A program made the position numbers and the translations under genes. DNA of 64,000 nucleotides from Rhizophagus irregularis (lineage: Eukaryota > Glomeromycota > Glomeromycetes > Glomerales > Glomeraceae): NCBI RefSeq assembly GCF_026210795.1, contig NC_089449.1:2852001-2916000 (forward strand), read 5' to 3'. Shown here piece by piece: positions 1 to 64,000 of this stretch; the first letter of the stretch is position 1, and each line of letters begins with the position of its first letter. Below the pieces are notes generated by a model, which saw only the letters and a program-made list of their open reading frames with translations, did no database searches and was not told the DNA's origin.

Positions 1-118
1 GTTATAGAAGGTGAGTGACATTAGCCATATATTTATAGGTAAAATTAATGATTGCTTCGATTCAACTATTCAACTCTCGTTTTTATTTTGATATTAATGT
101 AAAAAAATCTTTTTAAAA

Positions 119-3002
119 ATGAACAATGAACCAGAAAAAGCTCTAGAAAAAGTTCCGGAATTAATTTGTGACTCTCCGGATTATCCTAAATTAACAGTTC
201 GATGGTAATGAATGATATCATTGTGACTTCATTAAGTTCATCCTTAATCTAATTCTTTAAATTCTAAAGAAAGTTTTTATACCGTAGGTTTCACGCGGTT
301 GATATTCCAATATTTGATCCAAATAAGCCGAATGAACAATGTGATGATAAAGATCCAGTTGAATGGATACCATTTTCTAAACGCGATTCTAAAGCACTAG
401 AAAAAGCATTTAAATCTGGCCAAACCGACAAGGAAGTGCTAGTGAATGAAGATTTTTTGTTTGCAGTTGATATCGAAAGTCGAGAAATTAGTCCAGTATG
501 TAACAAATTAAATAATACCGAAAAAAAAACTCGTTAAATTTCGTTAAATTAAATTAAACTTTTATAATAGCTTTACTGGTCTGGTCCTGTTTATCCGGTA
601 GCACGTGCAACGTGGTTTTATCAGAATGAATCAAATAAAATTATTCCCTGTGATGAAACTTTAGCTATACAAATAGAACAAGGATATATGTGAGTAATAT
701 AAATTAATTTTCTTTTTTCCCCAACTAATAAATGCAAATTATGTTTACTATAGAGAAAATAAAGCATGGGAACCACCTGTAGAAATTACAGGGCCCGATG
801 GAAATATTAAAATTATACCAAGTCCTGAGAAAAGATGGAATTTAACCGGAAGATTAGAATCACGACATGTTATTTATTCTACGCCAACGATTGCATGGTT
901 AATAACGTAAGTTTTTGAATCATAAAATTTAATTATAAATTTGGTTTTCGATAAAAGAAAAAAATTTTGTTTTTATAGAGATGGTATGGCAGGAAAGTTA
1001 TCAAAGTCGATTTTTTCAACATTTACCAATGGGAAAAATTTAGGAGGATTAAGATTAATTAGAGGATATGAAGAATTAGTGAACCTTATTTCAAATGTTG
1101 ATACAAGTAAAGACAAACGTAGAGAAGAATATTCTTCTTCCCTTGATAGAGATCAAACACCTGAAGCAAGAAAAAGAGCATTGGAAAGAAAACGACAATT
1201 ACAAGAAACTGAAGATTATGATAATGAAGAAAGCGATGGGATTAGAGAAATTGATCATTTAATTCTAGTTATTCACGGGTAAGTACTGGATAGTTTTATG
1301 TTTTATTTTACTTTTTTATGGTGTCAATATGGTGTATTTATTTAGTGTTGGACAGAAATTGACCGAACGAGCTGGATATACGAATTTCGTTCATGGTATT
1401 TCGACTTATTAAATAATCAATTTTTTTATATGAAGCATTTATTGATTTAAAATACCAAAAAATTTTTAAAACATGAAGATGTGAATGTCCTTAGAAAAAC
1501 CTTAAAGAACGTATATTCTAATAATCCACCACCAGAATGTAAAAGCAGACTTCCACCAAACTATGATAAGAAAAAAGATTCTCAATCTGGCAACGGAGTC
1601 CAGGTACTTCCTGTTCATTGGAGACAAGAAATCAAGGTAATTTAATACTTTTATCTTATAAAATTAAAATTCCATTAGTAATAAAGTACTTTTTTTTTAT
1701 AAAAAAAGTTTGGAATGGCGTCGGAAGATGAAGATATACAAGATTTGGAAGGAGAGTGTACACTTGACGAAATTACATTAGATGGAGTTCCAGGTTTAAG
1801 AGTTTTGATTTCTGACGTGTTAATGGATGGTAGAAATTAATTCTTATTGTGGACTTGATATCGCTATAATATTGGTGTTTTTTAACTTTTTTTTTTAAAA
1901 AAAATTTCTTTGTGTAGTTTTATTATATATGACACCAAAATATAGACAATTAATTGTACGAACGGTAACGGAAGAAATAAATAGAGTATATCGTTTGTTT
2001 ATAGAACATAATCCAAATTTTGAAAAAATAGGAGGAAAAGTATCTATGTTCGGACATTCTCTTGGATCGATAATAGCATTTGATGTTTTGTGCCATCAAC
2101 CACCATTATTTAATTTATCAAATGCTGTATTTGGAATATTTGATGAAAAATTTCAACAGGAGAATAGTAATGACGGAGGAGAGGAAATTTATGAAGATAT
2201 TATTAAGTTGGATTTTCCTGTTTGGAATTTTTTCGCTGCGGGATCACCTATTGGTTTGTTTTTGATGCTTAAAGGACTTAAGATTGGTTCTAGAAAATAT
2301 TTGGTTGATGCGGAGAAAATAAGTGGAGCTAATAAAAAAAAATCCAAAATTACGACATCAATTCCTTATTGTTATCCCGCTGTTAAAAATTTATATAATT
2401 TATTTCATAAAGCAGATCCAATTGCATATAGAATAGGTATGTTAAATTAAATTTGTTTTCTTAATATCTTTTATTATTATGACACTAATTTTCTTTCTTT
2501 TAAAATCAAAAAAGAACCTCTTGTATCTCGTAGATATACAACATCCTTAAAGCCAGCATTAATTCCGTATCATAAAGGTGGTCTTAAAGGAGTTACAATA
2601 GGGATTACAAGTATGTTTTCATCAGTTTTTTCTAAACGAAAAAAATCAACAACATCAAGTAGTTCATCATCCGCCACAAATTCAAGATCCGGATCAATGG
2701 ATGTTTCAAGAAAATCAATAGATGAAAGTCAAATAACTACAATTAATACACAAAGTAGAAATATAATTGTTAACTCTCCAATTAATAAATCATCATCATC
2801 ATTTGAAGATTTAAACGGAGCTGATAAAATTAAAACTTTAAATTCTACAGGTAGAATTGATTATTGTTTACAAGAAGGTATATTAGATGTTAGTTATATC
2901 ACTGCTATTTTTGTACATCTTAATTATTGGAGTGATAGTGATATTTCTTATTTCATCTTAAAAGAAATTTATGGGAACATTTATGATGAAGAAAATGATT
3001 AA
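119..3002 (+). CDS. DDHD-domain phospholipase A1 (phosphatidic-acid-preferring type)
   Basis: Ten exons joined by GT-AG introns: 119-204, 288-495, 571-689, 754-906, 979-1278, 1346-1395, 1479-1636, 1709-1829, 1918-2436, 2515-3002. The joins keep one frame and give 733 residues. Visible landmarks in order: an N-terminal WFHAVD segment, YWSGPVYPVARATWF (family hallmark), LILVIHG, NGVQVLPVHWRQEIKFG, the lipase elbow GHSLG with the nucleophile Ser near residue 446, and the DDHD region (FHKADPIAYRIEPL, IPYHKGG, then YCLQEGILDVSYITA). A Ser-rich low-complexity insert sits inside the DDHD region (about 2,630-2,820). The family hydrolyses phosphatidic acid or related phospholipids at organelle membranes. 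The ATG at 119 is the first in frame; no upstream exon is visible. All key residues are present, so it looks functional. It is the only clearly intact host gene in the window. Confidence 0.92.
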
Positions 3003-4162
3003 ATTTATTTATTATGCTAGCATATAGTATATACTGTATAGTTGTATATAATTGCATTAGCAAATGGAATTTAAGGATAATTGGGATTAGAAAATTTGTT
3101 ATATGTTATGTCTTTCCATTTTTCTTATAAATCTCATTTTATCAAAATGCTATAAAATGGAAAAAAAAAGTTTATGATCAGATATGTTTACTAATTAATA
3201 ACAACTGGTGATATAGTTGGATTTATAAGAAAACAAAAAATATTATTAACAATATTATAAAAGACCTAACAATAATATAATTAACATTATTCTAAATTTA
3301 AATTCATCAATTCTGAAAGGAGAAGAAAATAGGTAAAAAAAAAAATTAAAATCAGTATAGTTTAAATCAATAAATATAGTATTATTTTTATTTTACTTTT
3401 ATTTTTATTTGTATTTGTATTTTGATAATTGCATTAATATAACTCATGATAATTTGTTTATATAATATATAAACTTAATATCAATAAAATATATATAAAT
3501 CATTAAAAAAAAAAATTATTACAAATTATACAATTTTTATAAAATAATAATAATATAATAAAAAATTAATTTTTGTAAAACCTTTTAGTTAATATTTATA
3601 AAAAAAGAATTTTAACACTTTTTTTTACTATTCCTTAAACTGTAGAAGTTAAAATTGATTTTAAAAATTTTTGAATTTTTAAAATATCTTAAGATCTAGT
3701 GATTATAGAAAGATGAAATTATATTTGTTAGATTCCTTTTATTAAGACGCATTTAATGATAATAAAATTATAACTCTAAAATTAATAAATAAAAAGTTAT
3801 ATTAATTTATAAATTCTTAGATTTTAATAGTTATTCTATCACATAATATTTGTAGAAGAACAGGTTTATTTCTATCAGATTCTTTTTATTAAGACATATC
3901 AAATGGTAGTAATTTTATATTCTAAGGTTAATAGATGAAAAAATATTTCAATTTAAAAAATTTAGCTACTATTTAATATAATTTATCAATTATTTACTTT
4001 TAAAAAGTCATTGATCAAATTGACCTTTTTTTCAATTTTTACTTAAAAAATACTATAGGATTTATTACAAAAATATTGGTTTATATAATAAAATATTTCA
4101 AGATATTTAAAAATATCTTTAATTAAAAAATAAAATTGCAGGCAAATTTGGTTGCAAAATAT
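3003..4162. other. AT-rich intergenic stretch after the DDHD gene
   Basis: About 1.1 kb of very AT-rich DNA with homopolymer runs. It must contain the 3' UTR of the upstream gene. Two similar short blocks (around 3,720-3,790 and 3,880-3,935, each with a 'ttattaagac' core) look like a diverged duplication. I see no gene here. Confidence 0.6.
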
Positions 4163-4370
4163 GAATTCTTTTATCTGCCTCATGCAAGTAAATAAAAATC
4201 AAACAAAACCAATCAAACCAATCTAACTTACTATTATTTGCACCAACAATATCAAACTTGTATTTTCTGCAAAGTAATAATAAAGTAAGTTGGTTTATAT
4301 TGTTTGGCCAGATTCTTAGAATATGTCATTATGATATTAATTGAATTTCCTGCCTCTATAGACGTTCTAA
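4163..4370. repeat. Dispersed 208-bp repeat, copy 1
   Basis: Collinear without indels with 25,033-25,240. My manual alignment finds about 13 differences, 12 of them C/T on the plus strand, and this copy carries T in most of them. The second copy adjoins a kinase-family fragment, so the repeat may come from the region next to such a gene. No convincing reading frame. Confidence 0.85.
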
Positions 4371-4534
4371 AAGGACCCCGCCTACTACTAAGATACGTTA
4401 CCTGTGAGAAATTTCACTTTCATACGAAACCTTACTCCTTATACTCCAAATTTAAATTTAATTGTTAATCGACTAAAAAGCGGAAAAAAATCATAATAAA
4501 ATGTAACATAAAATTTCCTTTTATAGTAGGATCT

Positions 4535-4771
4535 TCAAAGAGTTTTATATGTAAACCTTAATTTAGGCCATAATGCCATATGATGTTCCTCATCATTATT
4601 GTCACTATTATTTTTAGGTGAACTTTCTTTCTCTTGATTTATGTTATAAATATCATTGACATCATACTCTATTTTCCAAATATTATTATTATCATACTCA
4701 TTATTATTTTCATTGTTAGATTCTGGATCATGAAAATATGAGGTTTTGGGTTTTGATGCATCATTTACCAT
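4535..4771 (-). CDS. Small Asn/Asp-rich ORF, unknown
   Basis: 78 codons from an ATG at 4,771. The product is rich in Asn, Asp and Glu with simple-repeat character (NNENNNEYDNNN) and no recognisable domain. It lies 250 bp downstream of, and on the same strand as, the coiled-coil ORF at 5,018-5,563 and could be a later exon of the same gene or chance. About 70 bp next to its 3' end (4,461-4,530) recur inverted at 17,945-18,020, so the area is partly repetitive. Confidence 0.25.
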   Translation of the reverse strand: MVNDASKPKTSYFHDPESNNENNNEYDNNNIWKIEYDVNDIYNINQEKESSPKNNSDNNDEEHHMALWPKLRFTYKTL

Positions 4772-5017
4772 GTTATCTAATATAGTAATAAAGAATTTTG
4801 CTTTAAACTTTTTAATATTTTTTATTTTTCTACAACATCAATAATAAAATATTACATGCATTACATGATTATTTGCTAAATAACATACAAATTTCAGATC
4901 ACATTTCTTTACAAGAATTTATTTATACCAAATTTTTAGAGCAACAAGAAGCTTCTTTAAAGAAGCCTTAAGATCTTTTAAATCGTTGGGAAAAGAAACT
5001 TCAAGGCTATTTATTTC

Positions 5018-5563
5018 TTAGTCTAAAGTTTTCATTTCATCCTGATGAAATTTATTGTTGCTATTACGTTTTATTCTAAATAATAATTCGAACTCATTCG
5101 TTGTCATATTAACACTGTTTAAAACCTTCTTTAGTTCTGTAAGAAATTTTTCATCTTCCTTCCTAATGACCTGTTCTGTATTTAATTTTCTATTAAAAAT
5201 AGACATTATCTTATTCCAACAAACAGACCCCAATCTTTGTTCTACTTCAACGTTAAAGTCAGAGACTTTATCTTTATAATGAAATATTTCTTTTCGTCCT
5301 AGTAAATTTAATACTTCTTCAGTTAATGTAAAGGTATCATTTAAAACTTCGTCCTTTTGCTCTATAATGTGAAATAAATGCTTTGAAACGTCTTTGACTT
5401 CTCCTTTTTGTTTAAGCCAGGCTCCTTTTTTTTCGTTAAAGTCTTTGACAATGTCGTTTAATATCTGTTTCTTAATTGTTAAAGATTTGTTTAGGGATAA
5501 ATTTCTAGATTCAAGTGTATGCAATTTATTATAGTGATTATCAACAATTTCCATGTTAAACAA
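5018..5563 (-). CDS. Predicted coiled-coil protein, unknown
   Basis: 181 codons, single open exon with an ATG at 5,563. The protein is rich in Lys, Glu and Leu with long heptad-like stretches, suggesting an alpha-helical coiled coil. No catalytic motif, signal peptide or membrane segment is visible and I do not recognise the family. The upstream sequence (5,570-5,770) contains 'tatatggtatat' TATA-like repeats that could be a promoter. It may be a real small gene or an exon of a larger broken one. Confidence 0.4.
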   Translation of the reverse strand: MFNMEIVDNHYNKLHTLESRNLSLNKSLTIKKQILNDIVKDFNEKKGAWLKQKGEVKDVSKHLFHIIEQKDEVLNDTFTLTEEVLNLLGRKEIFHYKDKVSDFNVEVEQRLGSVCWNKIMSIFNRKLNTEQVIRKEDEKFLTELKKVLNSVNMTTNEFELLFRIKRNSNNKFHQDEMKTLD

Positions 5564-5900
5564 TAATTAGACAGTAAGAAAGATATTCAAGAGAGTTTTA
5601 AGAGACGCATTATAAATATTTATTAGACGAGTAAGAAGAGTAAGAAGAGATGTGTCTATATGGTATATTTATACTATATGGTATATATATACTTTTCTGA
5701 ATACATCATGACTATAAACTCTTGATAAACTTTTTGTGACTTGTTGTGACGTAATACAGCAAATGATATAGATACTCCTTAAAAAGTATAAGAAAAAAAA
5801 ATGATTAATACGATTTTATCATTACTCATTAAATTTTGATTCTCTGACGAATTCTCAGGGGATTTATAAAAAAATAGGTGAATTAATATTATGTAATTTT

Positions 5901-6065
5901 TAGGTCATACGATTGACCATATTTGACTAATCAGTGTGGCTTTTTGTATGATTGCAAGCTTGCAACATAATAACTCTGTGCAATGTAATGACAATATTGT
6001 TACGTATTTTTTTCAGTCATACGATTGACTGTATTTGACTCCCTAATGCGGCTTTTTATATCATC
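5901..6065. repeat. Pair of diverged direct repeats
   Basis: Two copies of a roughly 52-bp block (5,901-5,953 and 6,013-6,065) share 'tcatacgattgac', 'gtatttgact' and 'ggctttttgtat'-type segments, about 112 bp apart. The surrounding 5,564-6,640 is otherwise AT-rich DNA without a gene I can support. Confidence 0.55.
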
Positions 6066-6678
6066 TAACGTTATGAATGATCACAGTTTGAAAAAAATGT
6101 CGACGAAGAAATTATTGAAGTCTGGTAGAGACATTATGCAATTAAGATATGAATAAAATATATTTTTTCTAGTTGTGGTTGTACATTTACAAGAAAATGA
6201 CTTCAGAGCTTGCAAACTAATGACATTTTTCATACAGATTTCTGAGGACTTTACTAGCATCACGAAATGCAAGCAACATAAATTATTAGCGGGCTTTACT
6301 AAGATTAATTGTTAATTTATTTTTCAACACTACATATACTGCATAGTATAACTGATAACATTTTATTTTATCCAGATTCCAGAACTATGATATAAATGAA
6401 ACTGGATTATGTAGTTAACGTTGGGATAATATATTAGTATAAGTAGTTTAGACAAACGGAAAGACTTGTGGTCTGTAAATTTATGTATTACAGTTACGAG
6501 CTGAATCATGAAATTTATTTTCTATATCAATAAAGAATTCAAGCTGAAAATGCTATTATATATTGTATCAAGTATATTTTTCATGGGATATTAAATAAAA
6601 AAAGTGAGACCTAAAGTCCCACTTGGGTAAAATGCATTTTAAATAAATCATGTTCTATATGAAAGTTGCTATCAAAAC

Positions 6679-8660
6679 ATGCAATCTGAACTTGATTCAT
6701 TAAAATAACGTGTCGTCAAGCTTCTGGCTGAGAATGCTGAGATTAAGGCTGAGAATGCTGAGGTTAAAGCCGAAAATGCTAAATTAAGATAGACTATGGA
6801 AGAGAATGAAGCCAAATTCGTAAAACCAAAGCAGAGTGATAAAGAAAAGGCTGAGCTCATTGCAGAACTAAATTGTGATGTCGGAAAAATCAAGCAGGAG
6901 CAAATTGCTATTAATGTTTCAGTGCAAGACGGGATATCCATGGTGAAATCTCCCACTTGTTCAGAATTACAGGTGACTTCCCAATCATCCATTTCACCGC
7001 CTATTGAGGGTAACTCTGAGAATAGCTCTAATGTAACTCAACCCACACATGCAGGGTCTAAATTATTAGAGGATAGACAGACCAATGAATTTCTGATTTC
7101 GGTAAATAAGAAAGAGATTAGTGATATGATGAAACAACACGATAGAGAAAAAAAACTTTTGCATGAATCAACACATTCAAGCCAAGATCAGGATGAGCTC
7201 TCAATTTCCCAGAATAATTCATCTATACTCCTAGAAGATTCTGCAAAAACTGAAACCAATATAAGTAGTTTGCAATCATCAATCAAATTGAATGTTTACA
7301 GAGCAGGAGAAACTCAAGTACTACCCAAGGATACAAAAGTTTCCCATGATTATATAGTAGCCCAAGATTTTATACAAGAAGTGTCTTTGGAGTTGATAGA
7401 TGAAGATGATATCCAAATTATTGATGAAAATTAAGAGACATGATAATAGAAGTTGATCTTGCTCATCTATTTCTAGAAGTAAGTATTGAAGGGAAAAACA
7501 CTACATAAGCGAATTAAAAAGAGATTTTGTGTCACCATTCATATGGAAAAAGTTCAAAAAAGGCATTCAAGAAATTATTGCCAAAGATAATGTTTCAGAC
7601 CAGACAGCAAGAAAACAATTATTCCAGGATATAATAAAGCATCTTTCTGGAATAACATTGGAAACTTTACGTAAAAGAATCCAAAGAGCCATAAAGATTT
7701 ACAAACTGTTCGAAAAGATAGGAGTAGATAGAATTAAGAATATCAAATCTTACAGCGCAGATTCTATTTCAAAGTTTACTAATCCTCAAATCCAAATTAT
7801 TCTGGATTATTTCAGTGGATCTAGCTATGCTGATAGGAAGCTAAAAAAGCCTAACTCATATTCTGGATGCAAAAATGTAGAAAAAGTGAAACCTAAAGTT
7901 CCATTTGAGAAAAGTCATGAGTTTGTCCCAAAAAAATTACCAGATATAGTATTAGAGTTACCTGCCAAGGCGAGTAAATCACAAATCTCTTAATCCAAAA
8001 AGAACATGCCAGTCATCTATATGATGCTCGTACTCCCTATATCAATGTGACTTTAAAAGAATATTTCTACCTATCCTTGTTTAATAGTGACAGACATAAT
8101 GATAGGTATGAATTTAAAAATTCTGGCTTATGTCCTGAATGTGGGAAAAAGCATGATAAAGGAAAGATAGTTGGCCGATGCATAAAGAGTTCTTACTACA
8201 TTAAGTGCCAGTCCTTACCACGTGAAAAAGAAATCAAAGTAAGTGCATTACCTGAGAATTCTTCTGGAGAAAAATTACCTGATGTAAATATGAGTACGGT
8301 TAGCAAAGATACTCCATCAGTCAAATCACAAGTAAGTGTACTACCATCCACAACTTCTTCTAGTCAGATAAATAAATCTAACAAATCTCAACTCCTTGTC
8401 TGAAGATCCTAAAGAGAAACAAAAACATATCATTGAGTTGGTGCTAGAGCGTTTTCCTTATCTATCTTTAGTCGATAGTAATGAATGTGCTGATAGCTTT
8501 AGTCTTAATAGTTCAACACTTATCCATTATGTAATGGGGTCTATAAAGAAAAAAGCATATTTTAGGAGGATATAAAAGGTGAATGGGGTGCTGGTAAATA
8601 TTACAGAGAATGAACTTATCGTCTCAGATGCAGGGATGCTTTTAATCGTGGAATCCTAAT
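6679..8660 (+). pseudogene. Degenerate coiled-coil / zinc-ribbon family gene
   Basis: A broken member of a family I recognise as expanded in Glomeromycotina. The N-terminus is a repeat-rich coiled coil (AENAEIKAENAEVKAENA) interrupted in frame by TAA at 6,706 and TAG at 6,790. An open stretch runs to 7,434 (Ser/Glu-rich). A second open stretch from about 7,512 to 7,993 holds the helical domain typical of the family (QRAIKIYKLFEKIGVDRI...SYSADSISKFTNPQIQIIL). A third (8,047-8,403) carries a zinc-ribbon-like CPECGKKHDKGKI...GRC. A last, frameshifted module at 8,440-8,640 resembles another such ribbon. Function unknown; DNA or protein binding through the ribbons is only a guess. It lies directly against the pogo-type element at 8,665. 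Confidence 0.7.
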
Positions 8661-8881
8661 AGTACAGTCTGACTTCTGTATAATCACACCCTATGTAATC
8701 ATACTTTTTTATAAGCACTCATTTTTGTAGAACGGGATTTTGGTACTATTAAATTACCTCTATATCAGCTATAATCACTATTACATAAAATTCTTAAATG
8801 ACATATTACTTTTATTAGTCAATAAACCTTTCGTAATCACATAGTTTTTATTGGTGCATCAATTTGATTTTATAATGTGAT

Positions 8882-9103
8882 TAAGGTTGCTTGCCGAAAC
8901 CTTCTTAATAACTGCCGAAACCTATACGGAAAATGCCGAAACTATATTAAATCATATTAAAAATCCTGCCGAAACTTTGCCGAAATGCCGAAACCCCCAT
9001 TTGCCAAAACTGCCGAAACCCTGCCGAAACTATAGTAAACATATAGTAAAATCTTGCCGAAATTTATCGCAGGATTTTGGAGAGGTTTTGGCAAGCAACC
9101 TTA
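8882..9103. mobile_element. hAT-like MITE, family 'TAAGGTTGCTTGCC', copy 1
   Basis: 222 bp with terminal inverted repeats TAAGGTTGCTTGCCGAAAC and the complement GGTTTTGGCAAGCAACCTTA. It is flanked by a perfect 8-bp duplication aatgtgat (8,874-8,881 and 9,104-9,111). The interior is a set of 'tgccgaaac' motifs. The 8-bp duplication points to mobilisation by a hAT-type transposase. Sits inside the left arm of the pogo-type element; near-identical sequence recurs at 37,273-37,490. Confidence 0.9.
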
Positions 9104-9111
9104 AATGTGAT

Positions 9112-9872
9112 TAAGGTTGCTGGACGAAACTAAGTAGTTTAAACAATTGTTGAAATCGAAACTAGTTGAAACATTTTATTAAAAAATTAAAAATTTGCGA
9201 AACTGCGAAATTGACGAAACTGGTAAAACTGTAAAAGGTTTAGACATATTTTTACATAGTAATTAATAAAGTTTACCATTTATTATAATAAATTATATAA
9301 TTTAATATAAATTTAACCAGTTTTGCAATTATAAAATTTAATATACATTATATTAATTATTTAAATCATTATACTGTATATATTAAAATATATAGTAAGT
9401 TTAATTAATAACCAGTTTTATAATTTTACTTTTTATATATTATTATTAGTACAGTCAGATCTCTATATAGTTATCTAATCGGTTCTATAAAAATTGGTAA
9501 CTATATAGAGGCTCGCTTTTACTATGATGTAATTATATAAAGGTTTTTTTATATAATAAGTATATAAATTGGATTTTCTCAAAGGTGTGATTATAAGGAG
9601 AAATTTTATATGATGTAACTATATGAAATGTTACTATATGAAGGTCTAATTATATTTATTAATAATTATATAATATTTATTTGTAAAAAATTTATTTAAA
9701 TATATATAATAATGTATTAATAATTATTTATTTTAAATTTTATTAATTAGAAAGTTTAGACATAGTTTAGACATTTAGCTATTGTCGAAATCTTTTGTCA
9801 TAGTTTAAACTATTACTAATTAAAGTTTAGACTTTTGTTAAAAGTTAAAATAAGTTTAGCCAAGCAACCTTA
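9112..9872. mobile_element. hAT-like MITE of the same end type, 761 bp
   Basis: Begins TAAGGTTGCTGGACGAAAC and ends with CCAAGCAACCTTA. It shares the left duplication aatgtgat with its neighbour and has aatatgat (7/8) on the right (9,873-9,880). It abuts copy 1 with exactly one 8-bp site between them, so one MITE apparently inserted next to the other at the duplicated site. The AT-rich interior contains a stretch resembling pogo-type ends. Confidence 0.75.
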
Positions 9873-9963
9873 AATATGATTGATCATTCAATTTGTGATA
9901 CATTAAATCATATAAATTCGCAGCAATAGATCATTCGCTTAACGAAGACATGAAAAACTCACT

Positions 9964-12077
9964 ATGTCTCCTATTGCCCCCACCCCAACCAAAATAACGT
10001 CGCATAGCTATAAGTGGATGGACGTTAAACATCAGATACGTGAGTGGTCAATAGCAAATAAGAGCAAGAGACATGAAGATATTGCAAACCACTTCAATGA
10101 AAAGTGCCCTAATTTGAATATTGAAAGGAGCACAATTTCAAAGATTCTGGCATAAAGTGACAGGTGGAAAGCAATAAACGCTGAAGATTCAGTTCAAACA
10201 TTTAGACATAAAGAAGTCAAGTTTCTGGATCTTGAATATGCAATGAGCCTATAGGTGGAGAATGTGACAGCCGGTGGCATAATATTAACAGATTTGTTAA
10301 TAAAAGAAAAAGCAAGAACCTTTGGCGAAGTTTTAATATTCAAGAAGAAGATTTATCTTTTTCTAATGGATGGTTATATAAGTTTAAAAAATGTAATAAC
10401 ATTCGTAAGTACTGTATACACGGGGAATCAGAAAGTGCACCATTAGCATCTCTTTCGGAAGAGTGAGCAAGGTTGCAAGAAGTATTAGGTCGATATTCTT
10501 TTGACTGTATTTACAACATTGACGAAACGGTAAGTTTTCTCTTCTTTTTTTATTGAAAGTTGAATGAAAGGTGTTAAAAAAATTAATCGGAATGTAGCAG
10601 AACGTTCTATATATCGATCATCTGCATAATCCTGATTGAACATGTGCATAATGCATAATTTAGAATTAGAAACGCGTGTAATGAACTTTGAACAAAAATT
10701 AATTTTTTTTTGTTCCTTAGAGACTTTTTTACCGTATGTCACCAAGTGAAACACTCTCATAAAAGCCAGTTTCCAGTCGAAAGAAGGATAAAACTCGAGT
10801 TACTATTCTTCTTGGTGTTAATGTGACAGGAATTGACAAGTTAAAGCTGTAGGTTATTGAAAATTCTAAGCGTTCAAGACCTCTTTCAAAGGTTAACTTG
10901 GAATATCTTTCTGTATATTATCGAGGTAATCCTAAGACGTGGATGAACTCATCAGTTTTCGAAGAGGTTCTTTGTGAAATGGATAGATATTTCAGAATTC
11001 AAAATAAAAAGATCTTGCTTTTGATTGATAATGCTCTGTCACATTTCGACCCCCACTACTCGCCAGCCTTAGAAATTGATCAAAATGATGATAATGATGC
11101 ATCTAATGGTAAGTTCGATCTATTAATTTACTAATTAACAGTTGCAGTACGTTTTCTCAAAATAAAAACGTTTTTCTGATAACATTTTTGAGATAATGTC
11201 CAAAACTGTTACCTTTTTCTGATTTTTACCAGAAAATCAAACATCCAGATGCCATAGTGGTCGTGTTAGTGGATCAAGAGGTCGTGATGGTTGTGTTAGT
11301 GGATTAAGAGGTCGTGGTGGTCATTCAAGAGGTCACGGGGGTCATTCAGGAGATAGTTATCATGATGGATCAGATGGGTATCAACCTGACATCTCCCAGA
11401 TTCAACTAACTCATGTTGAAGTGGTTTTCTTACCTTCTAATACCACAAGCCATCTCCAACCTCTTGATGCTGGAATAATCGCAAGTTTTAAAAATTACTT
11501 TAAGAGAAAATTTTGCCGTCATATGCTGGACCTTTTTGAGGAAGATAAAGATATTAACAGCAAAAAAATTAACATAAAGGAGGCCATTGACTATGTCACT
11601 GAATCATGAAATTGCGTGACTAAAGAAACAGTTCAGAACTGCTGAAGAAAAACCAGAATTTTACCTTCTTTATCAGATAAAGACAGAGATGACGTATCAT
11701 GAATCTAACAAGAAATGATGGATAGTGAAACAGCCGATATCAATCAAATGATCAAAAAGCTTGATATGAATAATCCTTCTGCTGCTTTATTGGCAAATGA
11801 ATTAAACAATTTCTTTCAAGAATTGGAAGAAATGCAGACAGAAGATATTTTAAGTGATATTGATATTATAAGGTTAGTCCAGGAGGATGCGCGTGATGAA
11901 GATGAAAGTAGTAACTCCGAAAATGATACTTTAGTATCTCCTGGTAATGCACTCAAATCTTTAGAGACATGGATTTCGTTTTATGAGCAGCAAGATGATA
12001 ATGAATTTCATGCAGAAGATTTAAAGCTTTTTAAAAGGTACTTTAAGATTATCAAATGGCTGGAGCAACAATTCTGA
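9964..12077 (+). pseudogene. Pogo/Tigger-type transposase (CENP-B-like HTH + DDE_1), inactivated
   Basis: Order of parts: an N-terminal helix-turn-helix (9,964-10,155), a second CENP-B/Tc5-like HTH (10,156-10,470, with a frameshift near 10,330), then the DDE_1 catalytic domain. Acidic residues are visible as NIDET (about 10,510), LLLIDNALSH (about 11,030) and LQPLDAG (about 11,460). Two likely introns: about 10,529-10,721 and 11,110-11,231 (GTAAGT donors, AG acceptors). In-frame stops at 10,153, 10,252, 10,464, 10,760, 10,850, 11,607, 11,643, 11,700 and 11,706 make it non-functional. A Gly/Arg/His-rich insert (11,232-11,370) lies between the second and third catalytic residues, which is unusual. 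The family cuts and pastes at TA targets. Confidence 0.88.
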
Positions 12078-12441
12078 AAGCAGGCATCAATTATGGATTA
12101 TTTTTTCAGTATTTGATGAGTTCTTAATTGATATTGAACATTTTTGTAATATTAACATTTAATAAAAGCATTTATTACAAAATTTAAAAATTTAAGCATT
12201 ATACAGTATATATATTTATACATGCATTTATATACAATCTAATAATTCATTTAGTATTTTTGTTTTAAATTAATAATTAATACTAGTACAGAAAAACTTC
12301 GAACCAACCTTTATATAATTACAGCATGTGATTTTTAATATGGCAGTGATTCTATAAAGGTTACCTTTTTACTGTCACACTTTTATAAAATTACCAATTT
12401 TGGCAAAACCAATTAGGTAACTATACAGAAGTCAGACTGTA

Positions 12442-12780
12442 TCTGTAAAAGCATAGACTTCATCATATAGACTGATCACCACCCAGAAAATCCACAGGAG
12501 CTTATGATGTAAGATTTGCATATATATATATTTCATTATTTTTTGTGTATCATACCTCCAGATATATTATTAAAACAATATTCAGATATGGATATATTTT
12601 TAGCAATCAATATTTCGCATATGGATTTTGGGAGTCTGTATACTAATCTTTCGTGAATCATCAATATGATGAAATGCAGTGCGTAATTGCTAGTGAGAAT
12701 CTGGAAAATGTTTTCTTCTGAACATTTACTAGTGCTATATAAGACAGGCAGTTGGCTATAAACTAGAAGATAAATCCATT
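12442..12780. other. Gap between pogo element and RING-family pseudogene
   Basis: About 340 bp that probably contains the promoter and leader of the pseudogene starting at 12,781 (note 'tgctatataagacag' at about 12,733, a TATA-like box roughly 45 bp before the ATG). Nothing else is recognisable. Confidence 0.4.
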
Positions 12781-13962
12781 ATGTCAGACTTAGAATCAAT
12801 CAAAGGTCCAGAATCTTTTCAGGTTCCAGAAAGACCTCATTCAACTCTTACCAATTATAAGAATCTTGCTTATAATATCCTAAAAAATCTTAATGATGAA
12901 CTTGTAAAAGATAAAGAAATTTTGGAACTAAGACCATTTTCTGAATGTACAATGAAGGTTTTGACACTCCTTCTCAAAGCGATTACAATACTCTTATGTG
13001 AGCATATTTTTCACCAGATATGTGTAGAGAAACAGCTTCTAAATTAACTAGGCATGTGTCCATTTCCCAAATGTGGGAAGAAAGCTGAAATCATATACCC
13101 CTTTACTAGGAGAAATTCACAATCGTCCCAATCAAGCAGAACTTCAGCTATTTCTAACTTGATGGGTGAAAAGTTTGTTCTGAATTCACTGGTCATACTA
13201 GAAGATCCGATGGAGAAAGTAGTCAAGAATGCACTTATTCAAGAAACTGAAATCGGTACATATGCCAAATGTTCTAAAAAAATCACCTTAGGTTTCCCTA
13301 AAGATACCGTCTTCTTGTCCTGTAAACATGCTGTACACTTTAATTGCATTGACAATTCAAACAAGAGGTGTCCTACCTGTCCAGTAAATTTGCAATTAAT
13401 TCTGACCACACAAAGAAGGCGAACTAGTAACTCTTTCACTGAAAAGACCTCAAGAAAAAAGGCCAAACCTTTAGGAAGAGATAATTCACCCATATTAAAA
13501 CGCCTTATTCAGGAACTATTAACAAATGATTCTGAAGATGATATCTCATTACAATAGAATTCCTTCTCCACTTCTAGTATGAATGTTCCCATCGATTTCC
13601 TCAAACTGTATAAAGATATTCTTAATGCTGAAGATGCTAGTAAGAAAACGGCTCAAAATTTAATTCTTCACTATTTCCATTTCAGTAAGGCATTAAAGGA
13701 TCGATACGACTTTTTCTGGAAATCCAATCCCATGCATACATCCTAAAGGTTGGTAAATAATGAGGTTAGAAAACAGATTCCCGATTCTATTAATGAAGAC
13801 TTGCTTCAAAAGACAAAGAAAAGAGCCCAGAAGATTTATGAGATGTTTAATGAGTTGGGGGTTGATAAGATTAAGCATATTAAGACTTTCACTGTCTTAA
13901 CATTGACACATATTTCTCAGGATGATATAGATTATGTTCTGGCAACACTTTCGACTTCATAA
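12781..13962 (+). pseudogene. RING-like zinc-finger family gene with three nonsense codons
   Basis: One continuous reading frame of 393 codons broken only by in-frame stops at 13,045 (TAA), 13,555 (TAG) and 13,744 (TAA). The N-terminal half carries LLCEHIFHQICVEK followed by CPFPKCGKK, a partial RING/zinc pattern. A second RING-like set follows: YAKCSKK, FLSCKHAVHFNCID, RCPTCP. The C-terminal helical segment (RKQIPDSI...RAQKIYEMFNELGVDKIKHIKTF) is the same domain type seen in the pseudogene at 6,679-8,660. RING domains usually serve ubiquitin ligases, but no activity can be claimed here. Stops without frameshifts suggest recent inactivation, or much less likely readthrough. Confidence 0.75.
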
Positions 13963-14053
13963 ATTTATTGCGTCACAAGTCATGTGATGTTGTAATATGC
14001 TATCACAACCTTTGAAGCGTTTCTTAGTCATGAAAAAGCTTTTTGCTTTTGTA

Positions 14054-14735
14054 CAGTGTCTAGAAAAAAGTCAGTAAGCATGTGATGTCAATCAATTTTA
14101 ATGTGAATTTTTAAAATTAAATAATTCATAAATTACTACGCCAAATTTAATATTTTTTTTTTTATTTGAAAGACAAAGTCTTCAACTTTTTATTAATACT
14201 TTGTTGGGTAACCTTTACTATTTATAACAGCAGAGATATAACTAAGGTTGCTTGTCTAAATCTCTTCAAAATCCTACGATTAGTTTCATTAAAATTTTAC
14301 TATAGATTTATTATAGTTTCGGCAGAGTTTCAGCAGTTTTGACATTTATAATAAGTTTCAGCAGTTTCACCTTTCTCCAAAGTTTCACCAGTTTTTTAAT
14401 ACAACTTTAATATAGTTTTGGCAGAATTTTGCTTTTTGGCGAAACGCCATCTTGCCTAAACCCCTAGGTTTCGGCAAGCAACCTTAAATATAACGAGGCA
14501 TGCTACTAATAAGATTTTGATATTTATCAGCTTCAATATTTGACCATTCCTCTTGAAGTATTTCCCATAAATTCTCCCTGTTTTTTGGTAATGACTTATA
14601 TGCCTGCACCTGCCTTTCCAATTCATCACATAAATGCTCTATAGGATTCAAATCTGGGCTCTGTGCAGGCCAAGGAAAGCTGTTTACTTCATTTTCTTCT
14701 TTCCAACTCTTAACCACCCTTACAGTATATATAGG
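14054..14735 (-). pseudogene. Tc1-like transposase C-terminus, split by a MITE
   Basis: The minus strand from 14,732 encodes VVKSWKEEN, then WPAQSPDLNPIEHL (the Tc1/mariner DDE_3 signature containing the last catalytic acidic residue), up to SMPRYI. The frame resumes on the other side of the MITE (14,243-14,486) with ISAVINSKGYPTKY and a stop at 14,193. The element's end, CAGTGTCTAGAAAAAAGTCA, starts at 14,054 next to a TA. Everything N-terminal of VVKSW is missing, cut off at the palindromic element beginning at 14,737. A dead fragment. Confidence 0.88.
14243..14486. mobile_element. hAT-like MITE, family 'TAAGGTTGCTTG', in a Tc1 transposase
   Basis: 244 bp starting TAAGGTTGCTTGTC and ending GGCAAGCAACCTTA, flanked by gatataac / aatataac (7 of 8 identical). 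It interrupts the last codons of the Tc1-like transposase exactly at the duplicated site, so the insertion postdates the Tc1 copy. Confidence 0.88.
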
Positions 14736-14736
14736 G

Positions 14737-15299
14737 TAAAGTTGCCTGCTGAAATTAGGGAGTTTCGGCATGTTGAAATTGTTGAAACTATTTTGACATT
14801 TCGACATTGGCTCTCTGATTTGTCGAAATGCCGAAATAGTTTTGACATATCAAAATTGCCAAAACTTAAAAATATTACGTTTTACATAATAACTCGGCAT
14901 CCAATGATCGTAGAAAGATGCACTATAGCTCGTTGGAATCGTCTCATAACGACGAGTCGAATGGTGGTTAAATCATCTTTTTATGATCACTGGATGCCGA
15001 GATAATAGGCGAAACGTTAAACGGTACAGTATCACAAAATACAAAATGCTGATTTTTGACATTTCACTCAATATCTTGGCATCCAGTTATTGTAAAAAGA
15101 CGATCTAACCACCATTCGAATCGTCGTTATAAGACGATTCCAACAAGTTATAGTGCATCTTTCTACGATCATTGAATTCCAAGTTATTATGTAAAACGTA
15201 ATATTTTTAGGTTTCGACAATTTTGACATGTCGAAACTATTTTGGCATTTAGTTTCAACATTTTGACAATAGCCTGTAGAGTTTTGGCAGGCAACTTTA
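14737..15299. mobile_element. Palindromic MITE with ends TAAAGTTGCCTGC
   Basis: Inverted ends TAAAGTTGCCTGCTGAAA and GGCAGGCAACTTTA enclose long inner inverted repeats: 'ctcggcatccaatgatcgta' (about 14,893) pairs with blocks around 15,005 and 15,180, so most of the element can fold into a large hairpin. Flanks (atataggg / gctgcagc) are not duplicated, so one side was probably rearranged; that fits the truncated Tc1 gene on its left. Confidence 0.7.
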
Positions 15300-15495
15300 G
15301 CTGCAGCTCATGATTTTATCCTTGGATATAATGATGTGGTTTGTGAATCTAATCCTAATAAGCATCTATTTAAGCAATACCATCAAATGCTCTATATGAA
15401 AGACCTGTTGGCTTTATTGTGTTTCCATTTTCTTTCTCTTTTTAACAGACTTCTTACAATATGTGGTTAATTAGGCTCTTACTTGGCATACTTTA

Positions 15496-16357
15496 ATGTT
15501 CCAACTCAAATACGATAATTCTTTTACCCTGGAGAATGCTTCTAAACACTATACATTGAAATTCCAGTTTTTCTTGAAAGATTTATTTACTCTTGCATCT
15601 TTTAAGCAGCTACGACCTAATTTGTATATAGAAATTTTTACCTGTTGCCCTTGTGAAGACCAACTCAAAGATTTCATGCACTTGTTTATGTGCAAAAGAT
15701 GTCGCATTAAATTGCAACAAATTTTGAATTCCTACATGCGCCACTTAACTGCTAAAATTAAAGAAGCTGACAATAATGCTAATCACGACTTTTCCATTCA
15801 AATTAATAGAATCACCTCCTTCTCTTGTTGGTTTTTCTCTTCTAGCAACTAGTCCTCCTATATATAGTCTGGTCTGTGGTTGTTTGCCTTCTGCTTTTCT
15901 AGAAGTGTTTGAGGACTTAAATATTCCTTGTCTCACTGCCATGAATGTAATTGCCACTATTCATAATAATTTTATCAATAAATTCCAGAAACGGATTTGG
16001 AATTCACATTCTTATGATAAAGGATTATGGAAACATGTGATGAATATTACTTCAAAACTTAAAAATTCTTCAAGACCTAAAGATTTGCCTAAATCTTCAT
16101 ATTTACCTTTCTCATCTTTACCACCTCCGACCCATGTTAATTCACGTGACTCTGGAACCAATTGGTTAAAAAACTCAATGCAGTATGGATTATCTTAGTT
16201 TAATCACATTTGGGTCATCTAACGGTGCTACTTAATAACAGCTTTTGCAGGATGGAGTGTCGATTTTAATAGTGGGCGCGTCATTCATTATTTTGTTAGC
16301 ATAGTTGCTTCTACTTTGGTTGGAATATATCAAGGGAAAAGATCTAGGAAGTGTTAG
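15496..16357 (+). pseudogene. Degenerate LINE-like ORF tail (tentative)
   Basis: Three open pieces in shifting frames: 15,496-15,850, 15,776-16,198 and about 16,240-16,357. The first has a cysteine cluster (CCPCEDQLKDFMHLFMCKRC) of the sort found near the C-terminus of non-LTR reverse transcriptases. The second contains LNIPCLTAMNVIATIHNNF and a Pro/Ser-rich end. The third reads GWSVDFNSGRVIHYFVSIVA and ends at the TAG at 16,355. I recall this combination as a repeated sequence of arbuscular mycorrhizal fungi, but no reverse transcriptase core is present here to confirm it. Confidence 0.4.
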
Positions 16358-16808
16358 TATTAGCAATTTTTCTTTTTTTTGAATTTTCTTTTAATTTTAA
16401 TTTCTTTCTAGAAGACTATATAGCTTTGTTTTTAGTTAGTTTTTATTTTATTTTCTTTTTTTATATATGTAAATTTGTAAAGTTCGATAAATACTTAATA
16501 AAGATAAAGGCTGCTATAACATGTTTGTTTTAGAGATGTTTGGGGTCCTCTTAAACCAGTTTCAATGATGTCAACCTTAATAAGTTTAACTAATAAGAAT
16601 TCAAGAATAAATATATAGTATCAGTCCATCTAATTGAATGGTACTTTACATATTTTTTAAAAAAAATATATTGTAAAGTCTTTTATTTATTTTTATAATA
16701 TAAAAACAACAAATTTTTACTATTATAATATAAATTCAACACTTAGTAATTGGTTTATATAGTTATTCATTAAACTTTTTATTGAGATATGATTGTGTTA
16801 GCTTTTAT

Positions 16809-16963
16809 AAAAACTATTACACTTTTATAATTTTTTTAATTTTAATTATAGAATTTTATAAATCAGAAATAAGACAAACTAAGATATATTAAAAACTATT
16901 ACACTTTTATAATTTTTTTAATTTTAATTATAGAATTTTATAAATCAGAAATAAGACAAACTA
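16809..16963. repeat. Tandem duplication, period 82 bp
   Basis: A 72-bp block beginning aaaaactattacacttttat at 16,809 is repeated almost perfectly at 16,891 with a 10-bp spacer. Recent local duplication in non-coding DNA. Confidence 0.9.
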
Positions 16964-19803
16964 GTATTATATTAACTATATGAACTTCTCTACAAAAAAA
17001 ATTAAGAGAAAAAAAAATGAAAAAAGATAATAATATGTATATAGGTTGATCTGACTCATTTCATTAATTAATGATCAGGTGATATAATTAAGGAATATAT
17101 ATGAAATTTGTGATAATCTGCAAATAAAATAAACTTAGATAAGTTTTCTACAAAAAAACAATATGATGGGAAATCATTGGGAAATCGTTTTCCTATTGGA
17201 TGTTATAAATATGTGATATATTAAAGTTAGTATAATGTGCTTTATTTTTATAACATTATTTGCACATTATTACGTTTATTAAGGCATTTTAAACAGCAGT
17301 TTATGCTGTAAAATTTTTTTTAAATATATTAATAGGTTTATTTTTATTTTTTAGGCATTATTGTTTAATATTATTATAATTATTGTATTTATATAATAAA
17401 CAGCATATTTTTAAGGGTTATTGTTTATTTTTGACAGTATTTTATAATGGTTTTATTACATAAAAGAAGCATTCGAAATATTTTTTTGATTTTTTTCACT
17501 TGTTACATTAAATTTGATTGGTTCGATATTGTCATACTTATTTTCATGTGACATTTGGTTGGTGAGTCAAATTAGCCTATATGGGTATCCCTTTTTTTCA
17601 TCTAAATTAATATGTAAAATAGTTAAAATTGAAATACATTCATATTCTTGAAAAGTAAGAATAGATTTCATTTTTCTTATCACTACATTATTATATAGCT
17701 GTAATATCTCTAATTTTTAACATTTTTTGTAGAGGTAATAAGGCCATTAAAACTTTCACTTATCAAAAAACTATAATGAATCAAAATGGTAAAGCAGATT
17801 GTGTAGATTGCATTACATATATATCAAATCTGCAAAATTCATATAAGATCTCTATTGTTGAAAATAGTAAACAGGTTCCCACTTACTTATAAGATAAGTT
17901 ACCTACAGGTCTAAAGTAAAAATCATATATAAAATTCTTTGCAAATCCTATTATAAAAGGAAATTTTATGTTACATTGTTATGATTTTTTTCCTTTTTAG
18001 CTAATTAACCAATAGAATTTAAGAAAAGTATTTTTGAAACTTTATTTTTTTTATTAAAGAATCGGTATCATACTAATCATTTCTTTATTTTTTTTAGTTT
18101 TTTTTGGATTTTTGTTGAATTTTAGATTTTATCAGATGGTAAGTAAATTTTGAACTTTTGAAACTTCAATTTTTTTATTTAAAAAATTTATGAATTAGAC
18201 TTTTATCAGATCAGTAAAAATGGTGGATGATGGGTAGTGTGGTGGTAAATAATGTAGTGAATAGATAAATATTAAATTTAATATGAAATTTTTAATATGT
18301 AAAGCGAATTAATAGAATTTAATTGATAAATTATTAATACAAATTAAAATTAACTAAATATACAAAATTAGTAATAATTAGATTAATTATTAACAATCAT
18401 TAATTTGATTTTAACAATTTGTTAGCAATTTTACTGATCGATTTATTAACAAATGACAGGCATTATGGTATAAATCACTATAAAATTAGTTGCTAATTTT
18501 TTTGGTAATGATCGCTAAGGTTAGACTGAATTTTGTCCAACATTCGGCAATTTAAAATTTTGCCAAAATGGATTATTCTAATCAGTAAAAATAACATTAA
18601 TGTTAATAAATACCATGCTTTAATGAATCTTTAAGTATTATTTTGCTATAAACCTTCAGTTTCTGTAGATTGTAAAGATCTATATTCTTTCATTTTATTA
18701 TGTAATATGACTTTTCTAAAGGTTAGTTTTTCCTTTTTTACTCTTTTCTTTATATGTTTAAATTGAGAAATAGTAGTTAATAACAATTTCTGCAAAAATA
18801 AGGTATGCAAATATAAAGTTGTACTAAAAACTTTAAGGATGATTAAAAACTTTAGAATACCACTAACCTTAACTTGAAGCATTATATGTGAAATCCTAAT
18901 GATATATTCAAGTTCTTCATACTTGGTTGGAATGTCAAAATCCACTAAATTTAATGACGAATAATATCCTTCTTCTACATAAATAATTAGAATTGTATGT
19001 ACAAAAAAATATAATAAAAGGAATCTGGATATAAGAAGTTTGGAGCTAGCTCATAAAACTGATTTTAAAAGCATTCTTTCACCTTCAATAGATATTATTT
19101 TGATTAGAGTCTGATGCATGTCTCTCAAAGTTTTTTGCACCTTTAGAGTATTGGAAAAATTTTTAGTTTGTTCTTAATCTTAAAACCAGTACACATAAAG
19201 TGAGAATTTATAACCTCAAGATAAATTTGTACCTAAATTATGTTTCTGTAAATTCAAATTAATAAATATTTAAATAACTGACATAAATCCTTTATCATAC
19301 TGTAAACATTCAATTAAAATGGTATTTTCTGTATTGGTTAGTATATCTGTTACTTCTACTCAGTAATCCTGAAAAGCCCTTAATACTGCTTCTCCATTTA
19401 TTAATAAAAACAGTAAGTATTATTATTTACAATGAAATATTTGATAATAATTATAATAGAACTTATAAGTGATTGTCAAGAATATCATTTAGACATGAAA
19501 ATATGTGTCATTTTATAAATATATTAATATTCTGCTCTGTATTTTGTTTCTGAAAATGCTTTTGGCAATTATTTCACATCTGATTGAAATTATAAAATGT
19601 AAATATCTGTGAAGTCATATACATGATTAAATTCTAAACTATCAAATGAACTTACGTAAATTGAATTAAATTAAATATACAAGCGACATCTGGATTTAAA
19701 TGATCTTTGAAAACAAGCAATGGAGTTGTTTTTATTAGTATTTATATCATATTTATTGTCAAAAGTATTTTCATCATCAAATAGATCATCAGATTTTGAA
19801 ATA
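16964..19803. other. AT-rich intergenic stretch
   Basis: About 2.8 kb without a gene I can support. It contains an inverted copy (17,945-18,020) of a block at 4,461-4,530. A 99-codon minus-strand ORF at 18,646-18,945 has no recognisable domain and is probably chance. A short readable segment at 17,755-17,890 may be a gene relic. Confidence 0.55.
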
Positions 19804-19805
19804 TA

Positions 19806-19991
19806 GTTAAACCTTGATATAGCGAACCTTTGATATAGTGAATTTTTCAGACAACTATAATAAATTTCCCTTTGCTATAATGAATTAACCAATTAAATCT
19901 CTTAAAATCTTCACTATATTTACTATAGTCTTATAGCGAAGTTGAGGTCTGGACTCTGAACCCTAGAGTTCGTTATAACAAGGATTGACTG
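19806..19991. mobile_element. Tc1/mariner-type MITE flanked by TA
   Basis: 186 bp with imperfect inverted ends: left GTTAAACCTTGATATAGCGAA, right (complement) CAGTCAATCCTTGTTATAACG, each next to TA. The end sequence resembles pogo/Tigger-type termini but differs from the element at 8,665, so it belongs to another subfamily. No coding sequence. Confidence 0.65.
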
Positions 19992-20074
19992 TAATTTGCT
20001 TTTTAATGTTTTTTAATATTTTTTGGAATTCAAGAATAAATCCATATGTTCCCTTATACCTTACTAGTGTTCTG

Positions 20075-22981
20075 TAGTGATCCGATCCTAAATCCGATAA
20101 ATCCGGATAGATCCTATTTTACGGATCCAGCTCGGATATCCTAATCTGAAATTTTAGTACGAATCCGATCCGTTATAAAACGGATGACAGATGGAAGATC
20201 ATCCGGATTAACGGATTGTAATCCATATTAAATTATATAAAAATGTATGATCATCAAATTGATTATCAATATTGGACGTTACATCTTTTTTTCTTAAATC
20301 CTAACAATGTCGCAAGAAGAGAATCAAGAGATTGATAATGAGACTGAATCCCAGGAATTTACATTTATTGAAGCAATAAATAGAATAGATTCAACGGGAA
20401 AAGGTGTATTAAATAGTTGTTCAATTTATTTATTTTATAAATATTAATAAATTGTATTATTACATTTATAAATTTTTTAAAGAAATAAATAAAGAATTAA
20501 ATGCAAATTCTGCAAGTAAAAGAAAAAAATCTTCATTTACAAGACAATATTTTGAAAAGTGTCTCAATTCAAAGGGTGAGGAAGTTCAAGTTTGTAAAAT
20601 CTTAGATGATAACGGCAGTAGATGTGGTCAAGCGTATAGAAATGCTGGATCTTCAACGGGAAATCTCATTGCACACTTACGTGATATTCATCATATTGTT
20701 AACGAGGATGAAGAAAGTGAAAATACTTCCAAAAAATTGAAAAAAGTATGTTTCAAAATTTAAACTTGAAATTATTATTTTATTAAATTAAAAATTAATG
20801 GATTTTTTTAGTTACGAAATACAAAGATTACAGATTTTGCCAAACCTCATCGCTCCCATCCAAAACACATCCAAAAACAACGAGAAGAATCTATGCTTAA
20901 ATGGATGTTAATTACCGATCAACCTATTTCTACAGTTACAAATCCAGCATATAAAGAAAAAATTTCCAATTTTGATCCTTCCTTCATTATACCCGGAGAG
21001 CAAAAAGTCAAAACAATGATATCTAAAAGTTATAATTATAATCGTGAAAACTTAAAGAACCTTCTAAATGAAACGGCTACATCAGTATCTCTTACCACTG
21101 ATCTTTGGTCAAGTAGGGCTAAACATGGATATCTAGGTATTACTGCAACATGGATTACAACAGATTTTAAAATTAGAGATGTAATGTTAGAGATGATGTA
21201 TGCTCCTTCTCCCCATACCGCTAAGAATATTGCTGAATTACTTTACCAATGTATTACGAGTTGGAATCTTGAAGGACGGGTAACAACTATCATTACTGAT
21301 AATGGTTCAAATATGAAAGCAGCATTTCCATTTCTAATTCAGAAAAATAAATGTGAAAGTATTCAAAGACTTCCTTTGTGCGGCACATACTCTTCAGTTA
21401 GCAATTGGGAAAGGATTGGCAGCTGCAGAAATTCTTATTGCACGTGTAAAACGAATAGTCCATTTTTTTTCAACCCAAAGACAGATAGAAAGATTAGAAG
21501 CAACACAATGCAAATTAGGTTATAAAGATATTTTGCATTGTATTCAAGATGTTTCTACCCGATGGAATTCATCTTACTATGCTTGGGATCGACTTTTTTA
21601 TCTCAAAGACGCAATAATTCAACTCCAAGCTGATTTGTGTACTAGTACCAATAGAGATGATAAAAAGGATGGAAATAAACTAAGAAAGATCATGTTATCT
21701 GAGGAAGAATGGGAATTGTTGGACCAATTAGTTGATCTTTTAACACCATTTGAGAGAACAACAAAAGATTTTTCAGGAGGAACTTACGTAACATTTAGCA
21801 ATATGATATCAATTATCAAAGAGCTTATTTTTAATATGACTTGCAGCTTGCCATCAAATAATGTTACTCATCATGATGAGAATACTGTATTTGAATCTGA
21901 AGGTATTGAAGTAACACCTATTGAGGTTGAAGATGAAGAAGTTATAAGTAATATTACAAATAAAAGAATTTCTATTAAAGATCCATTAAATACAGAAGGA
22001 GTTTTGGAAAATGTAAAGGAAAATATTTACAGCTCATTAATTTTTTATTGGGATAAACCAAATGATGCTGGCTTAATTGCATCTTTATTGGACCCTCGCT
22101 ATAAGGAATTGGATTTTGTGGAGTTGGAAGATGATAAAAACAGAATTATTCAAAAGCTCCGGGATGAATTTTCAAATAATTTTCCAAATAAATCACCACA
22201 AGTAATAGAATTCCCTAATGATTCAATTACACCTACTCAAGATACAGAATCTTCATTGCGTTCACATAAAGAATACCGTCAACGCCGCCAAATGAAAATT
22301 AAAAAAGTTGGTCGATTGAATTCGGGTAATAATAATAGTGATGAACTAAATAATTATTTAAACATGCCAGCTGCACTTGAAAAAGAAAATCCATTAGATT
22401 GGTGGCGGGCGCGTGCACAAATTTTTCCAAAATTATCTCAAATTGCTCGTAAATACCTTGGAATACCAGCAACTTCTGTCTCAAGCGAAAGATTATTTTC
22501 ACATGCTAATAATCTAATTACAGTAAAAAGAAAACACGGTTGGATACAGATTTGGCTGGTAAAATGCTTTTCTTGAAGAGAAATCTTAATTCTATGCAAG
22601 TTTTTGCAAAAGAATGGGACGAAGTTGAAGAAATGGTGCAAACCTCATAATGAATAATACATTTTATTTTCTTTTAATGCTTTTATCATTTTACATAATA
22701 AAATTATATTGCATAAAGCTTTTTTTGTTTAAATTGTGTGTTTGTACATTTTTATTTTTGACTTTGAATTTCGAAATTTGAAATTTGAATAAATATTTTT
22801 AATTATAAATAAATTTTCTATAAATAGACTAGGATAGATCCGGATGGATCCTAAATTAAGGATGGATCTGTTAAAGTTCGGATAATCCGCTAAATTTTCG
22901 GATGCGGATTATCATCCGGATTCAGCTGAGGCAATCCGGATTGAATCCGGATGGCTTTTCAGGTATAGGATCGGATTACTA
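20075..22981 (+). mobile_element. hAT-superfamily DNA transposon (2.9 kb), inactive
   Basis: Inverted ends TAGTGATCCGATCCTA and (complement) TAGTAATCCGATCCTA, flanked by a perfect 8-bp target duplication gtgttctg (20,067-20,074 and 22,982-22,989). Subterminal regions are dense in 'atccggat' motifs, which transposases of this superfamily often bind. Encodes one BED-type transposase on the plus strand, damaged by two frameshifts. Confidence 0.93.
20307..22650 (+). pseudogene. hAT transposase with BED zinc finger, two frameshifts
   Basis: Starts at the ATG at 20,307. Likely introns near 20,405-20,480 and 20,747-20,812. A BED finger is visible around 20,590-20,695 (VCKILDDNGSRCG...LIAHLRDIHH). 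The RNase H-like core follows: SLTTDLWSSRAKHGYLGIT and ITDNGSNMKAA hold the first two acidic positions. One extra T near 21,374 shifts the frame just before CAAHTLQLAIGKGL. The C-terminal dimerisation region is well kept (DWWRARAQIFPKLSQIARKY, then IPATSVSSERLFSHANN). A second frameshift lies near 22,535, after which the frame ends at 22,650. Only two indels in 2.3 kb imply a recently active copy. Confidence 0.92.
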
Positions 22982-23511
22982 GTGTTCTGAATAGATCGAA
23001 TTAGATCAGATTTGAGATGAATTCGAATTTGGATCAAAAAAATTAGATTTAATCTAATCTGAATTCGAATCAAAGATCTGATCCGATTTGAATTCAAAAT
23101 GAATTTGATTTGATTTGGACTGAATCCAATTTAAATAAAACTAATTTGATCTGAATTCAATTTGAATCAAAAATGTTTCACAATATTTTTTTAAAGATTT
23201 ATTTAATAAAAAATGTTGCAAAATATTTTTTATTTCAATTTAAATGAAAAAAACTATTCACAATGATTTTTAATTGTCTTAATAAAAAATATTGCATGAA
23301 ACATTTTTTAATTTTTAAAATTTAGATCTGATCTGGATCTGATTTAAATTTGTTTAAATTTGATTTGATCTAATCTGATTTGAATAAATAACTAATCTGA
23401 CCTGATTCAATCTGAAACAGATCAAATTTTTTTGATTTAGATCAGATTACAGATCATAAAAAATCTGATTTGATCTGATCCATTTCAGATCAGATTTTTT
23501 TCAAAATACTG

Positions 23512-24050
23512 CATATGATAATATGATAGTATTCAAAAGTATTGCAAAATTTCTGGTGTTGATTTATGAAAGTTTTATAAATATAAAACTTGTTATATTT
23601 TGGTGTAGTTAGAAAAGTCTGCATATCAAAAAATTTTTAAATAAAGAAATTAATGAGGAGATTTTAAAATGTGATCAGATCATTTTTGCACATATTAAAT
23701 ATTAAGTCATATTAAAGAATTACATATGCACAGTTGCAAAAAAATAATATAATTTTTTAATTTGATCTGATTTATTAATAAATACATAAAAAATTCTATT
23801 CATTATATTGGTAAAAACAGTTATTTTATAATTTAAAAGGCATATATTAAATAGAAGAAAAAAAGAATATTGGTTGATGGGAAAAAGTTTTACTGATAAT
23901 AAATATTATTTGATAATTGTACAACAGTTATTATAACTATTATTATATGATCATGTGAATCATAATCTTACTAAGAGGGGGAGGGGTCAGTTATATAGTA
24001 ATCTATAATTACATGATATATGTAACTTTCCTTATTAGAAGCTGTAACAA
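23512..24050. other. AT-rich spacer
   Basis: No gene or clear repeat seen; a 'gggggaggggtcag' G-run at about 23,976 is the only compositional oddity. Confidence 0.5.
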
Positions 24051-24490
24051 GTATATCAGAAAAACTTCAACCCTCTAATTCCAAGCCTATCACTTTTGAA
24101 GCAAAACCAGAGCTAATTATCAAATCCATGTTAGAGCATTTTACATACCTGAAATTCCAAAATAGTTTTAGGGGAATTGATAATTATAATTTGCATCACT
24201 TCAGCTGTGAAGTTCACCATGTCCTATTTGCAATGGAAAACATGGAAATTATGGATTACATGGCTCATGGTACCATGAAAATAGGGATCAGTTACCCTGA
24301 ATTAGCAAAGTTGTAATCCCAAGATAAGTTGGAATATTATTTTACCTGCAACACTTCAAGTAATAAACTTAAGTCCGCATTTATAGCATAGGATGAATAG
24401 ATCATGTGAAATCAATCACCCGAAAAAATGGGCAATCTTCTCATTGCCATGATAAATGCACTACCGAAAAATAGGACTGTGCAAATTCCA
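24050..24490 (+). pseudogene. Unrecognised degenerate coding fragment
   Basis: From about 24,060 the plus strand reads through to 24,316 (including FEAKPELIIKSMLEHFTYL and NLHHFSCEVHHVLFAMEN) and continues in the same frame past stops at about 24,314, 24,389 and 24,395. Codon usage looks coding-like, but I recognise no domain. The remaining 24,500-25,030 holds nothing identifiable. Confidence 0.3.
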
Positions 24491-25032
24491 AGATAAATGA
24501 AATTTACTTATATATAATTTCTTAACAAACAATCAGAATAGTACAGTTTATAAAGAGCTGGAAGGCACTTTGCTAAGGTAGAACTACTTTGAAAAATGGC
24601 ATATATTTAGGGGGTGGAGCATAGATGTAAGGTTTGTGAGGAATGCGATCATCACTCACATCTGTACAGATAATAACTTGATCAATAAAGCAATGGCGCA
24701 AATTTACCAGACATTTTATATGTTTTTTTTGCATGAAGTGGGTTGTGGAATTGTGTGAAGCAAAGTGTGCTTTTATTTTTTGATCATAGCTTGATAAATC
24801 AATGCGCAGTAATATTATAGTAATCGTTACAGTATCACGGGAACAAGTAATAATTTATTCTCATACTTTCTCGCACATTCTCAAAAATATGTATAGCCCC
24901 TTGATGATCCTTATATATGGATAGCGTTAAATTCTTTATTGTTAAATTAAGGGGATGCTATTGATCAGATTTTCCAAGTGTATTCCAAGATTGATCCTGC
25001 AAATTGTATAAAAAGATGATGTTCCGGCTAGT

Positions 25033-25240
25033 GAATCCTTTTATCTGCCTCATGCAAGTAAATAAAAATCAAACAAAACTAATCAAACCAATCTAACTTA
25101 CCATTATTTGCACCAACAATATCAAACTCGTATTTTCCGCAAAGTAATAATAAAGTAAGTTGGTTTATATTGTTCGGCCAGATTCTTAGAACATGTCATT
25201 ATGACATTAATCGATTTTCCCGCCTCTATAGATGTTCCAA
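25033..25240. repeat. Dispersed 208-bp repeat, copy 2
   Basis: Pairs with 4,163-4,370 over its full length without indels. It retains C at most positions where the other copy has T. It lies immediately 3' (in minus orientation) of the kinase fragment, suggesting the repeat was the downstream part of a kinase-family gene. Confidence 0.85.
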
Positions 25241-25254
25241 AACAAACCGGACAT

Positions 25255-25525
25255 TACTATTCTTGTTATATATCGTCATTTTGATCTTCGCCGAGAAATC
25301 TTTGACTATCATCTTTTTATATTCTAAAGGAGTTCCTGATACAATTTTTGGTCCTAAACCATTAACAATATTCATAGCAAGATAATAATTATGTTCATAA
25401 TTAATAAATGGTGGTTGTCCAGAAGAAATTTCCCACATGAGCATTGCAATACTATAAATATCAGATTTAAAAGTCTGCTTTTTTAAATAAAAACTTCAGG
25501 TGCTATAGTATATCAAATAATTTTT
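25255..25525 (-). pseudogene. Tyrosine-kinase-like protein kinase fragment
   Basis: The minus strand encodes the APE motif region (IAPEVF), a frameshift, then YLKKQTFKSDIYSIAMLMWE followed by ISSGQPPF, i.e. subdomains VIII-IX of a kinase catalytic domain of the type hugely expanded in arbuscular mycorrhizal fungi. The similarity fades after NGLGPKIVSGTPLEYKK. The N-lobe, HRD and DFG motifs are missing, so it is a non-functional fragment. Confidence 0.8.
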
Positions 25526-25907
25526 CCGGCATAAGCATCTTCACGTGCCGAATTCTTGAAACTTTGCGCAGTATCGTACCGGCGATAACGCAGAAAAATT
25601 CAATAAATTTCTAGGAATGGAATGTTGTGAAAATAAATCATGGTAAGTATTAATTGGAAATATTGCATTTCTTATTTTTTTACCTCAGTTGTTAATCCCC
25701 CGAATTTATGCTGTAGGTTCAAAATTAATTAATCTCTGGGAAGTTCTCTCATTGGGAATAATCTTTTTCATAGCCTGGTGGATGGTAGTGATATAGATAG
25801 ACAAAAATTTCATAGATATGGGTAGGATAATTTATTTCGGAAATCTAGTGTAGTAAAAGGGTATAGGGAATAGGGATATGAATCTTTTAGTTAGTGATAG
25901 AAATAAG

Positions 25908-26120
25908 TTAGTTAGAAATATTTTTCGAAAGCTTGGGAGAGCAAAGAAATGACTTGATACTGGGACTCGCATTAAATGGCCTAGGATCCGCGTACTCCCT
26001 CTTTGATAGCATCATACATTTCATTCGTTTCTCTAGCATTTCTGATTCGCTATTTATCTGAAAATCATTAATAAAATTTCGTCCACTTCGGGCATTTTCT
26101 TTGCAAAAAATCGTTAACAT
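25908..26120 (-). pseudogene. Short ORF, possibly part of a kinase-family gene
   Basis: 70 codons ending SPSIKSFLCSPKLSKNISN. It lies upstream of the kinase fragment on the same strand, separated by about 400 bp. I do not recognise a domain; association with the kinase fragment is only positional. Confidence 0.25.
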
Positions 26121-26141
26121 TACTCAATAAAACTTCTAATA

Positions 26142-26427
26142 CTCCTTGCACGGCATGACCAATGGTTCAGAATCCACTGTCCTTGACAATACAGCCATCA
26201 AACCGAAGTCATAAGGAGTATCGCTGGCCATGCAAAGACAGAATCCACTGTCTTCGTGTGCTCCAAGGAAGTATTATCAGTATTCAAAGAACATTGCTCC
26301 TCGCACGGCATGACCAATGGTTCAGAATCCACTGTCCTTGACAATACAGCCATCAAATCGAAGTTATCAGGAGTATCGCTGGCCATGCAAAGACAGAATC
26401 CACTGTCTTCGTGTGCTCCAAGGAAGG
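26142..26427. repeat. Tandem duplication, period 155 bp
   Basis: A block of about 130 bp starting 'ctccttgcacggcatgacca' at 26,142 recurs at 26,297 with only a few changes (mostly C/T). Both strands are open across much of it, but no domain is evident. Higher GC than the surroundings. Confidence 0.9.
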
Positions 26428-26439
26428 TAACGTTCTATC

Positions 26440-26686
26440 AGCTGATTATCAGTTGATTATCATTTATTGGGTTCCTTAACGTACACTGGGGGCGTACGAT
26501 ATTAACACGTACGGAACTGGCCGGAATTAACGCACGTGCACGTGCATAACTCCTAAACTCGGGCCGCCAGGTGTCCCCTGTAAGATAAGGAATCTGTACG
26601 TGTTCCTCATTACGTGCCAATAATTTTACGCGTTATTTTTTTTTCATTTCTCACTTTCGTAATATATTCGATACAAAATTTGTCTA
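26440..26686 (+). promoter_or_regulatory. GC-rich putative promoter region of the following gene
   Basis: A local GC island in AT-rich DNA just upstream of the ATG at 26,687. It has a doubled TGATTATCA motif (about 26,441-26,462), overlapping CACGTG palindromes (gcacgtgcacgtgc at 26,532) and several 'acgt' cores. E-box-like CACGTG sites are bound by bHLH factors, but binding here is inferred only. Confidence 0.3.
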
Positions 26687-29243
26687 ATGTCTACGTCCGT
26701 CCTTGATTATGTTCAAAAGAACCTTCGCGATATTAATTTCTTCACCTTTGCTAGAAATTTCAAATACCAAAAAACAGAAGAAAATTTGGCATGAAGTCAT
26801 TACTTGAGCGCCTTGGGAATTTTGTCTAATGCTTCCGACAATGAGATTAGAACTTATGCCAAAAGGAGGAAAGAAGAAGCCATGGTAAGTTGGGCATTCG
26901 CTTATATATTTTGTTATAATCCGATATTGAAATTTCGGTTTTTTTTTTGTAGTCATTGAAGTTGCGTAAGGGACAACTTGAGAATTTCTGGTTAAATGTT
27001 GAAATCGAGAACGCCCAGGCTTCTTTTGAAACGGGCATGCGCTGTATTCAGGTCTTAAAATTTTTTTATTCACTTGTGATAGCATCTTCCTTCTATTGAC
27101 TGACACCATTCCACTCCTATAGCTAAAGAACCAAGTTGTTGATGCCGAAAGACATCATCGTCAATTTAGTAGTTCAACAATCACAAATGCCACAGAGGTG
27201 GACAACATATTATCCACAAAAAAGGTAATGATCCAAAATGCGTATTCTCGTCAATAAATGAATATACCCTGAAACCGAATATACTATCATAAACAAAAGA
27301 AATAGTACCAGCTACTCCTTAATTCCTTCTCTTTATCACTTATTATTTTATTCCATTGCACTATACTGACCTTATATTTCTGTAGAATTTGAATGATGAA
27401 ATAGATAATTTCTTTCAAGGCAACCCTGAACAAAAATCAACCAAGAAACGGCGGAAGTCAAGCAATAAACGAGGTTCAAGCGAAGCGGGCAACGAGAAAG
27501 ACAAGGTATGGTATATTGAAACAAATTGTTTGGATAACACGATGTTCTGACTATTCATAGCACTCAAAAGACTGAATAATTACTAATTGATAAGATTATT
27601 TTTAGACAGAGTCTGAAGCACAAGACTCCATTTCTATATTTGAGGAGTATGATGACTCGGATTCTACGCTATCTGAGGAGGAGGAAGATTTAGATTACGT
27701 ACCAAGGTATCATATAATAATTCTTTTTCTTCGATTTTTTTTTTTCTTGGGCTCATAGCTTTACTTCTATTCATATTACAAGTGATGATGAGGATCAAAA
27801 TCCTCCCCCATTGCTGACATCCTCGCAGTTCAAGTGTTTTGATGAATCCTACGCAAAAATGAAAAAGACTCAAAAGTGGATTCTATCATCTGGGACATGT
27901 GTTGAGGATGTTATCTTCGAGTATTGTAAAGAATTATCAGCTGAATCACTCTTACATTCGTGGATCATAGATTTGGATGATCAGGAGGCAGAAGACCTAT
28001 TTACAGATGAAGAATGGAGGGAAATACGCAGTGAAATCAGAAAGTTACCAAAGGTTGACGAAGCCTTTGTTAATTCAATGTTGCCACGATTTGATGTAAG
28101 TTGAAAATGTAATCATTTTGTTTTTATTTGTCTAATTTATTTATGATATTGCTGACATCAGGTCAAAACAACGGGCGAGCTAAGAAACGTCTTAGAAACA
28201 ACATCTTACCGAAACTTGGATGAGCCATATGACCGAGAGAAACACTATGATGCAGAATGGGTAGATATAGTAATGAGAAAATAGTAAGTACATGTATGTT
28301 TCTTATTTGTGATGTTGCAAGAGCTTTAATAACACATACATCTCAAAAAAAAGCCTTACAGATTACGAAGATCCCAATGGAACGCTACATAGGTCACATC
28401 TTGAATCTTGGCACGACATTAATGTATGGTCGCTAATAATCGATCATGGTCTCCGAAATTTAATTGGAATAGAGACTGTCAGGTAAATTCTTACTATGAT
28501 CATTTCTGTATATTTTTGAATTTCTACTTACTGGTCTCATAGAAAGGAGTCTTCAAGCGAGGCAGTATCCGCAAGAAAAAATCGAAAAAGGGCACGTACA
28601 CGTCGCAAGAATATAAAACGTAAGAAGATGGGGTCTCGTATGGATGGAATATTCAGAGCGTATGTCAATGATGTTGAATATGGAGTGATTGAAGTAGCTA
28701 AGAAATTTGACGAAACTAAATTATTGACTGACGGATATAAACTGAGTAAAGCAATGCACGATATATTGAGTAAACAAGTCAATTTCGAAGAGACGAAAGT
28801 GAGGGAACTGAGAGTCGCTGGCATGCTTCACTTGGGTAAGTAAAATAAGGAGTTTTGCATTATAGCATTAATAAACTAAGTTAATTTGAATTATAGGTCT
28901 TAAAACACAAGTTTTACATCTGAGTAGTCCTAAGGGGTACGTGTCAATATTAAAACGAGAAAAGCTCCTTGAGGTGCCAGTTGCAGTCGAAAAAATACAG
29001 GATCTCATCAGGGTGTTGACAAGTGTGTGGATGCTGAAGGTAAATCCGTTGTCTTCATTTCTCATCACGAAGTATTCTGTTTCACTTACTTACCTTTACA
29101 TACAGAAAATGATTGTAGACTGCGTGGACATAGTGAACTCACAAGTTCAAAATTCAACGGATTTTAAGCAAGAACTAATTGCCATGGGCACAGAGACTCC
29201 ACCACCCTCAATTGTTTTGCCATGGTCTTGCGATACAAAATAA
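26687..29243 (+). CDS. Eleven-exon lineage-expanded family gene, possibly damaged
   Basis: Exons: 26,687-26,884; 26,953-27,051; 27,123-27,224; 27,386-27,505; 27,606-27,706; 27,783-28,095; 28,162-28,283; 28,362-28,482; 28,543-28,835; 28,897-29,039; 29,106-29,243. All introns are GT-AG and short. Features: acidic stretch (SEEEEDLDY) in exon 5, a helical segment with WIIDLDDQEAEDLF and SLIIDHGLRNLIGIETVR, then a Lys/Arg-rich basic stretch (RKNRKRARTRRKNIKRKK) that could be a nuclear signal, and LSSPKGYVSILKREKL near the end. I recognise the layout as a family common in Rhizophagus; its function is unknown to me. Two defects: TGA in frame at 26,792, where an alternative frame reads KKIWHEVIT, and the exon 7/8 junction, which yields an immediate TAA because one extra A follows the acceptor. 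It may be a recent pseudogene or contain assembly errors. Confidence 0.7.
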
Positions 29244-29796
29244 AGATACTGCAATTAAGGCAGATAAAAAGGGCATCATTATCAAAAAGTTTGGTTTGAT
29301 GATGTTATTTAGCAAATTATCTTAACTTTCATTTTGAATCAAAAATAATATATTATATAGACTTTATGCTTCTTGTTCCACAAAATCGATAATGCTTATA
29401 TAATGGTACTAGTTTAACAGAGTTTGGGCTTTATCAACTATATCTTTTTAACATGTATATTTTCTTTGAGACAGCTCGTCCCAATGGTAATGATCTGTAT
29501 CATGTGAAATTTTTTTAATTGGCCAGATGTGATGCAACTCACGCATAAATTTATCCTTCCTTTGTCTATTGATCTGTCTATCTTGATAGATTAATTTTTC
29601 GAATGAATAAATATGGGCGGATCAGGCTTAACAGGATCACCCCTGTAACAAATAATATGCATAAATGTTTTATCACATTATGTATTATGATTGGTAGTTG
29701 AAATTACTCAAATTAGAAATTTTGTAATTGAAATAAAAGTGCGCGAAAAATGAATTTTTTACGCGTTTACTTATTTCATTACATGTTGTGTTCATA
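29244..29796. other. Intergenic stretch
   Basis: Contains the 3' end of the upstream gene and the leader of the next pseudogene; no further feature recognised. Confidence 0.4.
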
Positions 29797-30400
29797 ATGC
29801 CGTTCACTTGTTCACTTTGTCCTGCTAATTTCCTCAAAACTTTTTCATCTAAGAATTCACTTTCTATTCATGAAAGTAATGCTCACCCAAACAGTAAAAT
29901 AATACTTCACTCACACTGCTTAACTTCTCCCTCATTATATGATATTTGTCAGTTTAAGAATTCTTTTATTATACAATTTAAAGCACGCTTGCAATTTCAT
30001 AGAAGTGAACCACCTTAAAAATGGAGCCTTTTTCCGAAGGACTTTTATTATTTTGTTCTATAATGAATCAACCTTTCGATATTCCCCTGCTCAAAGAAAG
30101 TATACGTGTAAGTTTGAGGGTGGTCAAGGATACGAACAATTGGGTATTCTTTTGGAAAATAAAAATTGGGGCAGTAAAAAGTGTCGGGCAGGGACATGTG
30201 CATATGTTTTGATGCAGAATGCACAGCAAACATATCATGTCACTTTTTGCTGGAAAGAACGTGTATATAAAGAACTTGATATGTCATTGCGGTGTGGTTC
30301 AATGCATTTTGAATTTAATATAGATGTAAGAGATTTTGTGGAAGGTAACGTAAAAATCTTATTTTATTTTATGAAATATTTTATATTTATTTAGGTTTTA
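29797..30400 (+). pseudogene. C2H2-started family gene, frameshifted
   Basis: Begins MPFTCSLCPANFLKTFSSKN with a C2H2 finger closed by His residues in SLSIHESNAH. The frame stops at 30,016 and continues in a second frame (MEPFSEGLLLF) and then, from about 30,078, in a third (YSPAQRKYTCKFEGGQGYEQ and onward to about 30,345). I recall this arrangement as a repeated family of arbuscular mycorrhizal fungi. Two frame breaks make a functional product unlikely; function unknown. Confidence 0.65.
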
Positions 30401-30754
30401 ATATTAATTTAATATATAGAAAATCATGACGAGAATCAAGCAAGAAATTTAAATTGATAAATTAGAAGGATCCTCTTTTTTTTTATGAGATAGAATAGAA
30501 TTTATAGAATTAAAAACAATTAAAAAATATGTACAAATTATTTGTAATAAGTAAATAAAAAAATCATCTTGTTTTGTATTAAAAATATATATATAATTAA
30601 AAATAAAAAAATATAAAATATAAAAATATTTTTTTTTTACGCAGTAAAATTTGATTTTATTAAAAATATACACAAAATTAAAATATACTTATATATGTAG
30701 ATTATTATTATTAAGTTTTAATTTCTAATGATTTTCGAGTATATATCATTGGGG

Positions 30755-31512
30755 TGCGCTGTTAACTATGTAAATCAAAACTATATCAAGTTATATAATA
30801 AAAATTATTAATTAAGGATTTTTTATAATAATAACAATGAGTTGAAAATTTTAATGTTACAATAATGAATTTATCAATGCAAATATTATAAATTAAATTT
30901 AATAATGTTAATTTAAATATAAAAATATTTTTAATTTAGCCAGCCCAAATAGCTGAGGCTGAAGTGACTCATTTTTTTGTTTTCGCACTTCCTTTAACTT
31001 GCCAAATTTTCTTTGAAATTTTAACTGACAACAAACAGAGTTTTGACTGTTTTGTTCCTTTAATCGAAATGATGTTTATATGATTTGTAAGTACACATTG
31101 TATTATATTTCACATCCAATTAGATGTGTGCTTTAACTATTCTGTACTTTAAGAACATGACTTTATTAGCAAAGTTATGAGGCCATTTTGTGTGTTAATA
31201 ATAAAATACTTAAAAAAAATCAGACCTCAAAAAAGAAAAACTACTTAAAATTCCAATTGAAAAATAATTTGTCAGTAAATGTAAAAAATAGCTTTGTAAT
31301 AATTTTGTAAAATAGTTTGAAGAAGCTAATAAATGTGAAAATATTTGAGAAAGAAGAAATTGTTTGATCTGTGCATCTAAAAAAAAAATGTGCTGTTTTT
31401 TATAGTAATTTATTATTAAAATTTCATCTATCAAATTTAGACTCTAAAATATTAACTATATAAAAATCTTAGGCGACTTGATATAGTTTTAATTTACATA
31501 GTTAACAGCGTA
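30755..31512. mobile_element. Non-autonomous TIR element, 758 bp
   Basis: 36-bp terminal inverted repeats with about two mismatches: TGCGCTGTTAACTATGTAAA at the left and its complement ending at 31,512. The AT-rich interior carries no transposase. No clean target duplication is seen, so the superfamily is undetermined. Confidence 0.7.
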
Positions 31513-31909
31513 TCATGTATTAATAATACAATTGCCAGTTTTCATAATAAAAAATATCATGAATTACAGGTCTCTTTGATTTTCCTCCACCCATTGTTGT
31601 TCCTCCAAAAAATAATTGTACCTAAATAATAATTAAAATATCATTTACAAATTATTTTATAATTCCTTTTTATTTATTATTAATCATTAATAAAACTTTA
31701 CCTATTGATGATCTTTCTTTTCTATACTTAATGTTGAAAAGTGTCACAATACCATTCCCTTTTGTTTTAAATCTTGCATAAACTGAGATACATGTTGAGA
31801 AAATACATGCATATATGGTGTAACTTCTGTGCGCAAATATATTTCTTATTAGCACTATTCATGATATAAATGGTAGAACAGTAAAAATTCATCGGGAAAT
31901 TTTTTAAGA

Positions 31910-32185
31910 TGCAGAACTGCAGAGATCTGTAAAATTAGCAGATCTCCGCATTTTTTTTGTGAATTTATGCAGAAGTCTGCGATTTTGCAGATTTTCACTT
32001 TTTATTTTTTACAAAGTTATGCAATAATCTGCAATTTTGCATATTTCCGATTTTTTATGTATGCATTTCTGTGGAAAGTCTGCGATTCTGCTTTTTTTTA
32101 TGTGAAATTTATGCGAAAGTCTACAATTTTGCAGATTTTTGCTTTTTTTTCATTAAAATATCAGTTTGATCTGCAATTTTATCAT
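31910..32185. repeat. Subterminal 'tctgca' repeat cluster
   Basis: Five or more imperfect repeats of a 60-75-bp motif built on 'atgcagaagtctgcgatttt', alternating with T-runs. A mirrored cluster lies at 38,240-38,425 ('atctgcacagat'). Together they flank the array symmetrically. Confidence 0.7.
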
Positions 32186-32904
32186 TGATTTAATATTTAA
32201 ACTTTAATTAACTCTAACTTGATTTAATACCTAAATGATTTTTTCTACAATACTCTTTAAAAAAAAAAACTTTACAAGACTTTAAAAAAATAATTTTTTC
32301 TACAACACTTATTACTAAAAAAAAAAACTTTGTGAAATAATTTTTTCTACAACACCTTTCAGGAAATAATCTGTTAAAGATTCCAAAGAAAAAATATTTC
32401 TATTATTTTTTAAGCTTTGAAACTTATCAGAGAAATTTTTTTTTTAAAAAAAAAAATTTATTTGTAAGGTTCGGAGTCTTTAAGGCAAATTTGTCCAACA
32501 TTCAGCACATAATCTGCAACATGCAGGGAAATCAGAACTAAAAAAGGAGTCGTATTCCTTTTTTTTCTTCTTTGAAAAAAAAAAATTTTTTTTAATAAAT
32601 GTCAGTTAACGTTCAGTTTATAAGTCAAGAACATAATAGAGCTTATTGTTAATTTTAATTTGGAGGTATATCACCTCTGAAACTTTAATTATTTTTAGAG
32701 AAAAAAAAATTTTTTTTATATTATATAGGTTCCAGATGGAACCTATCGATGATTTAGTTTGGAATTCAAAGGTATGCTTACCTCTGAAATTTAATTTATT
32801 TTTTAAAAAAAAAAAAATTTTTTTTTATATTATATAGGTTCTGGATGGAACTTCATCGATTTTAGTTGGAATTTTCAGTTGGAATTGCGGTATCTTCGCA
32901 TTTA

Positions 32905-32966
<62 letters not shown>

Positions 32967-33846
32967 ATTTTTTTAAAAAAATATTTTTTTTATATATATA
33001 GGTTCTGGATAGAACCTATCAAATCGAAAGATATTGGAATTCGAAGGTATGCTTACTTCCGAATCTTAATTAATTTTTTTAATATTATATAGGTTCCAGA
33101 TAGAACCTATCAAAGATATTGGAATTTGGAGGTATATTAACTTCCGAATCTTAATTTATTTTTTTAAAAAAAAAATTTTTTTTTATATTATATAGGTTCT
33201 GGATGGAACCTATCGATGATTTTAGTTTGAATTTGGAGGTATATTAACTTCCGAATTTTTAATATATTTTAAAAAAAAAATAATAATTTTTTATTATATT
33301 ATATAGGTTTTGGATGGAACCTATCGATGATTTTAGTTGGAATTCGGAGGTATGCTTACCTCCGAAATTTAATTTATTTTTTTTAAAATAAAATAATTTT
33401 TTTTTATATTATATAGGTTCCAGATGGAACCTATCGATGATTTAGTTTGGAATTCAGAGGTATGCTTACCTCCGAATCTTAATTTATTTTTTTAAAAAAA
33501 TAATTTTTTTTATATATTATATAGGTTCTGGATGGAACCTATCAAAGATATTGGAATTCAGAGGTATGTTTACCTCCGAATCTTAATTTATTTTTTTAAA
33601 AAAAAAATTTTTTTTTATATTATATAGGTTCCAGATAGAACCTATCAAAGATATTGGAATTCAGAGGTATGCTTACCTCCGAATCTTAATTAATTTTTTT
33701 AAAAAAAATAATTTTTTTTATATATTATATAGGTTCCAGATGGAACCTATCAAAGATATTGGAATTCAGAGGTATGCTTACCTCTGAATCTTAATTTATT
33801 TTTTTTAAAAAAAAAATTTTTTTTATATATTATATAAGTTCTGGAT

Positions 33847-34249
33847 TATACATGTTGCCGAAATATTTCGGCTATTTCGCCCACGTGACAAACTCTTCAA
33901 AGCAAGATCATCTGATTTCATAGATTTGGCTGAAATTAGGCTTCAAATAGGTTAATCTGGGTCTGAAGAATCTATGAAAGAACTTTTGAGGAATTTCGAC
34001 CAACTTACATAATTTCGGCAGGGCTCTGGAATTTCGGACAACATATATTTAATATATGGCCAAAACTTTAAAGTCCGATTTGAAATTATTGCAGATTATG
34101 CCGAAATTTTCTGAAGTCTGCCAAAAGTTGCTGCAGATCTGGCCCAAATTATCTGAGGTTTAAAAAATTTTATTGATATATCTACAAGTAGCTATATTTT
34201 GGTGCCGAAATGCGGCCAAAATTGAAAAAAAGTTTCGGCAACATGTATA
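33847..34249. mobile_element. hAT-like MITE (TATACATGTTGCCGAAA) inside array A
   Basis: 403 bp with ends TATACATGTTGCCGAAA and TTTCGGCAACATGTATA, flanked by a perfect 8-bp duplication ttctggat (33,839-33,846 and 34,250-34,257) made from the array's own repeat block. Non-coding; interior has 'gccgaaat' motifs shared in style with the TAAGGTTGCTTGCC family. Confidence 0.9.
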
Positions 34250-34474
34250 TTCTGGATGGAACCTATCAAAGTTATTGGAATTCGGAGGTATGCTTACCTC
34301 TGAATCTTAATTTATTTTTTAAAAAAAAAAATAATTTTTTTTTATATATTATATAAGTTCCAGATGGAACCTATCAAAGTTATTGGAATTCGGAGGTATA
34401 CTTACCTCTGAATCTTAATTTATTTTTTTAAAAAAAAAATATTTTTTTTTATATATAATATAGGTTCCGGATAG

Positions 34475-34696
34475 AGATAAACATAGCTTGAGCTTGAATT
34501 TTATTAATTAATGCCGAAGTGACTTTAGAGAACAACAGAGTGATCTAAAAAACACCGCAACAAGTGCAGAACTAATAGAAAACAAAAAACAAATAATCTT
34601 CCAAAATTACATATAAGAAAAGCTAAGATTATAAACCCCACCCTCTCTATATAAATAATTACAGCTACTCCCCCAAATCTATTTCAAAATGAGTAA
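34475..34696. mobile_element. 222-bp retroposon-like insertion with 15-bp target duplication
   Basis: The array sequence ataggttccggatag is present on both sides (34,460-34,474 and 34,697-34,711). A 15-bp duplication and the absence of inverted ends fit target-primed retroposition (SINE or 5'-truncated LINE). The inserted sequence has no ORF of note. Its identity is unknown. Confidence 0.7.
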
Positions 34697-35031
34697 ATAG
34701 GTTCCGGATAGAATCTATCAAAGATATTGGAATTCAGAGGTATACTTACCTCTGAATCTTAATTAATTTTTTTTTAAAAAAAATAATTTTTTTTATATAT
34801 TATATAGGTTCTGGATGGAACCTATCAAAGATATTGGAATTCAGAGGTATGCTTACCTCCGAATCTTAATTTATTTTTTTTAAAAAAAAATAATTTTTTT
34901 TTATATTATATAGGTTCCAGATGGAACCTAGATGGAATCTATCGATGATTTTGAAATTCAGAGGTATATTAACTTCTGAATCTTTAATTTTATTTAACAA
35001 ACGTCACTAATATTCGTTTTCATATTTTTAG

Positions 35032-36880
35032 GTCTTGGATGCTAAAGATCAGCTCTGGACTTTTATTTCGAAGGTAAAAATCTTCAAAATATTTTTTTTT
35101 ATATTTTAACTTTAACGAACGTTAGTTACGTTCATTTTTGTATTTTATAGGTTCTGACGCCAAAAAATGGCTCCGGACTTTACTTTGAAGGTAAAACTTT
35201 CGAAAAAAAAATATTTTGTTTTATTAACTTTATTGACGAACGTTAACTAACGTTTCGTCTTATTTTTTTTTAGATAAAGGAAGCCGAAACTGAGTTCTGG
35301 GCTCCTATATCAAAGGTAAAACAAACCTTCAAAAAAAAAATTAATTTTTTTTAAAATTAATTTATATTGACGAACGTTAACTAACATTTCATCTTTTTTT
35401 AGTTAAAGGAAGCTGAAAGACAAACCGGACTTCCATATCGAAGGTAAAACCTTCAAAAAAAATATATATATATATTTTTAACTTTATTGACGAACGTTAA
35501 CAACGTTTGTATTTCTTTTTTTTTAGGTAAAGGAATCCGAAAACGAGTTCCGGGCTCCTATATCGAAGGTAAATTTAACCTTCAAATTTTTTTTTCTTTT
35601 TATTTAAATGAACATTCACTAACGTTCGTTATTCTTTTTTTTAGGTAAAGGAAGCCGAAAGAACTTCCATATCGAAGGTAAAATCTTTGATTTTTTTTTT
35701 ATTATTTTATTTAATGAATGTTACTAATTCTAACGTTCATTTTTTACTTTTCGTAGATACAACCGTACAAGAAACCGAAAGGCAGGTTCCGGTCTCCTAT
35801 TTCAAAGGTAAGGCTTCGAAATTTCATTTTACTTTTTTTCTTTTATTTTAGCGAAACGTTTACTAATGTTTCAGCTTTCTTTTTTGTAAGCCCACGGCTT
35901 TCCAGAGCTTCATTTCAAAGGTTATATCCTTTATATCCTTCAAAAATATATTTTTTTTATTAGTTTTTTTTTATGAACGTTAACTAACGTTCATTTTCAT
36001 TTTTGTAGGTCCAAGACACTGAAGGTACGTATCTCGTACTTGATTTCAAAGGTAAATAACTTTCGAAAAAAAAGGGAGTCTTTTGTTTTAACGAACGTTT
36101 ATTAACGTTCATTTTTCTCTTCTTTATAGGTTTAGGATGCCGAAGGACTTTAATTTCGAAGGTAAACTTCAATTTTATTTTTTATTTTTTATTCTTTTTT
36201 TGTTTATTTTAACGAAACGTTATTAACGTTTCGATTTTTTTTAGGTTTTCGGCTCTCCCGAACTCTTCTGGACTGAATTTCGAAGGTATTTCTTCGAAAT
36301 TCTTTTATTTCTTTATTTTATTTTATTTTTGTAAAAGAACGTTAACGTTCTTTATTCTTTTTTTTAGATTTTTGGCTCTCTGGTTCCAGCCTGAACAGAA
36401 TTTTCAACATGGTTAGTTTCGTAATGAACTTTTCGTTATGAAACTAATTTTTTTTTATATTTTATTTAAACAAAACGTTACTAACGTTTCGATTTCTTTT
36501 TCTTTTTCTGGTAGCCACCTGGATTGGACGGAATTTCGAAGGTGAAATTCAAAATTATTTTATTTTTATTTTTTATTTGAACGAAACGTAGACTAACGTT
36601 TCAATTTTTACTTTTTGCAGGTTTACGGCTTCTGGATGGAATTTCGAAAGTAAAATTCCTTCAAAATTCTTTTATGTTTTTTTTTATTTAGCGAAACGTT
36701 TTCTAACGTTTCATTTTTTTTGTAGGTCATCATCATTCATGAAAAGAATTTTGAAGGTAAAACTTCAAAATTCTTCATTTTTTTTGTTGTTTTTAATTTG
36801 CGAAACGCTTACTAACGTTTCAGTTGGTTTTTTTTTGTAGAATTTTTGTTCTCCGGCTCCTGGACGAAAGAATTTCAAAG
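35032..36880 (+). CDS. Candidate micro-exon gene: up to 16 exons of 27-51 nt
   Basis: Exon-like blocks with AG before and GTAAA/GTATT/GTTA after: 35,032-35,073; 35,151-35,190; 35,274-35,315; 35,403-35,443; 35,527-35,568; 35,645-35,677; 35,757-35,807; 35,891-35,920; 36,009-36,051; 36,130-36,161; 36,245-36,285; 36,368-36,411; 36,515-36,541; 36,621-36,649; 36,726-36,756; 36,841-36,880. The twelve from 35,527 to 36,880 splice into one open frame of 147 codons although their lengths are not all multiples of three. Several end in the peptide ISK (e.g. VKESENEFRAPISK, PTAFQSFISK, LRLLDGISK). Introns are 76-103 nt and all eleven carry a (C/T)TAAC or TAAT branch-like site within a GAACGTT...AACGTTC palindrome. 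Exon 2 (40 nt) and exon 4 (41 nt) break frame unless skipped; the block after 36,880 has a lost acceptor and a TAG. No known domain; start and end of the gene are not identified. Confidence 0.45.
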
Positions 36881-38000
36881 GTAAACTTCGAAATTCTTAT
36901 TTTTTTGTTACTTTAATTTACGAAACATTTACTAACGTTTCAGTTGTTTTTTTTGCGGGGTTTTGGTTCTCTGGCTCCTAGACGAAAGAATTTTGAAGGT
37001 AAACCTTTAAAATTCTTTTTATTTTTTATTTTATTTTTCTTTAACGAACGTTCTACTAACGTTTATTTTTCCTTTATTTTTTAGGTTCCGGCTCCATTTG
37101 AAAGAACTTCGAAGGTATAACACTTAAGGTTGCTTGCCGAAACCTTCTTAATAACTGCCAAACCTATATGGAAAATGCCAAAACTATATTAAATCATATT
37201 AAAAATCCTGCTGAAACTTTGCCGAAATGCCGAAACCCCATTTGCTGAAACTGCTGAAACCCTGCCGAAACTAAGGTTGCTTGCCGAAACCTTCTTAATA
37301 ACTGCCGAAACCTATACGGAAAATGCCGAAACTATATTAAATCATATTAAAAATCCTGCCAAAACTTTGCTGAAATGCCGAAACCCCCATTTGCCGAAAC
37401 TGCTGAAACCCTGCCGAAACTATAGTAAACATATAGTAAAATCTTGCCGAAATTTATCGCAGGATTTTGGAGAGGTTTTGGCAAGTAACCTTAGCCGAAA
37501 CTATAGTAAACATATAGTAAAATCTTGCCGAAATTTATCGCAGGATTTTGGAGAGGTTTTGGCAAGTAACCTTAGCCGAAACTATAGTAAACATATAGTA
37601 AAATCTTGCCGAAATTTATCGCAGGATTTTGGAGAGGTTTTGGCAAGCAACCTTAATAACACTTCAAAGTTTCTTTTTTTTAATTTTCTTTAACGAACGT
37701 TTTACTAACGTTCGTTTTCTTTTATTTTTTAGGTCCCGTCTCTCATTTGAAAGAACTTCGAAGGTAATGACACTTCAAAATTCTTTTTTTTTAATTTTCT
37801 TTAACGAACATTTACTAACGTTCGTTTTTCTTCTATTTTTAGGTCCCAGACTTCCATTTGGAAGAACTTCGAAGGTAATAATACTTTGAAGTTATTTTTT
37901 TTATTTTTCTTTAACAAACGTTTTACTAACGTTCATTTTCTTTATTTTTGAGATCCTGGGATTTCATGTCAAACATTTCGAAAGTAATAACTTCAAAATT
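36881..38000 (+). repeat. Right end of the micro-exon array with decayed units
   Basis: Five more units: about 36,962-37,008 (acceptor changed to GCGGG, TAG inside), 37,086-37,114, 37,733-37,762, 37,843-37,874 and 37,953-37,981. Exon-like blocks end 'aacttcgaag' followed by GTAATA/GTATAA and keep the peptide ending RTSK in some frame. The composite MITE at 37,125-37,655 interrupts one unit. Confidence 0.7.
37125..37655. mobile_element. Composite hAT-like MITE, TAAGGTTGCTTGCC family, internally amplified
   Basis: Perfect 8-bp target duplication ataacact (37,117-37,124 and 37,656-37,663). The 531-bp interior is a partial copy (37,125-37,272) fused to a full copy starting at 37,273. Its last roughly 81 bp ('ccgaaactatagtaaacata...') is repeated three times in tandem (from about 37,414, 37,495 and 37,576). 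The element moved or grew as a unit and is closely related to 8,882-9,103. Confidence 0.9.
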
Positions 38001-39080
38001 TGTAACAAATATCTCTGATTTTCTATTTTGTTTTTTGTTTGTTGGAATCGAACCAACTGGAACAATGTTCCAAACCATTAACAACATGTAAATGTGCAGT
38101 AAAAAGATGATGAATAGCAATAACTAGTAATAGATTTCAATTGTATTTGTAAACTTGTTAATATATAATAAAAAAGTAATTTTGATTATACAAATAAATT
38201 AGTAATTAATGCAATAAATTAATTTGTATTATTGTGATGCAGATTTTTACTGAAAAAAATTGCTGAGATATTTCGAAGGTTTTTTATTTAAAAATCTGCG
38301 CAGAACTTTGTTATTTATAAAATCTGCACAGTTTTTTATTGGATTTTTCCTCTAATGTTTTGCGCCAGGGTATAAGATCTGTGCAGATATAATTTCTGAA
38401 AATCTGCACAGATCTGCTCCCCAAAAAATTTCCCGATGTTATGGATCCATTGTTTTGCATAATGTTCTGAAAGAGTCAAATCAGGTCAGGTTTGAGGATG
38501 TATTCGAATTCAACCTGACTATAAAAACCAACCTGTACAAATACCTGGATTAATATTTATATGATCAGACCCCCGACCTGACCTGATATAGTTTAACTCC
38601 AGGTCAAATAAGATTTTTAACAAATTTATTTATGATCAGCAAGACAATAGTATATGTATATTGCACGATTTTTACAAAAACAATTCTGATAAGTTTTATT
38701 TAAATTTTTATGATAAAATTATAAAATATAATTCTCATTAAATCCTCCTTACTCCAACCATGACTTCAAATACATATAGGCGTGAATTGTATTTTTTTTG
38801 AGATTGCTTCTTTTTGCTATTATCAAATCAGTTTTGCCAGAAAAAATCTGTTCTACTGGAATACTTATAGCTAAATTAAAAATCATTTTATTGGCTAATA
38901 TTTAATATTTAGTAATGTTAAAAATGAATAAAGTTTTTTTACCTGCAATTACAAGATAATCTCTTGCCATTACTGCTAAGTGTAAATACTCTACTTCATT
39001 TAACTATATATGTTTATTAATGAATTAGTGATATCAAATAAAATAGATTAATTATTATTAAATATATACCTTCTACCACA

Positions 39081-39713
39081 TAGTGTTCTGAACAGATCGA
39101 ATCAGATCAGATTTAAAATAAATCTGATCTGATCTGAATTCAGATCAAAAATAATTAAATCTGATCTGATCTAAATCTGAAATAAGTTTGATTTGATTCA
39201 GTCTGAATCCAATTCAAATAAAACTGATCTGATCCAAATCTAATCTGAATCAGAAATTAAAAAAACGTTTTGCAACATTTTTTAAATGTTGTGAAATATT
39301 TTTTTATTTCAATTTAAATGAAAAAAAACTGTTACAAAATAGTTTATTTAACTAAAAAGAACTATTTCGCAACAGTTTTTTAAATTGTTTTAATATAAAC
39401 CATTGCAAAACAGTTTATTTAACTAAAATAACCATTTTGCAACAGTTTTTAATTGTCTTAATAAAAACATTGCGTGAAATATTTTTTATTTTCTAAGATT
39501 CAGATTCAATTTAAACCTGATCTGAATCTGTTTGAATCAGATTTGATCTGATCTGATTTAAATGAATAATTGATCTAATTTGATTTGATCTGAAATAAAT
39601 CAAATTTTTTTGATTCAGATCAGATTACGGATTATAAAAAAGCTGATCTGATTTGATCCATTTTGAATCAGATCCACAAATATGAATCAGATCGGATTTT
39701 TTTTGGAACACTA
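39081..39713. mobile_element. hAT-like MITE (TAGTGTTC ends), complete copy
   Basis: 633 bp, inverted ends TAGTGTTC and GAACACTA, perfect 8-bp duplication ctaccaca (39,073-39,080 and 39,714-39,721). The interior is mostly alternating 'gatctgat' and 'gaatcaaat' motifs plus three 'tttgcaac' blocks. The insertion lies within the transposase sequence encoding LLWWK-like residues. Same family as the interrupted copy at 20,065-23,511. Confidence 0.93.
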
Positions 39714-40549
39714 CTACCACAGTAAAACATCTTAATTTTGATCTGCTCGAGAATTTTTTAAGTACATTTCTACTTCATTATGTTGATGATTTTTCTTTTT
39801 ACCAAAAATGTAATTTAAGAGTTTGTCATTATTATTATTATCATCAACTCCTACGTTAATAATACTAGGCACATAATTAGTATTATAAACATTAAGAACT
39901 GTTTCCTTTGCATAGCGAATAAAATTTTATTTCCACCTATTATCTTTATAGTAACTCAACTTAAACTGTAGATCAAGTACTATAAAATCTCATTCAATTT
40001 GTAAAAAAAATTTTACTATTTTATATTTATATCTCTTACCAGTAGCAATTGTATACATAGTAGTTTCATCAGATTTTTTATAATAGAACTCAAGTTTCTC
40101 TAATCCTGCTTTAACAGCAATTACTATATCTTTAGAACTATCTAAATCTTTACAATATGCTTCAAGTTTATCTATTAAATAATTATATATTAATATGGAA
40201 GAAGAAAGCATAAGATATTTTGCAGTTGAAAGTATTTTAGTAGTTTGTACAAATATTTATTTAATATAAATTAAAATTTTTTTAATTAATTATAAAGATT
40301 AAATTTATCAATAAAACTTATTTTTTTATTTGTCAACCTTCTTACCTTCAAAACAGAAATAATTTCTTTTATTTTATTCCATTCATCATCAGTAATTTCA
40401 AAATTTCTAGGGTCTTTATTTGAATTTGTCATTGCATCTATTGCCTATAATATAAAAAAAATAATATTATATTAATATAGATAAAAAAGCAAATGTACTT
40501 ACTTATAATATGATAAATACTCTAATCTCACGCATCACAAATGTACGGT

Positions 40550-41078
40550 GTTAACCGATTCGGTACGTTGAATAGATTAACTATGATTTGCAGTCAGGGA
40601 GATTAAGTACGTTTAACTATGACTGAAATCCAATCAAACAAGACACGCTTAAAATAGGGAGTTCGTTTATAGTGTAAAAGGTTATACTTTATTATAGAAC
40701 TTTATAATTACAAGAATAAGAACTAATAGGAACTAAGGTTAACTAATTCGAACTGAAGGAACTTCCCCATAACGAAGGAAAATACCAACGTTATTTATAT
40801 AAAAGTTACTACATATAAAGATATAATAAATATAATAGATATAATAAATATAAGAAATATAACTAATATAATAAATATAACTAATAAATTAAATATAATA
40901 AATAAAATAATTATATCGATTATATTAAATATAATTAATATAATAAATATAATAGAAATAATAGGCTAAGTAGGCTGCGGCTAGGTCGGCTTGGCACAGT
41001 TGGGCACAGTAGATCCTAATTTTCCACATGATCTTCTGGCGCAGTAAGTTGTAACTCTACACGTGACTAGGGGTAACA
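40550..41078 (-). repeat. 3' LTR (529 bp)
   Basis: Matches 49,495-50,026. Starts GTTAACCGATTC and ends GGGGTAACA on the plus strand. Nearly identical to the other LTR for about 450 bp, but the first 80 bp on the plus strand (U5 end of the element) hold most of the differences. Contains an AT-rich tract of 'aatataataaat' repeats (40,815-40,960). Confidence 0.95.
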
Positions 41079-41096
41079 GGTTCCTCCTCTTAATTT
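41079..41096 (-). promoter_or_regulatory. Polypurine tract
   Basis: In element orientation the sequence directly before the 3' LTR reads AAGAGGAGGAACC, the purine-rich primer for plus-strand DNA synthesis in LTR elements. Confidence 0.75.
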
Positions 41097-41503
41097 GCAG
41101 CTCCTGCGAAAATCAATAAATTATTTCTAAGTTTCCTTATCTGAGGTCTGGTAATTTTCCTAATAACCTGGACGTCTAGTTTCTTCGTCCTTAAGATTTG
41201 TTCCGGAAAAAACTCAAAAATATCAAAAGTCTTTTCTACAATTGTTGCATAATGTAATGACATTTTATGCTTGTATTTCAATCGTTCGCTAGGAGTTGGT
41301 AGTTGGTCTAGGAGTTGTCCTAAATAGAAAGAGTTAATCATCGCCAATTGTGTGTCCTTTAGTCGTATTGACTTCGTTACACTTCTTAGAGTTGCAGAAA
41401 ATTTAACTTGGAAATCTTCTTCTTCCATGTAGGGCGGCGGTGGAAAATTAATTTCTTCTGAAGTAGTTTGTTGAATATCTTCTAATATTTCTGAAAAATC
41501 CAT
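41090..41503 (-). CDS. Small extra ORF between integrase and 3' LTR
   Basis: 137 codons from the ATG at 41,503, sense with the retrotransposon. The product starts acidic (MDFSEILEDIQQTTSEE) and becomes basic and helical at its end (VIRKITRPQIRKLRNN). No recognised domain. Position after pol is where some Ty3/gypsy lineages carry an additional gene, but it lacks signal-peptide or membrane features, so nothing suggests an envelope-like protein. It ends almost at the polypurine tract. Confidence 0.5.
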   Translation of the reverse strand: MDFSEILEDIQQTTSEEINFPPPPYMEEEDFQVKFSATLRSVTKSIRLKDTQLAMINSFYLGQLLDQLPTPSERLKYKHKMSLHYATIVEKTFDIFEFFPEQILRTKKLDVQVIRKITRPQIRKLRNNLLIFAGAAN

Positions 41504-42000
41504 TTTTCTTCAAGCGGTTTAAACTCTTTTGTCAACTTATCCACATCTATATATATGTTTTAAATTTCTGTAGATCGTTTTGCTGATTAGATTTTTGTTT
41601 ATTTCTGATGAGATTTTTGTATTACTCATCATGTTTCACCACATCTATCAGTTATTTTTAGCGCTTAAATTATTTAACCGCGTTTTTCTATTTTAAGATT
41701 ATTTTTCCTTGTTCTAAAAATATCTTCACATTTTTCTAGAACTTTCCAGAAATATTTTCAAAAGTGATTTTTGCGCGTCTTACGCGTCCACATTTTCATA
41801 ATTTTTCGCGTCGTGATTTTTCGTGATATTTTTGTTGTGCCTGATCTTAACGTGTTTTCGCGTCATGCCTATTTCTTATATAAGGTCTAAATTTTTCCCC
41901 TTTCTCTTTTTCTTATCTTCTTGTAAAATCTTTATATTATCCCAAAATTTTCCAAAATTTTCTTTGTCTACCTATCTATCTATCTACCAATCTATCTATC

Positions 42001-42700
42001 ATGACCTGTCGTCGATCTAATACCTCACGTCAGAAATCTCGAGCAAGATTTCAAAGACTTAAAGAAGCACGTAAAATGAAAGTTCGTCAACTTGAAGGTG
42101 GGTATTGTACGCAAGGTTCTTAAGATGTCTCTTGAACGGTATGATTGCCTGTAGACAGGGTTTCGACCTTATATCCGGTTCTTAAAAGGTTGATTTTGCG
42201 CAGCTTGTAGACGGGGTACTTGTACTTCTAGGATATTTAAGTCTTGAAAGGCCTCTACCTGTAGAACTTTTTTTTGTACTATCGACCTTATTCACTTAGT
42301 TTTTAACTAACTTGGAGTGACCATAAATCTCCATTTTTATTTCTAATAGAGGACCTTACGAAAGCTAAGGAAGAAAAAGAAGATCTTCAAGAGAAATTTG
42401 AAAACTTGCTGGAAATGGGGACCCATAAGAATCTCGAGACAGGATTCCAAAATAAAATCTGGGCTGGGGAGCAGCGAAAATTATGGGAGGCCCAAAAATT
42501 AATTATCGACCAGCAGCGAACAATAGAAGGTCTGGAAGAAGGCGTTTGTCAATTAATTTCACATAATATAGGCTTGCAGAAGTAGTAGAGGTCGTGCTGA
42601 AGCAGCATTTGAAGAAGCAAAACAAATGCTTTTTGAAGAATGTAATATAATTTTGTCAAACGGTTCTACTTCTAATCCTAGTTATGAAGAAGTTGATTAA
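42001..42700 (+). CDS. Antisense coiled-coil ORF inside the LTR element, one intron
   Basis: Opposite strand to gag-pol. Exon 1 from ATG 42,001 (MTCRRSNTSRQKSRARFQRL...) to about 42,097. A 252-nt intron follows (GTGGGT donor, 'tttctaatag' acceptor near 42,349) and exon 2 reads EDLTKAKEEKEDLQEKFENL and continues as a Gln/Glu-rich coiled coil. After GLQ at about 42,582 one base shift is needed to continue as SSRGRAEAAFEEAKQMLF, ending at TAA 42,698-42,700. The basic N-terminus plus coiled coil recalls a small bZIP-like or nucleic-acid-binding protein, but no motif is certain. A TATA-like box (cttatataagg at 41,875) precedes it by about 125 bp. Confidence 0.5.
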
Positions 42701-42919
42701 ATAAAAAAAAATTTCTTCTTTCTGATTTTTCCTATAATTTTCTAATAATTTTTGTAATAAATTTTTCATTAAGTTTTTCACAATAAAATTTCTAAAATTT
42801 TTCATCTTTTTAATAAATTTTTCTGGGGCATTGAGTCGCAAATTCATTTTGATCATCTGTAACACTTTGTAAATAAAATTAACTATTTGCCACGAGTTGT
42901 AGATCTTAATCGTGACTAA

Positions 42920-44332
42920 TTATACTACAATTATTGGTTCCCAATTTTGTCGATCGTGATACAATTTTAATAAACTTCCATTTACAGGAGTTCGTAAGAC
43001 TTTTCCATCTATAGTTCGTAATTTGTACGCTCCTTTTTCTCCAACTTGATGAATATAGTATGGTCCTTTCCATTTTGGATTTAGTTTTCCAGTCCATTGC
43101 TTTTCTTTTGCTGCGTCATAATATAAGACTTTATCTCCAATAGAAAATTTTATTTGATGACATAATTTTCTATCATGTCGTTCCTTTTGTTTTTGTTGAG
43201 ATATTTCAATATTTGTCTTAGCTATTTCGATTTCTTGAGGTAGTTGGTCAACTAAATTTTCTATGTGATTTATTAAAGTTGGATTTCCATTATTTTCTAA
43301 TGAATCAGTTGGTAGTTTAGCATCTCGTCCATATAATAAAAAGAAAGGTGCGATTTTTGTAGTCGAATGTTTTGTAGTACGATAAGCAAATAAAATTGGT
43401 GCAATATAATTATCCCAATTATCAATATGATCTGTTGATAATTTTGCTAAAGATTCTGATAAAGTACGATTAAATCTTTCTACAAGTCCATTTGTTTGAG
43501 GGTGGTATGGTGTTGAAAATAAATGTTTTATCTGAAATTTTTCCATTAATTTTTCAATTATTTGATTTCTAAAATGAGTTCCTTGGTCTGATAATATTTT
43601 TGCTGGACATCCATGTCGACAAATTATTTCTTCATAAATAAAAAGTGCAGCTTGTTCTGCAGTAGCTTCTTTTACAGGTCGTGCTTCTGGCCATTTTGTT
43701 AAATAATCCATTGCTGTAATTATATATTTGTTTCCATTTGTAGTTATAGGTAAAGGTCCTACAAAATCTATTCCTATTTGATGAAAAGGACTTTCTACTG
43801 GAATAGGATGTAAAGGTAACTTTGTCTTTTGTTTTCCTCTTCGTTGACAAGAGTCACATGACATGACATAAGCTCTGATGTCATTGTACATTTGTGGCCA
43901 ATAATATCTTGATTGAATTTTGTCAAACATTGTGTCAACTGAAAAATGCGCAGCAGTAGGATCGTTGTGGAACATAAAAAGAACTGGTTCCAATTCATGT
44001 CTTCTAATTACTCGTAGTAAATTATTTTGTCTCTTTTTATCCTTTTTATAAATGAAATTATTTTTGATAATAAAATATACTGATTGTTTTTGAATTTGTT
44101 GTTGTTGTTGGTTATTTAATGTAAAAGGTAATTGATTATATTTTAAATAATTATATATGTTATTGTAATGTTCAATATCCATTTTTGAAAATTTAGGCTG
44201 TCTCGTCACGATGCGGACACTTTCGCTTTCACCTTTTGATACTTTGTTAATTATAATATGTAAAAGAGGTGGACTTTTAGTCCAAATTGGCAATGAAAGG
44301 TTCCAAAGATACTTTGTAAACTGGTAAATCAT
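42920..44332 (-). CDS. Integrase (gypsy type)
   Basis: 470 codons. Zinc-binding H2C2 (HNDPTAAHFSVDTMFD...SCDSCQ) in the first third, then the RNase H-like catalytic core with DDE: IDFVGPLP, LSDQGTHFRNQ and the Glu in LVERFNR. The C-terminal part has SIGDKVLYYD and GKLNPKWKGPY, the GPY/F-type module; no chromodomain is visible. The integrase inserts the cDNA into the host genome. This exon is intact, unlike the rest of pol. A Gln-rich run (QQQQQIQKQ) precedes the zinc domain. Confidence 0.93.
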   Translation of the reverse strand: MIYQFTKYLWNLSLPIWTKSPPLLHIIINKVSKGESESVRIVTRQPKFSKMDIEHYNNIYNYLKYNQLPFTLNNQQQQQIQKQSVYFIIKNNFIYKKDKKRQNNLLRVIRRHELEPVLFMFHNDPTAAHFSVDTMFDKIQSRYYWPQMYNDIRAYVMSCDSCQRRGKQKTKLPLHPIPVESPFHQIGIDFVGPLPITTNGNKYIITAMDYLTKWPEARPVKEATAEQAALFIYEEIICRHGCPAKILSDQGTHFRNQIIEKLMEKFQIKHLFSTPYHPQTNGLVERFNRTLSESLAKLSTDHIDNWDNYIAPILFAYRTTKHSTTKIAPFFLLYGRDAKLPTDSLENNGNPTLINHIENLVDQLPQEIEIAKTNIEISQQKQKERHDRKLCHQIKFSIGDKVLYYDAAKEKQWTGKLNPKWKGPYYIHQVGEKGAYKLRTIDGKVLRTPVNGSLLKLYHDRQNWEPIIVV

Positions 44333-45139
44333 TCATTAATCGTTCGATATATTTAAGATAATTGATATTATTTTCAAGTTGTACTGCTTGAGGTTCTTTC
44401 CACCATTGATTATTAATAAGGAATTTGGGATTCATATCTGGCCTAATTTTTCCTAAAGTGAATCCAATGATACAGTCGTGCATAGTAGTTCCATAAAATA
44501 GATTCTTCTTGCACATCGTACAATATGTATGTACGTGATGATTTTCTGTATCACATTGCCATGGCAACGACTTCCACCATGATTGATTGGTTGACCGGCG
44601 ATTACTTGTTTAATTTTTATATTTTCCAAATACATATTTTCTAGAGCTTGACGGTTCATACCACACATGGTCCAGGCGATATGTTCTTCAATTTTAATCT
44701 GATTTTCTTCTGAATAATCAGAGAATGCATCTCCATAAATTTGTCTTTCCCACGAATTATTATATTCTTCTGTATCAATCGAATAGTTATCTTCATTACA
44801 CTGACAAATAATTTCGTTACAACAACTATATGGTGATGGTGAACGGGCTGGAGGAGGTTGACAAACTTTACAAATACAATCTTCTGGATGAGGTCCATTG
44901 GGGTTGTCAAAATCATATCGAATTCCTGAAACAATATTAATAGGAGAGTTATTTTCAGATCGTTCTTCAATGTAGCTTTGCATATCATATATTAGATTAT
45001 CACAACGATTTAACAAATCAATAGCTCTTTGAGCAGGTCTATCAGTATAATCATCTTCTGAATCTGCATCGTACTCTTCATGTACTGGAGTAGAACTTTC
45101 ATTTACATTAGTTTGTCCTTCTTTTTCAATAGAAATCAT
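44277..45139 (-). CDS. Cys/His-rich spacer between RNase H and integrase
   Basis: Two overlapping open stretches (45,139-44,453 and 44,567-44,277). The first is acidic and carries CICKVCQPPPARSPSPYSCC followed by ICQC; the second has HTYCTMCKKN, which looks like a further zinc-binding knuckle. In most gypsy elements RNase H leads directly into the integrase zinc domain, so this roughly 290-residue insert is unusual. It could be part of a single pol polyprotein broken by frameshifts at about 45,180 and 44,560. Confidence 0.6.
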
Positions 45140-45146
45140 GAAACAA

Positions 45147-46868
45147 CTAAGAAAGTTTGGCTATCTTCTTCAAACATTCTAGATAATGCATCTGCATTTG
45201 CGTTCGTTTTCCTGCTCGATGCTTAATATTAAAGTCATACTGTTGAAGGTCCATGACCCATCTCGCACGGCGACCTTTTGGGATTTTGGATGTCTTTAAC
45301 CATTTTAGAGCAGAATGGTCAGTAACAATTGTGAAAGGTTTTAATCCTAAGTAATGTTGGAAATGTTTGATAGCCCACACTATCGCAAGACATTCCTGGT
45401 CAGTTATAGGGTAATTACACTCAGCCTTATTCAAAGATCTGCTGGCATAAGCGACTACATGTTCTTTTCCATCCTCTCTTATTTGTGATAACACAGCACC
45501 AAGTCCAGTTCCAGATGCGTCTGTATGGATAATGAAAGGTTGTTCAAAGTCAGGATATGTTAAGATTGGAGATTTAATTAATCTTTCCTTCAAATAATCA
45601 AATGCAGTTTGTTGTTTCTCAGTCCAATGAAAAGGAGTTTCCTTCTTTAAAAGTAATAACATTGGTTTGGCTATTTTTGAGAAATCTTTGATGAACTTTC
45701 GATAGTAAGAGAATAAGCCTAATGCTGAGCGAAGTTGTGTTAGATTTGTTGGAACCGGAAAGGTTCTAATTTTTTCAATTTTTTCTGGATCAGGTCGGAT
45801 ACCTTCTCGTCCTACTACATGTCCTAGGAAATGAATATTTCCGAGGCAGAAATAACATTTCTTAAGTTTAATCTTCAAATTTGCTCGTCTAAGAGTCTCA
45901 AATACTTGTCTAAGATGGTCCAAGTGTTGCTCCAAGGTTCCTTTTGAGTAGATGATTACATCATCTAAATATACTGCTACAAATTTCCCTAGATACTCCT
46001 GGAGTATTTTATTCATTAATCGTTGAAAAGTTCCAGGCGCATAAGCTAAACCAAAGGGCATTACTAGAAATTCATATAATCCAAAGGGAGTAATGAAGGC
46101 AGTTTTCTCCACATCTGCTGGATCCATAGCTACTTGCCAATAACCACTGGCTAAATCTAATGTGGTAAACCATGTTGCATTACTAAAAGATTCAAGCATA
46201 TCATCAATTCGAGGCAATGGGTAAGCATCTGCTTTGGTGACAGCATTCAATTTTCGATAGTCTATGCATAAACGTTTTTCTCCTCCTTTTTTATCAACAA
46301 TTACCACAGGTGAAGCCCAAGGGCTAGCTGATTTTCTTATAAGTCCTTGACTTTCCATTCTTGTGATTTCTCCTTGTAAAAATTCTCTATATTTAGGATT
46401 ACATCGATAGGGTGGTTGAGAGATAGGAGTAGCATCTTTTGTAATAATTTTGTGCTTAATTACATTTGTTTTTCCAATTTCTGTTTGGCTTTTAGCACAA
46501 ATATCTGCATAGTCACTCAAGAGTTGTTGAAATTGGCTTTGTTGATGGTAGTCTAACGGTCCTAAATGTAAGTCTGGATTGACTTTTTCTTCACTATATA
46601 CTTCTGCTTGAGCTAAATAAATGGCAGGATTTGATTCTTCCAATTCTTCATCTTCATTATTTTGGTGGGCAGGAGATACTTCATTTTCCCATGGGTTAAA
46701 TTCAAGGGATTCTTCTGTTGAATAACCAGAAAAATCAGACATATAGATTTGAGCTTCTTCTAACTCTTCAGACTCATATTCCTCTTCGTCATCATACTCA
46801 AATGATTGCTTCATTTTAATAGGTTTTGGAAGAGTAAAAATCACAGGGGACTGTTGTGGATCGTCCAT
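45147..46868 (-). CDS. Reverse transcriptase and RNase H
   Basis: 573 codons. RT motifs in order: GLIRKSASPWASPVVIVDKK, RLCIDYRKLNAVT, PLPRIDDML, TLDLASGYWQ, FLVMPFGLAYAPGTFQRLMN, and the catalytic YLDDVIIYS. Then LGHVVGREGIRPDPEKI and RNase H with HTDASGTGLGAVLSQ, ITDQECLAIVWAIKHFQHYL and VTDHSALKWL. The frame is lost near 45,190, just where the family motif ADALSR is expected in another frame. An acidic N-terminal extension (about 46,600-46,780) links it to the protease. Copies RNA into DNA in the particle. Confidence 0.95.
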   Translation of the reverse strand: MDDPQQSPVIFTLPKPIKMKQSFEYDDEEEYESEELEEAQIYMSDFSGYSTEESLEFNPWENEVSPAHQNNEDEELEESNPAIYLAQAEVYSEEKVNPDLHLGPLDYHQQSQFQQLLSDYADICAKSQTEIGKTNVIKHKIITKDATPISQPPYRCNPKYREFLQGEITRMESQGLIRKSASPWASPVVIVDKKGGEKRLCIDYRKLNAVTKADAYPLPRIDDMLESFSNATWFTTLDLASGYWQVAMDPADVEKTAFITPFGLYEFLVMPFGLAYAPGTFQRLMNKILQEYLGKFVAVYLDDVIIYSKGTLEQHLDHLRQVFETLRRANLKIKLKKCYFCLGNIHFLGHVVGREGIRPDPEKIEKIRTFPVPTNLTQLRSALGLFSYYRKFIKDFSKIAKPMLLLLKKETPFHWTEKQQTAFDYLKERLIKSPILTYPDFEQPFIIHTDASGTGLGAVLSQIREDGKEHVVAYASRSLNKAECNYPITDQECLAIVWAIKHFQHYLGLKPFTIVTDHSALKWLKTSKIPKGRRARWVMDLQQYDFNIKHRAGKRTQMQMHYLECLKKIAKLS

Positions 46869-47479
46869 TGTATCTGATGGTTAGTGTTTTCTTGTCCCAG
46901 TCAAGGGCAGCATTTACCTTTCTCATCCAGTTGTTTCCTAGAATGAAAACACTGTCGCTTGATTCTATGATTTGAACATTGGTTTTAATAATTAAATTTC
47001 TGACTTTTAGGGGTAAATTTTGGATTTCTCCCAATGATCTAACTCTAGTTCCATTGGCAGTTTTAATTACATATTCTGAGGGTCCATCGATAGTTAAATT
47101 CAAAGTTTTCATCATGGCAGTTGTCATAATACTAACTGCAGCTCCACTATCAATTACTGCAATAACTGGTTGTTGATTGATATGAAATTCACATTTAGCA
47201 GCGGTAGTAGGAGTTTCTTCTTGAGTTGGAGTCTCCATAGTAACTTTCTCCAATATAATTGTTATTGTCAACCTTTTCACGTTTTCTCCTCATACTTTGA
47301 ATTAATCCTTTCCTGTAAACAGGAAGTTGAGCTGTAGCTTGACCAATAGATAGACCACAAGGTAGGTCACTAATATATTTAGCTATGTCAAATTCATTGA
47401 CATTTTCAATAGGTGCGGGGACCATTTTGGTTCTTACTTTTCTTTTTGTTGAAGGTTCTGCTGTAGCATCCATATCCAT
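46850..47479 (-). CDS. Retroviral-type aspartic protease region
   Basis: The active site VIDSGAAVSIM lies at about 47,160, followed by the family's ILGNNWM motif near 46,930. Two frames carry it: 47,479-47,195 (linker SIGQATAQLPVYRKGLIQSM) and 47,280-46,816 (protease), joined by a frame change near 47,280. A second frame change at about 46,840-46,868 leads into RT. The protease matures Gag-Pol; this copy would need frameshifting at two places. Confidence 0.85.
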
Positions 47480-47493
47480 AGGTGTAGAAGGAG

Positions 47494-49271
47494 TTACTGG
47501 AGGAATAGGTTGGGTACGTAATTGGTCTTCCTTTCGAGATTCTGAAAATCTTGTTCTTTTTCCTCTAGGAGAAGATATCTCATATGGAACAGATCTAGAA
47601 CGAGTTGTAACATATGCTTCATATTCGTCTTCTTCTTCCCATTCTTCCTCATATTCATCCTCATATTCATCATAGTAAATTTCTGCTTCATCATCTGCAT
47701 AATTAATAGGTGTAACTGGTCGCTTTTGACGAGGCGATTATTATTATTATTATTACCATTAATATTTCCATTATTGGTATTTCTTCCCATTTGGCAGTTT
47801 CTGGAAATATGTCCTATATTTCCACATCTAAAACAAGTAATATTTGGATTGAAGGAATTCTGAGTAGGAGCTTGGCCATTTTGACGATTTTGATAGTTAT
47901 TATTATTAGGCGCCGGTCTGGTATTTCGAGTGCTTTGTTGAACCATTAGAACTGATGAAAGATTTGCATAATTAAGAGCGAGTTGTTGCATTTGTTTTGT
48001 TAATGCTTCCATTTCATCTACTTGTGGAGTTGGTTTAACAGTAGTAGTAGTAGCAGTTGGAATAGGTTCTGTAGTACTAGTAGTTACTGGTGCTGTAGTT
48101 AGAAGAGTAGTATTTACACCTAATTCTACTAACTTAGCTCTCGGGTAATAGTTGCTTCCAAAGTATCAGTATTTCCAATTACTACCTGTCCAACTAAGAA
48201 GGACTTGAGACCATTAATATAGTAGTTAATTTGGTATCTTGCGGCTAAAGCTTCCCCTTGGGTGGCTTTATTTAACAGCTTCTTAAAACGTCGGGAGTAA
48301 TTTTCTACTGATTCATTGTCTCCTTGTTTAATATTTTGCAGTTCTCTGGTCCACTGATTCCTTCGAGCAGCAGTTGCAAAGTAGTTTAAAAATTGGGTAT
48401 CAAAGTTATTTGCATTGTTATCTACATGCCATTGGTTGATATTTCCTCTATTCTCTTCATACCAATCTCGGGCAGCTTCCTTAAGAAATCCAGCGGCTAA
48501 AGCAATTTTTCGATTATCTGGCCATCCATTAGCTGCAAAGGCAGCTTCAAAGAGTCGACACCATTCATATGGATCCTCATCATCACGTCCATAGAAAAAG
48601 GGAACATCAACAACTTTAGATGTTGTACGATTTTGGTTGGCAGTTGTAAGAGCATTAATGGCATTAAGATTATTTTGTAATGCAGTAGTAATGGCATTTG
48701 TATTGTTATTCAAAGTATTTTCCAAAAGGTTTCCAACATTTCTGGGATTAGCATTATCTATTGGGTCAGCTTCCCAAACTAACTTCATAAGATCTTTCAT
48801 CTGACCTTCATTCATGTTGGCGTTATTATTTACTGGCGTATTATGAAAAATTCGGTATGCGTTGGTTACTTGAGTATCAGTTGGTAAACTCTTGAATCCG
48901 TTTGTTAATTCAAATAATTTATGTAAATAAAAGGATAATTCTAATAAAGGAGTATTTATTTGTCGAAACTTTATACTTTGTAGGATCTTAGTAGTTATTC
49001 CGACAAGTGTATTGAGTTGTGTAGTTATGAAGAATTCAGTTTTTAATACTTTAAAAGCGGCTACTGTTGCTCCAGTATATTGTTTTGCTGTATACTGAAT
49101 AGAAATCCAGAGCCAAAATTTCTCAAATCCGTCAGGGATATTGTCAGCTGGAATAGAATCTGTTGGGTAACACTGAATACAGTAAACTTCTTTTTGGTTG
49201 ATCGCTCTTCCTCTACGATGTTTTCTTTGATGTGATTTTAATTCTGCTTTAGATAAATTGTAAAAGGGCAT
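47494..49271 (-). pseudogene. Gag with zinc knuckle, broken by frameshifts
   Basis: N-terminal ORF 49,271-48,129 has the Ty3/gypsy capsid region (FFYGRDDEDPYEWCRLFEAA, AAGFLKEAARDWYEE, ESVENYSRRFKKLLNKA). A frame change at about 48,140 leads to 48,012-47,740, which holds a CCHC zinc knuckle (CFRCGNIGHISRNC) and an Asn-rich run. A further shift in the Asn-rich tract (about 47,740) leads into the acidic linker before the protease. The knuckle packages the element's RNA. Confidence 0.88.
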
Positions 49272-49293
49272 TCAATTTCAAAATTCAAATTGT

Positions 49294-49441
49294 TGCAAGT
49301 ACGTCTGCTAATATCTCAAGTACGTCTGAGAAAGTAAATTTCGTTTGCAAGTGCGTCTGCAAATATCTCAAGTTCGTCTGAGAAAAGAATTACGTCTGCA
49401 AGTTCGTCTGCAAGTATTCTCAAGTTCGTCTGAGAAAAGAA
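49294..49441. repeat. Short tandem repeats in the 5' leader
   Basis: About three units of roughly 50 bp built from 'gcaagtncgtctgcaa' and 'atctcaagttcgtctgaga' between the PBS and gag. The alternation of related 'cgtctg' motifs could fold in the RNA and might be a packaging or dimerisation signal; that role is inferred. Confidence 0.8.
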
Positions 49442-49473
49442 ATCAATTGTTAATTCACAGTATAGCCTTTTAC

Positions 49474-49494
49474 CTCCGGCAGGAATCACCACTC
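49474..49494 (-). promoter_or_regulatory. Primer-binding site
   Basis: In element orientation, a few bases after the 5' LTR, the sequence reads TGGTGATTCCTGCCGGAGG. The initial TGG complements the CCA end of a tRNA. I cannot name the tRNA. Confidence 0.65.
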
Positions 49495-50026
49495 GTTAAC
49501 CGATTCAAGTACGTCGAATAGATTAACTACGATTTGCAGTCAGGGTAGACAAGTACGTTTAACTAGACGACTGAAATCCAATCAAACAAGACACGCTTAA
49601 AATAGGAAGTTCGTTTATAGTGTAAAAGGTTATACTTTATTATAGAACTTTATAATTACAAGAATAAGAACTAATAGGAACTAAGGTTAACTAATTCGAA
49701 CTGAAGGAACTTCCCCATAACGAAGGAAAATACCAACGTTATTTATATAAAAGTTACTACATATAAAGATATAATAAATATAATAGATATAATAAATATA
49801 AGAAATATAACTAATATAATAAATATAACTAATAAATTAAATATAATAAATAAAATAATTATATCGATTATATTAAATATAATTAATATAATAAATATAA
49901 TAGAAATAATAGGCTAAGTAGGCTGCGGCTAGGTCGGCTTGGCACAGTTGGGCACAGTAGATCCTAATTTTCCACATGATCTTCTGGCGCAGTAAGTTGT
50001 AACTCTACACGTGACTAGGGGTAACA
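49495..50026 (-). repeat. 5' LTR (532 bp)
   Basis: Direct repeat of 40,550-41,078; see the 3' LTR. Carries the transcription start region for the element on the minus strand; no TATA box can be named with confidence because the LTR is AT-repeat-rich. Confidence 0.95.
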
Positions 50027-51916
50027 ACGGTTAAGCATATCAAATGTAGAATTCCATCACGTTCTAATGTTCAAGATAAGGCTAAGATCTTTAAGATTAG
50101 CAGCTTCAGCATGGCATGCAAACTTTTCTTGGCATTGTAGTGATAATTTTACTTTTACTTTAAGCTTACAAAGCTAAATAATTATGATATATATTAATAT
50201 TATAATAATTTAATTATTTAAAAAATATGAAAAATTAACCTATTTTGGGAATTATTTCTTCAGTATTTATAGTTGAATCTATGTTATCCATAATATCATC
50301 TTCAATTGGTCCTTCACTGGCTTTAACTTGCTTTAAATTTCTTGTACAACTAAATTTATTATATAAGTGAGGCATCGGCAATGGGAATTGATAGTATCAA
50401 ATGAAATATTTTCCTTTTGACAAATATTTTTTAAATACTTTATAAAAGTAAGATTATTTGATGCATTATCACTAGTAACTGCTAAAATCTGTTAAAGTTA
50501 TAATAATTTATTAGTTATATTTCAAGTTTGTATAAATATAAAATCATTTTATTATTTACCTTTGCTAAAATTCCAAATTTATGACAACTTTTTATGAAAG
50601 TATTACAGAGGTTCTTAACAGAATGAGGACCAGAAAGATCTATAAAATCTAGCAATTTATCCTGAAGTCTCCAATCTTTAGTAATCCAATGTATCGTTAT
50701 AGCTAAAAAGGAATAACTATTTATTGATGTTCATGAATCTAGTGCAAAAGAAATTCTTCCTGGTACACTCTATTAAATAAAATTAAATTGTTTAATAAAA
50801 TAAAAAATCATTTTTAAAAAATCATTTTATGCATATATTTAAAATTACCTGAAACAATTTACTCATTTTTTTTTGTTTTACCTTAAAACTTTCTAATATA
50901 TCATTTTTTATTATATCTGCTGATGAAACTAGCGTATCCAAATTTAATATATTTATTATTTTTTGAAAATATTTATTTTCTAATGTTATAAATAGTTGAT
51001 CATCATCAATCACTCATTTAGTAACAAACTCACAAAAATCTTTTTGTATAAACTAAAAAAATAAATTATTTTTAGTATTTATATCTTTCCATTTTATGTA
51101 TTATTTATTAACATACTTTAGATGGAAATGTTGTATGATTTACAAATTCGTCTAATGTACTTTAGATTTTAACTATTAAATTCTTTGTTTTTTTTGGATT
51201 TTTATCTGGATAATTACATTCTAAATGACGCCAAAAATTTGATGTATTAGAATCACCAATTTTGTGAAGTCATGTTTTATCTTTAATATTTTATAAGATT
51301 AAATTTATATTTAATTTTTTTATAAAATATGAATATTTAAGCAAATATTTGTTATTTTTCTAAAGGAAATAAAAATACTTACAGGCAGTTTAAGCACTTA
51401 ACCATTTGATGAGTTTTTGCATTTTTGTATTCTTGTGAAAGTTCTTTTTCTTCAAAAAGTTCTCTAGTAAAAAGTTCATTTCTTAAAGAAGGTCAATTTC
51501 CAAGAGTTATTTCCTTAGCTTCACTCATTTTTATATACAAATCACAAATAAAGTTAGAAATTAAAATCACGTAATGTAAACAATTTAAATCTAAGATTAT
51601 CAAAATATTTAATTAGACTCAAGACAACTTGGGACAATCTGGGACAAGCAAAAGTATGATCCTGACTTGATAGGTTGGGTTGAATATAGAATTCATGTCA
51701 AATAATGATAAATCTGATTCAGATTTTAAATACAAATCGGGTTAAATAATCTGGATTTGACCTGACCCTTTTAAAACACTAGTTTTGCATTAACTTAATT
51801 TCTTTATTTATTATTAATTTTTGGCACATTATTTTATAAAGCTGATAAAATTCATGCAAAAGTTTTTCAATATTTTATCCTCTTGCAGCTTGTTGTTCTT
51901 TAAAAAGATTTGCCAC

Positions 51917-52183
51917 CTAAAAATCCTTTAATATTTTTTTTTTATCAGAACCCATAAGTGATATCCAATCCCATTTTTCATTTTTTATGAATGAAAAATA
52001 AAATTCAAAATAAACATGAAACTTCTTCATTTCTTCAATTATTAAAGCTTGTGTTTTATTTGTAAATTCCTTTTGTTTGACAAGTTCATAAAATAAATAT
52101 TGAAAAAGCATATCAGAAAACTGTAGCATAAAATGTAACTTATCAGAGATCCAATTATTTTGATTAATTTCACAAAAAAGCAT
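51917..52183 (-). pseudogene. Unrecognised degenerate ORF
   Basis: 88 codons (MLFCEINQNNWISDKLHFML...EKWDWISLMGSDKKKILKDF) and in-frame readable sequence beyond the stop to about 51,840. Trp-rich and helical, no known domain. Lies just outside the hAT element. Confidence 0.3.
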
Positions 52184-52419
52184 AGGATTTTTGCATTCTA
52201 ATTTTAATTAACATTAAATATAATTTTATTAAATAAATACATAAAATCATAATAAAAAAAAATAGTACCACATGTGTTTTTTGAATTTAACCATATTTTA
52301 TCTATATTGTACTACTCATTTTTGTGACAATTACAATAGGACCCCAGATATCTCCAAAACAGGTCATAAGTCACACTATCGGCAGATTGGCCCATTTTTC
52401 AGGGGTTCAAAAAATCGTT

Positions 52420-52562
52420 TTTTGTAAATATCTCGGTATCCAGTAGTCCAATTTTGTGAACTTTTTTTAAATTGTAGAGCTAAATGAGGGCTACAAAATA
52501 AAAAAAAGTTCATTAAAATTGAATCACTGGATACTGAGATATTTACAAAAAACGATTTTTTG
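52420..52562. repeat. Near-perfect 140-bp palindrome
   Basis: The left arm 'cgttttttgtaaatatctcg' is the inverted complement of 'gagatatttacaaaaaacga' on the right, with 'gtatccagtagtccaatttt' also matched. The block can form a long hairpin and may be the core of a MITE running from about 52,340 to 52,605. Confidence 0.85.
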
Positions 52563-52611
52563 AGTTTTAGCAAAAAGGGGTGTTTTTGGCCAAAAGTCCA
52601 TTATGACTAAG

Positions 52612-52835
52612 GTTGCTTGCTGAAACTAGAGGGTTTCAGCAGAATGGCGTATACAAAACTGCCAAAACTAGTTTCACAAAATTATCAAGAAATGCCGAAA
52701 CTGCAAAACCTATCAAAATCGCGAAATTCAATATGCAATGCCGAAACTGTTTCAGCATTTCGGCAATACTTTCTATATGATTTAATTAGAGTTTCGGCAT
52801 TTAAACAATTTATAAGAATAAAGACAATATAATTT
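52612..52835. mobile_element. Fragment of a TAAGGTTGCTTGC-type MITE
   Basis: Starts ctaaggttgcttgctgaaac and continues with 'gccgaaact' and 'tttcggca' motifs, but no matching right end or target duplication is found, so it is probably truncated. Confidence 0.55.
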
Positions 52836-52909
52836 TTTGTATGTAAATATTTATTTTATAATATTTAATATTAAACTAATAAAATATACAATTAAAAATA
52901 TAATAAAAA

Positions 52910-53575
52910 TTAAAATTTAATATCTTTATCTTTTATGTGGGGACCTGCTTCTACCTCTTTTTCTATCTCTACTTTTATCCCGTCTTCTATCTCTACTTCT
53001 GTCTCGTCTTCTATCTCTACTTCTATCTCTACTTCTTGATCGAAACCTAGATCACAACCTCCTTCTTTCCCTTTGCAATCTATATTCATATCGATGTTGA
53101 TCATGCGCAGTATGCCGCCGTCGATACTCTCGTCTAAACAGATCTAAAATCCAATAAAAATATTAATGAATTGAATGAATTGCTTAAATAAAATTAATTT
53201 AAAATAATAATTAATAATAATTACCGGTTGTAGCCAAAATTCATCATTCATATCAGCGAAACACGCTCTATCAAAACTATTTGGGCTTACAATAGGAATG
53301 TCGTCATCATTATTATTTATTATTCTACTGAGGTTTTCATAACCTCGTTTAAGGGCATTCCATTTTGTAGAGCATTGCCTGGGTGTCGCTGCAAATCCAG
53401 TTGCAGCGAACATCCTATTTGCTATTATTGTCTATGTATTTACATGGTGACAGTTTGCAATTCTTTCGAATTGCTGATGTATATTTCTTCGCTCAGCGAT
53501 TAATTGCCTAGCAGCGTTAATTGTCCATTGAAATGCTGGTGGTGGCGGTGGAACAAAAGGTACTAATACTGCCAT
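52910..53575 (-). pseudogene. Myb/SANT-like DNA-binding gene with a nonsense codon
   Basis: Exon 1 (53,575-53,225) starts MAVLVPFVPPPPPAF and encodes a trihelix/SANT-like domain (TINAARQLIAERRNIHQQFE, then TPRQCSTKWNALKRGYE). A TAG at 53,432-53,434 stands where this domain type usually has a Trp. Intron 53,224-53,144 (GTAATT...TTTTAG). Exon 2 is built from an 'agtagagataga' repeat. In the spliced frame it reads as an acidic Glu/Val/Ile repeat (VEIEVEIEDETEVEIED) to 52,910. One base over, it gives an Arg-Ser-Asp repeat (SRDRSRDRRRDRSRD) ending SRSPHKR at 52,926 with one TGA. Which was the original frame is unclear. Confidence 0.6.
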
Positions 53576-53936
53576 TTTTTATTTTTATGATTTTTTTGTA
53601 ACTTGAAAATTAAATACAATTTGAAAATTAAAATACAATTTGGTTTTGAATTGCGAAAAAAAATCCTATATACTTCAAATTTCAAAATATTTATACTAAT
53701 TTTAAAATTCGTTATAATGTTTGAAATATGAACTGATGAATATAATAATATTCTACATAATTAAAGTATTTGTAACAAAATAAACACAGTTTTGATTCTA
53801 ATGTAATAAATTTAATTAATGCAGTTCTAAATTTTTTTTTGTAACGCAGTTCTTAAAATTTATTGATCTAATGTAATAAATTTAATTAACAAAGTCCTTA
53901 AAACTTATTGATTCTAATAAAATATGCTTATCCTTA
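53576..53936. other. AT-rich spacer with short direct repeats
   Basis: Probable promoter side of the SANT-like gene. Two copies of 'taatgtaataaatttaatta' (about 53,800 and 53,872), each near 'agttcttaaaa' or 'agtccttaaaa', indicate a local duplication. Confidence 0.5.
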
Positions 53937-56900
53937 GGGGAGTGACACATATGACGTGATTATTATAGGGGGGGGGATTCACGAATATCTGACATATCAC
54001 GTGATATTGATTATAGCCAATAGAATTAGCGTAATTTTAGCTGAAATTAAAATAATTATTTGCCAATAAAATTCTTTTCATGTGATTTCTTTGTTTTATT
54101 AATAGTGTAACGTATTGTACATATTGTTCTTTGTTTTACTGAACATAAAAAATATTGTTCTTTGTTTTAACTATATCACACAAGCTTTATATTCAAAAAA
54201 AAGCTGCAAAAAATTATCTTTCAATAGTCTCTCTTACCCTCTTACCCGCCAATTCCAAAGTTAAAACCCGTACCTACAAAAAAAAGCAAATAAGAACGTT
54301 AAAAAGTGTTTTTATACAATAAAACAAAATATTTCCACCCTTCTAGAAACTTTTACCCGGTCTAATTCTAAATTCAAAGCTGTCAATATTTACGCGAAAG
54401 AACATATTACGAAGAATCCAACTTCTTTATTCGCCCTCTAATTGTATTTCCCGGTCATTAATTATTAAAACTCGAACATCACACACGGGCACAACTGAAA
54501 AATCGTCAATGGAATTGGTAGGATTCTTTTTTCTGGCTGGTCGTCCTCGTCGTTTTGGATGATGATTTTTCTTATGTTGAGCAACAATAGAAAGTGTTGG
54601 AAAATATGCATTACATTCAGGACAACAGAGACGACCATAAGTATTTGCATTAATTGAAGGACAGTGGGCGTCATATCCAGGTATCTTGAGCTTGTCACAG
54701 TATTCTAATATATGAATTGGGTTTAAAAAATGCCCATCTTTTCCTTTTGTTACAGATGGGAGAAACCCATCATTTTCTGCGAGAAGAATGGCTGCCTCTT
54801 TATTACGCTTAGGAATGAGCAACAAGAGGCGTCCTCGCATTTCTTAATATCAAGCGAATATTGACACATTCTAGTGTGGTTTTCTAACCATTTCCAAGGT
54901 ACAACTGACTCGTTAGTACCTTCTTTTTCAGATCCAGGAAATATCATATCATCGAATGGGGAACTTTTTTTATATTTTTTATTATATTTTTTTTATATGA
55001 TCAGTGTATTGCACAGTGACTGGTTTCCCGAAAATAGGATCACGTTCCCAGAGAGCACAATGCCTCACCAGCATAGCAAAAATTCTTCATTGCAAGTTCT
55101 GAATCATTAACCTGGCCTTAAGAATTAAGGTGAGAACCATATTTGTTGATCGGTAATGTTATGCCGGCAAGTTTTTGAGAGAGCGTTGCCATACTACGCT
55201 CAACAGGGTTATACGATGATTGACCAGATGCGTGCATCCGAATAGAAAGGTAATCAAGGTCAAAAGCGCAGAACATTCTACAATACTGGTATATATTTTT
55301 CATATGACGGGGATTTTCGTTCGGACCTTCATCAACTAAAATAATCCAAATTGGTTTTATATGGCCGTCAATTTTCAATATTTCATCAAAACGACTGTCT
55401 TGAGTTAGCGAATTAAGATAAATTATATAAGTGGCTGAGCTTGTGCCAACTTGATATTGTGGACGTATGAAAATCGAAAGTTGACCATTACGAAAAGTAT
55501 CATTCGTATCACTTGGGTTAATTAGTAAGTAAACCGATGGGATGAGTTTTTGCTGCATACCGATCGGAAAATCATGATCGGGTAGTGTAACTGGCTCTTG
55601 AAAACTTTGTAAAGTTTGAAATGTTCTTCCAACTGCAGGAATACCAAGAGGAACCTTGGCTTTATCGTCCTGTGAAATAATAACAGAATGTGTTGAAAAT
55701 AATGCTGCAAACTGTTTTGCTCTTTTCACGGATGCAAGACAATAATGTTCATCAATATGCTCGTTTCTTTCACTTTGTGAAACTGAAGCATTTGCAACAA
55801 TAGCCGGATGGTGATGTAACTTTGCTACTTTAGTATTTGACCGAGATGGTAGCAAGTAATTGTTGAGGGTGGTGCGAGAGAAATATTCATTATATTTGAA
55901 ATTAAGATCCTCTCGAAGATGACGAATGGTTCGAACTTTAATAATTTCTTTTCTTCTCTTTTTATCTGCAGCTCCGAACTCAATGCATTCATGTATATGC
56001 TCAATTAAATTGGGATATTGAGTTAAAAAAGGCGGACGACCAGGTGAATCATATAGTATCACTTCTTGGTGCTCTTGTAAGAGTCTCGCTTTTTGCTCTA
56101 CTTTTTTGTTGATATCCTGCTTGACGCTTCAACTTCTTAATCTTGTTATCCTCATCATGCAGAACTTGCTTGAGAGTTGCCATACGCTCCAACAAATTAT
56201 TCCGAATCTTCAAGTCATTAGTAGACTTATAAATTCGTTGAAGTTCAGCAAACTTCATATTGGTTGTATTAATAGTTTCCACGGCTTTCTCTGTGCAGCA
56301 GTATTAGGAGGCGAAGCAGAGTCAGCTACAATAATCTCTTCAATAAGCCTTTGAAGGACTTGGTTGGTTTGAGCAGACTTTGGATTTTGAGATGTACTGG
56401 GCCGTGATTGATTAATTCGCATAAAACCTTGGATTGGAATTGGAGTTGCCAAGTATTCTCTGATTTTACTTTCAATATCTTCAGGTTTATGTCGAATTTC
56501 TTTCCATACATTATTACATTCTGCACATAAACTAACTTTTGGGTATGTAGGTTTCTTGTATTCACCATACGATGATATCCAAAACGATTACAGAACCTTT
56601 GGTATTGGTTTGTAGAATGCTTATAAACGTAAAATTTATTATATTTTAGTGTAGTCAAAAAAGCCTGCATGTTGAAGTCTCAGATGTAAAAATTTTTCAC
56701 AGACGTGAAAATTTTAACGATCAAACTTTCACAAATCAAGGGGTACCATGTGTATCAAAACTATAAATTTTTTTTGTGGTATATTGATAAGAAATTTTTC
56801 CGTTATTTTCATCTAAATGTTCAAAAATAACTCTTACATTATGAAATTAAAAAATTTTTACATATTAAAAGGTTGAGTGTTACATTTTGTATTGACGTTG

Positions 56901-57115
56901 ATTAAAAAAATTTTTACATAAAAGTTGAGTGTTACATTTTGTATTGACATTAATTAGTAAAGAAAAAAAAGATTTGGGACGATATCAAATTGATGATAGT
57001 AATTGGTTAAATGTATATTATTTAATAGATCACGTGACAATAAATCTCACGAGGGGGGAGGGGGTCATGCTTTATTGTCAAGCCCTTATAATGACCGTGA
57101 TATGTGTCACTCCCC
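53937..57115 (-). mobile_element. DNA transposon with GGGGAGTGACACATAT ends and TTA duplication
   Basis: Inverted ends of about 34 bp: GGGGAGTGACACATATGACG at the left and (complement) GGGGAGTGACACATATCACG at the right. TTA on both sides (53,934-53,936 and 57,116-57,118). Flanks fuse to 'aatatgcttatccttattcc', and exactly this unit is present uninterrupted at about 57,155-57,175, so the empty site is visible. A 3-bp TTA target and G-rich ends recall PIF/Harbinger, but the transposase is not obviously of that type. Confidence 0.88.
54427..56660 (-). pseudogene. DDE-type transposase with N-terminal Cys motif and C-terminal C2H2 finger, frameshifted
   Basis: Pieces in order on the minus strand: about 56,600-56,255, with a Cys pair readable as LCAECNNVW in one frame and LATPIPIQGFMRINQ following. 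Next a short coiled coil (56,282-56,049), then the large core 56,062-55,118. Catalytic candidates in the core are VIISQDDKAK, IWIILVDEGPNENP and YNPVERSM (D, D, E). The region 55,117-54,840 is broken by shifts. The end (54,840-54,427) has LCCPECNAYFPTLSIVAQHK with a closing NHH, a C2H2 finger, followed by a basic RRGRPARKK. I recall this as a repeated transposase type of arbuscular mycorrhizal fungi without a well-known name. Confidence 0.8.
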
Positions 57116-57215
57116 TTATTCCTTAATTAAATTGCACTATTTTTAAAATATAATATGCTTATCCTTATTCCTTAATTAAATTGCAATGTTTTAAAATATA
57201 ATATAAAATTACAAT
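57116..57215. repeat. Tandem duplication, period about 50 bp
   Basis: The block 'ttattccttaattaaattgc' followed by 'aaaatataatat' occurs twice in succession (from 57,116 and about 57,166). The left copy was the target of the DNA transposon. Confidence 0.8.
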
Positions 57216-58010
57216 TGCCTGCATAATTATATGTTAACTGGACTTTAATCACAAATATTTTGCCCTGCATAATTACATCATTTATTTCCTAAATAGTATC
57301 ATTATTTAAATCACATGATATTGATCTATATAGTGTTCCAATCTGTGGATAATTTCCATCCATCTATTCATATTCGTGAATGACAGATTTCTGAATGGCA
57401 GGTAGATGGATTGTAATTTTATATTGAATTCTAGAAAATTTTTTTTTTTGTAAAGTAGTGCAATTTATGAATTTATCAGTTATATAAAAGTACAGAAATA
57501 TCTGTTATATGTATAACTAATTTATTAAAACTCTGAACCAGTTCCCCATCCTATAGATTGCTCCAGTGTCCTACCATCACCAATATAAAATTCACCTGTA
57601 TCCTTCTATAGTAGCTATCAGATTATATAGAATTATTATTTCATATAACTTCAGTATATGCTTTCACTACCCTTTAAACAAAGGAAAAATTATATTTGTA
57701 TTTGTATATCTTGGTATTATTATATACTTTCCAAATTACCTTATTTTCTTTTCTGATAAATTAATCTATATATTGTCTTGTTTTTCCAAGAGTGATTGAC
57801 CATTGTTCAATATATTTAAGAATTTTTCTTTCCTTTAAATTATATGTATTACCTTCTATTTGTTGAGTTGGAATTCGTTCATATGCAATATGTTGATGTA
57901 CTGGTATCTGAATTCTAGAAAATTTGAAATTATGGAATACTTCTTATATAAATAATTTTCTTTATTTCTTTTCACATCACCATTTTCTATTTTATCATAT
58001 CATATTACAT
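57216..58010. other. Intergenic stretch
   Basis: AT-rich. A 77-codon ORF at 57,566-57,799 is Ile/Tyr/Phe-rich low-complexity and not convincing. No other feature recognised. Confidence 0.5.
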
Positions 58011-58315
58011 CTTATATTTTTTGATTTTAACCTTTCATGCCTAACAGCGAAAGCATCGATTTTTAAAAACCTTTAAGATATTCGTTTGCATCATTATTCA
58101 CAATATTATAATACGTAAGTTACAATTTGCTTATAAAGTAAATCTACTCATATCAAAATAATACATCTTATATTTTTGATTTAACCTTTGCGTCAACGGT
58201 GAGGAGATAGATTTTTTGAAAAAAACCTTTTAGTATTGTTTGCGTCATTATTCGCAATATTATAATATGTTAGTATGAAGTTATAAGAAATCTACTCATA
58301 TCAAAATAATACGCA
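58011..58315. repeat. Diverged tandem duplication, period about 156 bp
   Basis: The series 'ttttgattttaacctt', 'cattattcacaatattataa' and 'aatctactcatatcaaaata' occurs twice (58,011-58,166 and about 58,169-58,312) with moderate divergence. Confidence 0.75.
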
Positions 58316-58376
58316 TAGTACTAAAATTTATCGCGTTAATGAATACTAATACTTAATAATAGTTTTCATTTCCTAG

Positions 58377-58912
58377 TAAAGATGCTGCCCGAAATTATTT
58401 TTCAGTTTCTGAAACTGAAATTTGTCTGAAACTTCAAAATTATTCTGAAACTCCTGAAACTAGTTTGAAACTTTTAAAACTAATTCAAAACTCCCGAAAC
58501 TAACCCGAAAATTACTAATTTTGGCCAAAATCAAAATTCAGCTGAAATTATGACATTTTATTACATGACATTATACCAATTTCCTAAAAAGAAAATTATA
58601 TTTCCTAGTAAAATTGGAAAAATCAATTACATAATAGTTACATAAAATTCCAAAAAAGAAAATTTTAATATTGATCATTTTCTTGGCCAGAATTACGTCC
58701 TAAAAATAACCAGGATTATATCAATAATTTTGGTCAAATTTTGAACTTTTGGTAATAATTTTGGCATTATAAATTTTGGATTAGTTTTACCAGTTTCAGA
58801 TTAGTTTTACCAGTTTTACCAGTTTTGGAAAATAAGAAAATTTTAGAAATAGTTTTACCAAGTTTCAGTTTTGACAGTTTCGGAAACTACTAAGTTTCGG
58901 GTAGTATCTTTA
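58377..58912. mobile_element. hAT-like MITE (TAAAGATGCTGCCCGAAA)
   Basis: 536 bp, ends TAAAGATGCTGCCCGAAA and TTTCGGGTAGTATCTTTA, flanked by tttcctag / tttcctaa (7 of 8). The interior is rich in 'ctgaaact' and 'accagtttt' motifs. Similar in style to the other Y-C-G-A-A-A MITEs of the window but a distinct family. Confidence 0.82.
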
Positions 58913-61900
58913 TTTCCTAATTTATTAATTGTAATAATATACATAATTAATCCTATAAATTTACTATGTAATTTTGCATGGCAAACTTAAAACAAAACTT
59001 TTACCTAATTTCACCTTTATAAGACTTTCAAAAGATACTGTAAGTATCTATTCCAAATATCCTAAGTGTTCTATGTAGTAGTAGTAGAAAAAAAAAATGG
59101 AAATAAAAAGAATTAGGCAGGTCAGAAATCCTGAAAGTTATGTTAAAATTTTCCATTTCTTTCCCAATATTAGACAATGGATTCCATCTAAGCCAAATTA
59201 TCATAACAGATAAGTTCCAGCTAATACATTTTGTTTCAAATTTAGGCTGATCATTAGATCATATGAAAATCATGCAATTTCAAATACTTATAACTTTTAC
59301 ATTCTTTTAAAAATCTAACCAGTAATTTGATAAAGTTTATCTTAAAGAATAAAGTTACCAGTTTATTTTTTATAAATTGTATTTTTTTTTAAGGAGTTAA
59401 AAGATTTTTAAGTGTTACATTCTTATTGTTAAGTATAAACTTCCAACATCATAAAAACATTCTTTGGCATATTAGTAGAATTAAGAGTTTTAGATATATT
59501 TGAAGGCACATTTTTAATGAAAGGAATCTTGAAATTATTAGTTTTAGAACCATTTACAATATTGCTTATTTTTGCAACTCCTAAATATAGTGTGAGTAAT
59601 ATTAATATTAACTCATTTTTTTTAATTATTACTTAAAAATGTTTTTAATAAAGTATTTCTTTGTAAAAATGCTGGTTTTTTTTTGAAATTTAATAAAACT
59701 GGACAGATGAATAGATATATAGCAGTTAGTGCTTTTTTTTTTTTGTTTGTAAAAATATCAGTTTTAGAATTTAATAAAAGTAGACTTTATGAATAGATAT
59801 ATAAATTATTTACTGTAAATGTTTTTATCATTTTTTTTATTTTATTTTTATTTGTAGTAATACTGATCTCTTTGAATTTATAAAACCACTTAGATATTAT
59901 AGACAAACAAGTAAGAATCAAATTTAGGTAAAGTAAATTGGTAGGATATATATATAGATGTTAAATATAATCATAAGTAATGTAATACATTATACAAATT
60001 ATTATAATATATATGACATAGTATTTTAATATGAACCAATGTTGTTTTTTAAAATATTTTTAATATATTATTTATATTATATACTGTATATTATATATGT
60101 ATATATTTTTTCTAATTCCAAACTTCTAAACTAAACTCCATTTTCTAAACTCGTTTCAAACTTCTAAACTAATTCTAAACTAATTCAAACTTTGAAACTA
60201 ATTTAAAACTCTAAAATTAATTTTAAAATTAGACTTGAAAATAAAAAAATCAACTTTTGTCTTTTTAGAAAATTTCGAATTTTCTAAACTATTTTAGAAT
60301 AGTTTCGATTTAAACGCAACTTTAAATAGCATACATATTACTAACTATTATAAGATATGATTATAATAAGGTTGTAATGAATATTATATGGTTATCAAGT
60401 ATGGCAAACTTTATTGTCATTGTTTGTAAAAGAATTAAGATGAAGTAAGCGAAATAAGTGAATTCAAGGAGTACGCCACTTAATGCGAATTCCAGCACAC
60501 ATATCTTCAGTTGATAATAATCATGTGATCTACAGCTTGCTAAAATAAATTTTTGTAGGGATTAAAGCGAGTGAAAAAATTGAGGAAATTGTGGATGCAT
60601 TTATAAAGTATGCACACATCGTTTATAAAGTTTTTATTATTTATAAAGTATTACATGCAAAAGAACTGTATAAGACAAGAGCGACCCAAATAACATCCGA
60701 AAAATTTCGCAATGGCATTGACAGCCTAAACCGCTGTGCCGATCATTTATAGTTTTGCCCAAAATTGCGAAATTTTTTCGGCGTTACTGGGAATAGTTTA
60801 AGTCACGCGGACCATTTGAATTGTTACTAAACTATACCATTACTGCATGATATAATTACGGAGTTGCAAGTTATGATTTAACGGTTTGTCGATAAAATCG
60901 GTGAAGTACTTTCAGCACTATTGAAATTAACGTTGACTACTAGAAAGAATGCGATAATGACTCTCTGTCTGATGTTGGGCAACGGAGCATCAAATAGAAA
61001 ATATAAAATTAAATAGTTGGGCCAAAATTTTGGCAACAACTACTAATGTGTTAAAGACTACGTACTAGTCACCTACGACATAAAAGAAATGATAGATCGA
61101 AGATCATGATGGAGAATGCTGACATGATGTATGTAACAAAAAAGTTTATTGCACGTATAATACGTATTGCAGTATTGTACGTATTGCAGTATTGCACGTA
61201 TTGCACGTATAGTACGTATAGTACGTATAGGACATTCGAATTTTCGATAAATAAATCATGTTAAACCCAAAGTTATGTGTATCATATGATCGGGTAACCT
61301 CACTCTTATTTAAGAAAAGAAGAATAGTATCATTAAAATAAAATTTTTAATTTCAATTTAATTAAATGATATTAACAAGTCCTATATGACCATATATCGA
61401 TTATGCCGTATACTGTATCAACTCGTGTAAATTTGATAAATTTCATATGTTTCTTGTAATAAATTTGAAACAAATTTAATAAATTTCCACGAAAGAATCT
61501 TCTTTCAATAAAAAAAAGGGTCATTTGATTACTAAGTTTATATAAATAACATGTGGGTATTTTATTGTTTTTTATAATTTCGTAATTTCGTGAGATTGTG
61601 ATATAAAAAAAAAAATTTTAAGAGAAATAATTAATAAATGATCTTGTTCAATCTCCTAAAAAGATGTTCTTTTTAGAAACACTGTATACAATTCATGAAA
61701 GCATGTGAATCATTGTTTACCCATCATAAATAAATATATATATTTAGTATAGGTAATTTTTTTTTTTAATTGTTTTCTTAAAATGGATCATAATTTATAA
61801 TCGTATAACAGATAACCCTGATTTTCATAAAATTTTTTTAAAAAAACATCGATTTGATATAAAAAAAAATTTGATACGCAAATCTTATTTATTTCCCCGC

Positions 61901-64000
61901 ATATTTTTAGTTACACGCGTATTTTTCATCCATTCATTCCAAAAAATTTATTCTATTTTATTTTGTGAAAAGTGATATAAAAAATCATATCAATCTCTTA
62001 TTCGAAAAAAAATCTTTCCTTTAAAAGGAAATCGATTTTATCGTAAAATCTTGTCTTTATTCTTACATTAAAGCGATGATTGAATAAATTGTTTATTTAT
62101 ATTTCTTTTAATTTACAATTTTACATATTCCGATATTTAATTCGTATATTATAATCAAATAAGGTCATGAAAAAGATTTTCCACATGTTTGCCATGTTAC
62201 CATGTTATCAAAGTTATTTGATTAAAAAAAAATTAGGTCATATAATGAAATTTTAATCAAATCAATCAACCATTATATGATACAAATTATATTAGGAAAA
62301 CAAAAGATGTAAAAAAATATTTCTCAGATATCTAATTTATCATTCTATTAATGGTATATCAAATTATTCAATATAACTTTCTTTTTAAAGTATAACTTTA
62401 CCTTTAAAAAAAAAAATTGATTGTCTTGGCTTTTTTTATACATATAAACCTCTTTTGTACTTACTTTAATATAGTAAACTTTTTATTTTTGGCACAATAT
62501 TTCTAAATTATTTAAAAAAAGTAATATATATATAATATATATAAAAATCAAAATAAGCAATTGATCATTGAAAAATCTTCGAAACTCTTGATTTCTAATG
62601 ATTAAAAAGAGAAGATCATTACGTTATTAGGCATCGGAGTGTTTTTATATGAAAGAATCAAAGTTGGAATTGAATTGTGTAACCGTGATGATATCGGAGA
62701 AAAAATCAATTCAACTGCGTTTCAATTGTGTAACTGTGGCGCATCATGTCCTCACTTTTAATTTCCTAACCAATTCTAATACCTAAATATAATTCATTTT
62801 AGTAAATAAAATGAAATCATTGTGGCGCAACATGCCTACTATTCCTTTTTAATTAAAAAAATGAATCATACGTGGCGCTACTTTTGGCAAAATAATAAAA
62901 AAAATGTGTTCGAAATCTACGAATGTACTCTTTTATTATTATTTTTTTCTGATTTATTTTTAAATTTTTATTTTCACAATAAAGAGGATCCATTTTATTG
63001 TCATAATAACATCAGTTTTTTACAAATCGAACTTCTTGGTATTTTTGAGAAGGTAATTAAATATTTTAAACAAATTTGGTTAAGATCGATGAATCTTGAG
63101 GCTTCTAGAATATTCTTGGTTAAATGTTAAAATCATCATCCGAGATTATTAGTGATATGATATGATATTCTTTTTTGTGCCGCAACTCAAAATAGGAAAA
63201 GTTTTATATATCATGATCAATCTCGTGATTAATCGGATTGAAGGAAATACCTATTTCCGGTTGACTCAGCCGTAATACTGGGATGTTACACAAACTATGT
63301 CACCAGCTCATGCAATGGCACAACAATTTAACCGATTAACCGATTTTTAATTGCATCGGATTAAAATTATTACCGATACTAAAAATAAATACTAAAAATA
63401 ATTGTTTTTTCTCTGAGGAAAGTAAGATGAACAAAATATTTACTTAAAGAAATATGGTGTTGTTTTCAACTAACGAATGGTTATAATTTTTATTATGGAA
63501 CCATATTTAGAATTAACATCACAATTCTGACCAATAAAAATCATTGTAATTTCAACTACATGAAACTGCGGATCTACACGTGACATCTCCCTTTTAATAA
63601 AATCTTTCGCATTGTTTTGTAAAAGTGGTAAAAAAGAAAAAAAGGAAAAAAAAAATTTTTTTATTAATTTTTTTTAAGAATAAAAAAAAAATACAATGGT
63701 AAAGCATAAACATTAATTCAATAGTCTTTAACTCAATATAATGTTACACAATATGTACGACGTTCGATCGAAATAATCGTACATTAACCATTATTTTTTC
63801 ATTATAAATAAAAAAAAAGGGATAAAAAAAAAGGACTAAAAATAGAAATTTAATAAAGAAAACTTTTTATAATAAAAAATGTCATTAATAAAATGATTAA
63901 ATGAAATATAATGAAATAGTAAAAAAAAAAATTTTGACGTGATTTTAATGATATGCAAGGATATTTGAAAGGATCAAAAAATTTGATTGTTGTAGATAAC
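58913..64000. other. AT-rich intergenic region with small repeats
   Basis: No gene I can support in 5 kb. Contents: a 'ctaaact'-rich simple region (60,110-60,300). A short hairpin with arms ccgaaaaatttcgcaatgg and (inverted) ccaaaattgcgaaatttttt at about 60,699-60,782. A 10-bp-type microsatellite ('gtacgtattgca' / 'cgtatagta') at 61,150-61,226. Repeated 'gtggcgca' sequences at 62,737, 62,821 and 62,870. A 102-codon ORF at 62,822-63,130 is Phe/Lys-rich and unlikely to be real. Confidence 0.5.

Follow-up and report, generated by a model that had tools for sequence, protein, structure and literature searches.

A tandem array of micro-exon-like units inside a likely non-autonomous Plavaka-type transposon of Rhizophagus irregularis, probably built to be spliced rather than protected as a protein

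The array and the element that contains it

The window analysed here is a stretch of 64,000 nt of the Rhizophagus irregularis genome (assembly GCF_026210795.1, contig NC_089449.1, positions 2,852,001 to 2,916,000, forward strand), and all coordinates below count from its first letter. At 35,032–36,880 it contains 16 blocks in a row, each preceded by AG and followed by GT, with the 15 introns that separate them measuring 76–103 nt and 11 of the 16 donors starting with GTAAA. A preliminary description of this DNA had read twelve of the blocks (35,527–36,880) as consecutive exons of a micro-exon gene, and their lengths are exactly as given there (42, 33, 51, 30, 43, 32, 41, 44, 27, 29, 31 and 40 nt), as is their joining into 147 codons without a stop in one frame, the other two frames having 4 and 6 stops. 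A simple segmentation detected 30 exon-like blocks over 32,729–37,983 on the plus strand and none on the minus strand of the same stretch, a count to be read as about 30, since the segmentation overlooks exon 8 of the twelve-exon chain. Exon-like blocks in the array are 27–51 nt in size, with short introns between them and all on the plus strand.

The array sits within a 6.5-kb transposable element (31,890–38,438) that ends in inverted repeats of 16 bp, is flanked by a 2-bp target duplication and has the following features:

31,888–31,889, no strand: left target-site duplication TT, equal to the TT after the right end
31,890–31,905, plus strand: left terminal inverted repeat, CATCGGGAAATTTTTT
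31,906–32,560, plus strand: left end region, TCTGC/GCAGA repeats close to its terminus; 85–96% identity in 39 other left ends
32,729–34,963, plus strand: array 1, homogeneous units of about 107 bp with 11 detected blocks of 39–50 nt, acceptor ...TATATAG, donor GTAT
33,847–34,254, no strand: apparent later insertion in array 1, ends ACATGTTGCCGAAA and TTTCGGCAACATGT, borders approximate
35,032–36,880, plus strand: array 2, the 16 blocks of the preliminary description, introns of 76–103 nt
35,891–35,920, plus strand: fourth exon of the twelve-exon chain, its AG at 35,889–35,890 private to the window among 12 copies
36,960–37,983, plus strand: additional blocks after the chain, at 36,960–36,998 (acceptor GG in the window), 37,085–37,114, 37,733–37,763, 37,843–37,874 and 37,953–37,983
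37,126–37,653, no strand: later insertion in array 2, ends TAAGGTTGCTTGCC and GGCAAGCAACCTTA, borders approximate
37,990–38,422, plus strand: right end region, with AATAAA at 38,167, 38,193 and 38,213; 91–98% identity in 39 other right ends
38,423–38,438, plus strand: right terminal inverted repeat, AAAAAATTTCCCGATG
38,439–38,440, no strand: right target-site duplication TT

The insertion in array 1 was placed where copy alignments stop (33,846) and the unit repeat restarts (34,255), and that in array 2 is absent from the close copies, which align up to 37,125–37,135 and restart at 37,654–37,656. Two different short inverted-repeat insertions appear to have entered the arrays of the window copy, and the one at 37,126–37,653 has ATAACACT on both sides. 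Elsewhere in the window, the stretch 40,721–49,911 has minus-strand ORFs of gag and pol type (42,920–49,271) and the same two rows of tandem repeats at both ends (40,721/49,669 and 40,813/49,761), which suggest long terminal repeats; it is a putative Ty3/gypsy-like LTR retrotransposon. Two overlapping ORFs in different frames lie at 20,893–22,576, and these presumably resemble a hAT-type transposase.

Genomic copies and relationship to Plavaka elements

The genome (146.7 Mb, 32 contigs) contains 198 matches to the region 35,500–36,900, with seven full-length copies at 92–100% identity (window included), five at 84–86% and a set near 66%. At least 40 left and at least 40 right ends pair into at least 29 elements of 3.3–19 kb, the window's included, when the two ends are required to be on the same strand and within 25 kb, leaving 11 left and 11 right ends unpaired; these element and end counts are lower bounds, since only the best-scoring candidates were taken. 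Among the first 20 ten-kb loci, those with two ends align from about 31,890 to 38,438 and end there, and the 2-bp duplication is exact in 11 of 14 copies (window included), with a sequence that varies. Three of the loci (L020, L022 and L023) are without the left end, and L022 and L023 without the right end too, while L020 retains a 93-bp right-end match. All three hold pieces of the array and have right-end-like sequences such as AAAAAATTTACCAATA beside TCTGC/GCAGA motifs, so several Plavaka-like families may carry the array.

The exact pattern CATCGGGAAATTTTTTGGG is found at 46 places, some of which face each other about 6.4 kb apart. Two such elements, L030 and L031 (97% alike), carry CATCGGGAAATTTTTT, and their ends match those of the window element at 92–93% over 76 bp on the left and 75–76% over 163–164 bp on the right. 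Both contain pieces of the Plavaka transposase PF18759 (39.6 bits in L030 and 88.5 bits in L031, cut-off 26.3), and the micro-exon array is absent from both. The longest stop-to-stop ORF of the window element has 166 aa and is located in a later insertion. A larger copy, L029, was considered as a transposase carrier and rejected, as it has no ORF >110 aa.

CACTA elements have a target-site duplication of 2–3 bp. The window element is dispersed in the genome, shares its terminal inverted repeat with a transposase-bearing element, has a 2-bp target duplication and carries no transposase of its own, as judged from ORF length in the window element and L029. Because L030 and L031, with the same ends, encode pieces of Plavaka transposase, the window copy is best read as a non-autonomous Plavaka (CACTA/CMC) element, which resembles these two in its ends, near-terminal sequence and 2-bp duplication, but differs from them by having no long ORF and by carrying the array. 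Plavaka elements are described as particularly prevalent in strain DAOM197198 (PMC11075540).

Splice-type signals on one strand

The longest regular chain of blocks numbers 13 in the element and at most 3 in the nine other tenths of the window, and Markov-resampled versions of the element (n=20) gave a mean of 2.5 blocks with a maximum of 7. On the plus strand of the window element there are 13 occurrences of a CTAAY branch-type motif with a T-rich tract and YAG behind it, against none on the minus strand and about one in shuffles. Using listed branch-type patterns, a motif was present in 12 of the 17 introns of 35,074–37,084, the other five having none by that pattern. The same polarity was seen across the set of 14 elements, where 8–15 combinations of branch motif, T-tract and AG were found per element on the plus strand (shuffled mean 0.3–1.2) and none on the minus strand in 13/14, L029 having seven branch-type matches there; exon-like blocks numbered 16–30 per element on the plus strand, with none on the minus strand in 12/14. 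The signals are present in two different unit types (array 1 and array 2), and the unit number of the arrays differs between copies. The preliminary idea is supported in so far as it describes a micro-exon and intron array in a fungus, amplified from similar exons and bearing intron-like signals.

Units also contain palindromes. In the branch region, palindromes with arms of at least 7 were detected in 8/17 introns versus 0/340 shuffles, and donor palindromes at 6/17 introns versus 2.6% of shuffles. The branch-region palindrome may be either a structure or a by-product of amplification.

The open frame of the window copy

The preliminary description considered a chance run of open exons unlikely. 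When these 12 exons were put in random order, at least one frame stayed open in 15% of 20,000 trials, and among 18 exons a run of at least 12 consecutive open exons arose in 13% of 500 order shuffles, so that the frame is not strongly improbable. Shuffling of letters within exons gave an open frame in only 0.02% of 5,000 trials, and hence it is the exon letters themselves that are stop-poor, with the chain adding little. The longest open run was not in excess over shuffled exon order in any of 14 elements (0.12–1.0 of 60 shuffles were at least as long), a test in which exon 8 was missed in the window and the window run is therefore 9 rather than 12. Exon lengths by remainder modulo three were distributed 162:90:86, with multiples of three in excess, which was given no weight since copies in tandem cannot be treated as independent.

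The 147-codon frame depends on the 30-nt exon 4, and thereby on an acceptor that is private to the window. At this acceptor the window reads gtaag, where all 11 other copies compared (six from the close group, five from the next subfamily) read gtag followed by g; their AG lies one base upstream, giving majority states of 31 nt in the close group and 41 nt in the next subfamily for exon 4. Read with its own acceptor, each of the six close copies has stops in all three frames (minimum stops 2, 3, 3, 3, 4 and 4), and the longest open stretch is 71–115 of 144–148 codons. In the majority states (six rows for the close group, L013 left out), frame 0 is open in both subfamilies if exon 4 is omitted; with exon 4 kept, the longest open stretch is 132/148 codons in the close group (exons 1–12) and 111/118 codons in the next subfamily (exons 1–9), and when all exons are joined there are stops in every frame of both majorities.

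The majority lengths of exons 1–9 are equal in the two subfamilies except for exon 4. Changing block lengths and stops in every frame of orthologous arrays were among the things that the preliminary description named as counting against its gene reading, and both are seen among the copies: three of the six close copies (L010, L012 and L014) alter exon lengths, all six are stopped in every frame, and length constancy is also lost between subfamilies at exon 4. Codon periodicity was absent from the non-CpG columns of the close copies (0.157/0.111/0.138 by codon position), and a synonymous excess was looked for between and within subfamilies and not found. A conserved coding frame, as expected of a micro-exon gene, was thus not found for the array, and the proposal of a conserved protein-coding gene is not supported.

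Decay of close copies

Of 200 singleton changes in the seven close copies, 159 were C>T or G>A, and columns were variable at 61–69% of CpG positions versus 5–13% of others. This decay fits the cytosine methylation of transposons reported in R. irregularis (PMC8647823). Outside CpG, exons and introns vary similarly by base (exon/intron A 0.038/0.034, T 0.023/0.019, C 0.333/0.252 and G 0.252/0.188), with exons somewhat more variable at C and G. Faster change of exons than introns, as seen in raw values from six copies (6.2–11.9% versus 3.2–5.4%), was rejected as largely an effect of base composition and cytosine decay. Splice letters were not clearly protected among the close copies, where the variable non-CpG columns were 1/34 for GT, 5/32 for AG and 2/49 for the branch motif versus 56/1142 for the rest. 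By next base, C-to-T decay over 35,000–37,135 affected 133/220 columns for CG, 45/109 for CA, 32/125 for CC and 37/193 for CT; the raised decay at CA recalls the repeat-induced mutation of other fungi, and ancestral CG sites that lost their G could contribute.

Possible constraint between subfamilies

Over 10 introns, the close group (7 copies) was compared by majority state with the next subfamily (L015–L019, 5 copies), with GT, AG and branch as signal columns, and with palindrome arms, T-tract and donor positions +3 to +6 set apart from the other intron columns. Numbers in these tests are small, come from one pair of subfamilies and treat columns as independent, and with this reading the signal columns differed at 0/37 G/C positions versus 28/122 in other intron columns (p=0.0004) and at 0/53 A/T positions versus 13/411 (p=0.38; combined p=0.001). 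Exons also differed less than other intron columns (G/C 25/186, p=0.044; A/T 1/167, p=0.078; combined p=0.009). When fixed and polymorphic columns were contrasted, the 90 signal columns had 0 fixed and 13 polymorphic versus 64 fixed and 119 polymorphic among 742 other intron columns (p=0.006; by base p=0.034 for G/C and 0.5 for A/T), while the 343 exon columns had 26 fixed and 99 polymorphic (p=0.008; G/C 0.12, A/T 0.02).

No amino-acid constraint was detected in the frame without exon 4, with 8 synonymous to 13 nonsynonymous fixed changes and 41 to 80 polymorphic ones (p=0.80), and the same test on the other two frames gave p=0.62 and 0.43. Signal constraint was not confirmed in L020, a single divergent and decayed copy, in which transversions affected 3/83 signal columns versus 33/769 others (p=1.0, no protection) and transitions 7/83 versus 24/769; L020 also alters several exon lengths. 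On moderate evidence from these alignments, the lineage that moved seems to have retained splicing and, less strongly, exon sequence, but not amino acids.

Public gene models on the copies

The joined peptide of the window has 14 matching proteins in R. irregularis (E 8e-36 to 3e-7), and a second search with one of these gave 22 matches including itself, all named R. irregularis. Overall there were 28 distinct proteins, among which there is no gene model for the window copy itself. Six of the gene models could be spelled exactly from copies by GT-AG introns with 10–17 coding exons, which is a fit to the copy sequence with introns >400 nt split and does not represent annotated exon borders:

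P0005 on L018: 17 coding exons
P0006 on L016 and P0012 on L015: 15 coding exons each
P0009 on L012 and P0010 on L011: 14 coding exons each
P0013 on L014: 10 coding exons

Single exons reach 136–147 nt in four of these six models, and three further pairings of model and copy that were tried gave no match. The models use different blocks, end in different frames and differ in their N-termini, and P0009, P0010 and P0012 end in the counterpart of the window's right end region within their own copies. A Pfam search of five models gave no family at E up to 1. The annotation as a whole is described as having used RNA reads (PMC10234402). Another protein, P0020, is named adhesive plaque matrix protein-like and starts with several copies of the peptide encoded by the array-1 unit (MEPIKDIGI...), and its name may therefore reflect repetitiveness only.

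Interpretation

We consider the feature to be the interior of a non-autonomous Plavaka transposon that was spliced in the transposing lineage, has no maintained protein and is present in copies that decay neutrally, and give this reading a probability of roughly 0.72. The Plavaka transposase from elements with the same terminal repeats would move the window element in trans, and between the ends lie what appear to be tandemly amplified units of intron and micro-exon. A transcript would run from the left end to the right end with its poly(A) signals, and the spliceosome would cut some 20–30 short introns from it, as the signals suggest. The transposing lineage would have kept the splice signals and not the amino-acid content, so that transcript splicing, and not a protein, would be what was maintained, a reading with moderate evidence from two subfamilies. 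Inserted copies, including that of the window, would decay as if neutral, mainly by cytosine loss, which makes the open frame of the window an accident. The array is probably not an ordinary gene, because the compared copies keep no readable protein, and the element is probably built to be spliced and not protected as a protein. More tentatively, and rather doubtful as it stands, the lineage may have been selected to carry tandem efficient introns, with a heavily spliced transcript that codes for nothing and introns that act at the RNA level, e.g. by shielding transcripts from small-RNA silencing or by letting transcribed regions tolerate insertions.

That the transposon carries a true micro-exon protein gene, with active copies that make a variable repeat protein, possibly with exon skipping, and sequenced copies that are mostly dead descendants, seems unlikely to us. 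It would account for the 28 matched R. irregularis proteins, six of them spelled exactly with 10–17 exons, for the frame 0 that is open in both majorities without exon 4 and still open over 132/148 and 111/118 codons with it, for the smaller change of exons than of other intron columns, and for the equal majority lengths of exons 1–9 other than exon 4. Against this stand the lack of codon-level constraint (p=0.80), the phase shift at exon 4 (31 versus 41 nt), the stops in all frames of both majorities when all exons are joined, the altered exon lengths of L020, the C-terminal frame that differs between models, the failure of five models to match a Pfam family and the restriction of all 22 second-search matches to R. 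irregularis. Less probable again is a tandem satellite with no role in splicing, in which the unit palindromes and T-tracts merely resemble splice signals; the palindromes in the branch region (8/17 introns) and at some donors (6/17), the variable unit number and the unprotected signals of L020 agree with it. Against it, the signals keep the correct order and a single strand in 12–13 of 14 elements, are found in two unit types, and show no change between two subfamilies where adjacent columns do differ. The original reading as a normal single-copy gene of the host, split into many tiny exons, draws on the open 147-codon chain, and is hardly credible and was rejected given the dispersed genome copies with terminal inverted repeats and target duplications, the decay without codon pattern and the stops in relatives.

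Comparison with known systems and significance

Like the micro-exon genes of schistosomes, with exons described as 3–81 bp, the array has many short exons in a row, but its introns are 76–103 nt versus up to 5 kb there (PMC10526429), and it lies in a transposon with no protein-level conservation seen. Introners likewise link introns to mobile DNA with terminal inverted repeats and target-site duplications, but are described as entering genes as introns (PMC9860276), whereas here many tandem introns lie inside one large element. SP7-like effectors are also imperfect repeat proteins of R. irregularis, a likeness by description, but are presented as a small family with a signal peptide (PMC11333574). 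Among the papers searched, none joins Rhizophagus irregularis and micro-exon, and functional microexons are said to have been undescribed in filamentous fungi before a Trichoderma case (PMC11121469).

Some models in the public gene sets of R. irregularis are fragments of these elements, a point that matters when the orphan genes of this fungus are counted. If spliced, the elements would offer a natural collection of introns and micro-exons of a density unusual for a fungus, with dozens of variants that suit tests of micro-exon splicing, and they would be an example of a transposon that amplifies its own internal intron-exon units.
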